Source: Nymphaea colorata
Lineage: Eukaryota > Streptophyta > Magnoliopsida > Nymphaeales > Nymphaeaceae
DNA length: 64,000 nucleotides
Direction: 5' to 3'
Assembly: GCF_008831285.2 (NCBI RefSeq)
Contig: NC_045141.1
Span: 7,551,353 to 7,615,352, forward strand
Part shown: in pieces, positions 1-64,000 of the stretch
How the letters are laid out: each line of letters begins with the position of its first letter
Numbering within the stretch: the first letter of the stretch is position 1
The notes under the pieces: model-generated
What the model saw: only the letters and a program-made list of their open reading frames with translations
Told to the model about the DNA's origin: nothing
Database searches by the model: none
Made by a program: the position numbers and the translations under genes

Positions 1-895
1 TCTTCTTTATTAACAAGTGAGGTTCTTTAGTTTTGTCAATACTGAATTTTCCTCAAACCCAAGTTTGATGGCGGGAAAACTTCAAAAACCTGGTTTTGTT
101 TTTTGGCGTCCACAAACACCCCTCCCCCAAAAAAGAAAAAGTAAAAAAAAAAAACCCACCCCGAAGAAAAGGCTAACCAATTCTAGAAAATGTCAAATCA
201 TTGTTTAATGGATCATTGTGGATTGTGTCCACCTTTATATGCACATTGTAGCTCAAATGTTGGTGTAGGGAACCCATTGAATGCCAGAACCCAGGCTTAA
301 AAGGCCCTATCGGAGGAAGGCTATAGGCAAATGAAATCATGAGGCCCGGCCACCAAACAGTCGAACACTATCTAGTGATGAAAAATGTAAAGCGGTCTCT
401 TCTTGACGTGGTAACCTGAAAATCCCATTTTAGAAGGAGAAATTCATTTTCAAATGTAACACAACGGCCACAAAATTGCTTTCCTTCTTCAATATTGTGT
501 TGGGAAAGGGGCAACTTAACCCATATCTTGGACAACCAAGACAAGCTTTTTTCCTCGTTAAAGAATAATAACCACCTTTTTTTAATAATAAAGTTTTGTT
601 ATCTGACTTGAATGACTTGCCTTTTATCTAGAGGTGACCAAGATTTCACATTTTACACTAAAGCGGCAATATTAGGGTTGTTGGTGTCATCTCCACAGCC
701 AGGGGGGGATTTGAGGCGTGGCCTAGGGTTTCGGCACATGCCAGCAACAGTGACGTTGCACGGATTGGCTTGGCAACAAAAGACAACGTGCAAAATTTTA
801 ATAGTTTTACTCTTTTTGGATACCGAAGAAATCTTTCCCTTTTCACAAACAAATCAAACGCTTTCAATACATTACATCTTAAGCATGGCAGTCAC
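1..895. other. Upstream intergenic region, no gene seen
   Basis: Open frames here are short and have no recognisable domain or sensible codon pattern. The sequence is AT-rich with A-runs near 140-155. It probably holds the distal promoter of the zinc-finger gene that follows, but I see no motif strong enough to name. Confidence 0.5.
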
Positions 896-898
896 TTG

Positions 899-907
899 TT
901 TATAAGG
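899..907 (+). promoter_or_regulatory. Possible TATA box of the zinc-finger gene
   Basis: A TTATAAGG motif lies about 230 bases before the ATG at 1134. It is followed 40-50 bases later by a CT-rich stretch (about 945-962), the usual look of a plant transcription start and 5' leader. The assignment is positional only. Confidence 0.4.
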
Positions 908-1133
908 ACAATGCAGATCGACCACGCCCGTCATCAAGAAGACGTCTCTCTCTCTATTCTACCTAGCTTCGCTTTCCATTTCTCAGGTGCCATCTTTTGA
1001 CCTGTTCTTCCTTTGAAAGACCTGTACCCCCTTCACCTACCAACTCGATCTTGTCTCCACTTCCAGTCCAGGTCCAGGAAAACCGCTACCCATTTCAGGT
1101 TTTAGTCTTTTCCAGGCCTTCTCTTCCAAGTTC

Positions 1134-1700
1134 ATGGCCGAGGAAAAGAACGACACTGCCGTCCCCAAGGAAGAAGTGGGCAGTTCAGATTCAGAACCTA
1201 AGAAGTCTAAGTTTTTCTCCTGCCAATACTGCGATAAGAAATTCTTAGGTCGCCATGCCTTGGCTGGCCACCAGAATGCTCATTGGAGAGAGAAATCCGA
1301 AGCAAAGAACCTTAAAAGGAAACGTGATGACCCAATGCCGTCCACCTATCCATCCTTTTTCTTTCAGAACTTACCACTTGCCAGTTCTCTACACATCGAT
1401 TCTTTGTCTAGAAACTTTGGTCTCTACCAATCCGGTTATCCTTCTTTTCCATTGTCTAACAGGTTTGCACCCAGTGCTGCCCACTGCGGACTTAACGTTC
1501 CTCCTCTCGGGAGGGCTTCTGTCTTTGGAGGAAACGCTACCGTAAACTTCCATGAATGGCAGAGGTACAGAGAGAGGATGGAGCAAGCTAGGGAGTTCTT
1601 ATCAGCGCCTTCATCAAACGAGGCGAACGTCTCGTGTGTGGAAACTGATAATGGTTGTTCTGCAAACGAGAAAAACCTGGACCTCTCTCTGCATCTGTAG
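1134..1700 (+). CDS. Single C2H2 zinc-finger transcriptional repressor with C-terminal EAR motif
   Basis: The 188-residue single-exon protein has one C2H2 finger: C30 and C33, then H46 and H50 (C-X2-C-X12-H-X3-H). A basic KRKR stretch at about residues 60-63 is a likely nuclear localisation signal. The last residues, LDLSLHL, form an EAR motif of the LxLxL type, which recruits TOPLESS-type corepressors in this family. This is the architecture of the small Arabidopsis ZFP1/ZFP3/ZFP4/KNUCKLES-like proteins, and the length fits. The plant-specific helix QALGGH is altered to HALAGH, so two positions differ, including the leading Gln known to matter for DNA binding. The following QNAH is kept. There are no introns, as is normal for the family. 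It is the only complete and apparently undamaged host gene in the window. Nuclear repressor function is inferred from the family; the target genes cannot be read here. Confidence 0.88.
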   Translation: MAEEKNDTAVPKEEVGSSDSEPKKSKFFSCQYCDKKFLGRHALAGHQNAHWREKSEAKNLKRKRDDPMPSTYPSFFFQNLPLASSLHIDSLSRNFGLYQSGYPSFPLSNRFAPSAAHCGLNVPPLGRASVFGGNATVNFHEWQRYRERMEQAREFLSAPSSNEANVSCVETDNGCSANEKNLDLSLHL

Positions 1701-1987
1701 ATGTTGAACGTAGCCGACTGCAGCAAAGATAACTGACAATCGCAAAAAAATAACAGCAATGATCGTCTCCCATGCCGTCCCGGGCGCAGTTGTTTCTTTT
1801 TTCAGTGCGCGGTTCTCTTGGGGCCACGCCATCTTCTTCTTCTGGGTCTTTATCTTGTATGGGTGTGTTGATGTGGGCACCGGGGGATGATGAAAAGATT
1901 GGCAATTCTTGTATTGCAGTTGCGGATAAAGCCGTCGTTTTGTATTCCTTCTTAATTGATTTGTCAACTTTTTCTTCAGTGAATCTG

Positions 1988-1993
1988 AATAAA
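1988..1993 (+). terminator. Likely poly(A) signal of the zinc-finger gene
   Basis: AATAAA lies about 290 bases after the stop codon, followed by T-rich sequence. It is plausible as the polyadenylation signal of the 1134-1700 gene. AATAAA is common in AT-rich DNA, so this is not certain. Confidence 0.4.
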
Positions 1994-2029
1994 AACTTTT
2001 CCTATAAGTCTGGCAGAATAACTAGATAA

Positions 2030-4474
2030 ATTACAAATTCATTGCATCCCTATTGCATCTACTTTACTATCTGATCAGTTTATTTATGTTGTTTGTATCT
2101 GTAATCGTTTTTTTTTTTTTCTCGTTAGATCAGCGCTTTCGAGCGCTTCTTTCTCGGTGCGAGTTGCGGCCCTTCTCCTTCGTTGCTTTCGGAAACAAAA
2201 TATTCAAAAAGATTGTAGTAAACAAATGAGAGGGAAATCTCAAATTAGTACTTTACTCTTTTGGTCATTACGCACCCCTATGCATGCACAGGAGTGTTTA
2301 TATAACCAGCTTTCAATAACTTAAAGTTTTACCCAAAAACCGTGGTGGGTGTTCAGGTCAAACACACTTTTCATACGTTGGACTCCTCACAAGCCACAAT
2401 TTTAGTATTTTTACAAAAATCTACCTTTTTTCATGTGAGGGGCACTTTTGTCATTTCAATCATGAACACATAATTAACCTACTTTGACTTTATGTGGTTG
2501 ATTAAGCAACATATAATGTCTGTCGATCTGGGTGTGGTTTTTCTCTGCAATAAATTAATAAAAAAAAGATTGGGATATCGATTTCCTCTTCTACTTGCGG
2601 AAGAAGATGGCAATGCATTTCATGTGTTCTCGTAATTTTGATCAGAAAGCTGAGAATAGTATTATTTTGTAGGTCTCAAATTGTACAGTTTGTCCATCAT
2701 CAGGGTCTGTTAACCATAGGACTAGCTTTGAAGGTTTTTTTAAAAAAAAGAGGGAAGGGTGATTATGAGAACAGTTAGGTGAAGATAGGATTAATTTGTC
2801 TATAAACGGTAAGTTATGGTTTTGTCCAGAAAAGATTGAGTGAATCACTTTGGATATGGATACCACCAAGCAGCATCCCAAGGTTTGAAACGGGAAGCAG
2901 GCGTTTCTCCCTATTTGTGCTAAAGGATTATAAGTTTGAATAGTTTTATCAATATTTAGTAGCATGTTGTAAATCCAGTACAGTTATACTTAGCATGCAT
3001 ATATAATAGCTAGCATTGCACTACGTGAATTTTTTCTTTTGGTAATTAACAGAACCTTTGGTTGAAGAAAATATATAGCGGATATTATACTGATAAAATT
3101 TAAAATTGCCCTTCAAACTCATTCTACAGTGTCTCATTTAGCTCATATATAGGTAATGATAAGTAACGCCAGCCTGACCACAAAAGTATAGGAAAATTGA
3201 AATCAGTTGGCTGCCAGATATTACATGATGCATGGCTAAATATTAAAATAGTCCACCACTAAATGTATCATAATGTGTCGCTCCACCATAAACTGTTGCT
3301 AGTGCCTCTGCTGCAAAGTGCGTTTAATGACGGCTAATTTTTAAATATTTTGTGATCATCCAGCAACATTCGACAACGAGCTTATTTGAATTTTTATACA
3401 TGTATACACATGTATGGTGTCTGAAGTTTCTAGAAAAGCTCCAACGAGGGGGCAGTCATATGCAAATCTATGTACTTTCGTATTTCGTATGGCATTTTGA
3501 CAAGTTATACAATTCTGGGATCTGGCCCCTTATGGCTCATATATATGTGCCTTCCCTGAACCGGACAAGGAACAGACCTAAATATTAAGCAAGCAGCTGA
3601 CGAATCTTCTAAGAAAGCTTATTCATGCTGATAAACCATTGTGGCTCAAGGGTGTTAGTCCTAAAATGAAGCAGAGAGTGTAGCTAATGGTTGAAACAAA
3701 TAACTTCTTCAATTTGAATCACATGCAATATCTCTAAATGTGGCCATTAAAGAAAAGTGCGTCTGAGAATAGAAACTATGGCTGCAAACGATGTAGAGCC
3801 CCTATATATGTCAGGGTTGACACCCTTCTACTCAACAAATTAACGCAACAGTAGGCAAGAATAACTCCCCATTACGTTTCCTCGTTACCATCAACAAAGA
3901 ATCAGGAGGCAGAGCATCTCCCTCACAAACTCCAATAGATCTGTCCTTAACTACTGATATCCATTAACTGAAACTATAGAAATCAAGACTGGCAGCTTCT
4001 ACCTGGTCTGCGGGCAAAGCTAAAGGTCTCCATAATTTTCTTAAACTGGGATGACACTCTTCAAATTAATGAATTGCCCACTAGTGCCGTAAATATAATC
4101 TTCCCTCGCCTCATTTTATTGATTATGGTATTCAACTCCAGTTATATTGTTCGCAGCCTTTCTGAAATTTATGCAGGACATTGTAGACTCAGGCTGAAGT
4201 CCTTAAGCTTTGATGCTCCCAGAGTTTCCAAAACCTAGTAAATGTCAGAATCGATTATTTCTAAATGTTTTCTATGGTGAAGAATATCGCCTAACGTTAG
4301 AGACATTTTCACGCGAAACAAAACTATCTGAAACCATTTGACCCGTCAGAAAACAATGAAAAACATTGCTAAATATGGTTCTATAAGATTTTAGATGTCC
4401 CAAAGAAAAGTGAGGAAAAAGAAGCACAAACTTGAGACCTGTTGGTGCTACATATGGTAATAAATTAACTCAAC
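2030..4474. other. Intergenic, no gene or element recognised
   Basis: This stretch is AT-rich. Open frames such as those at 2642-2965 and 3352-3588 have no domain, no codon bias and no splice-consistent extension. I see no LTR, terminal inverted repeat or RNA gene. Confidence 0.5.
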
Positions 4475-4922
4475 TAGGCATGTCAATATATCTTAATAAA
4501 ATCAAATATTTGGCTGAACACTAAGAAAAAAGTCCGATATGGAAAAAAAGCTCAATATTCATTAAAATTTTACATCGAATTTGAATTTAAATAATGATAT
4601 CTGATTGGATTCACATTTCAATCAGGATATATAATTATCTGATCAAATTTGGACCAGATTTAATTTTAAATTATTATCATATATCCAATGCCCTTTCATT
4701 TTGACAGTCAATTGAATTGAGTTTAAAATTCAAACTCAAATTTGGATATGAATCCAGAAATAAGATTTGGATTGTGAAACCAAATTTTAGAACTCAGATT
4801 TGAATATGACCTTTTTCATATGCATGTGTATCAACACGAATTTGAATCCAAATAGATAACATCTGAAAAAGACAATATAATTAAGGTACATCTGATTCAA
4901 ATTTGATCCATTGACATCCCTG
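4475..4922. mobile_element. Decayed non-autonomous hAT element (448 bp)
   Basis: The left end TAGGCATGTCAATA and the reverse complement of the right end, CAGGGATGTCAATGGATC, match the hAT-1 terminus TAGGGATGTCAA-Y-GGATC. The 8-base flanks are AACTCAAC on the left (4467-4474) and AATGCAAC on the right (4923-4930), 6 of 8 identical, as expected for an old hAT target duplication. There is no coding capacity. The inner repeats resemble the hAT-1 subterminal repeats with G/C changed to A/T. It is likely an old member of a family that a hAT-1-like transposase could mobilise. Confidence 0.65.
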
Positions 4923-4930
4923 AATGCAAC

Positions 4931-6578
4931 TATAGATCCAAGAATGTAAATGATGTTTATGTTGACACCCGTATTTCCTTGGAGCACGACCTTGGGCTGA
5001 GTGTTGAAATTACTAATTTAGACTTTTCTTGAAGAATTGATTCTTCCATTAATGTTACCATAAAGATTATCTTTATTCCACAGTTAGAAGCCATTTTAGT
5101 CTGATATGGTCCAATTCACGTGTTTCATGCATCTAAGGCGCATACATGTACAACATCCTGCAAAAAGCTTCAGGGAACAATATTAATAATTGGACCGAGA
5201 CGTCTTTATTCCTTGTTCGCATAGCCGCATGGTGAACTTAGTCTGCCTTCAAAGCATGAGGAAGTGCTTCACGTTGTTTGAGTTCGAACGTATATAATCA
5301 ATGAATATGTGCAAGTACTTGTGGACCATGTGGTTGAAAGTGATGAGATAGAGCCTTTTGTATGGATTCGAACTTCTTTTTCTTTTTTTTTTTGGCCTAA
5401 GTTTTAGGAATTATTGAAATATTTAATAATGAGAATCTTCGAAAACAGATCATCGCAACGGACGCAACGGATCGAATTTTTGCCCCATATCTAATGTTAC
5501 TTTAATTTGCATGAGGCATCGTGAGTCCCAACTCATAATTAGTAGGAAACAACTGGTCCTCCTTGAAATATTCTTATAATGGCAAGATTAAACTGTGGTT
5601 CCCGAAAGATAGTAGTCCTAATGTGGAAGCAATGGTCGTTGTAAAGAGAAAGCATCGTTAGTTTCCCGGAGAAAATATTTAAGATCAATTAACCGAATGG
5701 AATATCAAATGACCAAATATATAAATAGCAACCACTTCGATCGTGATATATCTAGCCTTGGAATTAGAGCCAAACGGCACCCACAATAACAGCGTCAAGT
5801 GAGGTGGAGCAAGCCCCTTGGTGGGTCCCACGCACTGCTTGATGATAAATGGTTATATATTGAGATAACTAAAACGAACCAAGATAATTAAATTGAGGTT
5901 CAAAAGATTTCGAAATTTCCTAATATAAATAGGTAAGTTTACGCACAGGATTCTTTCCTAATAGACGTCGAGGACAAGTGTGAGGCATCGATCGGCAGCC
6001 ATTGCAGCACTTTCCTGGCTACCCTCAAACTATGGTGCTCGGAAGGCTTAAGAAGAGGAGGATCAACCTGGGTCTTCAATTGAGGTAAATAGCTAAGAAA
6101 TTGAGTTATTGAAAAAATATATAATATGAAATATAAAGGTAATTAAAAGCATGCTGATGCATTTGATAGAAACGTCATATCAAGTATAATAGCGAGTTCA
6201 GTTCTTATTGGCATATGTTATTTCTTATGAAACTCACGTAGAATGTGATTGTATTCTATTGAATATGGTGTAGTAAATTGAAAAATAAGCATGGTTGATT
6301 GAGCTACGTGTAAGCTACATGCATGTACAAGGTATATTTTTATGTATATATCTTCAATGTGATTGTTGTTTAATTAAGCTGCCTGTTTGATTCATCTGGG
6401 TTCAAGGATTTTACTTTGAAGGGCTTGTCCGGTTGGGGAAAGAATCCTGCAGAAAAAATTAGATATTAAAACATGAGAAGCCTGAATTTCTCTCAGTGAT
6501 ATTTCGACATAGAATAAGAAAAAGAAAAGTCAGAGTTTCGAGAAAAGCTGGAGAAAATTTAAACCAAGTTATTAAGTT
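4931..6578. other. Intergenic, nothing recognised
   Basis: This is AT-rich sequence with no coding signal, including a T-run near 5381-5391. It ends at the copia-1 target site GATTT (6579-6583). Confidence 0.5.
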
Positions 6579-6753
6579 GATTTTGTAGAGTCATCACCAA
6601 CTCTTGGGAAGGGTCGAGAAAACGCAAGAGGCTTTGAGCCTCTCCTTTTTAAAGTCGGTGCTTTTAAAGTCACCAAGGAAAACAAAAAAATAATTAAAAA
6701 ATGATGATAAGTGTAGAAATCGGTGGAAGCTTCATCCACGACTTCTTCATCTC

Positions 6754-6761
6754 TATAAATA
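6754..6761 (+). promoter_or_regulatory. copia-1 LTR TATA box
   Basis: TATAAATA lies 170 bases into the LTR and is preserved in the 3' copy near 18390-18397. Its position suits the U3/R boundary promoter of a copia LTR. Confidence 0.6.
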
Positions 6762-6817
6762 GGGATATTGGGCATAGGGGTTGAGCACTGTGAGTGTGGT
6801 TGAGTCTTAGTCTATGT

Positions 6818-6995
6818 GCTCACTTTGTGAGCTGGTGAGGTGGGTGAAAAAATTGTGAGGTTGAGTGACCTTGGGTGCTCACTTTGTGAGTTGAGGTGTA
6901 TGCTCAATTTATGAGGGAGAGTGTTAGCTCGTGTGTTCAATTCATGAACTCGAGTTAAAGTTTCAAGTGTGTGTTGCAAGTCGTTGGGTGTGTTA
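6818..6995 (+). repeat. Array of short hairpin-forming palindromes in the 5' LTR
   Basis: Several units of the form GCTCA-N5-TGAGC lie in the transcribed half of the LTR. The first is at 6818-6832, and the array is complete in the 3' LTR (18453-18647). The fifth unit of this copy is split by hAT-1. Confidence 0.7.
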
Positions 6996-6997
6996 GC
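6990..6997. repeat. hAT-1 target-site duplication, left copy
   Basis: GTGTTAGC here is repeated exactly at 15140-15147. In the uninterrupted 3' LTR the same octamer occurs once, immediately before the matching TCACTGC. Confidence 0.93.
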
Positions 6998-7009
6998 TAG
7001 GGATGTCAA

Positions 7010-7440
7010 CGGATCGGATTCGGATCGGATATACTCTTTATCATATCCGACTTTTCGGATATACATATTTTCGGATTCGAATTCGGATTCGAATTCGGAT
7101 AAAATAAAATCTTAAAAATATCCGAATCCGATTTTTAAAACCATATCCGAATCCGATCCGAATCCGACTTTTAAATCAAAATCTGGTTCCGAATCCGAAT
7201 CCGACTTTAAAATCCAAAATCCGATTAAAATCCGAATCCGACTTTTTATTTCAATATCCGATTTCAATCCGAATCCGATTTTTTATTTCACTATCCGATT
7301 TCAATCCGAATCTGACTTTTTATTTCATTATCCGATTTCAATCCGAATCCGACTTTTTATTTCATTATCCGATTTCAATCCGAATCCGACTTTTTATTTC
7401 ATTATCCGATTTCAATCTGAATCCAAATTTTATATTTAAA
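7010..7440. repeat. hAT-1 left subterminal repeat array
   Basis: There are many direct and inverted copies of ATCCGAATCCGA-like motifs. Within it, from about 7240 to 7424, a unit of about 37 bases (ending in CAATCCGAATCC) is repeated five times in tandem. Subterminal arrays of short motifs are the usual transposase-binding regions of hAT elements. Confidence 0.8.
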
Positions 7441-8203
7441 GATCTCATTCTGATATAAAGACTTTCATATTTGACATCCAAAACTAACTTTTAAATTGCT
7501 AAAAAAATTCATTCCACCACTTCTTGTTTCTCACAGCTCAAGAAAGGGCCCACAAGGCAATATCTAAAACATTATCACTACAATAGCTGCACATTCTGCC
7601 TGCTTAGCAAAATATCATGTATTTTTTTACCAAGTGCCTCCATGAACGTTAATTACCAATGTTCTTTTAAAAACAAAACAAAAAACAAAAAAATGCCCAA
7701 AGCATAAAGGGCGACGAGCCAGACTGCCTAATAAGTTTCCATTAAATATCTAGGCATCTGCAAAAAACTATACAGTCTGAAGCTTTCAATATATACACTT
7801 GAACTGTTATAACATACAAATGAAAGTAATTGGTGAGAAAGGCACAAAAACCTTAATTCTCAAAACAAAACTATGATATGAAACAAAAGTCCACCTTCTC
7901 TGATATAAATTTCTAAAAATTGTACTTTGTTGTTTGTTGATGCAACAAGAGACTAGACGAGCCATCCTTCACATCTTCAATAATAATAAAAAAAAATCAT
8001 CATATAGTCCAAGCTTACAAAATTTTTCTTTCAATGCCTTCATTTGCCACAAAGGATATGACCTTTCTGTTTGGATATATTAAGGTCCTGAAGATAATGA
8101 AAACTTTAATTAAATAAACATCTTAGACTCACTTGACACATAACTCTAGGTTTTAATTGATTTAATGAAAACAAATAAATACAAAATAATATATACCTCT
8201 AAT
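7441..8203. other. hAT-1 non-coding left arm
   Basis: AT-rich sequence between the subterminal array and the transposase stop. It probably includes the transposase 3' untranslated region. No coding signal is seen. Confidence 0.5.
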
Positions 8204-10308
8204 TTACGATTCAGTTTCAATGTATGCAGATGCAAATGGTGCTTCCTCTTCAGGTAAAGGTGTAGGCAAATCGGAATCATCTAACAAAAGAATAAAATAA
8301 GCAACACAAAAATATATTTAAAAACATTAATAATAAGTAAATTACCTTCAGCCTTATCTCGCAATCAACCTTGTGCACAAATCAAAGCCTCCACGGTCTT
8401 GCAACCTAATCTACTTCTGTATAAATCAAGAATACGTCCACCTGTACTAAATGTTGACTCTGATGCAACAGTTGATATAGGAAGAGCCAAAATATCACAT
8501 ACCATTCTAGATAACACAGGGTATTTAGGTGCATTGACTTTCCACCAAGTCAAAATGTCAATTGGATTGTTTTTTGGGTAAATGGGCTCTTCCAAATACA
8601 ACTCCAAATCTGATTTTCTATGTTGGCTTTGTGATGATTCTTCAAGAAAGTCATCTAATGCACTTGTTCTAGGCTTCTTATTAGAAGAAACCTCAATCAA
8701 AGAAGTCAAAGTAGATGCTTCATTATCCTTCTCAACATCAACAATGTAACCAGTACCAGCAGAAAGTGTCTTCAATGCATAAGTAGCTTTATATTCATCA
8801 TAAAGATCACAAAGATAATTCTTAATTGCAGAAACAAGTTCATATGCTTCATCTTTATAAAATTGCCTATAATAAAACTCAATTATTTTCATCTTATAAT
8901 GAGGATCAAATACCACTGCAACTGCTAAAATTAAATTGCATATATCCCAATACTTGTCAAACTTTGTTTTCATCCTCATTGCCATATTTGAAAGGCAAAT
9001 ATCTGAACTTGAACACATTTTTTCAATTTCCAACTTTATCTCACAAAACTCTTTAAAGAAGATATTGGAAGTTGGACACTTGACTGCAGAAATGACATTA
9101 GTAGCATCATAAAATACCTTCAAACTGTTATGAATAATAGTAGCCTTCTTCCACTCATCCTTTGTCGGTCTGAAATGATAGTGACGATCAAGTTCTTCAA
9201 AACGACCAAAAGCTTCTTTATATTGTAAAGCTACATCAAGCATAAGAAATGTTGAGTTCCATCTAGTTGGAACATCAAGGCACAACTTTTTTTCACAAGT
9301 AACTTTGACATGACGCACTGCTCGATCAAAAATTTCACAGCGAGCTGGAGATGCCTTAATATATTTTATGCTTTCTCTGATCTTGTCAATCACATCACTT
9401 ATTTCTTTGACACCATCTTGCACAACCAAATTAAGAATATGAGCAGCACATCTAACTTGAAAAAATTTTCCATTACAGACAAGTGCATCCTTTTCAAGAA
9501 GCCACTCTATCAATTTTGTAACCATGATATCATTTGTTGAACAATTATCTAATGTAATTGAAAATAACTTGCGATCAATATTCCATTTTAGTAAACAATC
9601 TTTGATGACTGATGCAAGTCTTTCTCCTGTATGAGGTGTTTCAACCATAACAAAGTTGAGAACTTTCTTTTTTATTTCCCAACTATTATCAATATAATGT
9701 GCAGTCAAACATAAATAACCACGTTTTTGACAAGACGAAGTCCACATGTCAGATGTAAGACTAATCCTCCCATTAGTCTTCTCCAAAATAGTACGTAATT
9801 TTGTCATTTCATCTTCATAAATATGTATGCAATCTGATCTAATAGTGTTACGTGACAATAACTTAAACTGTGGTTGTAATCCTTTAACAAATTTCTGAAA
9901 TCCAGAATGACCAACTATACAAAATGGATATTCATGAAGAATAATCATGTTGGCTAAATCTTGTCGACTTTTATCTGAATCAAACTTGAAAGTACCAACA
10001 GTACATTTTTCATCCTTTTCATAAAAAACCAGACGTTGTTGACATGATTCTAAGTTAGGCCTTTTAGGACATGATTTTAAATGATTCTTCAAAAGTGAGG
10101 TGCCCATCTTACTATTGCAATCCATAGATACTTTACAGTGTTGACAAATAGCACGTTGAATACCTGATTCGTTTATTGTCCTGCTGAACTCTTTCCATAC
10201 CGCTGATCTTAGTGACTTGGTTTTCGTAGATATGTCAACTTCTATATTGTTAGCAGAGACGGAACTAGAAGCATTGGCACCTGATGTTGTAGAATCCATA
10301 ATCTGCAT
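8204..10308 (-). CDS. hAT-1 transposase (BED zinc finger, RNase H-like core, hAT dimerisation domain), one nonsense codon
   Basis: The large exon (8346-10308) encodes, in order, a BED finger (C55, C58, H76, C80), an RNase H-like core with aspartates in TSDMWTS (D187) and TLDNCSTND (D254), and the C-terminal hAT dimerisation region (about residues 584-647, with VASESTFS). This is the RICESLEEPER/DAYSLEEPER-type layout. TGA at 8365-8367 sits where the family has Trp (usual context CAQDWLR). After it the same frame continues LRDKAEG to a splice donor (GAAG/GTAAT). A second exon at 8204-8280 adds an acidic tail ending TES before TAA. Thus a single TGG-to-TGA change removes about the last 30 residues, while the catalytic core and dimerisation domain stay open. 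Translation more likely starts at the second Met (10299), because TATGCAG just before it looks like a splice acceptor of a 5' UTR intron. Confidence 0.9.
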
Positions 10309-10701
10309 ATAAAAAATAGAAAACTTTAACTAAACCATTCGAAAGCAAAAAATGGGAAGAAAAAGGAGGAGGCACAAAACGATACAGAAGTACTAGAGAA
10401 AAGCAAATGCCAAAACAACTATTTGAAACTACAAAACCATATCAACAAGTGCAGCCAACCAAAAGGAGGCACATGCATAAAAATAGAAAGTGACATGTCA
10501 TATTTTGCATATTTCATAAACAGCAAGTTTTCCTTTCATAAACCCTCGGTCATATAAGTCAGTATTTAAGTTGGAAACTGAAGATGCTGCATAAGTGACT
10601 CCTGCTATGGCAGATAGGAGAAAATGTGGAACTATGGAAACTGCATATATGATTGCACTTTACTTCTAACGATGATAAAGCATCATTTAGCTCCTTGGGA
10701 A

Positions 10702-10773
10702 TTGGGAAGTAAGTTCCATCCATTGGGATCCCACGTCATCATCCACTACCTTGCTGAGACCAAAATCAGTCAC
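10702..10773 (-). pseudogene. Captured TOUSLED-like kinase exon fragment 1
   Basis: The minus strand reads VTDFGLSK, then VVDDDVGSQ and MELTSQ, the activation-loop DFG region in the exact wording of plant TOUSLED (TSL) Ser/Thr kinases. Homology stops at TSQ, an exon boundary in appearance; the next bases do not continue the kinase. It lies inside hAT-1 with no start codon or kinase N-lobe, so it is cargo, not a gene. It overlaps in content with the second fragment at about 11335-11500. Confidence 0.7.
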
Positions 10774-10929
10774 TTTTCAATTAGCTCCATCTCGCCTTTC
10801 ACTAGTTTTCACTGCAAACAAGTGTGGAATTATCAAGGCATAAATGAAACGCGTCCCTATGAACACAACCTATGTGGTAAATACACGTGGTCCAAAGTCT
10901 CCGTGTGTAAGAATCCATCACCACTCCAC

Positions 10930-11140
10930 CACACTCTGTTCAACAGATTAATAAAAAGAAAAGAAGAGAGAAAGAGAGAGAGAGGAGAAGGACCGTGGGT
11001 TGGAGAGAGGCTGAAGCAGCTTTGGCATGTGATACGCCACCATCCCCGTGGGTTTCTGCATCGCCATTTCTTTCTTCCTCCCTCTGTTTCTCTTTTCCCC
11101 TTTCATATGAGATGAAAGTGTGAATGGAAGGAAGCACGCC
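10930..11140. other. Purine-rich and GC-richer segment of unknown origin inside hAT-1
   Basis: A GA-rich run (about 10958-10985) is followed by higher-GC sequence unlike the AT-rich filler around it. I could not assign it to a gene. It could be a UTR or leader of a captured host gene. Confidence 0.3.
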
Positions 11141-11334
11141 AGCACCAATGGTCCCCTTCTCCTCTCTCCCTTTTCTGCTGCTCCAACTCAGAGGCCCTCA
11201 CTGTCGTGTATTATTAACTTTATATCTATCATCGGTCACTAAACTATTTTGAAAAGCTATGTGGTATAAATTCATTTGAGACGATATAATGCAGGCTCAT
11301 AACTCATAAGCAAGTTTGCATCCATTGGGATCTA

Positions 11335-11500
11335 AGTTCCATCCATTGGGATCCCACATCATCATCCACTACCTTAGACCAAAATCAGTCACTTTTCAAT
11401 ACCGACCTCATCAAAAAGAACATTTCCAGGGTTCAAATCATAGTGAATAATCTTTTGTTGGCAGTACAGCAGAAAATTGACTACATAACGAATGACCAAA
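11335..11500 (-). pseudogene. Captured TOUSLED-like kinase exon fragment 2
   Basis: The minus strand encodes the catalytic loop QKIIHYDLNPGNVLFDE, where plant TOUSLED kinases have HYDLKPGN, so the catalytic Lys is replaced by Asn. VTDFGL and VVDDDVGSQ follow after a one-base frameshift. The shared tail with the fragment at 10702-10773 (including the unusual join ATTGAAAAGTGACTG) suggests the two pieces are a partial duplication made inside the element or during capture. Confidence 0.75.
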
Positions 11501-12039
11501 AAAGGCAGATTATGCGATGAAGATATTTTAGGGAAAAAAGGGTATCAGAGGATCACAAAAAAATTGAGGTGGAGAGGAGAGATGTAATCGGCGGGGAAAA
11601 TGAAAATCATTATACTGAACGTGCGTCTTTCAAGAAAATGAGATCATATATTCATGAAAAGGAACAAAACCCACAAACCAGAAATGTCCAGCTTCTTGGC
11701 ATTATTCTTTCATGTCTTCCGGAGGGTGGGGGTGGGGGAGAGGGGCGAGAGAGAGAGAGAGTGGGAACCAAATCTGATACATTATTCTGTATTAATCGTA
11801 TATATGGTTTTTTTTACCAGCAATATCAACTTTTCTCAAACAGATCTCTTTACATTAGCAGGATTCAGCCAAGAGGTTAAATGAGCTAAGAAAAGCAAAT
11901 GCAGGACAAGAAGACCTACGAAACAGAGATAAGACTTTCATATTTCTAGCATGACAGTCATCTCAACTTCTCAACGTTGTTGACAAGATAATAAACATGT
12001 TACTTCATCATCAGCGCCAGCGAGTGGTAGAACATCACC

Positions 12040-12165
12040 AGCCATGGAGTTCCAAGCAACCACATCCCTCTGCGGCATCTTCTCAGACACTTGGTATGCA
12101 TTGTCCAAGCATCCACATTTGCTATACATATCAATCAGTGCAGTTACAACAAATACGTCGTTCAT
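12040..12165 (-). pseudogene. Captured PPR-protein fragment
   Basis: The minus strand reads NDVFVVTALIDMYSKCG, then LDNAYQV and EKMPQRDVVAWNSM. This is the classic pattern of a plant PLS-type pentatricopeptide-repeat protein (organelle RNA-binding). About 42 residues, just over one repeat, remain with neither start nor continuation. After WNSM the repeat pattern is lost. It lies inside hAT-1, so it is best read as a captured exon piece. Confidence 0.75.
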
Positions 12166-12319
12166 TTGTAATCAAATAAAACCAAAGTGCATCATCTTCC
12201 GACTTTAAACAAACATCTCGACTAGAAGAAAGAATGCCACAAGCAAACACATCAAAACCAGAGGCAAGAAAAAGCTTTAGGGGAGAGCAGCATTACCTTA
12301 GTGAGTTGGGGATGATAAG

Positions 12320-12505
12320 GGCGAGCACTTTCAGGACGAAAAGGTCGAGTCTCCTCCCTTTTGGTACTGCACCGATTACACTGTGGACAGCAACTTCGAC
12401 CACAACCTGCGCCGCGCGTTCGCCTCCCTGCCCCTGAAAGCCAACGTTTCCCTCACCAGCTTCTACAATGCCACCGAGGGAAGGAAAGCCGACCAAGTCA
12501 CCTGA
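12320..12505 (+). pseudogene. Captured DUF26 (Gnk2-like, CRRSP/CRK) fragment
   Basis: The plus strand reads WYCTDYTVDSNFDHNL, then FASLPLKANV, then FYNATEGRKADQVT followed by TGA. This matches the N-terminal half of a DUF26 domain (NYT..S.F..NL..L..SL, then FYNAT.G...D.V.GLA.C). The first of the conserved cysteines of the C-X8-C-X2-C motif, just downstream, is not reached. The domain occurs in apoplastic cysteine-rich repeat secretory proteins and receptor kinases. It is GC-richer than its surroundings, which supports capture from a host gene. Confidence 0.6.
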
Positions 12506-12863
12506 CTCACCTCAAACTTTTTTTGTTTTGACCCTGAACGCAGCGTGAGAGAGCGAGAGGGAGAAGAAAAGAGGAGAAGAATGGCAAGGGTTATTCTTCG
12601 AATCTTTGGTGCAGGGAGGAACGGTGCAGGGAAGGAAGAACGTCAAGAACGTCAAGCAATTCTTTTCTTTTTTTTGTTTCCTTTTCTTGTTTCCTTTTTT
12701 GTTTTTCCTTTGAGCCGTAGGAAAGAAGAAACGGCACCCACCAATCATCTTCAATAACGTTCATTTAACAACCAATAAAAACGATTGCTTTTACAAGCAA
12801 ACAAAATGGGCGGGAAGCTTCATTTTCATTTTAAATTTGATCAACTTAAATTGAACTTCAAGG

Positions 12864-13008
12864 AAAAACTATGGTTTTTTAATTTCGTCCAACCTATAGA
12901 TAGTTGAAAATTGTAATATAAGTAATTTAAAAAACTATGGTTTTTTAATTTCGTCCAACCTAAAGAAAGTTGAAAACTTGAGAACATATATTATATAAGT
13001 AATTTAAT
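12864..13008. repeat. Two-copy direct repeat in hAT-1 filler
   Basis: The phrase AAAAACTATGGTTTTTTAAT and the following bases (TTCGTCCAACCTA and onward) occur twice, about 68 bases apart, each followed by a variant of GTTGAAAA and AAGTAATTTA. Confidence 0.7.
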
Positions 13009-13009
13009 A

Positions 13010-14700
13010 ATATGACATTCTAACTGGACTCGGGTGTAAGTCGGAGCCGCACCCATGTTCGGTGCGCACCCGACTTGATGCGACGCGGGTGCGACATTAA
13101 AATAAAAGAGTTCGGGTGACTCACTGCTAAAAAAATTTTTAAAAATTATGTTTTGGCTTCATTTTAAATTTTAAAACTATAGTTTGACTCTGACAACATA
13201 ACAACTTCTAAGTATATAGTATATAAAAAAGCTATTATTTGATATATCAGATAATTTATTAAATCGAACAATTTGTTATTTTGCTACTAGTTAAAGTTTT
13301 TGTTTTCGAATTTGTGAATTATGTATTATATATCAAACACCTACGACTTTTGGATAAGAATTTATTTGATAAATAATTTTTTTATGAGTATAGCAGATTT
13401 TTTATATTAAATATATTTATTTGCGATTATGCAAGTGGAGAAGCTTTCAACTAAAATGAATATCATAATGCGTTTAAGATTTTCTATCAACTTTTTTTAT
13501 TTTATGACTTTACCAGTTTAGCAGTTTGTTTGCTATCAACTTTTTTTTTCATAAGTGACATACATGCCAATAGTTTTTCTTGACACCTTTACTTTCTTAA
13601 ATATATAATATAGCTATACTTGAAACCAATTTGACATAATAGTCTATTAAAATTTATAGCTTTAAAAAATGTCTTTTTCATATTTTAAAAATTCTCATTT
13701 TTTTGAATTTTTTGATTGAAGTTTTTTTTATTATTTTTAATTAAATAAATATATTATTTAAGATTTCCTGCTAAAATACACGATGAAGAAGCTTTCCTAC
13801 TTTCGTTATCAAAATTGTGAACATTGAACATTAATTGGTTTATTTGAAACGAATAACATATTTTAAATTGAGTAAACTATTATTTCATGATCATCAGTTG
13901 ATCACTTATTGTCAATTATTAAATCGTGACACCCATATTATTTATCATTAAAAAATATTATTTAACTTCTCTTTTTTCTCATTTTATTGAGTTAATTAAA
14001 ATAATTTGTGTTACACCCGTAAAAAGAGTGTTTAATAATATAAAATAATTTATTAATCCTCTTACCTTTATTACTATAATTATTCTTTACATAAAATTTT
14101 ATAATTACTCCAATGATATGTAAGATAGTTTATTAAATCGAACAATGTGTTGTTTTCTTAATAGTTAAAGGCTTTTGTTTTCAAATTTGTGAATTATGTG
14201 TTATATATGATAAGACTTTTGGACATATTATATGATTATACAAAATGATTTACTTGATTAATTGAATAAATAATTTTTAATTTCATAAATTAAAACTTTT
14301 TTATGTGTTCAAGACTTTTTTCATATTAAACATATCTATTTGTGATTAATTTTCATATTTTTAAACTACTAATTTTATTGAAATTTCCTTATAGAAGTTT
14401 TTATTATTATTATTAATAATTAAATAAATACATTATTTAAGATATCCTATTTAGTTGATGTCTTAACTATAATAGTTTGCTTGTTTACAGAAAAACGTTT
14501 AATTAAATATAATATTAATTATTATTTTATTATTTTTATATGATATAGTTTTAAATTGTTTAAGTTAAATGGTATAAATAGTTTATATCATTATATGCAA
14601 CTTCATAAAAACAATCAGCTATTAATCAGATTATACCTTCATATAAAGTTTATATTATATTTACATCATAACTTTAAGTTGGTGCGCTTGGTTAGACCTT
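13010..14700. other. AT-rich filler of hAT-1
   Basis: About 1.7 kb of very AT-rich DNA with no open frame of note. A short GC-rich patch at 13024-13110 contrasts with the rest and may be the end of another element. Partially repeated phrases (for example around 13255-13290 and 14125-14170) suggest old internal duplication. Confidence 0.5.
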
Positions 14701-14754
14701 TTGGCTAACCATTCACAGGTCTCTACTTCAAAACGTGGGGTCACCAACTCAATC

Positions 14755-15139
14755 TTAAATTCGGATTCGGATATCATCGGATTCGGATGTTGGGGTCACC
14801 AACTCAATCTTAGATTCGGATGTCGGATATATCACGGTTCGGATTCGGATATCAAGCTGTAATTCGGATTCGGATATACTTGTTAAGATGGTTAAGTGTC
14901 CGATCGGATATTTACTTAAAACCGAATCCGAATCCGTATCCGATCGGATAAGATGGTTCAATATCCGATCGGATATTTACTTAAAACCGAATCCGAATCC
15001 GTATCCGATCGGATGTTACTTCTTAAATCCGAATCCGATCCGATTTCTCAATCGGATGTCAAATTACTAACCATATCCGATTTTTTACAAGCGATTCGGA
15101 TCGGATATCCGATCCGAATCCGATCCATTGACATCCCTA
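14755..15139. repeat. hAT-1 right subterminal repeat array
   Basis: Dense copies of GGATTCGGAT and its complement lie here, including a unit of about 70 bases repeated near 14898-15013 (with ATATTTACTTAAAACCGAAT) and a GGTCACCAACTCAATCTTA phrase repeated at about 14740 and 14793. It mirrors the left array and ends with the terminal repeat. Confidence 0.8.
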
Positions 15140-15351
15140 GTGTTAGCTCACTGCATGAGCCGAGGTGAGTTTTCTTAAGCCCTCCTTTGTAATATCCAGT
15201 TTGATAAATAAATAGTTTACATTTTAAAGAATACTTTGTCAAAGTTATTATTGAGTATCATTTTGAACGTCGAGACTCTACTGGATTTTCTCCCAATATA
15301 TTGGAGTTTGTAGCTGAGTTATATTTAGGGCCCGCATCGCGTTTTCCAACA
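15140..15351 (+). repeat. copia-1 5' LTR, right part (begins with hAT-1 duplication)
   Basis: Starts with the second GTGTTAGC (15140-15147) and continues as the last part of the LTR, nearly identical to 18640-18838. It ends TTCCAACA at 15351, directly before the primer-binding site. Confidence 0.92.
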
Positions 15352-15353
15352 AG

Positions 15354-15365
15354 TGGTATCAGAGC
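15354..15365 (+). other. copia-1 primer-binding site
   Basis: TGGTATCAGAGC, two bases after the LTR end, is the standard plant copia site complementary to the 3' end of initiator tRNA-Met. Confidence 0.88.
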
Positions 15366-15427
15366 GAGGTTCTGTCTGAGGGCCGTTTTACTGGTGAGAT
15401 TAATTGGGCCAATTATATTCTGAAATT

Positions 15428-18180
15428 ATGGCGGCATTAGCGGTTGCATTAAATAATATTGAGAAGCTTAATAATAGCAATTATGGCTATTGGAAATCTT
15501 GCATGGAGTCTTATTTTCTAAGACAGAAATTATGGGGAATAGTATTGGGATCAGATACAAATATTCCTGTCGACGAAGAAGCTAAAAACAAATGGATGAT
15601 CAAAGCAGGGAAAGCTCTATTTGCAATTAAAGTATCAATTGGAAAAGATTTATTAGAGCATATACGAGATGCTACGACTCCTAAAGAAGCATAGGATGCT
15701 TTTGCAACCCTATTTTCACGAGCTAATGACGCCCGCCTACAATTGTTGGAAAATGAGTTAGCTACATTAACTCAAGGAAACATGTCGATAGCAGAGTATT
15801 TTATGAAGGGTAAAAATATTTGTAGGGAGATATCTCAAATTGACCCTGAGTCTAAAATTAGTGAGGCCCGTATGCAGAGAATTCTTATTCGCGGACTTCG
15901 TCCAAAATTTGGCAGTTTCATAATTGGTGTTCAAGGCTAGCCAGTTCAACCAACTTTGTTGGAATTAGAGAATCTCTTGACCAATCAAGAAACGTTAGCG
16001 AAGCAAATGGTTGGGCTTTCTCTCAAAGGAAATAATGAGGAAGCGTTGTTTAGTAAGGGTCAGAGATCACGTTGGCCAACTAAGCCAGTCATTCGGTCTC
16101 CAAGTAGGAATATTGACCAAAAGAAGGAAAAAAATGTAGAAAATAAAACAAGAGAAACTACACAGCAGTGGAGACCAAAGAAGAAGTGTTTTAGATGTGG
16201 AAGATTGGGACATTTTGCTCGTGACTGCAGAGTCAAAATAAATGAAGGAAATACAGTTACGACAAGTAAGCAATATGGGGGAGCTAACGCGACTGTATAG
16301 AAAAGTTCATTTTTGTACTCAATGAAGGTTAAAGAAGATATTACACAAGAAAGATGTAATTCTGCCCATACAAAACCAGTAAAAGAAAAAGAAGAGAAGA
16401 TCAATTATCAAACTGATTGGATAATTTATTCTGGATGCTCAAATCATATGACTGGTGATGAGAGCAAGTTTGTAAGTATGAAAGAATATGATGAAAATCG
16501 AATTGTTGTTACAGCTAACAACACAAAGCTCCCAGTGGCATATATTGGAGAAGCTGAGGTTGTAGCCAACTTTGGCAAAGACCGGATTTTACGAAACGTT
16601 TATCATGTTTCAGGAATGACTAAGAATCTGTTGTCTGTGCCACAACTTACAGCTTTAGGGCACTATGTTGTGTTCGGCCCAAATGATGTAAAAGTTTATA
16701 AGGATGCAGATGCTCAAGGAACTCCCATGTTTGAAGGAAAGAAAGTTGAGTCAATATATGTCTTGTCCGCAGAAACAACATATATTGACAAAGCAAAGAA
16801 GCACGACACTGCAGATATTTGGCATGACAAACTCGCTCATGTTGGATACAACAAACTTCGGGAAATGTCTAATAAGGGGCAGTTGATTGGCCTGTCCAAG
16901 TTTGAGGTACGAACTGACAAAGTATGTCCAGGATGTCAGTATGGAAAGGCGCACAGGAGGCCATACAAAGAATCAAAATATAGAGCTAAAGCGCCATTCG
17001 AGCTTGTGCATTCAGACGTATTCGGCAAAGTACCAGACCCATCAATTGGAGGTAAGTGGTATTTTATCACTTTTATTGATGATTTTTCGAGATATACTTG
17101 GGTCTATTTCATGAAAAAAAAGTCTGAAGCACTTGAAAAGTTCAAGGAGTTTCACCAGATGGTGAAAAATGAACTCGGGTATAAAATTCAGTGTCTACGC
17201 ACTGATAATGGTGGCGAATATACATCTGACATGTTTATGGCATACCTGAGGTAGCATGGTATTCGAAGACAATTCACATGTGCCTATACGCCACAGCAAA
17301 ATGGAGTGGCAGAACGGAAAAATCGCCACATAGCAGAAACATGTCGAAGCATGATGCATGCAAAGAACATGCCACCAAGATTTTGGGCCGATTGTGTCAG
17401 CACCGCTGTACACGTAATCAATCGACTACCAATGCCGAGATTTAATTTTAAGTCTCCATATGAAATGCTCCATAAAAAGAAGCCATCTATGAGTTATTTT
17501 AGAGTTTTTGGTTGTGTATGTTATGTTTTTATATCTGAGCAGCACAGGACTAAGTTCGACAAGAAAGCACAGAGGTATGTATTTGTCAGATTAGATCCAT
17601 ATCGAAAGGGATGGACATGTACTAATCCTAGCACAGGACAAGTTCATGTTTCGCGCGACGTCATCTTCGATGAAGCATCATCATGGTGGTCAGAAGAAAA
17701 GAAAGCGCTTCCAGACACTCCAGTTTTTGAGAAAGATGTTCGAAACAAAATACAATTCGAGATGAATCAAGACGAACCTGAATCGAAAGTCCTAGAAGCA
17801 AGAATACAGATAAACAAGTTCATAGCCCAAGACAAGAAGAACTTGCAGATCCATGGAGAACTGGAGTGAGTCCAATCCAACAAAAAACTGCAGAAGAAGA
17901 AAGACCATCATAATTTGAAGAGCCAGAAGAAGCACCCATAACACTAAGAAGATCAACGAGAATACCAAAACCAAATCCCAAGTATGTAGATGCAGACTGT
18001 GTCATAATGGAGGAGATCGAGCCAGCTTCTTTTGAAGAAGCAAAAGATGTTGAAAAGTGGCAATCAACAATGAAAGATGAAATGAAGACATTGGAGGATA
18101 ATGAGACCCGAGAACTCGTACCAAAGGCTTGCCAGTGCAAACATTCACCAAGTTTGAAGAATGTTAAGTGTCCTGGGTCA
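15428..18180 (+). pseudogene. copia-1 gag-pol remnant (gag, protease, integrase; RT and RNase H deleted)
   Basis: One reading frame runs from the gag ATG (15428) to about 17868. It is broken by TAG at 15692, 15938, 16298 and 17252 and by TGA near 17867. Domains in order: copia gag (UBN2-like, with NYGYWKSCMESYF), a CCHC knuckle (CFRCGRLGHFARDC, about 16187-16228), protease IIYSGCSNHM, GAG-pre-integrase, and integrase core with HSDVFG, RTDNGGEY and NGVAERKNRH (the D, D and E are all kept). The protease catalytic Asp of DSG is Tyr (codon at 16427). After a frameshift the start of the RT domain is visible (EPASFEEAKDVEKW, about 18020). The frame then jumps at about 18130 to the last gag-pol residues, so the RT catalytic region and RNase H are missing. 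The element depends on other copies for reverse transcription, if it moves at all. Confidence 0.9.
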
Positions 18181-18189
18181 AGAGTCGGT

Positions 18190-18203
18190 AATGAGGGGGA
18201 GAT
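18190..18203 (+). other. copia-1 polypurine tract
   Basis: The purine-rich GAGGGGGAGA run just before the 3' LTR start at 18204 primes plus-strand DNA synthesis in LTR elements. Confidence 0.75.
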
Positions 18204-18838
18204 TGTAGAGTCATCACCGACTCTTGGGAAGGGTCGAGAAAACGCAAGAGGCTTTGAGCCTCTCCTTTTTAAAGTCGGTGCTTTTAAAGTCGGTGCTTAT
18301 GTAATGATTAAAGGAAAACAAAAAAAATAATTAAAAAATGATAAGTGTATAAATCGGTGGAAGCTTCATCCATCGACTTCTTCATCCCTATAAATAGGGA
18401 TATTGGGCATAGGGGTTGAGCAGTGTGAGTGTGGTTGAGTCTTAGTCTATGTGCTCACTTTGTGAGCTTGTGAGGTGTGTGAAAAAATTGTGAGGTTGAG
18501 TGACCTTGGGTGCTCACTTTGTGAGTTGGGGTGTGTGCTCAATTTATGAGCTGGAGAGTGTTAGCTCGTGTGTTCAATTCGTGAACTCAAGTTAAAGTTT
18601 AAAGTGTGTGCTGCAAGTCGTTGGGTGTGTTAGCTCACTGCGTGAGCCGAGGTGAGTTTTCTTAAGCCCTCCTTTGTAATATCCAGTTTGATAAATAAAT
18701 AGTTTACATTTTAAAGAATACTTTGTCAAAGTTATTATTGAGTATCATTTTGAACGTCGAGACTCTACTGGATTTTCTCCGAATAAATTGGAGTTTGTAG
18801 CTGAGTTATATTTAGGGCCCGCATCGCGTTTTCCAACA
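18204..18838 (+). repeat. copia-1 3' LTR (635 bp, intact)
   Basis: Starts TGTAGAGTCATCACC and ends TTCCAACA, followed by GATTT, the target duplication also present at 6579-6583. It shows the pre-insertion structure of the hAT-1 target: GTGTTAGC followed by TCACTGC near 18628. Confidence 0.93.
18453..18647 (+). repeat. Five-unit hairpin array in the 3' LTR
   Basis: Palindromes with 5-6 base stems lie at 18453-18467, 18512-18526, 18537-18551, 18572-18586 and 18633-18647. Four share the GCTCA/TGAG(C/T) stem. The fourth reads GTTCA/TGAAC, a paired change that keeps the stem. Confidence 0.75.
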
Positions 18839-18843
18839 GATTT

Positions 18844-19441
18844 CTCTGAAACTGAAGGAAAAGATTGGTGCATATAATTGATATCAAGAAACAAAAGCAG
18901 AGTTTCTTCAATCCTCAGCCTGCTCCCTCTCTCTCTCTCTCTGCCTCCCTCTCCCTGTGATGAAATCCCAACTTTCTTTTTCCCGTACCCATGTCTTCTT
19001 AAAGCCTTCTGCTTCTTCTGCGTCAGGCATGGTCAGCAACGTACGAGAGAGGGAGAGATCTTGGAATTTAATGAGAAACCTATCAGAGTTCAATTGAGTT
19101 GAAGAGAGACAAGAAGTACATATCCTGAATATGGAATGAGTTGGTGAGAAATTAATTAAGAAAAGACTTGAAAACGGTGAAACTTTCCTCAGAAAATCCA
19201 TGAGGGGGCATAAATTGAAAGTTAGAGGTTTCTTAGCTAGAATTTCAAGTGCTGCTCAAACAGCATACTTCTTCAGAACATTAATTCAAGTTCTTGCCAA
19301 ACAGCATATTTCTTTAGAACATGAAAAGACCGATTTTGAAAAATAATAATGAATAACCAGAAAAATAAATCTCAGCACTTGAAGCCATCGGAATATCCAA
19401 CAAATTTTAACTGTAAAGACCAGGAAAACTGTATATATGTA

Positions 19442-19502
<61 letters not shown>

Positions 19503-20200
19503 TGGCTGGCTGAAGGGCGTTGAGGTACGTTGGTCTTGTTTTGGGTGTCTGACAATGGAAAGATAATCAAGGTTTAAGTTGACAGTCTTTGTGCATATCG
19601 ATTTATGTATACCGACAGAAATTGAAACTTAGTATGGCAGTTCTCTAAATTTCTGCAAATATAAGTTCAATTTCATAAGAAGATTTATATTCAAGTTTAT
19701 TATTGTTTATGGTTGACAGGTTGTTCAATTGTATGAGAACTAAAAGCACAAGTGTTTGCTAGTTATAAATATTTTATCGACTTGATTAAATGGCTGACAA
19801 ATGTGCACGTGCAAGATAGTTTTTCAAAAGGATAACTTAGGTAACCTTCTTTTGAGTTAACGTCTTGTATAACTACAAACCCAACATAATTAATTGGCGC
19901 AAATAGTGTAGAATTCGTCCTTACATTTAATTTTGGTGCTCAAATTTTAAAAGCCTTAAGTTTGAATAATTGAATGAACAATGTTTCTTTTCCTATAATG
20001 GCATTTTCCTATAATATTCAATATTTTCTCAAAACCGACGATGTCCCTTGAGTCTCTGGATTAATTTACAACCAATGTTGAAATTCTATGTAGAAAAATG
20101 TTTGCTTTTTCATGGCATTGAATTAATCGATACGAGTTTAGGAGACAATTAACAAAGATTAATTTCTTTCAGCCATTCTTCTCTCAGGAATCAACGTCTG
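18844..20200. other. Intergenic between copia-1 and the GAUT pseudogene
   Basis: Apart from a CT-rich stretch at 18927-18960 and the microsatellite at 19445-19503, I see no gene. The last part is presumably the former promoter of the GAUT-like gene. Confidence 0.45.
19445..19503. repeat. (CT)n(GT)n microsatellite
   Basis: About 20 CT dinucleotides run directly into about 9 GT dinucleotides. Confidence 0.95.
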
Positions 20201-20227
20201 CTTTCTGTGCCCATGTGATAAAGGACA

Positions 20228-22050
20228 ATGGCGGCTGTCAGTGCACATCGTCTGACAATTCCATCAGTTGGGAAGAGCAGTGGCCATGGCTTCCTACGCG
20301 CTGTACTTTTCTCTTACAGAGTCTTCAACATCACCATATTTTCTCTACTGGTCATCGTTTCCTTCTCCCTGATCTTCACCACCAACATTACGCTGCATCC
20401 TGCCAGAAGGGATGTGAATTTCCAACACCATCTTCATGATGCACATACCAGAAGGACCTTCCTGCAGGACGTCAAACCTGAGGCCCTCATGACTCGCCGG
20501 GATAAGATAATGAATGAAGTGAACGATCACATTGCTCTTGTTCACGTCGAAACTGCCCTTTCTCGCAAAATCAAGCTTGAGAACACCAAGCAAGTAAGAG
20601 TTTTTGCAGAGATCTCCAGGAACTTCTCTGAACTGCTGTCGAAACCGGCATACCGACCAAATGTTCGATTGAAGGAGGCACCATGCGTCAGTCCGAGAGG
20701 GAAATCAATGCACAGCTCAAGGGTAGTCGGCAGTTCATTACCAAAATGAAGAACTTGTTAGACAACCAGATGAAGATCCAGAAGCTCAAAGGACACCATC
20801 TTCGCCATCAACGAGCAGCTTGTCCGAGCCAAGAAGGAGAGCGCCTTCTCCAGCATGATTGCCACCAAGTCCATCCCCAAGAGCCTGCACTGCCTGGCGG
20901 CGTTGAGGTTGACGGAGGAGCGGATCGCCCACCCGAAAAGCACATGAATTCCAGCTGCCCACCTGCTGCGGAATTCGAGAACCCAAATCTCTACCACTAC
21001 GCCATCATCTCCGACAACGTGTAGCTGCATCCGTCGTTGTGAATTCGGCAGTGAAAAACGCAAATGATCCGCGGAAGCATGTCTTCCATGTCGTCACTGA
21101 TAAGATGAACTTGGCAGCAAATGCATGTCTAGTTCAGGATGAAGCCCTTGAACGGTGCCCATGTTGAGGTTAGAGTTTTTGAATTTATTTTACGTGACGG
21201 TGTTGCGCCAGCTCGAGTCTGCAAATCTGCAGAAGTTTTATTTTGAGAACAGACTGGAGAATGCTACCAAGGATAACATGAAGTTAAGGAACCCGAAATA
21301 CCTTCCAATTTTGAACCATCTGCGGTTTTATCTGCCTGAAATGTATCCAAAACTGCACAAGATCCTCTTCCTAGACGATGATGTAGTGGTGCAGAAGGAC
21401 CTGACCGAGCTGTGGAAGATTGATACGGATGGCAAGGTGAATGGCGCAGTCGAGACTTGTTGCGGATCGTTTCATAGGTATGATAAGTACATGAACTTTT
21501 CACACCCGCTGATCAAACGAAGCTTTGATCCCAAGACATGTGCATGGGCCTATGGAATGAACATCTTTGATCTTGATGCTTGGAGGAAGGAGAACTGCAC
21601 AGAGGAGTATCACGACTGGCAGAATCTGACGAAACTTTATCCTCTACTCTTTCTCATCTGACACCCTGCTTATTTTTCTTCTGTGAACTTGTTTGCTTAG
21701 TATTAAGATATTAAACACAGGCCCCATATCAGTACTACTGTTCATGTATTTTCACGATGGATTGATGATGAATTACTTGCAGTAGGATTGAACACTTTGG
21801 AAGTTGGGAACATTGCCGCCCGGGTTGATCACTTTCTATTCGACGATGAAGCCGTTGAACAAGTCGGCACGTTCTTGGGCTTGGCTACAACCCCAGCATA
21901 AGCCAAGATGATATAAAGAATGCAGTTTTGCGTTTCAATGGAAATATGAAGCCATGGCTTGACATTGGCTTGAACCAATTTCGGCAACTATGGACTAAAT
22001 ACGTGGACTATGATAAGGAGTTCGTACGAATGTGTAATTTTGGTTTGTAA
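20228..22050 (+). pseudogene. GAUT9-like galacturonosyltransferase pseudogene (GT8 family)
   Basis: The translation follows plant GAUT8/GAUT9-type proteins from end to end. There is an N-terminal cytosolic tail and a signal anchor (about residues 29-50), the coiled region with QMKIQKLK, then KSIPKSLHCL, LYHYAIISDNV, the GT8 metal-binding LDDDVVVQKDL (about 21370), GKVNGAVETC, CAWAYGMNIFDLDAW, an intron after the WQNL exon (about 21625-21785), and a final exon with LPPGLITFYST and NGNMKPWLDI ending CNFGL at TAA 22048-22050. Intact homologues are Golgi type II membrane enzymes that transfer galacturonic acid during pectin synthesis. Here the frame shifts at about 20666, 20775, 20930, 21180 and 21850, with in-frame stops (for example near 21027 and 21129). 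The His of the C-terminal HFNGN motif is Arg. Several conserved stretches are missing. It is broken beyond simple repair, so it is a pseudogene. Confidence 0.85.
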
Positions 22051-22889
22051 ACTTGCTAATTATGAATGATCATCAGAATCCCTTTTCCCAATTGGGTACA
22101 GAAACCAGAAGGCCATGTTGGTTGCCGAAATTTTAGTATAGTACAAAGTATGTTCAGTTATCACTTCTGTAAATTAGGAGAAAGGAAACCGTGGAGATCT
22201 GAGGTTGGTGCAACTTAGCTTCCCATAAGATGACGACATATTCAGTTCATTCTCATAACATGTACCTTGTTCTTCCTCGGTGAAATTAGTTGTTTTGATG
22301 ATCTCCTGCTCATGAATTTTCAACAAAATTTGCCAAGACTGAAGTTCAACTTGATTTCTAATTCATTTGGGCAATCTAACTCTGGAGGCTTTCAATGTCC
22401 CATCAAATTTTCGTTCCAATTACAAGTATTGCAGCCAAATTTGAAGCACCCTTCAATTAATAAGTTTTAGTGTGAACCAGGTTCAATTTATTTGGTGAAA
22501 ATAATAATTGAAGAAATTTTCAACCGTAAAATAAGAGAGAGAGAGAGAGAAGAAAAAGAACTTTCCTGAGATCAAGCTGTGTGCACACCTCTGCGCACGC
22601 AACAAGTTTGCACCAAAAGGGGTTGGGTGTATTTTTGAAATTTTTAATAAATGGATATTTTCTACATACAATTCTATCCATTAAATAGGGACCCTACATT
22701 CTACCCTCCTTCTCCCCAAGAATCTTCCTGAGGGCGGGTAATTAAAGATGGCTGAATTCAAAATGTATTTAGGATGTAACAAACAGGTAACGAAGTGCAT
22801 TTGACCTAACGAAATGCATCAAGATATCAAACATGAAGTAGCAATTAATTGTAAACTAAAAGATGGTCATAATTTTCTGAACCGGTTAA

Positions 22890-22947
<58 letters not shown>

Positions 22948-23328
22948 GGACGTTATCATTAATTTGGTTGCCTTTGGACTCTGAAAAATATGTGCATGTT
23001 TGAAGAGAAGACTTGCAATATCAAACCGGTGGTTCACAACATATGGTGGATGTCTATTGAACAGTTCAGACGCCTCTTTAAAATGCTTAGAATTCAGCAT
23101 TTGTTCGACTCTTGGTTTCTTAGCGATCATGTACTATGGCCACTCACAACGGGGTGCAGGCATGAGCTCATAAAGAACCATTACACAAGAAAAATATGCT
23201 AATGCTACAAATGATCACCTACCCATACCGGGATCAGAAGCTTAAAATGTCAATTCAAACTTAGAAGAATGCAAGTAATGCTTCTAAATCATAAACATTA
23301 TAAGGCTGCTAGCAATGAAGCGGACTGT
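22051..23328. other. Intergenic with simple repeats
   Basis: There is no coding signal. It contains a GA run near 22535-22551 and the TA microsatellite at 22892-22943. Confidence 0.5.
22892..22943. repeat. (TA)n microsatellite
   Basis: About 26 uninterrupted TA dinucleotides. Confidence 0.95.
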
Positions 23329-23590
23329 TGTTGAGGAGATAAGAAGATAACGTGTCAAATGTTTAGTAAATAACGTGTCAATAAAGATCCTGGCACTATG
23401 AAAGGTGGTTTTGCAGTTATCTTGCAACTGATGCACCGTTATTATCTCTCGTAACTGATGCACCGTTATTATCTCTCGTAACTGATGCGTTTGAAAGTGT
23501 ATAAAATTTGAATATAATGGGACACAGTGGTGATGATCAAATCATTACCGATTATTTCAAAAAACAATTTTATCATTGTCTCTAATCTTT
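23329..23590 (+). repeat. copia-2 5' LTR (approximate end)
   Basis: Matches 27113-27408. It has an internal tandem duplication of about 27 bases (GTAACTGATGCACCGTTATT and following bases) around 23420-23480 that the 3' copy lacks. Confidence 0.7.
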
Positions 23591-23591
23591 T

Positions 23592-24032
23592 ATGGCAACA
23601 GTGCCGTTTCTCATACAAGCAGTATTTATGGCATCTTCATCCTTTCTTCCAGCAGCCCAATGGTTGAGTCTCGAGAAGACCTATGGTTCTCAGTCCCCAT
23701 TGCTTGTGATTCTCCTTAAAACAGATCTCCATTTCATAAAGAAAGCAGAAATGAGTATGGTTAACTATCTTGGAAAAATTAAAAGTCTGGCTCATACATT
23801 TACAAGCAGCTGGTTACACTATCCATGATGAGGAGCTTGTCAAATTACTCTGGATGGGTCAACGGCAAAGTATGAAAAGTTTCATATATAGGAATGTTTA
23901 CTGTCGTGCATAAATTCCCAGACAAGTATGACCTCCTTGTGAACCAAGGTAGGCGTCTAGAATTATTACAACCAAATGTGGTGAAGAAGAGTGAATCATC
24001 TCAGGTTGCTTTCCTTTTGTTTTGTTTCTTTT

Positions 24033-24065
<33 letters not shown>

Positions 24066-27000
24066 GTCGAGGACATGGAAAAGGATCCTTCCTTGGCCAA
24101 GGGCATGATTATTGTCCTGGAAACAATGAGGATCGAAATCAAGGAAATCCACAAAATAACAGCCAAGGCCATGGACAATCAGACCCCTGTTGTCTATCAA
24201 TATTGTGACGGCATATTGGTAAGCACTTGTTGGGATATTTCTTAGGCCCTGTCTGCAATGAGCATTGAGAACAATGACGACTGCTGGTGTGTAGATGTAG
24301 GAGCATTTGTTGAAAACGGTACTTCATTAGCTATTAGTCATAATAGCCATCAAATGTTGCATAGACGTAAGACTAAATTTATTTTTAGAAATGTTCTGCA
24401 CGTCCCTGGAATAGCAAAATGTCTCATTTATTTTGCAAGTGATGATAATTGTATATTTAAATGTTCATCTAACAGATTTGTGATCAAGGATTAGGAGACA
24501 AGCATAATCAGGTTTTAAGAACCGAAGTCTCACAACGGGCTTCATCCAATTAAGATCCATAAAGGCGTCGCCTTGCTTACTTAGCATGGCACCGATGTCT
24601 TGGGCACACAAGTGCAAAGAAATTGTTTTCATGACTTCAGTCTAAGAAGCTTATTTCAATAAAGAAGAAGAAACCACCTTCCATCATGTGTGAACACTAT
24701 ATATCAAGATGGAAACAGCACAAGCTAGCTTCGCTTCAAGCCATCAATGTTTCAAGCATCTCGTCCTCTTGAACCATTACATAGCAATGTTCGGGGGCCT
24801 TCTCTGGTAGTCAGTAGAGAAGGATTCAAATTTTATTTGGTTATTATTGACAATTTCTCTTACTTCAGTTGGCTCTTTCCAATGAAACATAAATCAGATA
24901 CATATGATTACTTTGTTCGCTTCAAGAATATGCTTGAGAAGCACTCTGATTCTTCAATAAAAAACTTTCAGTCAGATAATGGTAGAGAATATTGTAGTGA
25001 TCGGTTTGAACAGTTTTTGAAAAATCATGGAATGGTTCACCCGATCTTCTTGCCCTCAGTGCCGCAGAGCAAAAAGGGCTTGCGGAACATGAACATCGGC
25101 ACAAAGTGGAGACGGCACTTGCAATGCTTCATGATGCTATTAATCTTGGAGGAGATTTTGGACAGATACATTTTGAATTACCTTCATTATTAATTGTTTA
25201 CCTCAATGACTCCTTATGAATGACTATTTGGTAAAATGCCAAATTCTATGCACATGAAGGTGTTCGGATCCATTTATTACCCACTGCTTACTCCTTATAA
25301 CAAACATAAACTTCGCCAAAGAAGCACTAGGTGCGTCTTTATTTGCAATAGGATGCAACACAAGGGCTACGCTTGTTGGGATCCACAGATCAAACGAGTC
25401 TAAACGACTCACAATGTTTTGTTCGATGAAAATTGTCAAAATCTTGCTTCTTCTCTTGACTATAGTACCTAGAATCCAACTTATCAGCAAACTCTTAATA
25501 ACTCCAACTCCAAAACTTGACCAAGAAAGTGTGGTGATACCAATCTAGAAGCCTTGAACCTAATACATCCTATGAACTTTACTCACTCTCAAGACCCGAT
25601 TCAACATCAAAACCAAATGTTTTCCTCACACCATGAAACTGTCCCACTCAAATTATGAACTGAACTGGAAACAAGTCCGTCTAGCCTAAGCCCAAATACT
25701 GAACTGTCAAATCTTAGTGAAGCTGGACCACTTGAACCGGTAGCCACTACCAAAATCTCTCGCTTTCAAATATTAATAGGCCTGAATCTCATATTCACCC
25801 ATGGATACCAGATCTATGATGGGTTCCCTAAAGTCAAATTTTTTTCCACCACATAAACTGAACCTGAAGCCATTTCTACTGAAACTGAACCTACAACTTA
25901 TAAATATGCTGCTCAATATATTCAGTGGTGTCATGCTATGGATGATGAATTCAAGGCATCACAAGCAAATCAGACCTGGCATATTGTCCCTTCTCAAAAG
26001 CATTATAATATTATCATATCCAAATGGGTATACAAAATTGAAAGAAATGCAGATGAGACCATTTCTCGCTACAAAGTTTGTCTTGTGGCAAAAGGATATC
26101 TGCAAGAAGCAGGCGTAGATTACTCAGAGACAGTCAGTCCAGTAATTAAACCCACTATGGCACATATTCTTATTGCTTTAGATACACATTTTGGATGGAC
26201 TCTACACCAACCAATCTTTAATAACGCCTTTCTAAATGGAACACTTCATGAGGATGTATACATGTACCAACCAGAGGGGTAAGAGGGCACTAAATTTCCT
26301 TATTAGTTTTGTAAGCTTGACAAGGCCATTAATTAAGACCTCAAACAGGCCCCACATGCATGGTACTAACAATTAAGTTCTTTCTAATTGAGCATGGATT
26401 CAAAGGTAACCCAATTTAATACATCTTGGTTTATATCTATTAAGGGACTACATCATGTTTATCTTTTGGTATACGTTAATGACTTGATCACCAGATCCTC
26501 CAAAGTCTATATTCAACATGTCAGTGACCAACGTAAAACTGCATTTTCTGTCAAGGATCTTGGCCAACTGTTAGTTTTTTCCAGGTGTGTATAAGTGTTT
26601 ATTACACTATCTCAAGTGTAAAATGAATTATGAATTGAGCTTTTAGTAGTCAAAAGAACTTCGACTCACTGCATTCACAGATGTAGATTGGGCTGGGAGT
26701 CAATAAAGCCATAAGTCAGTTAGTGTTTTTATTGCTTTCCTATGAGATAATGTTGTACCATCGGGCTCAAAGAAACAAAGAACAATGGCTCGGTATAGTA
26801 TCAAAGCCAAAGCAATTTCTAGCAGATGCTGCAGCAAAGCTGTTATAGATGCATACATTAATTAAAAATTTGGGCCTATCTTTATCTTGACCTCTATCGC
26901 TTTGGTGTGATATAACTGGGGCCCTGTATTTAGCAGTGAAGCATGTGTTTCATACCTGAACCAAACATGTAGAAATCGATTTTCATTTTGTCATTAGATG

Positions 27001-27090
27001 AGACGAGAAAGTCGTGGATGGTTTCATGAAGCCCCTCCATATATATTACAAATTTTGACAGTTTTACAAACAGGCTTAACTTTTGCAAAA
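23592..27090 (+). pseudogene. copia-2 gag-pol remnant
   Basis: Fragments in order: gag (WLSLEKTYGSQSP, then MSMVNYLGKIKSLAHTF, about 23660-23810), protease/pre-integrase wording (VENGTSLAISH and FRNVLHVPGIAKCL, about 24310-24430), integrase (FKFYLVIIDNFSYFSWLFP and QSDNGREYCS, about 24825-25000), reverse transcriptase (WVYKIERNADETISRYKVC and DYSETVSPVIKPTMA, about 26020-26165), and RNase H (TDVDWAGS, about 26680, and TKHVEIDFHFV, about 26965). The RT catalytic YVDD is YVND (about 26470). There are many stops and frameshifts and a T-run insertion at 24029-24052. Not functional. Confidence 0.8.
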
Positions 27091-27112
27091 CCACATTAAC
27101 CTTGATGGGGGA

Positions 27113-27408
27113 TGTTAAGGAGATAAGAAGATAACATGTCAAATGTTAAGGAGATAAGAGATACCACGTCCACTAATAATATGAAGATCAGAGATAACAT
27201 GTCAATAAAGGTCCTGACACTACGGAAGGTGGATTTGCAGTTATGTGATAATTGTTGTTATGTTGTTGTAACTAATCTACATTGTTATCTCTTGTAACTG
27301 GTGCATTTGAAAGGTATAAAATTTGAATATAATGAAGCATAGTGGTGATGATCAAATCACTATATAATTTGTTTTCAGAAACATTTTTCTCATTGTCTCT
27401 AAACTTTT
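27113..27408 (+). repeat. copia-2 3' LTR (approximate end)
   Basis: Preceded by a GATGGGGGA polypurine tract. It shares with the 5' LTR the phrases ATAAGAAGATAAC, GTATAAAATTTGAATATAAT and GTGGTGATGATCAAATCA. Confidence 0.72.
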
Positions 27409-29589
27409 AACTATGAAAATGATTCTTTTGCTATTGGAACCATATGATCCTTAGTATTAGATGACAAGTGATGTGTTTACCCCCTTTTGTAAAATAGATT
27501 AAGTCTTTAATAGACCTTCCAGCAGCACAAGTTCTGCATGTTTCTCAACTTGTAAGTCACTTTTTGAGTTGAAACAAGCTGTTTAAGATCCAAGGCCATG
27601 AGACATGGACAACTACATAAGGGTATTCTGTCACGTCATAATATTCTCACGAGCATATTGTGCTATAAGCTAAGTACTTTGATCCTTTTCAAGTGCTAGA
27701 TCATGAACTCGTCAAATCTAGTAGAGGGAAGAAATGAGTGTTTTCACCAACAAATTATCTAGACAAAACCGACATGAGAATATATTATAGAAATTGCTCC
27801 AATGATGTTCCATGAGTTTTGCAATCACTAATTGACTTCTATCCAACATGAAAATTGAGGTTAAGCATCAAGAACAATGATAATATCATAGTGTGCAGAA
27901 TTTGGGTGCCCAATATGGGAAGACAGGCTTTAGATGATTAAGTTACGACTGGCATGCTTGAAATGTATCATTATGATTCACTTTACAAGTAAGCTAGAAA
28001 ACAACATTAATAGCTTTGGTAGATCAATGCTGTCCATTTTGAAGTTTAGACAACATGGGAAAAAAAATTACACATAATTGTTTCTAAAAATATCTGACGA
28101 TATATATGCCATACAAAATAAAAGAAAAATATCAAACAAGAATATTATTTCTGAAAAATGAGGAATTTCTTATGGGAGTCATCACCAATAAAAAGTTTTT
28201 ATGACATCATCTCATGTGTTATGCATCCAAATTTTATGTTTTCCCAACTACCCATGGCTATACAAAGCAATTCAAAGATTGGCTGGAGATAAACATCTAA
28301 GGGTAGTTAAACACCTGCTTGAAAGGAGGTTCCATGAAATCTACACCAGTAAATATAAAAGGAACTGAGAGGTTTGGCAAAACCAGATACACATAGGCAC
28401 CATTTTAAGTAAATTAGCAAAGGATTCAGTGGAAATATTGGACCAAGTTAAAGAAGCATTCATCAGAATCACTGCTAAGAGTTGGTATAAATTTTTGTTG
28501 AAAACCTGTGTCACAGGTAAGCAAAACAGCCATGAAAGATAATGGTCACTTCTTATGGAGGAACTCATGAATTATGATAAAAATCATTCATCCAAAAATA
28601 ATAACTTTTACAAGTAATTTTTTTTTTTTTTTACTTTCATGAACTTCATTGCCCATATCCTTCCTGGGCTACAGCATCTCTCATCCTTGTCCCCATTTGT
28701 GTATTTGTCTCACTAAAGACTTCATATTGTGCAACACTTGGAGGCACTTACTGAGCTATTCTTGTCCTCAAATGAATCATTGCCTGGTCAGTTGGCATTG
28801 TCTTAATCTACTATTAACTTTCACTAGAAAATTTGTTAAAGAAGCCAGTTTGTCCTAACTGATTTCTAGTTCACTCTTGGATTCTAGAAGCTTATGAGTT
28901 ATGTTAAAAAGTTGCTGTTCCAGAAATCATAAGCTTTTCAACATCCCTATCATTCATCGACTACAACATGTCTCGCCATGTCCTGTTTTGTGTAATATTT
29001 CTTTTATTAAAGTTTTCATATTCTGAAACAGGAGGTACTCATTGAGGTACTTTTGTCATTGAATGAAGCTTCATTGCCTAGTTGCTGATGTGACACTTTG
29101 CCTACTATCTGCCAATTTTGGTGGAGGGACGTGAAAAAGCACCTTAATTAATTCATTTTATATAGTATATTGAGTGCACTTAAAATTGCAAACCTGGTGT
29201 TAATAATGGTTTAACTTGAAGATAAAAGCCCAAAACAAGTTTGGAGATGCCAAACTCTTAGTGAAGTTCAATAATGAAACTGCATATTATACACTTGTCA
29301 CCATAGCTTTTCCATTCAAATGTGTTTTGTGTTAAAGAATTAGTGTCAAGTCAGGAAGAGATAAATGATCATTTACAGCAAAGATAATGTCGAGCACTTT
29401 TGTAAAGAGATTAGCAACAAAATCTGTTATGATTTTATCCTTAATTAAGTGGTATAGTTCCATATACTACAGCATTGACAGTTTCTACAAGATTGTTATA
29501 TAATAGTCGTGCAAGCTCTTGAAATTTACTGAAGAAACAAGAGTATTTATTTTTGTTCTATGTGTGTCATCCCCTCTTTATATCAGAGG
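27409..29589. other. Unassigned repeat-like sequence
   Basis: No reliable coding frame. It contains a T-run at 28619-28632 and a diverged direct duplication (about 28665-28830 and 28960-29130). It may be eroded retrotransposon sequence between copia-2 and copia-3, but I could not prove this. Confidence 0.4.
28665..29130. repeat. Diverged direct duplication, two copies
   Basis: Two stretches of about 165 bases share the same order of phrases (CATSTCTCRYC, then ATTAAAGNYTTCATATT, then GAGGYACTYATTGAG, then TTGTCNTNRAATGAA, then TTGCCTRGT, then CTACTATYWRC), about 295 bases apart. Confidence 0.5.
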
Positions 29590-29606
29590 TTTTGCTTCAT
29601 AGCTCA

Positions 29607-31600
29607 ATGGCTTCCTCATCTGTAACTCAATGGAATGCTATTTCTAGCTTGGTCTCTGTAGTTGTGGAGGAGACAACTTGAGTCAGTCATGATATCTCAA
29701 GAGCTACTCAAACATTTTGACAGTTCAATTTCTGAACCAGCAAAGTCCATTAAGACAAATGGATAAAGCCACTATATCGGAGGCAGTTATTGGGTAGATC
29801 ACTAGGCCTTGCTCCACTCATGAAAGTTTGGACTTTGCTGGAAAAGACATATGGAACTTAGTCTCCCATTCATGTCATGTTGATGAAGAAGGATCTCATG
29901 TTTATGAAAAGAAACATGAGCATGGCAGAGTATTAGGAGAATATTAAACTATTGGTGGACTCTCTTGCTGCCGTAAAATGTCATATTTCTGGTGCCAATT
30001 TTGTGCAAATTGATTTGAAATGGACATTCAATTGAATTTGAAAGTCCCATTACCTCTTTCGTGACATCTATATCAAAGGTTTTCACATTTGCTGACCGCT
30101 ATGTTATTCTTCTAAATCTAGAGGAGAGGTTGCAAATCTTAAGGCCCAATGTCGTCAAGCAGATAGAAAAAATAGAACACTGGAATCCCATGGCATAATG
30201 CACCAGTTCTTGTGCCCATACACTTCCGAAAAAAACAGCATTGTTGAAAGAAATAACTGGCACATTGTTGAAACTGAATTGATCATTATTGACGGTACAC
30301 AATCACACCATGATTTTCATGTTGAGGCCTTTAGGAGTGCATATATTATTATTCAGTTGCCCACACTTAAACTCAAAAAATCACCATTCCAAATGTTATT
30401 TCATAAGGTTCTTGACAATTCTTTCATATGTGTTTTTGGATGTAGGTGTTACCTCCGCCCCACCCTCCCCCTTCTCCTAAGCATGAGCAGCAACAACAGG
30501 TTTCAACCCAAGACAGCTGCATGCATTTTCATTGGGTATGATGAATGCCACTAGAGCTGTCTCTGCTTGAAGCCAAAATCTAACCAAGTCATCATCTCTA
30601 GACATGTCATATTTGTTGAGTACTATCAAGGGTTACCAATGGATATGCCTTTCCAACCTGCATAGTTTAATTGGTGGTTTTTTGGCATTGTATACCAGCT
30701 CATAATGATGGTTCTTTGACCACCATCATGAAAAGAGAAGAAAAAAGTGATGACTGTGTACCTCCTTTTGCTCCAACATCATTGCAATTGACAAGTGCTA
30801 CTGCTTCCTCCACTCAACCTAATGTTGGACAGCCACATTGAAATCACGAAGGAGATCTTGAGGCACTTAACCTCTCGAATCGCCATCATGGTAGATTTTT
30901 TTCTCAAGAACCTGATGCTAGACTCAGTTTACTAGAGGTTGGTTCTATCTCACCCATAGTCATTTTATCATAACCTACTCCAACTTCTCCATCGACTTCC
31001 TTTCAGATTCAATGTCTGACATCTTATAGACATCACATGGTGACCCATTTGATGACGGGATCTCTTAAACTAAAGGCATTTTCAGCTCAACAAGAAAATA
31101 TTCCTATGTCATCTAAAGAAGCAAGTTTGTTTCCTCATTTGTTCATAACCATGAAACAAGAAGTAGAACTATGCACTGAAACCAGACATGGCATCTGGTT
31201 TCTCCATATTCAAAGTTCAACGTCATTGGCACAAAATAGATTTTCAAAATGAGGTGGTGTGCTAATGGGTCCATAGCTTGATACAAGGCAAGATTGGTTG
31301 CCGGGATTTTCTCCAAGAAGAGGGGATAGATTATGATGAGACATTTAGTCCCACCATCAAACCGACCACTATCCAAGTGATTCTCACTTTGCCATACAAC
31401 ATAATTGGCCATTTTGACAAATTCATTTTGACAACATGTGTCTCAATCGGTACCTCAATGAAGATGTATATGTTTTTGAACCCAGCAAATTTGTAGACTC
31501 TCACTTCCCAACACATGTGAGTAAATTGAATAAGGCTATATATGGCCTCAAGAAAACTCCACGGCTGTGGTACCACCGACTAGGAGACATGAGACTTTAA
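29607..31600 (+). mobile_element. copia-3: internally deleted Ty1/copia relic without visible LTRs
   Basis: A gag piece (about 29607-30130, with MKVWTLLEKTYGT and MSMAEY) is joined directly to the end of integrase (HGIMHQFLCPYTSEKNSIVERNNWHIVE, about 30180-30270) and the post-integrase region (SPFQMLFHK to IFIGYDECH, about 30380-30552). An RT remnant follows (FLQEEGIDYDETFSPTIKPTT, about 31310-31375, and KLNKAIYGLK, about 31525-31553). Protease, most of integrase and RNase H are gone. Stops and shifts are frequent. I found no terminal repeats, so the limits are those of visible coding similarity. It is related to copia-2 in wording. Confidence 0.72.
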
Positions 31601-32890
31601 GTTGAAATGGTTGTTCCTCTTTTTGTATTCCTTTAACTTTCTTGCTCTGTTTTCCCTTATGCACCTGCTCTGTAATGCATGTATGTGTAATACCCGTGTG
31701 TTTCAGCTCTTACTTCTTTGTGTGTGGGACAAACAAATCCATTGGGTGTTGTACGTTGTCCACAACTTGAAAAAACAAGTACCAAACAAGTGCAGATATA
31801 CGATCTGTTTTTAGGCCATGACAACTATCAAATAGCAGAAGACCTTTACAAATTTGATATGTAGTTTGTACCTGTGATTAAGAAAACTTATGTGTTTGGT
31901 GTGTTAAAAGTTGTGGTTCTTACATAGAGAATTTACGTAGAAAGGGTGCGCAACATCAAAATGTTTTCGATAGAAACGAAACAACTATGACTGTGGTGTG
32001 TTCGTGATAGGATGATTAGAAGATCGTCTAGAAACATGTTTGTTCTACCTAGAAACCATGAAATGGGAATTGACTTGTAAATATGTTTTTGTTATCTTAT
32101 GCTTGTCGTAAACCCACAGAATCAGTTTATTTTTGTCATCTTATGTTTGTTAATACCTCAAAGAAGCATCCAATATCTCATTATCCCATTTTTGTTATAT
32201 TGTTTTTGTTATCATATGCCTATCGTGAACTCAACGAAACAATCTGTATCTCATTATCCCATTTCTTGTAACCATTATTGCCATATCATGTTATCTTGTC
32301 TCTGTTTATGTATCGCCTTACACATTTACATAAGCATGCAATAACTATTGTTACTTTAAGACAATCATTTAATGTATACTACACTGCGAGAGTTGGATAC
32401 ATGGCTAACATTATTGCCCATGCATTAGATATCATTGCGAGAGCTGGCTACAATCGGGAAAGACCAGCTGAATCCATGCAGCTCTGTAACAGTTAAACAA
32501 TTTCGGCCCTCAAAATGTGCTTATAGTTAAAACACTCAAAATATGTATAATCTAAAAACTTACCATGTGTCTTGTAAAGCCGTTGTGATCATATTGATCT
32601 TGCATATATGTGGACGACATACAAGTCTCAACTACACCACTTGTAAAAGTAACATGCTCAACTCCTTAAGGATCCTTTTCTTGCTTGATTTTTCTTCCCT
32701 TGCACAGTTTTTTCAATGTACTTTTTGTCCTACATCGATTCCTATAAGATATTAGCTTCCTCTTCAAACCATATATTGATCATATTGTGCTTTCATATTT
32801 TACAATGTCATCTCAGACTTATCGAACACGATATTCATACCATAACCATGGCTCTTCTTCTCAGAGGTCCCTAGGGTGATGGGACCTATT
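31601..32890. other. Intergenic with degenerate tandem repeats
   Basis: Around 32080-32270 a phrase of the type TTTTTGTYATCWTATG followed by a TCTCATTATCCCATTT ending recurs two to three times with changes. No coding signal. Confidence 0.45.
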
Positions 32891-32899
32891 TTTTTTTGG

Positions 32900-34500
32900 T
32901 TGGCATTAAATTGTTGCATCGCTGTAACGACATAGAGTTGAAATGTTCTCTAAGGCATTTTTTACCAATTGCATCATGTGTTCATATGCTTGGTTGTTTC
33001 TTGTTGCTAAGTCTGCAAGATACGTTAGTGTTCTACACATATGTTGGTAGCTGGACGGGCTGCAAGACTTAAAAACCATCACACGAAGGAATTTCAAGAC
33101 AAATCTTTATTATCTCCAACTTTGCATTTTTGGTCTATCTTCTGAAGATGCATCTCTCTGGCAGTTCTCGAATGTTCTCCTGATCAAGCTTTTTTAGAGC
33201 ATGGCAACCCAAAATATATTTAAATTCATATTTCTTACAAGAACATTCAACGACACATGTTTCGATGTATAGGTCATGTATGCATCAATTTTATTAGTTA
33301 AATCTCTCCCCCTTTGGATCACATGGTAAGCATTGCAACTTGATTGTTGTGCATGTAATTCTATGTCACAGTTAGTCGAACAAAGGTATTCATACCTAGA
33401 CTTTGAGGCCAAGATACAAATGTGGTCACGTCTTTTTCGAGCTCGCAGTCCCCATGACCATCAAAAAATGTGTAATAGTGTTTAATGAATAGAGATATTT
33501 GTAAGCAAGGGTACACTCTCATTTTCAATGCAACTTGCATGCACTCTACTCTGTGTGTGGTTATCATGTCTGCACAGAATTATTGCCTTCCATATGTCAA
33601 CTCTCACTTTTCTTTGTTCCTATACAATTTTAGATGCCACGTATTTTCTTGTAGGATATATACTTCAATCATTTGTGTCCACATAGTTTTGAATGTCTCA
33701 CCATCTTCGCACTTAAGGACGCATTTTGCAAAACTCGCCTTAAAGCTAGTCTTTTGATTTATTACATGTCTTATGTTCTTTGCTGCATTTTGAAATATAT
33801 GTCACAAAGCACAAGCGATGATGTGTCTTTGGCCACATGAGGGATAGTGCAGCTACTATTGCACTATCACCGTCCATAAGTGCAACTTTAGGGTGCTTTC
33901 CCTTCATCACCTTAGTCAATATCTTGAACAACCACTCAAATGTCTAAGTGGTCTGATCAAAGCAGAAAGCATTGCTGAAAACCCAACTTTTGGAGTGACA
34001 GTTCACCCCTAGATACAAGGCAAAAAGTCTGTCATGGATATTGACTTTCACGGTTGTGTCAAAAGCAAGCACATTGTTGAAGCATTTATAATCTACCCTA
34101 GACTTTGTGTCTTTGTTTAATTGTCTTTTAATGTAATCGAAAAAATGATGGAAGAGATCAGTTTCACGTCTAAAAAAACACATGATTAATACAAGGTGCG
34201 GCTGCATGAGATATTTAGAGTTGGCAAGATGTTCAAATGGAAAATACTGGATTTGCATAGTCACACAACCTACCCCTTCGTTTGTGTGACCTGCTCTTCT
34301 TCATTTTCTTTGTCCCCTTCATTCTCCTTGTTCACATCTGCCCCTCTGTTACTGCGTCCTACTCCTCTTCATTTTCTTTTTCCCCTTCTTTCTCCTTCTC
34401 CATGACCCTGCCCCTTCGTTTCCATGGCTTGCTCTTCCTCATTTTCTTTCTCCCATTTATTTTCCTTCTTCATCTCCAAGAAGCCTAATCGTGCATGCTT
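32900..34500 (-). pseudogene. FAR1-related / MULE-type transposase relic
   Basis: On the minus strand, reading from 34264 downward, the order is that of FAR1/FHY3-type proteins and their MULE transposase ancestors. RVDYKCFNNVLAFDTTVKVN is the catalytic-domain opening. GKHPKVALMDGDSA with WPKTHHRLC follows (about 33820-33900). A linker is next, then a SWIM zinc finger (VVECSCKKYEFKYILGCHALK, about 33200-33260), then FRR-stop-TKNAK at 33135, where the family has Trp. Frames are broken several times. Upstream (about 34290-34460) is an acidic KENEEEQ-type minisatellite that may be the N-terminal region. The FAR1 DNA-binding domain is absent, replaced by the Harbinger insertion at 34502. It could be either a decayed FAR1-related host gene or a decayed MULE element; no terminal inverted repeats were found. 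Confidence 0.75.
34290..34460 (-). repeat. Imperfect 60-70 base minisatellite
   Basis: Three units built on CTCTTCNTCATTTTCTTTNTC plus CCCCTTC. On the minus strand they would code for repeats of KENEEEQ and similar acidic stretches. Confidence 0.6.
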
Positions 34501-34501
34501 A

Positions 34502-36153
34502 CGCGCTGTTTAGTTGGAGGGAAAGGGAAGGAAAGGGAGGGAAAGGAAAGGGAATGGAAGGGAAAGGTAAGGGAAAGGAATGGAATGGAAAGGAAAGGAA
34601 AGAGGTGATTAAAAAGCTTGTTTGGATAGAAAGGAAAGGAAAGGAAAGGAAAGACTACAATCATGTTTGTTTGGACTACATAAAGGAAAGGAAATGATAG
34701 AATTTATAATACTTTGCAATAATACCCCTTCCGTGAAGAAGAGAGAGGACGGGGAGGAGGCCTGCCTTGTCGCCCTGAAGAAGAGAGAGGAGAAAGTGAA
34801 ATCGGGGTGAGGCAGTCGCCAGAAGTGGCGGACGCATGTTCTCCTTGACAGCTCCCAGTGCAGCCGCTGCGACCCCTCAGCTACAGCTCGTCTCCAACTA
34901 TTCAGCTCGCACAATGATAGACGCCCAAGAGTTGGCCTCCAAATCAGCTCCCAGGGAGGATCGCGTGAAGTCCTTCTATCCTCTAGAAATCACAGTCGCA
35001 ACCTGAATTTCTCTCCGTCGCAGCTCACAGGCGACTTCCACACTTAAAAATTCATAACAATTCGATTCACCCAGACCTCCGATTGGCTTGAAATTTGGTC
35101 TGGAGGCAGCTGACACCACCAAGATTGGACGCCCAAAAGATCAGCTCCAAAGGTGCTCTTAAGAGGAAACGCGTGAAGGTCGGCTGCTGGAATGCACAGT
35201 CGCAAACAGGGCTTCCTGAAGAACAGAGTTCTTATCCACGCCCAATCGGTCCTCAAACAACATCAGATTCATTCAACAATAAACCAAGTTATAAATAAAC
35301 ATTTGAAGCATGGTTTAACGTATCACCAGAGGTAGAGGTAGGAATTGCCCCAGTTTGCTGTGTGAAATCGGGGATGCATCGAGGCTTTGCCTCATTCAGA
35401 TTTTCAGGCGTCCTTACAGCTACAGAGAATGCTCAGGAACAGGGAACAGAGTGGGAACAGAGCGGTGGAGATCTGATGCCGTGCCGCCGCGCTCACCGGA
35501 ACTTCTTCCAGAGCCGATTCCGACGCCGTCTGTGGTCGGATTGCCCTAAAAATTGGGCAAGATGATCCTCTCTTCTGGGCGATCCTTCTACAAGTGGGTG
35601 ATCATCCAAAAATTCCACCGATCACCCTGATTTTAGCTCTGATCAGGGATCTCCCCAACCGGTAGCAGAAAACAGAACTCTACCGTGAAAATGCGATCAA
35701 TCCTCCTTCGATTTGCCTCTACCTCAGTTGATCCTTGATACTCAAAGACATAATCGATGTTCAGAACTTGGATCGAGCTCAGACATTGGGGGACAGATTT
35801 CGGTTGCCGGAAGGGGTGTTGTAGGGACTGCCTCACCCATGTTTCTCACGCAGGGGAAGTCAAAAAATGTGGGGGTATTGTGGGCATAAAAAGCTCCTGA
35901 CCTTCCCTTCCTTTCCTTCCCTTCCCATCGGAAGGATTGGATTTACACTACACAACTTTCCCTCCTTTTCATTTCTCTCCCCTTGCAGCCAAACAGACTT
36001 TCTTCCTTTCCCTCCCTTTCATTTCTCTCCCCTCGCAGCCAAACAGACTTTCTCTATTTCCTTCCTTTTTCCTCCTTTCTAATTAGCCAACCAAACACAG
36101 GAGGGATTGCTCAATCCCTCCCTTTCCCTCTCCCTTTCCTTCCAACCAGGGCA
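34502..36153. mobile_element. Harbinger-A: non-autonomous PIF/Harbinger-type element (1.65 kb)
   Basis: Flanked by the trinucleotide TTA on both sides (34499-34501 and 36154-36156), the PIF/Harbinger duplication. Left end CGCGCTGTTTAGTTGGA, right end (reverse complement) TGCCCTGGTTGGAAGG, each followed by a run of GGGAAAGG-type purine repeats. The left 200 bases (GCTTGTTTGGATAGAAAG, GTTTGTTTGGACTACATAAA, AATACTTTGCAATAATACCC) match the right end of Harbinger-B in inverted orientation, so the two are one family. The interior (about 34720-35880) is GC-richer with no recognised protein. A 57-base phrase around CTCCCCTTGCAGCCAAACAG is repeated at about 35990 and 36040. Confidence 0.8.
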
Positions 36154-36179
36154 TTAGTCTCTCTTTTCTTCTAACTTTT

Positions 36180-37280
36180 CTGCTGGGCAGGAGCAGACGG
36201 AGGAGTCCAGGAACTTGTGCACAATTGCTTGGAGTCGGTGGAGAAGAACTGCAGTGAAATGGGACACAAAGGTTAACAAAAGTTTATCAGAGGCTGTAGG
36301 GATGATACAATCAGTCTTGGTAGAGCAGCAAGCCTTGGGCACGATGTTCAGAGAGGAGCTCAATAAGGTGAGTTCGGCAAATCATTCTAATAACACCTCA
36401 CCCTCTCTTCATCCCCCCCCCCCCGCCCCCCACACACCTCTGTTACATCCAGAAGACTAGAATAGTTACCGTGGGAAGAGAGGAGGTAGTCTAATGTAGG
36501 GTCCAATCTCACTGCTCAAGTTTCCCAAAATGGATTTGCCAATATTCACAGGGGACGATCCAATCAGCTAGTTGTTCAGGGATGAACAATATTTTGAGTG
36601 TCAAGCAATTCCTGCAGAGCAGTGGGTGAGCCACACCGTTCTGCACATGGAAGGTGCAGCGATTAGATGGTTTCTCAACAAGGGAGACCTACTTGGGAGC
36701 AGCTCGTGGAGGCTATCACGGTAAGGTTCGATCCCTCCGTATACCTAGATTTTTATGTGGAACTTTCCAAGATTAAGAAAGCGTCTACAGTCCTGGAGTA
36801 TCAAGCCCATTTCGAGGAAATAAGTAATATGGTGAGTGGTTGGCCGAAAGAAGTGCTGTTGGGGGCATTTGTCTGTGGCTTGAAGGACGATTTATAGATT
36901 GAGGTTCAAGCAGCAAAACCCAAGTCTCTTCTAGAAGGTTTCGAGTTGGCCCAAATTGCTGAAGAAAATTCCCTTAGATTGAGAAGGGCAACAGAATGGG
37001 ATGCATGTTGTTTGGTTGGCCCCCTGCTGTAATGAAGGAGGAATGGTGGTTGTCAAGAAATTAAACTCGATAAGATCAAGGACCGCTGGTGCCATGGACT
37101 TTGTTTTCATTGTGATGAGTGTTGGAACCTAGGCCATGTATGTCGAAAATTACATATGTACTTGGTAGAAGTGGGGGAGGAACGCGAAACAACAGAAGAA
37201 GAAGGAGAAGCGGACACTAAAGATGAGGAATTGGGGGAATTACTCCGGCCTGAAATTTCCCTAGATGTGTTAACAGCTAA
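36180..37280 (+). pseudogene. Ty3/gypsy gag remnant
   Basis: Reads MDLPIFTGDDPIS-stop-LFRDEQYF (TAG at 36569 where Trp is usual), then MEGAAIRWF, then WEQLVEAITVRF, VELSKIKKASTVLEYQAHFEEIS and GAFVCGLKDDL (about 36667-36897). This is a typical retrotransposon gag domain. A damaged zinc knuckle (CFHCDECWNLGHVCRK, about 37096-37148) follows. A poly-C run at 36413-36424 disrupts the linker region. The tail ISLDVLTA leads into the protease domain in homologues, but here the MITE at 37281 intervenes. Confidence 0.8.
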
Positions 37281-37559
37281 GTCACACAGGTGCGCCAAAA
37301 ATAGTAAAGAACCCTAGTCGACTCAAGTGTGGGTGCGGGTGCAGCCTGACACAGCACCTGACTCGGTTTGACAGAGCCTTTTCTCTTTCATCCCCCATTT
37401 TATTTAATAAAAATTTGAATTTTATATGAGATAAAGGTAATCTTGGTAAAAAAATTAACAATATATACAAACAAAATTACTTTTATATATATATATATGC
37501 CCTTGAAACTTGCTGCATCCTGCAACCGCATTAGCATTTGCACCCTACACCTATGTGAC
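37281..37559. mobile_element. Small MITE inside the gypsy relic
   Basis: Ends GTCACACAGGTG (left) and, on the reverse strand, GTCACATAGGTG (right) form a 12-base terminal inverted repeat with one mismatch. The interior is AT-rich with no coding capacity. It separates the gag tail (before 37281) from protease sequence (after 37560). Flanks share TAA and partial matches (5 of 9), so superfamily assignment (Mutator-like or other) is uncertain. Confidence 0.5.
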
Positions 37560-38636
37560 ATAGGTTAATGGGAGACAATGTTCTGTAAGTCATGTGAATT
37601 CCATGGCGTTTAGTACGGAGGCCAATAAATATCCAGGTTGATATAGGGTCTACACATAATTCGTGTGCGATAAGACGCCAAAATGTTTTGTTGTGTGATA
37701 GAAGAACAACTAGAGTTTAATGTTGTGGTTGGTAATGGCAGCTCCCTCAATTGCAAAGGAAAATGTCTGCATGAAACTATCAAGGTTCAAGAGCAACGTT
37801 TCTAAGTAGAGTTATATCTGTTAGCAATAGGAGGGGCAGACAAGGTTTTAGGGATGCAAAGGCTGAAATAGTTGGGGAATGTGCATTGGAACTTCATAAA
37901 AAGGAAGATGAAGTTCCAAGGGCACCAAGGGGAGATAGTGCTGCAAGCAGTTCCTTCAAATGTGCAAGTTGTAGTAGTGGAGCAGCTGCTGAATAAAATC
38001 AATCGGAAAATTTTTGACATGCATCTCTTATTGTTGATGTAGAATCATCCAAAGAAGGAAGAGGCTATGATAGGTCTGCAGGAAATTCTGCAAGTGTTGC
38101 AGCTGTAGTTGCCTCTTTTGCAGATGTTTTCAACTGCCCACATGGATTATTGATCACAAGGTCGAGATGGAGCCTAGAGCAAATCTTTTCAACCTATGCC
38201 CATATCGCTACAGCCATGCTAAAAAATCAGAGATTGAGAAATTAGTGGCTGAGAGGCTCAGCGATGGAGTGATTCAGGCCATCTGCAGCCGTTACTCATC
38301 CTCACCCTCCTAGTCAAGAAAAAGGATGAGTCATGGAGGTTTTGCATTGATTATAGGGTGTTGAATCCCATTACCATTATCTGATTCTAATGATTGAGGA
38401 ACTACACAATGTGCTACAAGGAGCAGCCATGTTTTCCAAGCTTGATTTGCAGGCAAGGTACCACCAAATCCAAGTTGTGGAGATCTAAGGTCATTACGAG
38501 TTTCGGGTACAGCCGCGACCTTTCATGCCTTGATGAATGATGCCTTTCAGCCTTACCTCTGCAGGTTTGTATTGGTTTTCTTTTTGTAACAGAAATTCCA
38601 TGGATCACAAAGAGCACTTATTCTTATGCCCTTGTT
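37560..38636 (+). pseudogene. Ty3/gypsy protease and N-terminal RT remnant
   Basis: Protease: VDIGSTHN (about 37638) keeps the catalytic Asp, followed by VVGNGSSLNCKGKCLHE and, later, AIGGADKVLGMQ. RT: LVKKKDESWRFCIDYRVLNPITI (about 38308-38382), FSKLDLQARYHQIQV (about 38434-38478), GHYEFRV. The catalytic FDD motif expected after RFVLVFF (about 38565-38590) is missing: the sequence jumps to NSMDHKEHLFL. Frameshifts and stops are frequent. The piece ends exactly at the TTA target site of Harbinger-B. Confidence 0.78.
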
Positions 38637-39131
38637 TGGATGGAGGGAAAGGGAAGGATTGAACAATCGATTCTTTATTTGGTTAATTAATGAGAAAGGA
38701 GGGAAATGAAAGAAAATTAACAAGTTTGTTTGGTTTCAAAGGGAGGCAAAGAAAAGGGAGGGAAAGGAAAGGAAAGGAAAGTTTATATTTTTCTACCATG
38801 CATACCCTTCCACCCACCCGTCGGCAGTTCCATCTCTTCACTTTCTCTCGTGGGAGTGCATGTTTCAGACCTCTATCTTTCTCTGCTCCAAGTGATTCTC
38901 TCTATCTCAAGGTATGGCATTGTGTGCATCTGTTTTCTCTGTTCCTATGCTTTCTTCTTTTCTGTTATGTTTCATTTTTCTTCCAATTTGGGGCCAAATC
39001 AAAGAAACTGTGGTGTGGTATCCTGCTGGGCCTGCTATCTTCATGTCCCTGTGCCTGCTATCTTCACGTTCCTTTGCAAGGCAGTAACATTTTAATGACA
39101 GATGAGCGATACTACCATGTATTTGCATGTG

Positions 39132-39132
<1 letters not shown>

Positions 39133-39182
<50 letters not shown>
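39133..39182. repeat. (GA)n microsatellite
   Basis: About 25 GA dinucleotides in the left arm of Harbinger-B. Confidence 0.95.
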
Positions 39183-39188
<6 letters not shown>

Positions 39189-40678
39189 ACTGGATCCATC
39201 ATGAATCCAATCATGAAAAACCTTATACAAAACTCCTACAATTTGCATGAGACCAATGGTAATGAAGTAATGAATTAGCTGACAAGATGCTCACTAGGCT
39301 GACATATTCATACTGTTCGTAAGTACTTGTTTACCTAGCATAGAGAAGCAACCAAAATAACTTGCATAGGCTACAAGACATTACCAGAAGAAAAAAAGCA
39401 GCAAGTACCAAGCTGCACCGCATATACCTGTCATGACAGGTATAATTTGCTTTTCACACAGAAAAATTGCATCTTGAACCTGCCGCTGCTTTAATGAAAA
39501 TTGCTGATGCTCGTACAACTGCAAGCACAAAATTTTTTTACCATAAAAAAGAAAATAAAAATGTGATCCTTGAGCATCATGTACAAAGCAATAGAGAGAA
39601 GTTCAAGTGCATACTAGTTTAGCATGTTTCTTGGTGCAGGACTTTTACAACAGTCTGCAATAAAGCTTGTTCCTTGGATGACAACATCATTGTCAAGCTA
39701 TTACCCTTCATTGTGTGATCTTCAAATTGCAGAACAGAGAGGTTACTTTTTGCAAGTTCATCCTAGTTGGAGAAATCAACACCAAGTTCTCCAGAAGGCT
39801 TGGCACTTATGTCCCCAATTTGTGGCCTCATGGGTGGCTTTTTTGTTCCAAACAGAGAAATGCTTCTTTCAGTTAGTCACATGAATGATGGACACTTACT
39901 AAACGAGAACATAGGAGAATTACTAACACATAAGATAAAAAATAATTACATATCCATCGAAAGGAAGATTTTTAGAGAAAATAAGAATCACAGACTATGG
40001 CAGCAAAATAGGTTGTAGTGCAGAGTGGAGGTGCGCGTGTGTGAGAAACCAATAATTAAATTTAAGTGTGCATTGTTCAGGCTTTTCTAAAACAAAATCA
40101 AATGCTTGAATTTTTAAAACCATAACTAATGCCTCCACGAAAATAATAAGTAAAAGGATAATAAAATTAAATAGCAGAATCTTCACTAGGCAAGGTCTTT
40201 GACAAGATCAATTAGACAGGAGTTGACAATTCATAACCTATGTTCTATATAGTACATGAGTTCACATAGTAGCTGGTATATTTGTTATTTCACTATGTTA
40301 CAAAGATGAAGGGATTTAATTAATGTACTTCTTGATTAAACCCAAGCTAGCCAAAAGAAAATCCAGAAAATAAAGTGCACACCTACATGCTGGCAGAAGC
40401 CTTTGTTTGCCCTTGACATGAATATATAATTACATATGAACCATTTGTTAAAACGCATGAACTTATCATAATTCAAATTTAAAATTCAGCAGACAACTAT
40501 ATGGTACTAAAATGTTTCCTCCGTGAAGACTTTATAAAAATAGATACTGCATATTGTTACAATTTAGATTCTTAGAGGGGCCAGTTTCTACGTGTTTCAT
40601 CTGAAACATCCAAAAAGGCACATGATCCAGCAGAGTAACATTCAACCTAGTAGAAAAAGAAAGTCTACGTCCATGATA

Positions 40679-41260
40679 CTACCTCATTCCTTGTAACATT
40701 TTTATTTTTTGAGGTGTTAAAATTATGCCCCCAACATTGTGAAACGGCTCCAGTTGCTTGCAACAAGGTCTGACAACTTGATCTTCAGCAACAACAAATG
40801 AACCCTTGACAAAAGGAACCTCCCCATAACCCAAAAAAGCAGAGGGCTCTGAATCTTTGGAAGAAGCATCTGAGACATATGGCTTAGCATCTTTCCCATA
40901 GTCATTTTCAATTACAGTAGGATATGTATTGCAAATAACTGTATTTGAAATTTCATGAGATTGAGTTGTTTCATTGAGAAGTTTGTTCTCCTTCAGGTTG
41001 TGTGAGCTGAAGCTGATGTTTTCTGGAGAACCAAGTTTTTCAACATTGTGAGCCACCTGCATTTTCATAGTTTGTGATTTACGTCTCTTCTTTTTCAATA
41101 CTTTCCCATGACCATTTTTATTGGTGGCATGGTTTTCAGTGCTACTCAAGCTTTTAGAATCTTCATCAGATAACCATGATACATTGAAAGTTTTGTTTCC
41201 CTTCAAGCTATAAGAATTGTTGTCAGGAGAAGTGACACTTTGAACCTTATGGTCCATCAA
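40679..41260 (-). CDS. Hypothetical 193-residue open frame carried by Harbinger-B
   Basis: The frame is uninterrupted from a Met at 41260 to TGA or a similar stop at 40679. It is hydrophilic, rich in Ser, Asn, Lys and Glu, with a basic KKKRRK cluster (about residue 57) that could be a nuclear localisation signal. There is a more ordered C-terminal part (LGYGEVPFVKGSFVVAE, then CCKQLEPFHNVGGIILTP). Composition looks like a disordered nuclear protein, but I do not recognise the family and it could be an exon fragment. It is unusually open for a region where the other coding pieces are broken. It sits between Harbinger termini and is not part of the standard Harbinger gene set, so it may be captured host sequence. 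Confidence 0.4.
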   Translation of the reverse strand: MMDHKVQSVTSPDNNSYSLKGNKTFNVSWLSDEDSKSLSSTENHATNKNGHGKVLKKKRRKSQTMKMQVAHNVEKLGSPENISFSSHNLKENKLLNETTQSHEISNTVICNTYPTVIENDYGKDAKPYVSDASSKDSEPSAFLGYGEVPFVKGSFVVAEDQVVRPCCKQLEPFHNVGGIILTPQKIKMLQGMR

Positions 41261-42299
41261 AGTTGTTATATCTTATGGTCCAACCATTGATTGGAGATTT
41301 TCTCTGTAAAAGCAACTAATCAGTGCACAATCAATTCATACTTATAGACATAGAGAAGATTAACACAGCCATTAGGTGCCCTTGTTTGTGCAAATGGCCT
41401 TGTATAAGCCTACAATACCTGGACATCCAATCTGAGATTATGTTTTCATATGGAAATAACTGGAAAAAGGTGACAGCTTTTGTTGTCTCATAACCATCGA
41501 ACTGAAATGCTATGGAGATGGCAATCTCATCCAACAATGCAGAGTAATTGCAGCAGATGAGCAAACAGTGTGGTAGTTCACATGTGAGGTGCTTTCTCAT
41601 TATTTTAGCTGGTACATGTGATGTAGAAGCTTCTTGTAATAATTTCTCTGCAATCTTGTTGAGTGGAAGAGTAATTAGCTTGTTTTTTCTAATTTGATTA
41701 GTTCAAACTAGTTGGTATGCTTAATAACACCTAATTAGTGAAAGATAGTCTGAAATATCAAACTTAATGTAGAATTGGCTATCTCTTTCTTTCTTCCATT
41801 TTACAGATCTTCTGCAATTCACAGATGATGACTGACTCTTATCCTAAAAAGCTATTCAAAAATGGAAGTTCCTTATACTATCTTGACGTTTTATGGTAAC
41901 ATTTCTACAAGGCAATAGCAAAATACTGCTATAGAATTCCTTCCTTCAGTCGTTACTATGTGGAGCCTCTTTTATCTTCAGTCGCTACTATATATATATC
42001 AATCTAATTTCACATATGCTTCTTAATTGTATGTGTACATATATTGCCCATACATGTTCTTTATGTGACTCTAGTATATCCACCACTATATGTTTGAGAT
42101 CCTCTATTTGAAACCCATATCTTTAGGTTCTACAAATGGATATATTTTCTTTGTAAGGAAACTATATTGAAAGCATGTGTTCTTTTGCACTATGTTTTCT
42201 GTGAGTCATTTACACTATGTTTGAAGTAACCGACTTATTTGTTTATCTTATTTCATATTAGAAAACATGAGATGACGCCGAACAAAACAAGTTGTTCAG

Positions 42300-43110
42300 T
42301 TGTTATGTCATATTTTTTATTATTTCATACATCAAAGTCAATGTCGACAACAACTTGTGCATCAATCAATTGGACTATCTTATGAAAAAAGACAAAAAAT
42401 TAGAGATCAAATTATATATAAATTAGATGATGATGTACAATGTCGCAATATAACATGCATGGGAACATCAACTTTCAAAGAGCTATGTGATATTCTTCAA
42501 CATGACGGTGGACTATGTAGTACAAGACATTGTAAACATGTTCGTGTTAAAGTATCTTCAGAGGATGCCCCGAGATACCTTGGTAGAAAAGACTGACCAA
42601 CTCAAAATGTGTTGGTTGCATGTTCTTTTTATATGAAATTTACATGTTTATTAGCAGGTTGGAGAGGAACTACTTCTGATTTGAGAATGATAAAAAATGC
42701 ATTAACGAGAAAAGACAAACTAAAAATTCCTAAGATAATTGAAATTAAAAGCATGTATAATTTAATAATTTTATGAAATACAAACTTAACATGTGATTAT
42801 GTTCATTTTTTTAAGGTAAATATTATCTTGTCGATGCTGGTTTTCCATTAATGGGTGGACTTATCACACCCTTTAGGGGTGTGAGATATCACTTGAAAGA
42901 ATACTCCAAGCGAGGCCCGCAAAATGCAAAAGAGTTGTTTAATCTTCGGCAAGCTTCTTTGTGAAATGTCATTGGAATATCATTTGATGTCTTGAAAAAA
43001 AGATTCCCAATTATAGCTAGTTCGATAGAACCAGTCTATTCATGCAAAACACAGTTGGAGAACATTTTAGCATGTTGTATATTGCACAACTTTTCTCATG
43101 GGTGTCGAAC
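42300..43110 (+). pseudogene. Harbinger-B DDE transposase remnant (ALP1/PIF type)
   Basis: Opens with a DUF8040-type N-terminal part (TSTFKELCDILQHDGGL, about 42470-42520). It joins directly to KHVRVKVSSEDAPRYLGRKD, TGA at 42594 in a Trp position, then PTQNVLVAC, LLAGWRGTTSD. An intron-like gap (about 42730-42814) follows, then KYYLVDAGFPLMGG, FRGVRYHLKEY, NAKELFNLRQASL, VLKKRFPI and LACCILHNF. The first catalytic Asp region (GALDGTH in homologues) is deleted at the GGL/KHV join. The second Asp (VDAG) is kept. The Glu of NVIERSF is Gly (NVIGISF). Catalytically dead. Confidence 0.82.
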
Positions 43111-43444
43111 TAGATGCTAGTATTATTGAAGATATTGATGCAGAACTTATGAATCAACCTAGTGAAAATTATTATGTTCAAGTTGATATAGATCAAGAGT
43201 ATAAGGTTGGAGAATTCACATGGCAAAACATCTCTTCGACTATGTGGTAGAACTATCAACTTCTAACTTCAATAAATTGAATAACTATGTATGTGAGAGA
43301 TGTTAATTTTTTTCTCTTATATTATATGTCATTATTGATGTTCATTGAATTTAATTACTTGATTTTTTATTATTACAAGTGGTTTTTTCTTTTCATTATG
43401 TATGTATTTCCTAAACTTGTTTTATTTTGCATTTAGCTAATAAC

Positions 43445-44263
43445 AATGAAGAAGAATCAAATATATATAGACGGAGGAAAGGCTGATAAGATACAATGGA
43501 GTCAATCTATGGATGATGCGCTCATTGATGCATTACTGCTTCAAATAAATAATAGGCAATGGAGTGAATGACACTTTTAATACAACTGCGATGATAATGT
43601 TGTGACAGAACTAAATGATAAGTTGGATAAAATGCTCACCAAAGATCACATAAAAAATTGAATGAAAACATTGAAGTCGAATTTCAGTAGTTGTTATGAC
43701 ATATTTAAAAGTGGTTTGAGTGGATTTAGCATTGATTCAAGGACAAATATGTGGACAGATGAACCCAAAGTATGGAAGCCACAATAGAGGTACCTAATTT
43801 TATTTTTGGCAATTTAATTATTATTTTTTTACAATCAAATTTTTATGGTTAAATATAAGTTCTTTGTCATCGTTATCTTTTTTTTGTGTTTTTTATAGGC
43901 AAATCCAATGGCAAAAAAGTGGATGATGACCCTTGTTCCAAACTATGAGAAGTTAGTAAATTTATTTGGTAATGATAGAACAACAAGGGAAGGTTCGATG
44001 ACAGCGAAAGAAAAGCACAGCCGAATGACTTCAGCGTGTCACAGTACTGGCGATACAATATAGCTTATTGATGAAATGGTTTCTCAAAATCAAGCAGTAT
44101 TAAAACCATTTATCAACCTAGGAGACAAGTATGAAGTCCAAGTTGAACCCAACACAGGCTCATTGTTAAAGCGTAAAAGAAGGAGAAGTGATGATTTAAA
44201 AGAAATTGAAATAATGAAAGATACCTTTGAGAGAGTTATTAATGTAATTAAAAAAAAGTAATG
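43445..44263 (+). pseudogene. Harbinger-B Myb/SANT-like ORF remnant
   Basis: Reads IQWSQSMDDALIDALLLQ, then LDKMLTKDHIKNWMKTLKSNF, then FSIDSRTNMWTDEPKVW. This matches the Myb/SANT-like (DUF-type) domain of plant Harbinger second ORFs and L10-interacting MYB proteins, which help the transposase bind DNA and enter the nucleus. An intron (about 43795-43900) is followed by ANPMAKKWMMTLVPNYEKLVNLFG and a Lys/Arg-rich tail (LLKRKRRRSDD) at 44168. In-frame stops (for example near 43570 and 44060) break it. Confidence 0.78.
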
Positions 44264-45399
44264 TTGTACCAAAGCCGAGACATTCAAATAAATATTCTAA
44301 AGAAGACATATTTCCAGCATTTGAAGTCATTAGTCTTGAAGAAGAGTTACAAACCAAAGCATATTTTCATCTTACTAATGATGAAAAAAGGATGGAAACA
44401 CTTTTTGCTTGTCCTTTTTCTAAGTGAAAGAATGTTTTACTTAGGATGCATAGCAGCGCTAGAGTTATCTAAGACATGAATATATTTTTTTATTTTGCTA
44501 TGTGATTTTTTGTCTTTAGACAATTATTATGTTTACCAACATTTTGTTTGATTTAAATTTTTGTTAGATTGATTACTATAGAATGAAACGACGAGTGTAA
44601 GTGTGGTTCCTTTTTTATTGAATCAGGAAATCAAATTAAAAATATTTTTCCTAAGAAACAAATTTTGATAAACCACTGTTAATTAATGCCCATATAGTGA
44701 TTGTTTTTTGATGGTCAATATTAATTTTTTGAAAGGTGGGGAGAAAACAAAAAGCGTTTAAAAGGTTCGATTCTTTTAGCAATTTAAAAGTTGACAGCTG
44801 CAATTTTTTTTATGAAGATATTCTTTTGAGGAAAAAATAGGGCTTCAGCCAACTATTGGTCCAAAATGGAGCAACCAGCAACCGACGACATCATGTGAAG
44901 GCTGTGAAAAATTAAAATGTATAGATATCAAAGGATAAGAGCTTCCACCATGTGACAGATAAGGCTTACATTTACCGTGTATTATTTAGATTAAAATGCA
45001 TATATATAAAAGGATGTGTGGCTGGGTTTAACTTGAGATGGTTTACAAACACGTCAAAATGTGTTGTGGACTAACTTTGGCTAGTTAATGTGTTGATCAT
45101 GTCAAAATGCTAAACATGATCAACGATAAGGATATTTGTAAACATGGTTGCATTGAAAGGCTCAAGTCCAAAAGTTTTAAAGGTAAACCTCTCAATTTTT
45201 TCAAACATTTTTTAATGTTAAGGGTATTATTGTAAAGTATTATAAATTTTATTTTTTTCATTTCCTTTATGTAGTCCAAACAAACATGATTTTAGCATTT
45301 CATTCTTTTCTATCCAAACAAGCTTTATGATCAGCTCTTTCCTTTCCTTTCATTTTCTTTTCTTTTCATCCATCCTTTTCCCTCCATCCAAACAAAGCG

Positions 45400-45603
45400 T
45401 TAGTATTGAGCATCATGAGAGCACACCAGCTGTATGCAGAATATTCTAAATGTGCCTTTGGAAACTCACAAGTCACCTACCTTGTACACATTATTAGCAG
45501 CCAAGGAGTAAACATAGAACTAGAAAAAAAATTGAAGCAATTAAGAGTTTCGGGCCACCCACAACAAGTAAAAGGATTGAGGGCATTTTTAGGACAGGCA
45601 GGT
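45400..45603 (+). pseudogene. Ty3/gypsy late RT fragment
   Basis: After the TTA site the frame reads LSIMRAHQLYAEYSKCAFG, then YLVHIISSQGVNIE, then QQVKGLRAFLGQAG. This is the region just before RNase H in Ty3/gypsy polymerases (QLYAKxSKCxFG, YLGHIIS, LRxFLGLTG). It stops inside the FLG-x-x-G motif at the edge of the next insertion. Confidence 0.85.
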
Positions 45604-46719
45604 TGTGTTACGTGCCATATTTTGGGCATGTCAAAGATTGCCAAGGGGGCTGTCGAGAGCGGCCAACACAGCCTAAGGACATTGGCTAGGTGCATGACAA
45701 TGACCGACCAAGACCCAGAAACGCCTAAGGAGGCTAAAAACGAGCTTGGAGTTGTTGCAGTGGGAGGAGCGGGCAGAGCATCAATGGCCAAGTTAGGGCG
45801 ATTGAAGGTTAATCCTCAAGACAAATCTGAACCAACGCCAAGGTTTACCGGTCTACGGAAGTTCAAACCATTGTCTAAGCCTAAAACCACGGTCGATCTT
45901 GGTAGTCTAGGGCCAAACCTAGATAAGTTGGGTTGAACCTATCCAGTTGAGCTATGCATTTCATCGAAGGCCGAGTCTGGGCAACACACAGACGAGTCCA
46001 CCCCTTGCACTCACAAGGTCCAAGGAGATTTCAGACATTTGGGGCGTCCCGTCCCGATTTGATACTTTGTTCTTTTGCTTTGGTTTTGTGTGGCGTCCTG
46101 GTTCGAGTCATTTGAGAACCAAGACGGATTAAGACTATAAATATTTTGTAATTAGGGCTTTGTGATGATGCTTAATTAAGATGTGAATTCCATTGGGTGT
46201 CAATTTCTCTCTCCTATCTTCTTCCCTGCGTGGGATTGACTCTTGCACTCTCCCTCCACCAGCGACAGCCGGAACCTCTTCTCCAACATCCATTACCTGT
46301 GATGGCTGGTCATTCTTGATCCTACCCACGGCCTCCTCCCTTTCAGCCTCTACTCTCATCTAATTCCCTTCTTCCACAACCGTTTGGAGCTACGGGCTGA
46401 AGATCGCAAGAAGAAGCTGCGGGCAGCATCTTGTTATCTTCATCTCACGATTCACAACCCCAACCAGCAAGTAAACGAGGATCACGGTGCATTCCTCCCC
46501 AACCACAAGGAGGTTTAGAAGTCGGATCTTCAATCGGAAAGGCTGTCAAAGGTTGATTTCACCATGGATCTGGTGGAGTCATCTCGAGACTAAAAAGACA
46601 ATGGACCAACCCTGTAAATCAGGCACGTACTCTAGTTCCCCTCGGTATTTACCCTTGGGTTGTTCATGGAAGAAAGCTCGGACTCGATCGAGCGCTCAGG
46701 CGGACATCCGGAAATACCT

Positions 46720-47250
46720 ATCTGTTCAAACAACAAGATCTGAAGATCTGCCAAGAGTTAGAAGACATGTCATATACCGTTGGAATTGTCTCAGTGTCTT
46801 CTACAACATACTTAGATTTGGTGGTGATCGGAGGTTGTTTGCTTGGTCAAATTGTTGGAGAAACAGAACGACTTTCACAACCACGACTCTACCGCATCCG
46901 GCAATAGGTTGCTGTTTTTTTATTTGGATCTAGTGATTCCCTGAGAATTTCAACGTGTGTAATACGCCTTTGGAATCATTTTGAGGTCAGATATCACATA
47001 TTCAATTTTCATTAGGATCGGATCATTTGGATAGCCAAATCTATGGTTTTGATCAAACCTATATCGCCGCCACCACTCTACCACGCCCAGTGTTAGACCT
47101 GCCTGATCAAAGACCATTTTCTAACGATCTGCCAGGAGTTTTCAGACGTTCTTGGTACCATTGGATTTGTCTTGATCTTGACTACAGCATATCCAAATTT
47201 CACGGTGATTGGATATCATTTGAGCTGCAAAACTATGGCTGAACCAGGAC
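46720..47250. repeat. Diverged two-copy repeat inside the complex insertion
   Basis: The phrase order GATCTGCCARGAGTT, then RTACCRTTGGAATTTGTCT-like, then a GTGATYGGA phrase occurs at about 46745-46830 and again at about 47128-47210. CGACTCTACCGC/CCACTCTACCACG recurs at about 46884 and 47075. The period is roughly 380 bases. Confidence 0.45.
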
Positions 47251-48228
47251 TACATGTGGACCAACTTTGGAGATCTAAGGCCAATTGCACCGGCATGGCC
47301 AACCGGTGAAAGTCTCACCCTATTCTGGCAACGAATTGGGTTTTTTCGGCATCCGCTGAAGTTTCCTAATTTGCCCTTGTATATATTTAATATTATTTTA
47401 TTAAAGGCCTTAATATGTTTGCCGTTGTGGTAATTTGGCATTGAGGATGCGCGGGAGAAGGAAGCAACCCTAGCAGCCGCCGCACTTGCTCCACCCTTAC
47501 GGTTGCTAATTTTGGAAGGCGCCAAGCTTACCCTAGCCAGCTCCTCACAATGCATCTAAGTCTTACACGTGTCCATCATCCAATGGCGAGCTGAAAAAGG
47601 AAGAAATCCGTTATTGAACCTGGATGTGTGGGTGTCCAAGTACAATGAGCCGAAATTGCCCACTCCTAGCGATAATCTAGAAAGGATCGGGCGAAAGGAT
47701 CAGTCGTTTCCAAAAGATCCCTTCTTCTATTTTTGGAGGAGATATTATTGGAAGGAAACCAGCCCTCACATCCTTGGTGCTGCCACCACACCTTGCATCC
47801 AAAAAGGCAAGTCCACTCACCCTTCTCAATCTCAACCGTTCCTAAATTCTAGCCAATCCATTAGCGCCAAAATAGGAAACCTCCCTCCACACGCTTTTCC
47901 TTCTACATTCCTTTCCATAACCAACCACATGCATCCCCTTTCCATCTTTGCCCACACGCCTTGCCCTAACCTCTACCTACCATACTCATCCACCCTAGCC
48001 GCCCCGCCACCACATTCTAGCCATTGCTAACAAGGAGACCCTTCCTAACTAAGTGGAAGTGCCACCTTGCGCAATAAACCCGAACCCTAATTGCACCTCT
48101 TGCCCACATTATCCTTGACCGAACGTAACTTTGCATGAACCTAACCCAACTAGACCCTCTCGACCTAGCCCACCTAAGGTCAATCTTGACCTAGACCTAG
48201 ACCGAGCCTGCCTATTGGACCTAGTCTG

Positions 48229-48606
48229 TGTTAAGAAATAGGATTTCTTAATTAGTTGTTTGCTACCTCTTAATTAGGTATTATCTTAGTTAGGAATTAG
48301 TTTATTTTTTCTTTTTCTATTTTATTTTTATTTTCTATTTTTTATTATGTTTTATTGTATTACTGAGCTAGCCGTTGGCAGTTCCAACGGCTCTATTAAG
48401 AGTTGTTGGAACTAGACCAACGGCTAGTTCAGCCTCTTTCCTCCTTACTCTCTCTTGTATAAATACTTGTAACAGTCCCTTGTAAAAGTAAGCTCTGTTT
48501 GACAACCTTCACATGATTTATTGAATGAGTTTTATTCTCTCACTTGGCTTTAGTACATTTTTATTGTTATATGCATATTTTGTGACTCTTATAGTCACTT
48601 TTCACA
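48229..48606 (+). repeat. copia-4 5' LTR
   Basis: TGTTAAGAAATAGG to TTTTCACA, with TATAAATA near 48460. Highly similar to 52342-52706 apart from small indels and scattered substitutions. Confidence 0.9.
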
Positions 48607-48812
48607 TAGTATCAGAGTCATTGGGTTGATTCTTGAAATCTATTAAAGGTTGTTACTATTATCTTGAGTTGCTGGTTCGTGGAAGAATTTTTTGTTGCTA
48701 GTGGATATCATCTCTTGAAAGCCAATGCCGTGAATGCTCACCAAATGTTTGCTGAAACTTCTAGAGGAATATTTTCTTGACTTCCTTGGAGATTATTATT
48801 TCATATATTACT

Positions 48813-51800
48813 CTCATGGAGGACTCCAAAGTTTCAATCGAAGGAGGAAGTTATTATGCTTCATACAAGTTTGATGGGACCAATTATACGTTGTGGGCAA
48901 AATGTTTGGAAATACATATCAAAGGGAAATATTTATGGGGCTTCATAAGAGGTACGTCTATCCCTCATTCTTTAAAGTTAACCAAAGTATAGAATGGGAT
49001 TGAAAAACAATTAGACGGGGAGGAAAGACTAAATGTCATGAATGAATATTATAATAAATTAGACGATTGGGAATCCAAGAATTATAGGATTAAAGAATGG
49101 ATTTATGGAAGTATTGAACCTAGGATTGCTCAAAATCTTATGTACTATAAAAAAGCTAGTGAAGTTTGGGAATATTTCAAGGGAATGTTTACTCAAAAAG
49201 ATATGGCCCGAAAGTATCTATTGATTCAAAAAGCCAAAAGTATCAAACAATGAGAGAAAAATGTTACAGAATATTTTATGAAAATCTCTAGTGTGTGGAA
49301 CGAGTTAGATCAACTTAGTCCCTAACTAGAGATGGATTGTACGTGCCATGAGATTAGAAGAAATGAAATTGATGAATTTAGGCTTTTCCAATTTCTTCAA
49401 GGACTACGATCCGAATTTGAAAAAATAAGGTCAGCCATTCTTTCCTTAGCCTTTCCTCCACCCATTCATGAACTCCTTACTGAGTTAAGTGGAGAAGAAA
49501 TTAGAATGAAACTATCCAAAGAAATGGATAAGGAAAGTGTTCTTATTTCAAAACAAGAAGAAGAAAAAGTCTTAACCACCTCTAGACCGGAAGCAACATC
49601 AAATCTTTTATACCTCCTCACTTTAAGAATCAAAATAGAGGAGAATATAAAGTTGTTTGCCACTTTTGTCATGAACCGGGTCACATAAGACCTAGTTGTC
49701 CAAAGTTGAACAACAATGAAGGACAATCACAAAATATTGGAGGAAATTTTCTCAAATGAGGAGCTTCATATCCTCAAGGAGGGCAATACAACCGGGGAAT
49801 TTCATATCCTCAAGGTGGACAATACAACACTAGACAATTTGATCACAGAAAGGTTGCAAATATTGCAAATGAAGGATGTGATCTTTCATCAAATCATGAT
49901 CCCTTCAACCCTTGAACAAGGAGTCAAATTCCAGAGCACTACCAACAATGGCATCCATCTCCAATACTCTCAGTATGTTTTCTTGGCTTTTAGACTTCGA
50001 TGCATCTTTCCATATGACACCGAATATATCATCTTTGATAAATTTTGAACAAACTAGAAAAGAATCAAATGTAGTTACTGCTGATGGAACTTCTTTGAGT
50101 GTTAAAGGGATTGAGAATTTTAAAAAAGAATTTGGAAAACAAAAATTTTTTGTTCCAAAAGTTAGTTATGTCCCTAGACTTAATTTTAACTTACTTTCTG
50201 TGTCACAAATCTCAGATCTTGGTTTTGATGTAGTTTTCTCATCAAATAAATGTTTGGTGCAGGATCACCAAACCGAGAGATTGATTGGGGAAGGTTTTAG
50301 AAAAGGGGACCTTCACCACATGGACAATTTGTGTATCCCCAAAGAGAAGTTTTGTCACTGTGTCGAAAATGTAAACATCAATATTTGACACCAAAGATTA
50401 GGTCATCCAAACATTAGAAAATTATCTATGATGAGTCATACCAAGGATATTTGTATTGAAAACTTTAAATGTAATGATTGTATACATGAAAAAATGATTT
50501 TTTTATCTTTTGGATAAAAAAACTTCTTCTCTTCTTTGCCTTTTGAGCTTGTTCATTATGATGTATAGGGACCCTCTCCTGTCATGTCAAAAGGAGGGCT
50601 ATCATATTATGTGATCTTTGTTGATGATTTCACTAGGTACTGTTGGATATATTTTCTAAGAAACAAATCCAAAGTTTTTGAAATATTCAAAAATTTTCAC
50701 AAGTTGGTACAAACTCAATTCAATGCTAAATTAAAAATTTTAAGGTAGAATTCAAATGAGTTCAAAAGATATTTGAAAAACTACCGAATAGTCCATCAAA
50801 AATCATGTCCAAGAACACATCAACAAAATGGAATGTCTGAGAGAAAACATAGGCACATAATTGAAATAACAAGAACTTTTCTTATTGTCAAAATGTGCCT
50901 AAAAACTTTTGGGCTGAAACAGCCCTTGCCTCTATTTATCTCATAAACAGAATGCCTTCAAAAGTTTTAAATAATACAATCCCATTTGAAAAATTATTCA
51001 AGTATGAACCCGATTTCAATAGACTTCATATTTTTAGATGCAAATGTTTTGTTCTTAATGACAAAGCTGACAAGCTAAGTTCAAATATTATTAAATGTGC
51101 ATTCATTGGTTATTCTGAGACTAAAAAAGGCTACAAATGTTATGACCCTGTCAAAGATAAGTTCATAGTTTCTACGAATGTAAAGTTTTGCAAAGATGAA
51201 AGTAGATTAAAAAATTATGAAGAGTCACAACACGACAATGATTATTATTTTTTATTTAAGTATCTCTCTCAATGTGATGATGAAATACATGATGTTGATG
51301 ATAGTAACACTGATGATAATAGTGATAGTAGAGTAGGCAAGGACATATTGTGGCATATGAAACTTTTACCCCATCACATAGAGCAAGAATTAATGTACTC
51401 TCACTTTGAACCTTCCACTTTTAATGAAGCCTCCAAATATATTGAGTGGAAGGGTGTCATGGAAGAAGAACTGGATGCCTTAAAGAAAGCCCAAACTTGA
51501 GAAATACAAGATTTACCTATGAAAAAAAAGACTATTGGATGCAAGTGGATATACAAGGTGAAGACTAGGAGTGATAGATCTCTATAAAGATATAAGGCGC
51601 GACTTGTTGCAAAAGGTTATACTCAAGAATATGGTATTGACTATGAGAAAACATTTACCCTTGTAGCTAGGATGACCACTGTTAGGACTTTTATTACTTT
51701 AGCTTCTATCAAAAACTGGAATATTTATCAAATGGATGTTAAAAATGTCTTTTTAAATAGAGATCTTATAGAAGAAGTCTATATGAAAGTACCCCCTGGT

Positions 51801-52320
51801 TTGTCCATTCCACAAGGAAAAGTTCTTAGACTTAAAAAGGCTCTATATGGTCTTAAACAAGCTCTCAAAGCTTGGTTTGATCGGTTTAACTCTGTTATCT
51901 TTAATTATGGATTTCACTCATGTTTGACTGACACTGGTTTGTTTGTTAAGAAAACTACTGTAGGTATCATAATCCTTCTACTATATATCGATGATATGAT
52001 CGTTACAGGTAATGACAAAGAAAGTCTTAACAAATGTAAAGCTTTCCTACAGAGAACCTTTGAAATGAAAGATTTAGGTTTTCTAACTTATTTTTTGGGT
52101 ATTGAGGTTGCATTCTATACTAAAAGATATTTTTTGTCTCAAACTAAGTTTGCTGCAGAAATTATTGATAAGTCAGGTATAACAGATGATAAAATCATGG
52201 AAACTCCTTAAGTAGTAGGAAGCAAAATGAAGATTGATGATGAAGTTCCTCTCACCAATCCTACTCCCTACCGTCAGCTTGTGGGATCTTTAATGTATTT
52301 TAGATAAATTTTCGGTGATA
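48813..52320 (+). pseudogene. copia-4 gag-pol remnant
   Basis: Gag: YKFDGTNYTLWAKCLEIHI and WEYFKGMFTQKDMARK (about 48860-49210), CCHC knuckle CHFCHEPGHIRPSC (about 49660-49705). Protease: LLDFDASFHMT (about 49995), where the catalytic DSG is DFD. GAG-pre-integrase and integrase: YYVIFVDDFTRYCWIYF (about 50605-50655) and QQNGMSERKHRHII (about 50820-50865). RT: QMDVKNVFLNRDL, ALYGLKQALKAWFDRF and the catalytic LLYIDDMIVTG (about 51978), which is intact. After GSLMYFR-stop (about 52300) it runs straight into the polypurine tract, so RNase H is deleted. TAG codons at 48990 and 50566 sit at Trp positions. Confidence 0.88.
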
Positions 52321-52341
52321 TCACCATAAGTTTAAGGGGGG

Positions 52342-52706
52342 CATTAAGAAATAGGATTTCTTAATTAGTTGTTTGCTACCTCTTAATTAGGTATTATCTT
52401 AGTGAGGAATTAGTTTATTTTTTCTTTTCTATTTTATTTTATTTTTTTATTATTTTTTATTGTATTGTTGAGCTAGCCGTTGGCAGTTCCAATGACTCTA
52501 TTAAGAGTTGTTGGAACTAGCCCAACGGCTAGTTCAGCCTCTTTCCTCCTTACTCTCTCTTGTATAAATACTTGTAACAGTCCCTTGTAAAAGTAAGTTG
52601 TGTTTTACAGCCCGATTTATTGAATGAGTTTTATTATTCTCACTTGGCCTTAGTGCCTTTTTACTGTTATATGCATCTTTTGTGACTGTTATAGTCACTT
52701 TTCACA
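52342..52706 (+). repeat. copia-4 3' LTR
   Basis: Same sequence as the 5' LTR, 365 bases. The first dinucleotide is CA in place of TG, which would be expected to impair integrase recognition of this end. Confidence 0.88.
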
Positions 52707-53601
52707 ATCTGAACACCCTACTTAATCTCATCTGAACCTATCCCATTCGAGTTCAACCAAGGCCAGGCCGACCTAGCCCTAACCCACTGGACCTAACTCA
52801 ACTCAGTATTACCTGACCTAGCCTACCCCCATCCAAGGTGAACCATCTCCTCTTCTACGAGGGCGAGCAAGGAGTTCATCTAAGTGGGCGACATGTTCAC
52901 AAGGAGTCGGTGCCATTTTCAACTCCTCCAGCGGCAAGGCGTGCGCCTCTCAAGGTAGACCTCAGCCCACGAGCAACAGTCACCTTCGGCGGAAGTCTAC
53001 CTCTTCCTCTGCCAGGAGGGTCGAGCCTCTTCATTCCCCGTTGCTGTAATACCTAAGGATTGGTCTTCTCCTGGGGTCATCTTGCGGACTTAGCCAAGCA
53101 ACTCTTGGCCGGTGACTTCTCAACCCCCTATAGCTATGTGGATTGGGTGTTAATTTGCATGCTTTGCTTTCTAGCCCGGCTATGGCCATTGCCTTGACCA
53201 GCGGTACCTCTAAGGCTCAATAGCCGAGGACACGACCGTAGGGGCAGCAGCATATCTATTGGGATTTGGTGTGGTTTGCACGTTCATTAGGTATGGATGA
53301 CAGAGTATATGATTGGTTTGGTTGTATGGTTTGTGAGTGAGGATTGAGAGCTTCATTTGTATCGCTCGCGCTTTATACGGCCTTCAAACCCTTTCTTGTA
53401 GTAGGAAGTGAGCCTCACGGGTTATGATACACCATTCTTGTACCGCTACCTATGGGATTTTGCGCTGGGGTCTTGTCCAGTCAGGTGTTTGAAATTGTAA
53501 ATAATTTGTTTTGGTTTTGTCTGATGGCTTCTTCGAGAGATCTTGGGAGTAGGATCGGCATCTGGCAGAGGTCTTGGTCGACACTGGGTCTGGGTCCTAG
53601 C

Positions 53602-53937
53602 TACTGATGCTTTGTGAAGAGATTTAGAACCCTCGCAAGCCACAGCTCCCCTAACTAGGTTACTAAAAGATGAGCTTTTCGTTGGGAAGAACGCAATACA
53701 TCAACCTTTGAGCAGCTCAAGAATGCCATAACTCATGCCTTAGTTCTTGCAATGCCTAATTTCCTGCGGTGGAAACCGATGCTTTTGAGGTGGAGGTGGG
53801 TGCTGCGCTTAGCCAAAAGCCTTATAGCGTGAGAACAATTCCAAAGCAAATCCCCTTATGAAGTTGGCTGTCCAAGTGGCATCAATACATAGTGAGAAAA
53901 TGGCTTTAGATATGGATGATCACGCCAATTTAAAGTA
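53602..53937 (+). pseudogene. Ty3/gypsy RNase H start fragment
   Basis: Reads CFVKRFRTLA, then after a shift APLTRLLKDE, KNAITHALVLAMPNF, VETDAFEVEVGAALSQK, HSEKMALDMDDHA. This matches the RT-to-RNase H junction of Ty3/gypsy (APLTxLLK, VLALPDF, VETDASGxGxGAVLSQ). The catalytic DAS is DAF. Similarity ends near 53937. Confidence 0.75.
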
Positions 53938-54266
53938 ATGGGCCAGTCGGCTCGACCGGACCCGACCTTATAGTAAGAGTCGGGCCCAAGCTGGCCCAAT
54001 GCTCAGACCTGAGCTCGGTCTCCTCCCAATGCCTAAATCTTGAGCCCGAACTCAGCTTGGTTCAATTAAAATAAAAAATTATTTTTAAATATAAAATAAA
54101 TTTTTTTGAATATAAGATATATTTTCATAATAAAATATACATCCTTATTTAATAAAAATAATATAAAAAAATAATCAAACCAATCAAGCTTCAAACCGAT
54201 CTGAGCTAACCCGATACATTATCGGGCTGGTTCAAACCGGTTTTTTCGGGTTGGGTAACCAAGTAT
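53938..54266. other. Unassigned, AT-rich with GC-rich ends
   Basis: The edges (GGGCCAGTCGGCTCGACC at about 53940 and GGGCTGGTTCAAACCGG at about 54223) are GC-rich around an AT-rich core. It could be a small MITE, but the ends are not clear inverted repeats. Confidence 0.35.
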
Positions 54267-54425
54267 TAGGGCTGCACACGAGCCGAGTCGAGCTCGAGCT
54301 TGCCCAGCTCGAGCTCGAACTCGACTCGAACTCGAGTCGAGCTACCTAACACAAGCTCGAGCTCGACTCGATTAAATAAAGTTGAGCTCGAGCTCGACTC
54401 GATTAACTCGATTAGCTCGTCTAAA
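54267..54425. mobile_element. hAT-type terminus with GAGCTCGA/CGACTCGA subterminal repeats
   Basis: TAGGGCTGCACACGAGCCGA has the TAGGG start common to plant hAT ends. It is followed by many copies of CTCGAGCTCGACTCG and its variants up to 54425. No matching end (complement ending in AGCCCTA) was found elsewhere in the window. It may be the left end of the element that carries the transposase at 56101-58269, with its right end beyond 64000 or lost. Confidence 0.6.
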
Positions 54426-54602
54426 TAAAATATGATCCTTCTTTTTAAAATATCTAGTAAATTTCATGACGTGGGATGAAATTTGTGAATCACTCAACCG
54501 AGTCAACCCTGCCAACAGTTTAGAGCTGCAAATAGATAAGCTGATGACTGAACAACTGAACAAAATGTAAATAGGACATAATGTATACGAGGAAATAAAA
54601 GT

Positions 54603-55031
54603 TTAAAATTGGCTACACAGTATGGTAAAATAAAAGCCAACTTCAGTAGCTACATATGTCCTTTGATGGAAAAACAAACGAGCAGATTCGAGTCCAGATC
54701 TGAGCAGAGCATCATCTCCAAGAGGAAATTGGATAATAGCAGCAACAATTTGAGCAAGCTTTAGAATATAGTTTGAGAAGACGTAGACAGGAGTCAAGAT
54801 CAAGGCTGTGCAGAACAGAAAATAACCCATGACCTCTGGCTTTGCTTGTAAATCCCCAGCATCCTCAACCTCCCAGCTCCAAAGGCCTGTCCACACAGTT
54901 TCTCCAAAGCACTTCCCATACCCAGCTGCCATGATCACCAAAACCCAGTTCAAATTTCCAACAGAAATCATCCAATACATAGATGATATAATAAAGGACA
55001 TGCTCCTTAGTGCAGAACAGAAATCATCCAA
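54603..55031 (-). CDS. Hypothetical 142-residue open frame with two hydrophobic segments
   Basis: The frame is open on the minus strand. It has hydrophobic stretches at about residues 9-35 (FIISSMYWMISVGNLNWVLV) and 69-97 (YFLFCTALILTPVYVFSNYI), which could be membrane segments, and an AGYGKCFGETVWTGLWSWEVED linker. The codon pattern is plausible, but I do not recognise the family, and it may be two exons of a captured gene read through. It lies between the hAT-type terminus and the Sec61 alpha fragment. Confidence 0.3.
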   Translation of the reverse strand: MDDFCSALRSMSFIISSMYWMISVGNLNWVLVIMAAGYGKCFGETVWTGLWSWEVEDAGDLQAKPEVMGYFLFCTALILTPVYVFSNYILKLAQIVAAIIQFPLGDDALLRSGLESARLFFHQRTYVATEVGFYFTILCSQF

Positions 55032-55899
55032 TGTAGATTAGCATAGGCTGTCCATCAACAAGATTGGCTGGCACTCAATCCAATACACACGCACACACAT
55101 TTTTCAGTTTATCAAAAAGATTGGTTGTTCATCAATGCATGTAGAATAAAAGGAGCAGGGATCAGCTAAAATAGATCGTGCACCATTTTTCAGAAACAAT
55201 ATTCTGGAAATCAACACGTTAAGTTATTTCTCGAAAATGTCAGCCATGCCAATCTCATCACTCAGACAGAAAGGAAGGAGCAGAGAGAATGTATAGTACA
55301 TTCCTCAATTTTTGTCAGTTACATTTGCTAAAATAAATAGGGGACCCCAAGACAGCAAACCATCCTACGGCGGCCCAAAAATTACAAACAGAACCAGCTA
55401 TACTTGAAAGCTAAACCGAAACAGATATGTACAATTATTTACACATAAAAAAGATCCAACACAAACTAGAAACAAGAAAAAAAAAAACAATTCTTTTTCC
55501 ATTTTGATGAAGAATACAAATGAAAACAGTCTGTTCCTAAAGGCAAATTTAAGTTTTTCTTGTTCTTTTTCAAACAAATCAGTGATAATAAATCATAACT
55601 CTAATCCTACGATGAACAAAGGATAAAAAATTCAGCTAAATATGCTATAGATGAAGCATGAAAAACCAACATGGGCTTCAAGGCTTCATCACCAAGATGA
55701 GATGTTGGAGGCAGTCAAGAGTTGAAGACCTCAGCTAACAAACCCAAGCCTGTATGTACCCCTAACCCCAGTGCGTATGGCAGGAAAAGAAACACACACA
55801 GCAAGAAAAAAACAAGCAAACAAACAAAAGAAAAGGCTCATTGGAGAATATATAAAAGCTGGCATAAATCAGAAATATCAAAAAAAAAAAACTTGCATC

Positions 55900-56032
55900 T
55901 ACCATCAACTGCTTTGCCAACATCCCTAGAAGATAAGCCAAATACTTCTATCCACGTCTTTGAGAACAGTGCACATGCTAATATCATAAAAACAATAAAG
56001 AAAAGAGCACGGAATGGATTGGCTGCCAATTC
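55900..56032 (-). pseudogene. Sec61 alpha exon fragment
   Basis: The minus strand reads LAANPFRALFFIVFM, then [22 protein letters not shown]. This closely follows Sec61 alpha ([34 protein letters not shown]), the pore subunit of the ER protein translocon, around its late transmembrane segments. Only about 43 residues remain, with no upstream or downstream Sec61 exons nearby, and conserved SGSS is FGLS. It lies next to the 3' end of a hAT transposase on the same strand, so it is probably captured or transposon-disrupted sequence. Confidence 0.8.
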
Positions 56033-56100
56033 TTATACTGTTGAATCATGTCATGCAATCTCATCTTCAGCAGTACCCTACAAAAAAAACCAACAATAGT

Positions 56101-58269
56101 TTATAAGTAAACAACTTCTATAACATATAAGCGTAAAATAAACATGATAAAACTTAAATATACATGCATTTTGGTACTTGCCTTTAGCAATACCGGTACA
56201 AGATTCATAGGGTCGCCATACTGTTTTATCCAATCGCCTAAACAAACTAATTCTTCTACTGTCTTTAGGCTCAATGAACTCCTAGATTCATCCACAATTC
56301 GACCTCCAATACTAAAAGCAGATTCAGAGGCAACTGTAGTGATAGGAATACACAATATATCTCTTGCCATATGTGATAAAATGGGGTATTTCAGTTCTTT
56401 ATCTTTCCACCAAATTAATATATCAAACGAATCATGAGCGGTAACATCACATTTGAGCAATCCATCTTCTAAATACATATCAAGCTCAGACTTTGAAGCT
56501 TGAAAATGAACATTGTCTGCTTTATTTAAAAAGCTAAAAAATCTTATTCTACTTCTACTGGAGTTGCCACATGATGGGTCAGTTCCTCTCATAAAAGTAG
56601 TAGAATCACTTTCAACATCTTTATTTGAACCGTCAATTTTTGCAATGTAGCTATTATAAAGGTCTTGCATTGTACTTCTTACTAATGTCATATGTTCTTC
56701 TTTTTCTTCTATTTGACAAAAAGTCTTTGAAAAGACAAAGTCTGTTAAACTCAACTTTATCCTTGGATCTAGTATCGAAGCAATAGTCATTAATATGTTG
56801 CGGGAACTCCAATATTTATCAAAATTTTCCTTCATTTTGAATGCCATTCTCTTCATAAAGCTAGACCCATTTGTAACTCCTTCTTGTAATAATTCTTGAA
56901 CCCCCCAAATTTCTAAGAAAAATAGGTTCGTTGTAGGATACTTCGACCCTGAAAAAAGAACAGAAACATTATAAAATGCTTCAAGAAAAGAACATATTTT
57001 TTGTACTCTCTCCCATTCTTCTGCATCCAACAACCAGGTAAAACCAACATCTTCCATAGCAAATCTATCAAACACATGTCTGTACATAAGTGCAACTTCC
57101 AACATCAAGTAAGTAGAATTCCATCTAGTTGAAACATCTAGCACCAACTTCTTTTGACCACGCATTTCAAATTCATCTACTATAACCTGAAAGTTGTAAA
57201 GTCTTGATGGGGAACATTTTATGTATTTGACAGCCTCTCTGATCTTACCAAGTTCATCTCTAATTACAGACAAACCATCTTGCACCATTAGATTTAAAAT
57301 ATGTGCACAACAACAAACATGAAAAAATTTACCGCCTTGGTATAGACTTACACCACTTTTCTCTAAAATTTCTTTTAATGTTCTTACAAGAACATCATTA
57401 GAAGAAGCATTATCAACCGTAATTGAGATGATCTTCTTTTTTATTTCTCATTCTTGAATATTTTTAGCAATCACATTTGCTAGATTCTTCCCTGTATGAG
57501 GTGGTTCGACTTGGCTAAAACCAATTATACGCTTTTGAAGTGTCCAAGAATGATCTATGAAGTGAGCTGTAATGGAAATATACCCAATTTGTTGGTTAGA
57601 CGTCCACATATCTGTTGTCAAAGCAACGAAAGGAACTCTTTTAAAATATTCCTTCAATTTCTTTTTTTCGACCTCGTATAATTTTGTGACATCTCTTTTC
57701 ATTGTTGTCCTTGAAATGGGTACCCAATTTGGAAAAGCAACCTTCATTAAAAATCTAAACCAACAATGTTCAACCATATTGAATGCATACTCATGACAAA
57801 CTACCATCTTTGCTATTATTTCTCTTATCTTTTCAGTATCAAGTTTGGCACCCTTACTTATTACTTTCTTTGTAAGGCCTGAAACTTCACTAATCCCAAA
57901 CCTCAAAGTATTTTGCGTCAAACTACCAGAACGCATAAGACATTTATGTCTTTTCATTGATGATGTACACCCTCCTGAACTTATAACAAATGTTGTTTTA
58001 CAATACTTGCATCTACCTTTTTTGACACCACCCACAGTTACTTCTTCAAAATCATTCCAAACTGAAGAAGTTCTTGCCCTTTGTCTTTTCATACCACCCA
58101 CAGTTACATCCTCATTTTCAACAGACCTTGTATTAGTAGGATCTAAACTGTCATGAGCTATAGACTGTTGTGTAGAGCTTCCTACATTATGTGGTTCTGT
58201 TGAACCTGCTCCTGAACTGCATATTACTTGTTTGTCTTTACTAATAGTATTTTATATCGGTGAAGACAT
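56101..58269 (-). pseudogene. hAT-2 transposase (BED, RNase H-like, dimerisation domain) with two nonsense codons
   Basis: One frame runs from an ATG at 58267-58269 to a likely splice donor near 56176, broken only by TAA at 58252-58254 (codon 6) and TGA at 57448-57450. Order: Ser-rich N-terminus, BED finger (VWNDFEEV, CKYCKTTF, SSMKRHKC; about 57955-58065), catalytic core with LTTDMWTS (about 57610) and SITVDNASSND (about 57420), HVCCCAHILNLMVQDG, and the C-terminal dimerisation region FDILIWWKDKELKYPILSHM with VASESAF (about 56290-56440). The TGA lies where the family has Trp (KNIQE-W-EIKKK). The rest is fully open, so decay is recent. The 3' end after LLKA probably splices; the downstream exon was not defined. 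Terminal repeats of this element were not paired. Confidence 0.88.
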
Positions 58270-58279
58270 TCTTCTTCCG

Positions 58280-59331
58280 TAGATAGAAGGACTAATCTAT
58301 AATACAATAATTAACTACAGTTATATACTGCAAAATTTAAATTCACAATGCGTTTTCGTAAAAACAAATTAAAATAAGAAGGAATTAAAGACATGCAACC
58401 AACAACAACGCACCGGCTCGATTTCTACTTGATTGCTGCTAATATATAGCTCAGTCTGACCGAAAGTCAAGCTTAACCAGAACATGAGCTACAAAACAAT
58501 GTAAAAAAAGATAATTATGGAAACACAAAAAGAACAACAGGTGGATGTATAGAGGGAGAACTAAGAAATGACATACTTATCCTTGATATCACATATATGG
58601 TCTTTTAAATATATATACTAGTATGCATATACATCTATAATGTATACGTTTTTATTTTCTGTTGCCAGATGGTGTTCATTTATGAATTTTTTTTTTCACA
58701 ATTATTATGTGCTCACTAGCAAATCATGGAAATTACCAGGTTAGTCGTCTCGATGTTCCAAAAGAAGACAAAGATGTTTCATCACAGCCAAGGTACACTA
58801 GAACACATACTGCATGAGGATGGTGAAATTACATCATAGATCTTGTTGAATAAACGGGAACTTTATTCCCTGCTGTGTGGCTTTGAATGCTAGCCATGCA
58901 TGCCAAAAGTGTAAAATTTTCACCAAAGAACATGGAATGACACCTTTTGTCAGAGCTTGTAGGATTTTTCCTTCTGGAGCTGTTGACTTGCCTTTGAAGT
59001 CATTGAGTTAGGAAGAATTTCATATATTCCTTGAATTTAGTTGTGGTCAACCTTGATAGTTGAACCGAGAAATTCATCTGTTTGGGTTCATTAAGTACAA
59101 AAGGGAAAAAGAAAAGAGACTGCAATATATCTTCCAGTAACATAAGTAAATAGAAACTCAAAATCTCTTGGAGTTTTCACACAAAAAAAAAATGATGGAA
59201 CTCTTTGACCTCCCATGTATGTGCAAGGACTGGAAGTTAAGTTAATAGGCAAATAACCTTTCAAGTGTGACTTTTGAATACCATTGCTTGAAATATGCTT
59301 CTTTCTCCTCTCCTCTTCTCTCTCTCCCTCC

Positions 59332-59382
<51 letters not shown>

Positions 59383-59489
59383 AAGCTCAATCATTGAACT
59401 CCAAGATTAAAAGAAAAAAATTTTAGGAAAAAGGGAACAATGTGGAAAATGGACTGAAATTTGAGTGAAATGGTCTCAGTGGTGCCGCC
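58280..59489. other. Unassigned sequence between hAT-2 transposase and hAT-3
   Basis: There is no recognised coding sequence. It contains CT and TA simple repeats at about 59313-59379 and the hAT-3 target duplication GTGCCGCC at 59482-59489. It could be part of a larger hAT-2 element or host intron sequence. Confidence 0.4.
59313..59379. repeat. CT-rich then (TA)n microsatellite
   Basis: A CTCTCTCCCT-type tract runs into about 16 TA dinucleotides. Confidence 0.9.
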
Positions 59490-59499
59490 CAATGTTGTA

Positions 59500-59700
59500 C
59501 GTATCGTACGATACGACCCCGTATCGTACGATACGACCCCGTATCGTACGATACGTATCGTATCGTTTGAAGAAAACGATACGATACACCCCCCGTATCA
59601 TAAAAAGGGGGTGTATCGGCCCTGTATCGCACGTATCGTACGATACAGGGCCCGCATCGTACGATACGGGGCGATACACCCTGTATCGTACGATACGGCC
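59500..59700. repeat. hAT-3 left subterminal palindrome array
   Basis: At least six copies of ATCGTACGAT within GTATCGTACGATAC, which is its own reverse complement, are spaced by GACCCC or GGGCC-type linkers. The arrangement suggests dense transposase-binding sites and could form cruciforms. Confidence 0.85.
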
Positions 59701-60057
59701 TAAAAACGCAAAAGGGGGCCGAGACCTACTTATTCGGCTTCTTTTTCAAAATTTTCTTCCGTTCTTCATTTCTAACGTTTGGATAGTGCCGTGAGGGAGG
59801 GCGATCGTTCATTTTCACCGTGAAAAACTTGATTTCATCGTCAAATCGAAGATTAAGTGGTCGATTTGTGCGTGGGTGCTTGATTTTCGTGGGAAGGAAA
59901 GGGGTTTTCTTCATTTCAGACATTTCTTCTTCGTAAGGTATGAAATCTCATGTTCTTACCATGTATTCTTAATTTTTTACCGTATAATCGTAGATTTGAA
60001 GACTTTGAGTGTTTTTCATTAAGTTTACCATAGGATTTCGTTTTTTTTTTTTAAGAT

Positions 60058-62715
60058 ATGGATCCTACATGGCAATGGTGCGAAAGGGTGAAGGAGAATA
60101 ACCGTTTGAAACTCAAATGTGGCTTCTGTGGGAATACATTTTCAGGAGGGATTATTAGAATGAAACACCATTTGGCAGGGACCTCCAAAGATGCGTCTCC
60201 TTGTGTTAGAGGACCAAACAAACCTTTGCCTCCATTTGTGCGTCAACAATGTTTAGATATGCTTCATGCTTTACGTCAAAAGAGAATACAAAAAGAAATT
60301 GAAGATGTAGATGTAGGCTATAATGTGCCTTTGGAAGATGAAGAAGAAGAGGAAGAAGCTTATGAATGTGATGATGAAGGTGATAGCAGTCTAAGAACAG
60401 ATTTGGAGACCTCAAGAGGTAGAGATCGTAGAGGAAAAGGGATTATGTATGAAGGAGGTCGATCTGGCATAACGGGAAGGAAGAGGAGAGGCACAACAGA
60501 TGTTAGGGCCAGGCGTGGTATGCGACCACCTAGTGGTAGAGTTCCTACTGGTAGGTCTAGTGTTGGCTCTATTAAGAGTTTTTTCCCTTCATATACCAGC
60601 CCAGGTGGTCAGCCGCAGATTCATGCTGCTATGATATCTAAAGATATGCTATATCATGCACAAAAGCAGGTAGGGAAATGGTTTTATGATGTCTGTATTC
60701 CATTCAATGCAGCTAATTCTTTTCAATTCCAAGCCATGGCAGATGCAATTGCTTCTATAGGTCCCGGATTCAAAATGCCATCATATCATCAGTTGAGGGG
60801 CAAAATTCTTCAGGATACAGTCAAAGAAGTGTCTGAGCATTGCGATGAGTTGAAATTATGTTGGAAGGAAACAAGTTGCTCCATTATGTCAGATGGTTGG
60901 ACTGATACAAGGTCAAGAACACTTGTAAATTTTCTTGTGTATTGCCCTAAAGGTACAATGTTCTTGAAATCTCTTGACTTGTCTGATGTTCCTAAGACTG
61001 CTGAGATTTTATTCAATGTTTTTGATAATGTTGTACAAGAAGTTGGACCTGCAAACATTGTACAGTTTATTACAGATAATGCTGCAAATTATAGAGCTGC
61101 AGGAGATTTGTTATTTCAAAAGTATAGAACATTTTATTGGAGTCCATGTGCCACTCATTGTGTTAATCTAATGCTTCAAGATCTTAATGAGATGCATGAT
61201 ATGAAATCAGCCATTGACCAATGTCAAGAGGTAACAAAATTTATCTATAATCATGCATATGTATTGAGTTTGATGAGAAAATTTACAAAAGGAGTTGAAT
61301 TAATACGACCTGCACAAACTAGATTTGCCACAAATGTATTGACTGTGCAGAGTGTGGTGAAACAAAGAACTCCTTTGAGACAGATGTTTGCTAGTGAAGA
61401 ATGGGCTGCATATCCACATGCTCATAAAAGAAATGCTTCTTTAGTTGTGGATATTATATTCAATAACGTATTTTGGGAATCATGTGTGAAGCTATTGAAG
61501 GTTTGTGTTTCATTAGTTAAGGTTCTCAGGTTGGCTGACAGCGAGGACAGACATTCTATAAGGTACTTATATGAGGCTATGGACAAAGCAAAAGAGGCAA
61601 TTCGAGACAACTTAAAGGAAAAGAAAAAGTTATATATGCCCATATGGAAGATTGTAGATAAAAGGTGGACTGGACAGCTTCATCAACCTCTTCATGCAGC
61701 AGCTTATTATCTAAATCTTGCAATTAGATTTTCTCCTACATTTAAGAAGGACAGAGAAGTCATGCATGGTTTGTTAAATTGTATTAATGTGTTAGTGGAA
61801 GATTCTACAGAACAAGATGTTGTGCACAATGAGTTGGATCTATATGATAGTTGTTTTCGGAACATGGGACTACCTGCTGCCGTTCGAGCCAGGACAACGA
61901 TGCGTCCAGGTAAATACATAGAAATTTTACAGAACAAGATGCTGTGCACAATGAGTTGGATTTATATGATAGTTGTTTTCGGAACATGGGACTACCTGCC
62001 GCCGTTCGAGCCAGGACAACGATGCGTCCAGGTAAATACATAGAAATTTTTAATTTACTTTGCATTTGTTACATTTGATTCTTTTAAAACTTTCACATTG
62101 ATTTGTTATATTTTTGTTTAGATTTGTGGTGGAATAGGTATGTGTTTGATTGTCCAAACCTAGCACGTTTTGCAGTCAAAGTCCTCAGCCAGACATGCAG
62201 TGCTAGTGGATGCGAAAGGAACTGGAGTGTGTTCCAACATATCCACAGCAAAAAAAGGAATAGGCTCGAACATAAAAGGTTGAATGACCTTGTCTTTGTT
62301 CGATATAATATGAGGTTGAAACAAAGGTAATATAGGCATATACCTTAATTAATGTTTACATTTTTATGTACAATATATTTATATGAAATTATATACTAAC
62401 AAATTTTCTCTTATTTAATGTAGAGAATTAGAAAAATCATTAGCAAGGAAGCACACATCTTAGTTCGATCCTATCAGCTTGGAAAATTTTGACGATCTAG
62501 AGCCATGGATTGAAGAAGAACCAGCTACAATATTTGATGATGAAGATCTTGAATGCTTCAACCTTGAAGTTGAAGCAACAGAAGGCTTTGTTGATGAAGG
62601 AGAGTCTGCTACTGCTGGTGCTGGTGCTGAATATGTTGGTGAAGATCTTCCAATTCTTGACGATGAAGAAGAAGAAGAAGAAGAAGAAGATGAAGATGAT
62701 GAAGATTATGAATGA
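60058..62715 (+). CDS. hAT-3 transposase (BED finger, DUF659, hAT dimerisation domain), three exons, one late stop
   Basis: Exon 1 (60058-61909) encodes a BED finger (C21, C24, H38), an acidic and basic linker (EEEEEEAYECDDEGD; GRKRRG), and the DUF659 catalytic region with IMSDGWTDTRSRTLVNFLVY and ITDNAANY, then CATHCVNLMLQD and DKRWTGQLHQPLHAAAYYLN. Exon 2 (62122-62326) gives the dimerisation part (LWWNRYVF, FAVKVLSQTCSASGCERNWSVF split as usual, KKRNRLEHKRLNDLVFVRYN). Exon 3 (62424-62715) gives an acidic tail ending DEDDEDYE. Splice phases agree at both introns. TAG at 62461-62463 interrupts the last exon after the dimerisation domain; the frame stays open afterwards, so this is a late nonsense change. 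A 122-base tandem duplication covers the end of exon 1 and its donor. The first donor (GT at 61910) keeps the frame; the second (62032) does not. Confidence 0.9.
61804..62049 (+). repeat. 122-bp tandem duplication across the exon 1 splice donor
   Basis: CTACAGAACAAGATG and onward through CGTCCAGGTAAATACATAGAA occurs twice, 122 bases apart, with about four substitutions. Both copies contain a complete CAG/GTAAAT donor. Confidence 0.93.
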
Positions 62716-63054
62716 TGAATCATGAATGAGAGTCAAGTCAAGAGTGCTTTCATTTTATATGTATCAAAAACTTAAGAGTTATGAATCTATGGTTGTTGAA
62801 CACTTGATTGAATGTTTTATCATTTATGACTTTATCACTTTATGGCTTATGGCCTTATGCTTTGTTGAATGATATTGTTATGAATTTTGATGTTTATGAA
62901 TGATGAACGCGTAAGTTTATAGCAATAATAAGTCTATCATTATCTCAAACATGTTTTCTATGAACAATTTATTATTTTTAATTTTTTTTTATTTTTTTAT
63001 GAATTTTCCAAATTTTTTTAAAATTTTTCTGATTTATTAATAATTTTTTTAAAA
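62716..63054. other. hAT-3 3' arm
   Basis: AT-rich sequence between the transposase stop and the right subterminal repeats. It probably contains the 3' untranslated region. No further gene is seen. Confidence 0.5.
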
Positions 63055-63387
63055 AATTACGATACGGTTACGATACGTTACGATACGGCGTATCTTAAAG
63101 CCCGACCGATACGGCTTACGATACGCGTTTTACAACATTGGTGCCGCCACCTAAAAAAAAAACCAACAAACGGATGCTAAAAGAAAATCCAGTGAAACAA
63201 CCAAGTTCACAGATTATTTGTACATGGCACCACATCTACTTTTGTTTCTTCCAGAGCTTCTTATGATAACCAAAAAGACTAAAGAAAACTCTATGAAGCA
63301 AATATTTATGTGTAGATATAATGAGACATCTACCTTAAAGATAAATCAGTTCTGGACCAATAGCGTAAGCCCAAAGAGCTTGACAGT

Positions 63388-63605
63388 CAAAAGTTGCAAA
63401 GCAAGAGCTCGCTGTCCTGGAATCTTGTCAAATGCATCTACAACAATAGAATCATAACTTTAGTAGACCATTGGTGACTATAACAGAACAGCTATAGAAG
63501 CAAACAGAATATCAGGGCTCTTGCTATGATACATGATCTGGTGCTCACCATGCTTCTAACCAGAGATACTGCCTCCTTGATTGTATATCCAGCAGCTCGA
63601 GGGTC
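63388..63605 (-). pseudogene. MINIYO/RPAP1-like exon pair
   Basis: On the minus strand 63605-63549 reads DPRAAGYTIKEAVSLVRSM and ends at a GT donor (ATG/GTGAGC). 63423-63388, after an AG acceptor (ACAAG/ATTCC), reads IPGQRALALQLL. Spliced in phase 0 the two match the conserved DPGAAGYTIKEA..L.RS..PGQR.LAL.LLASVL block of plant MINIYO (IYO), the RPAP1 homologue that helps RNA polymerase II enter the nucleus. After QLL the match is lost and a stop follows, and the preceding TEG is not found, so this is a fragment or a decayed copy. It could also be cargo of a large hAT-2 element. Confidence 0.5.
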
Positions 63606-63755
63606 GCATGGCTACATATGTGCATATCATTTTCTAATATCAAAAGCAAGAAAAAGTTTTGAAGTTGTACATAGAAATAACCAACAAATGTTTATAGGAT
63701 TTGACTCTGTCAATTGATAACTCACTTAACGACATTAAACTCTAGAACAAGCCAA

Positions 63756-63821
63756 GTTTAATGTGCATATATTGAGTGTTTAATGTGCATATATTGAGTG
63801 TTTAATGTGCATATATTGAGT
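63756..63821. repeat. 22-bp tandem repeat, three perfect copies
   Basis: The unit GTTTAATGTGCATATATTGA plus GT is repeated exactly three times. Confidence 0.95.
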
Positions 63822-64000
63822 GGAAAGCACTTATCATTAGCAGACTGCTGAATATGGTGAGCTGAAGCAACACCAGCAGGTACAAAACAAGATAACCTTC
63901 TCAAAAATACATCATCAATGCAACATGGTTCAACAAAAAACTAGAAAAAACTTACAACATAAAAAGGGGCAACCAATGCTACTGAGGCGAAGAAAAAAGG
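63822..64000. other. Window end, nothing recognised
   Basis: No coding sequence that I can support. It may belong to the intron or flanks of the MINIYO-like fragment, or to hAT-2. Confidence 0.4.

Follow-up and report, generated by a model that had tools for sequence, protein, structure and literature searches.

The hAT element hAT-1 of Nymphaea colorata, located in the 64,000-nucleotide stretch of DNA that was analysed as a whole (the window), carries a mosaic of short patches whose parents are seven loci on six contigs of the host genome (C1, C2 with two loci, C4, C7, C10 and C11). The patches can be assigned to these parents, are nested within one another, recur in related copies in which some have shrunk, and have moved as a unit with the element to sites with different target duplications. 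This cargo is probably explained by the repeated refilling of a broken interval between the start codon of the transposase and the end of the element on its 5' side. The features of the element, with the loci to which its patches were aligned, are as follows (positions are those of the window):

6990..6997, no strand: left target-site duplication, GTGTTAGC
6998..15139, minus strand (the sense of the transposase): whole hAT element hAT-1, 8,142 bp
7118..7450, no strand: subterminal 37-bp repeats with the ATCCGAATCCGA motif
8366..10299, minus strand: hAT transposase frame of 644 codons and then an in-frame stop (open reading frame and domain matches)
10342..10379, minus strand: putative remnant of the 5' region of a starch-synthase-like gene (C2:28.9 Mb)
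10383..10781, minus strand: TOUSLED-like kinase piece 1, exon end and intron (10383-10777 against L026 4123-4590, 76.9% over 468 columns)
10796..11320, no strand: copy of DNA from C4:15.44 Mb inside the kinase piece (L020, 79-85%)
11324..11458, minus strand: TOUSLED-like kinase piece 2, catalytic-loop exon (L026 4515-4653, 89.2% over 139 columns)
11457..11770, minus strand: 5' region of the starch-synthase-like gene (L019 4877-5189, 95.2% over 314 columns)
11771..11995, no strand: patch matched only weakly elsewhere (69% at C6:14.918 Mb; 88% over some 70 bp at C1:43.64 Mb)
11996..12039, plus strand: 44-bp remnant of a tRNA-adenosine-deaminase-like gene (C10:3.0 Mb; L027, 97.7%)
12039..12159, minus strand: PPR fragment (L033, C2:14.451 Mb, 94.2% over 121 columns)
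12237..12339, minus strand: remnants of a gene at C7:17.69 Mb (12237-12284, 93.8% over 48 bp; 12314-12339, 26 bp, E=0.001)
12354..12500, plus strand: DUF26 (Stress-antifung) fragment (L031, 82.7% over 156 columns)
12560..15139, minus strand: hAT-family end on the 5' side of the transposase, matching many family loci
15140..15147, no strand: right target-site duplication, GTGTTAGC

hAT-1 starts with TAGGGATGTCAACGG and finishes with CCATTGACATCCCTA, and its flanks carry the perfect 8-bp duplication typical of the hAT superfamily, together with short terminal inverted repeats that read TAGGGATGTCAA(C/T)GG at both ends. The element is inserted in one (the first) LTR of a Copia-like retroelement (window about 6583-18838), the gag-like frame of which matches DUF4219 (E=7.2e-7) and Retrotran_gag_2 (E=5.3e-6). 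The other LTR of this retroelement (18203-18838) represents the empty site for hAT-1: once the flanks of hAT-1 are joined, keeping a single copy of the duplication, they match it at 93.6% across the junction, and the borders of hAT-1 are therefore exact.

Profile searches with the transposase identified hAT-like_RNase-H (E=2.9e-31) and Dimer_Tnp_hAT (E=1.4e-27, aligned as far as position 81 of the 84 in the profile), such that both the RNase-H fold and the C-terminal dimerisation region of the superfamily are present, while a BED zinc finger scored below its curated cut-off (E=0.24). As the transposase lies on the minus strand, the cargo (about 10340-12510) is situated 5' of it, and not downstream as the first-pass annotation had placed it. 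That annotation had also described the transposase as almost open, which agrees with the 644 codons preceding the stop, and the element as apparently coding-competent, which is not supported in view of the terminal in-frame stop of the window copy and of the internal stops or frame shifts found, with the window frame as reference, in all eight of the other near-complete copies (L009, L010, L011, L013, L017, L018, L028 and L029). Among partial transposases, L022 has one stop and L030 has none over 230 aa. The longest frame seen is that of the window copy, where the in-frame stop precedes a tail at which the frame of L011 reads on. An intact transposase was thus found neither in the window copy nor among the copies compared, which places hAT-1 outside the autonomous hATs. 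Elsewhere in the window, positions 57092-57333 are 70-78% similar to the transposase region of hAT-1 and are probably part of another hAT.

Parents of the cargo were sought in the 408-Mb host genome (G000), and the patches were aligned to six parent loci (L019 on C2, L020 on C4, L026 on C1, L027 on C10, L031 on C11 and L033 on C2). None of 100 dinucleotide shuffles of 10383-12510 matched these six loci at E<=1e-6, and the element parts 7000-8300 and 12600-14700 likewise gave no match to them at this threshold. The kinase, PPR and DUF26 fragments of hAT-1 are thereby confirmed as real, each with a parent locus in the host genome. The first-pass annotation had read two kinase pieces, one PPR piece and one DUF26 piece in the cargo; all four lie where it placed them, and every named fragment could be matched to a locus outside hAT-1, which disposes of the alternative that the fragments lack homology to the named genes. 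Its estimate of at least three host genes is surpassed by the seven source loci.

The parent of the kinase pieces (L026, C1:20.03 Mb) has an exon that matches tousled-like kinase 2 (PDB identifier 5o0y, E=3.9e-24), the only PDB sequence found for it at E<=1e-10; the Pfam match of the 51-aa kinase piece on its own is not decisive. The kinase stretch 10701-10781 occurs again at 11324-11400 as a duplication of ~80 bp. The C4 piece aligns with L020 over 475 columns at 79% and 82 columns at 85%, and its source DNA is apparently non-coding. The segment L019 4877-5189 sits about 410-720 bp upstream of the start codon at L019:4468. The name starch synthase for the L019 gene is tentative and is based on motifs read in its frames and a weak PDB match (E=0.02); a second exon found nothing in the PDB at E<=0.001, and scans of its frames with Pfam and NCBIfam gave nothing useful. 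The remnant at 10342-10379 was not found by direct comparison in the window element, and we infer its origin from the same 5' region via longer pieces in L011 and L013. The patch 11771-11995 has a longer counterpart in L016 (437 bp), and the deaminase-like piece is kept over 299 bp in L015 and L016 (95.7-96.3% to L027). The end of the frame of its parent gene matches the TadA model with an E of 3.7e-8, below the model cut-off. The PPR parent L033 has an open frame of 862 aa with PPR_2 at E=2.2e-71 in the 585-aa stretch scanned. No Pfam match was found for the exons of the C7 gene, which we take to resemble the chromophore lyase CRL; its piece is longest in L028 (665 bp, 91.4%). The parents of the DUF26 fragment form a cluster at C11:19.78-20.37 Mb (six-frame matches) that includes L031, with a parent domain E of 6.6e-31. 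We also note that the cargo-bearing L010 (C11:19.57 Mb) lies about 0.2 Mb from this large gene cluster. The exon-like edges ascribed to the fragments hold for one kinase edge, which coincides to within about 2 bp with an intron's 3' end (L026:3796), and otherwise do not, as patch edges mostly fall inside exons, in an intron or in upstream DNA of the parents.

In all, 25 loci were fetched (20, 3 and 2 small ones), patches were tabulated in the window element and 18 element loci, and family counts from the genome search are lower bounds. Comparison of cargo among related copies, as the first-pass annotation had suggested, revealed kinase or starch-synthase 5' DNA, or remnants of these, in the window element and nine others (L009, L010, L011/L012, which are one split element, L013, L015, L016, L017, L018 and L029). 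Several of these relatives harbor longer and better-preserved pieces (for example, kinase at 85-90% in L011, L013, L016 and L017). In L013, L016 and L017, the starch-synthase 5' DNA flanks the kinase piece on both sides, so that the latter must be an interruption of the former. The C4 insert in turn lies between the ~80-bp kinase duplicates, and in L016 and L017 there is a single kinase stretch and no C4 DNA. Two independent kinase captures were considered and rejected, a single capture divided by the C4 insert being the better fit. In the genome search, the C4 piece was found only in the window element, L009, L010, L011/L012, L013 and at its parent locus. PPR DNA is present in the window element, L009, L010, L014, L015 and L016 and in the distant L023, L024 and L025, and DUF26 DNA is present also in the older-branching L021 and L022 (89%). 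The C7 piece is found in all ten elements compared for it (window, L010, L014, L016, L018, L021, L022, L023, L025 and L028), being short in all except L028. This distribution of patches and their nesting among relatives suggest a rough order of capture, in which the C7 piece would have been followed by DUF26 and PPR, then by the starch-synthase 5' DNA with the kinase, and then by the C4 DNA; the order among the middle captures is tentative.

On the right-end tree, L013, L012, L010, L018, L009 and the window copy are grouped (fork 87/86), which fits a single gain of the C4 DNA, L018 having lost the C4 region. The left-end tree groups L013 with L017 and L029 (95/96), in conflict with a single gain, and the transposase tree leaves L013, L017 and L029 unresolved with L028 as outgroup. 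A single C4 gain would agree with the left-end tree only if L017 had lost the insert or if copies had recombined; the C4 insert may have been removed from L016 and L017 when the ~80-bp repeats recombined with each other. As observations in their own right, L011/L012 (C14:2876322-2906888) is one element interrupted by roughly 23 kb of other DNA and bounded at both ends by matching GGTACAAA duplications, and neighbouring copies of the family's right end lie in inverted orientation to each other at C6:25.585-25.588, C9:6.578-6.581, C5:5.003-5.005 and C1:0.773-0.775 Mb, which suggests fold-back derivatives.

The alignment of the window copy with L009 shows 25 substitutions over 7,956 aligned bases, 4 of them in 10340-12510, and also five gaps. 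The two copies are flanked by different target duplications (GTGTTAGC and CTTGCATC, respectively). Hence, the cargo moved with the element. With a substitution rate of about 7e-9 per site and year, their divergence would be of the order of 0.2 million years. Perfect 8-bp duplications were found at 5 of the 18 element loci scanned (L009, L015, L016, L018 and L025) and, beyond these, for the window copy and the split copy on C14, with L010 showing an imperfect pair; the loci were taken at about 10 kb, and missing ends or duplications in some copies are not to be read as evidence of absence. L018 has lost 1.47 kb of cargo and kept its perfect duplications. L015 (4.5 kb), in which no transposase was found, and L016 (5.6 kb), which retains 83 of 1934 bp of it, both keep cargo and, being without all or nearly all of the transposase, are Pack-hATs in the strict sense. 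Thus, from the interpretation of the first-pass annotation, the capture of several genes by one hAT and their spread as a unit survive, while coding competence is not supported and rarity is overstated.

Some of the cargo probably passed from element to element and did not come directly from the genes, since the PPR DNA of L025 and L016 agrees more closely (289 of 300 identical) than do the ends of L025 with those of the window copy (442 of 496 at the right end and 272 of 356 at the left). The PPR gene itself is identical to L025 at 292 of 301 positions and to L016 at 292 of 300. Identities to the gene depend on the method of counting, those of L014 and L016 being 94.2-94.6% with gaps and 97.3% on gap-free columns. 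L021 and L022, which are nearer to the window copy on the right-end tree, had no PPR DNA in the patch tabulation. From these comparisons, the PPR block was probably passed between sublineages, or else L021 and L022 may have lost it while it changed slowly in the other copies. Separate captures of one PPR gene, although compatible with the PPR substitutions alone, are unlikely because the same gene region, among 150 PPR matches listed, occupies the same position in the element.

We propose that the stretch from the transposase start codon to the end on its 5' side was broken repeatedly, that repair synthesis would have filled each gap with short unlinked chromosomal stretches (exon, intron, 5' and non-coding DNA), and that the cargo-bearing element would have spread by cut-and-paste transposition after the captures. 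Such refilling would correspond to template-switching gap repair following excision or a replication break; a gap-filling or FoSTeST model is described for animal Pack-TIRs in the available text of PMC8277862. The presence of the kinase intron and of upstream DNA indicates that DNA rather than mRNA was copied, and capture from mRNA was rejected on account of the retained intron. At the five junctions inspected, the patches either overlap by a few bases or are separated by unexplained filler of up to about 26 bases. The same interval of L028 (3820-4893) contains abutting patches of 94-104 bp, each with a single match elsewhere (C11:10.085, C3:3.274 and C13:7.403 Mb), beside the C7 piece (C7:17.694 Mb). 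Unlinked donors, intron and non-coding DNA, the 44-bp remnant, the nesting, the junctions and the L028 fillers are together consistent with template-switching repair. Against it, the mechanism is read from end-state copies, none of them caught mid-event, and the C4 piece is only about 79% similar to its parent, whereas the kinase piece surrounding it is better preserved; its actual donor may therefore be a different copy. The possible loss of the C4 insert from L016 and L017, the conflict between the end trees and the probable transfer of cargo between elements also count against it. Most likely, the cargo is passive filler that sits in the 5' leader of the transposase.

Host DNA could alternatively have been trapped between two nearby hAT insertions that were mobilised as one, as in a fusion model published for Pack-CACTA and Pack-TYPE elements with hAT examples (PMC8903248, in the text available). 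Decayed hAT-like ends are seen in L020 at 3461-3562 and about 4119-4364 (looser alignment), some 0.3-1.2 kb from the C4 donor segment 4770-5352, and a weak hAT-like end is seen in L019 at about 8339-8413, about 3.1 kb from the donor segment 4571-5189. Ends of this kind would be left by neighbour fusion or by element-to-element transfer, and they count against gap repair; the proximity of L010 (C11:19.57 Mb) to the DUF26 cluster (19.78-20.37 Mb) also favours fusion. A strict scan of L019, L020, L026 and L027 found no hAT ends, and L026, L027, L031 (1.2 kb) and L033 (3.0 kb) have no hAT-end similarity at E<=1e-3. With seven source loci spread over six contigs, patches lying within patches and L028 pieces abutting at about 100 bp, we consider fusion of neighbours an unlikely origin of the cargo. 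Still harder to uphold is the idea that the fragments arrived with separate mobile elements nested inside hAT-1, which the first-pass annotation had named as an outcome that would speak against capture, and which has the slimmest chance among the alternatives. The C4 piece is indeed an insertion with a direct duplication of ~80 bp on its flanks, but usual transposon target sites are much shorter than this duplication, and the piece matches one locus outside the family. Terminal repeats were not seen on the patches, several pieces match host genes and no patch was seen with transposon ends of its own; nested transposons were accordingly rejected as the source of the fragments.

The fragments might instead have been retained for a service to the element, with the starch-synthase 5' DNA acting as leader or promoter, or with antisense DUF26 and deaminase pieces giving small RNAs against their parents. 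The former would fit the starch-synthase 5' DNA lying in transposase sense close upstream of the transposase start codon, as a remnant 43-80 bp upstream in the window copy and a longer piece about 170 bp upstream in L013, and the latter would fit the orientation of the DUF26 and deaminase pieces, opposite to the transposase. However, the part of the starch-synthase 5' DNA near the start codon is nearly gone from the window copy, and the two minus-strand TATAWA motifs in the window cargo lie in other patches (11804, in the patch 11771-11995, and 11224, in the C4 piece). L019 4441-5260 has no TATAWA motif, for which a captured promoter was rejected as the main explanation, and we regard a service to the element in either form as very improbable. 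Repeated refilling by gap repair is therefore the reading we prefer. A broader proposal is put forward tentatively, as a possibility that we hold to be doubtful: the interval may be a site of recurrent capture of unlinked host DNA by break repair in at least two hAT sublineages, which would then have exchanged PPR blocks, making the family a pool for shuffling host sequences and not a set of one-off Packs.

hAT-1 offers a useful natural record of how hAT elements take up DNA. Its family has unlinked donors that could be located, layers nested in one another, copies that either possess or lack a given layer, and an outgroup with other fillers, all of which make the proposed mechanism testable by breakpoint analysis. 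It also illustrates that transposase-bearing hATs can carry multi-gene cargo, and pipelines that exclude transposase-positive elements will miss such cases. Among the matches listed in the open-licence literature, no title or abstract shown described serial nested capture in one hAT lineage.

The first-pass annotation had overstated the rarity of such elements, since the available texts already contain Hatvine-6 hATs (PMC2528002), Pack-hATs and Ds elements with gene fragments. The grapevine Hatvine-6 elements are hATs that bear a transposase and have variable regions of genic content (Benjak et al. 2008, PMC2528002) and, going by their description, resemble hAT-1 in combining a shared transposase and terminal inverted repeats with a variable region that often matches genic introns or exons, 35 copies having more than 90% of the transposase; the available text of that paper describes no serial or nested capture order, shrinkage or exchange between lineages. 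Maize Ds2 and Ds-l4 are likewise hATs with gene fragments, some of which may contain introns (two Ds2 and nine Ds-l4 cases), for which break repair has been suggested as the cause, but they are non-autonomous, in contrast to hAT-1, which keeps a transposase frame and whose patches come from seven or more loci (PMC3260210, as far as its available text goes). Pack-hATs among the Pack-TYPE elements share with hAT-1 the hAT ends, 8-bp duplications and host gene fragments between terminal inverted repeats (Gisby and Catoni 2022, PMC8903248, available text). Unlike hAT-1, whose 644-codon frame sets it apart, they are defined as non-autonomous and without transposase, a definition that L015 and L016 fit; hAT-1 would not be listed among them because the pipeline used files transposase-positive elements as autonomous. 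The animal Pack-TIRs, in the text available (PMC8277862), resemble hAT-1 in the template switching with short microhomology proposed for their origin and have hAT as their commonest carrier (208 of 370), and are mostly single-copy, whereas the hAT-1 family is multicopy, from a plant, and has successive captures. Thus, transposase-bearing hATs with genic cargo are already known, and what hAT-1 adds to them is an unusually legible history of capture.
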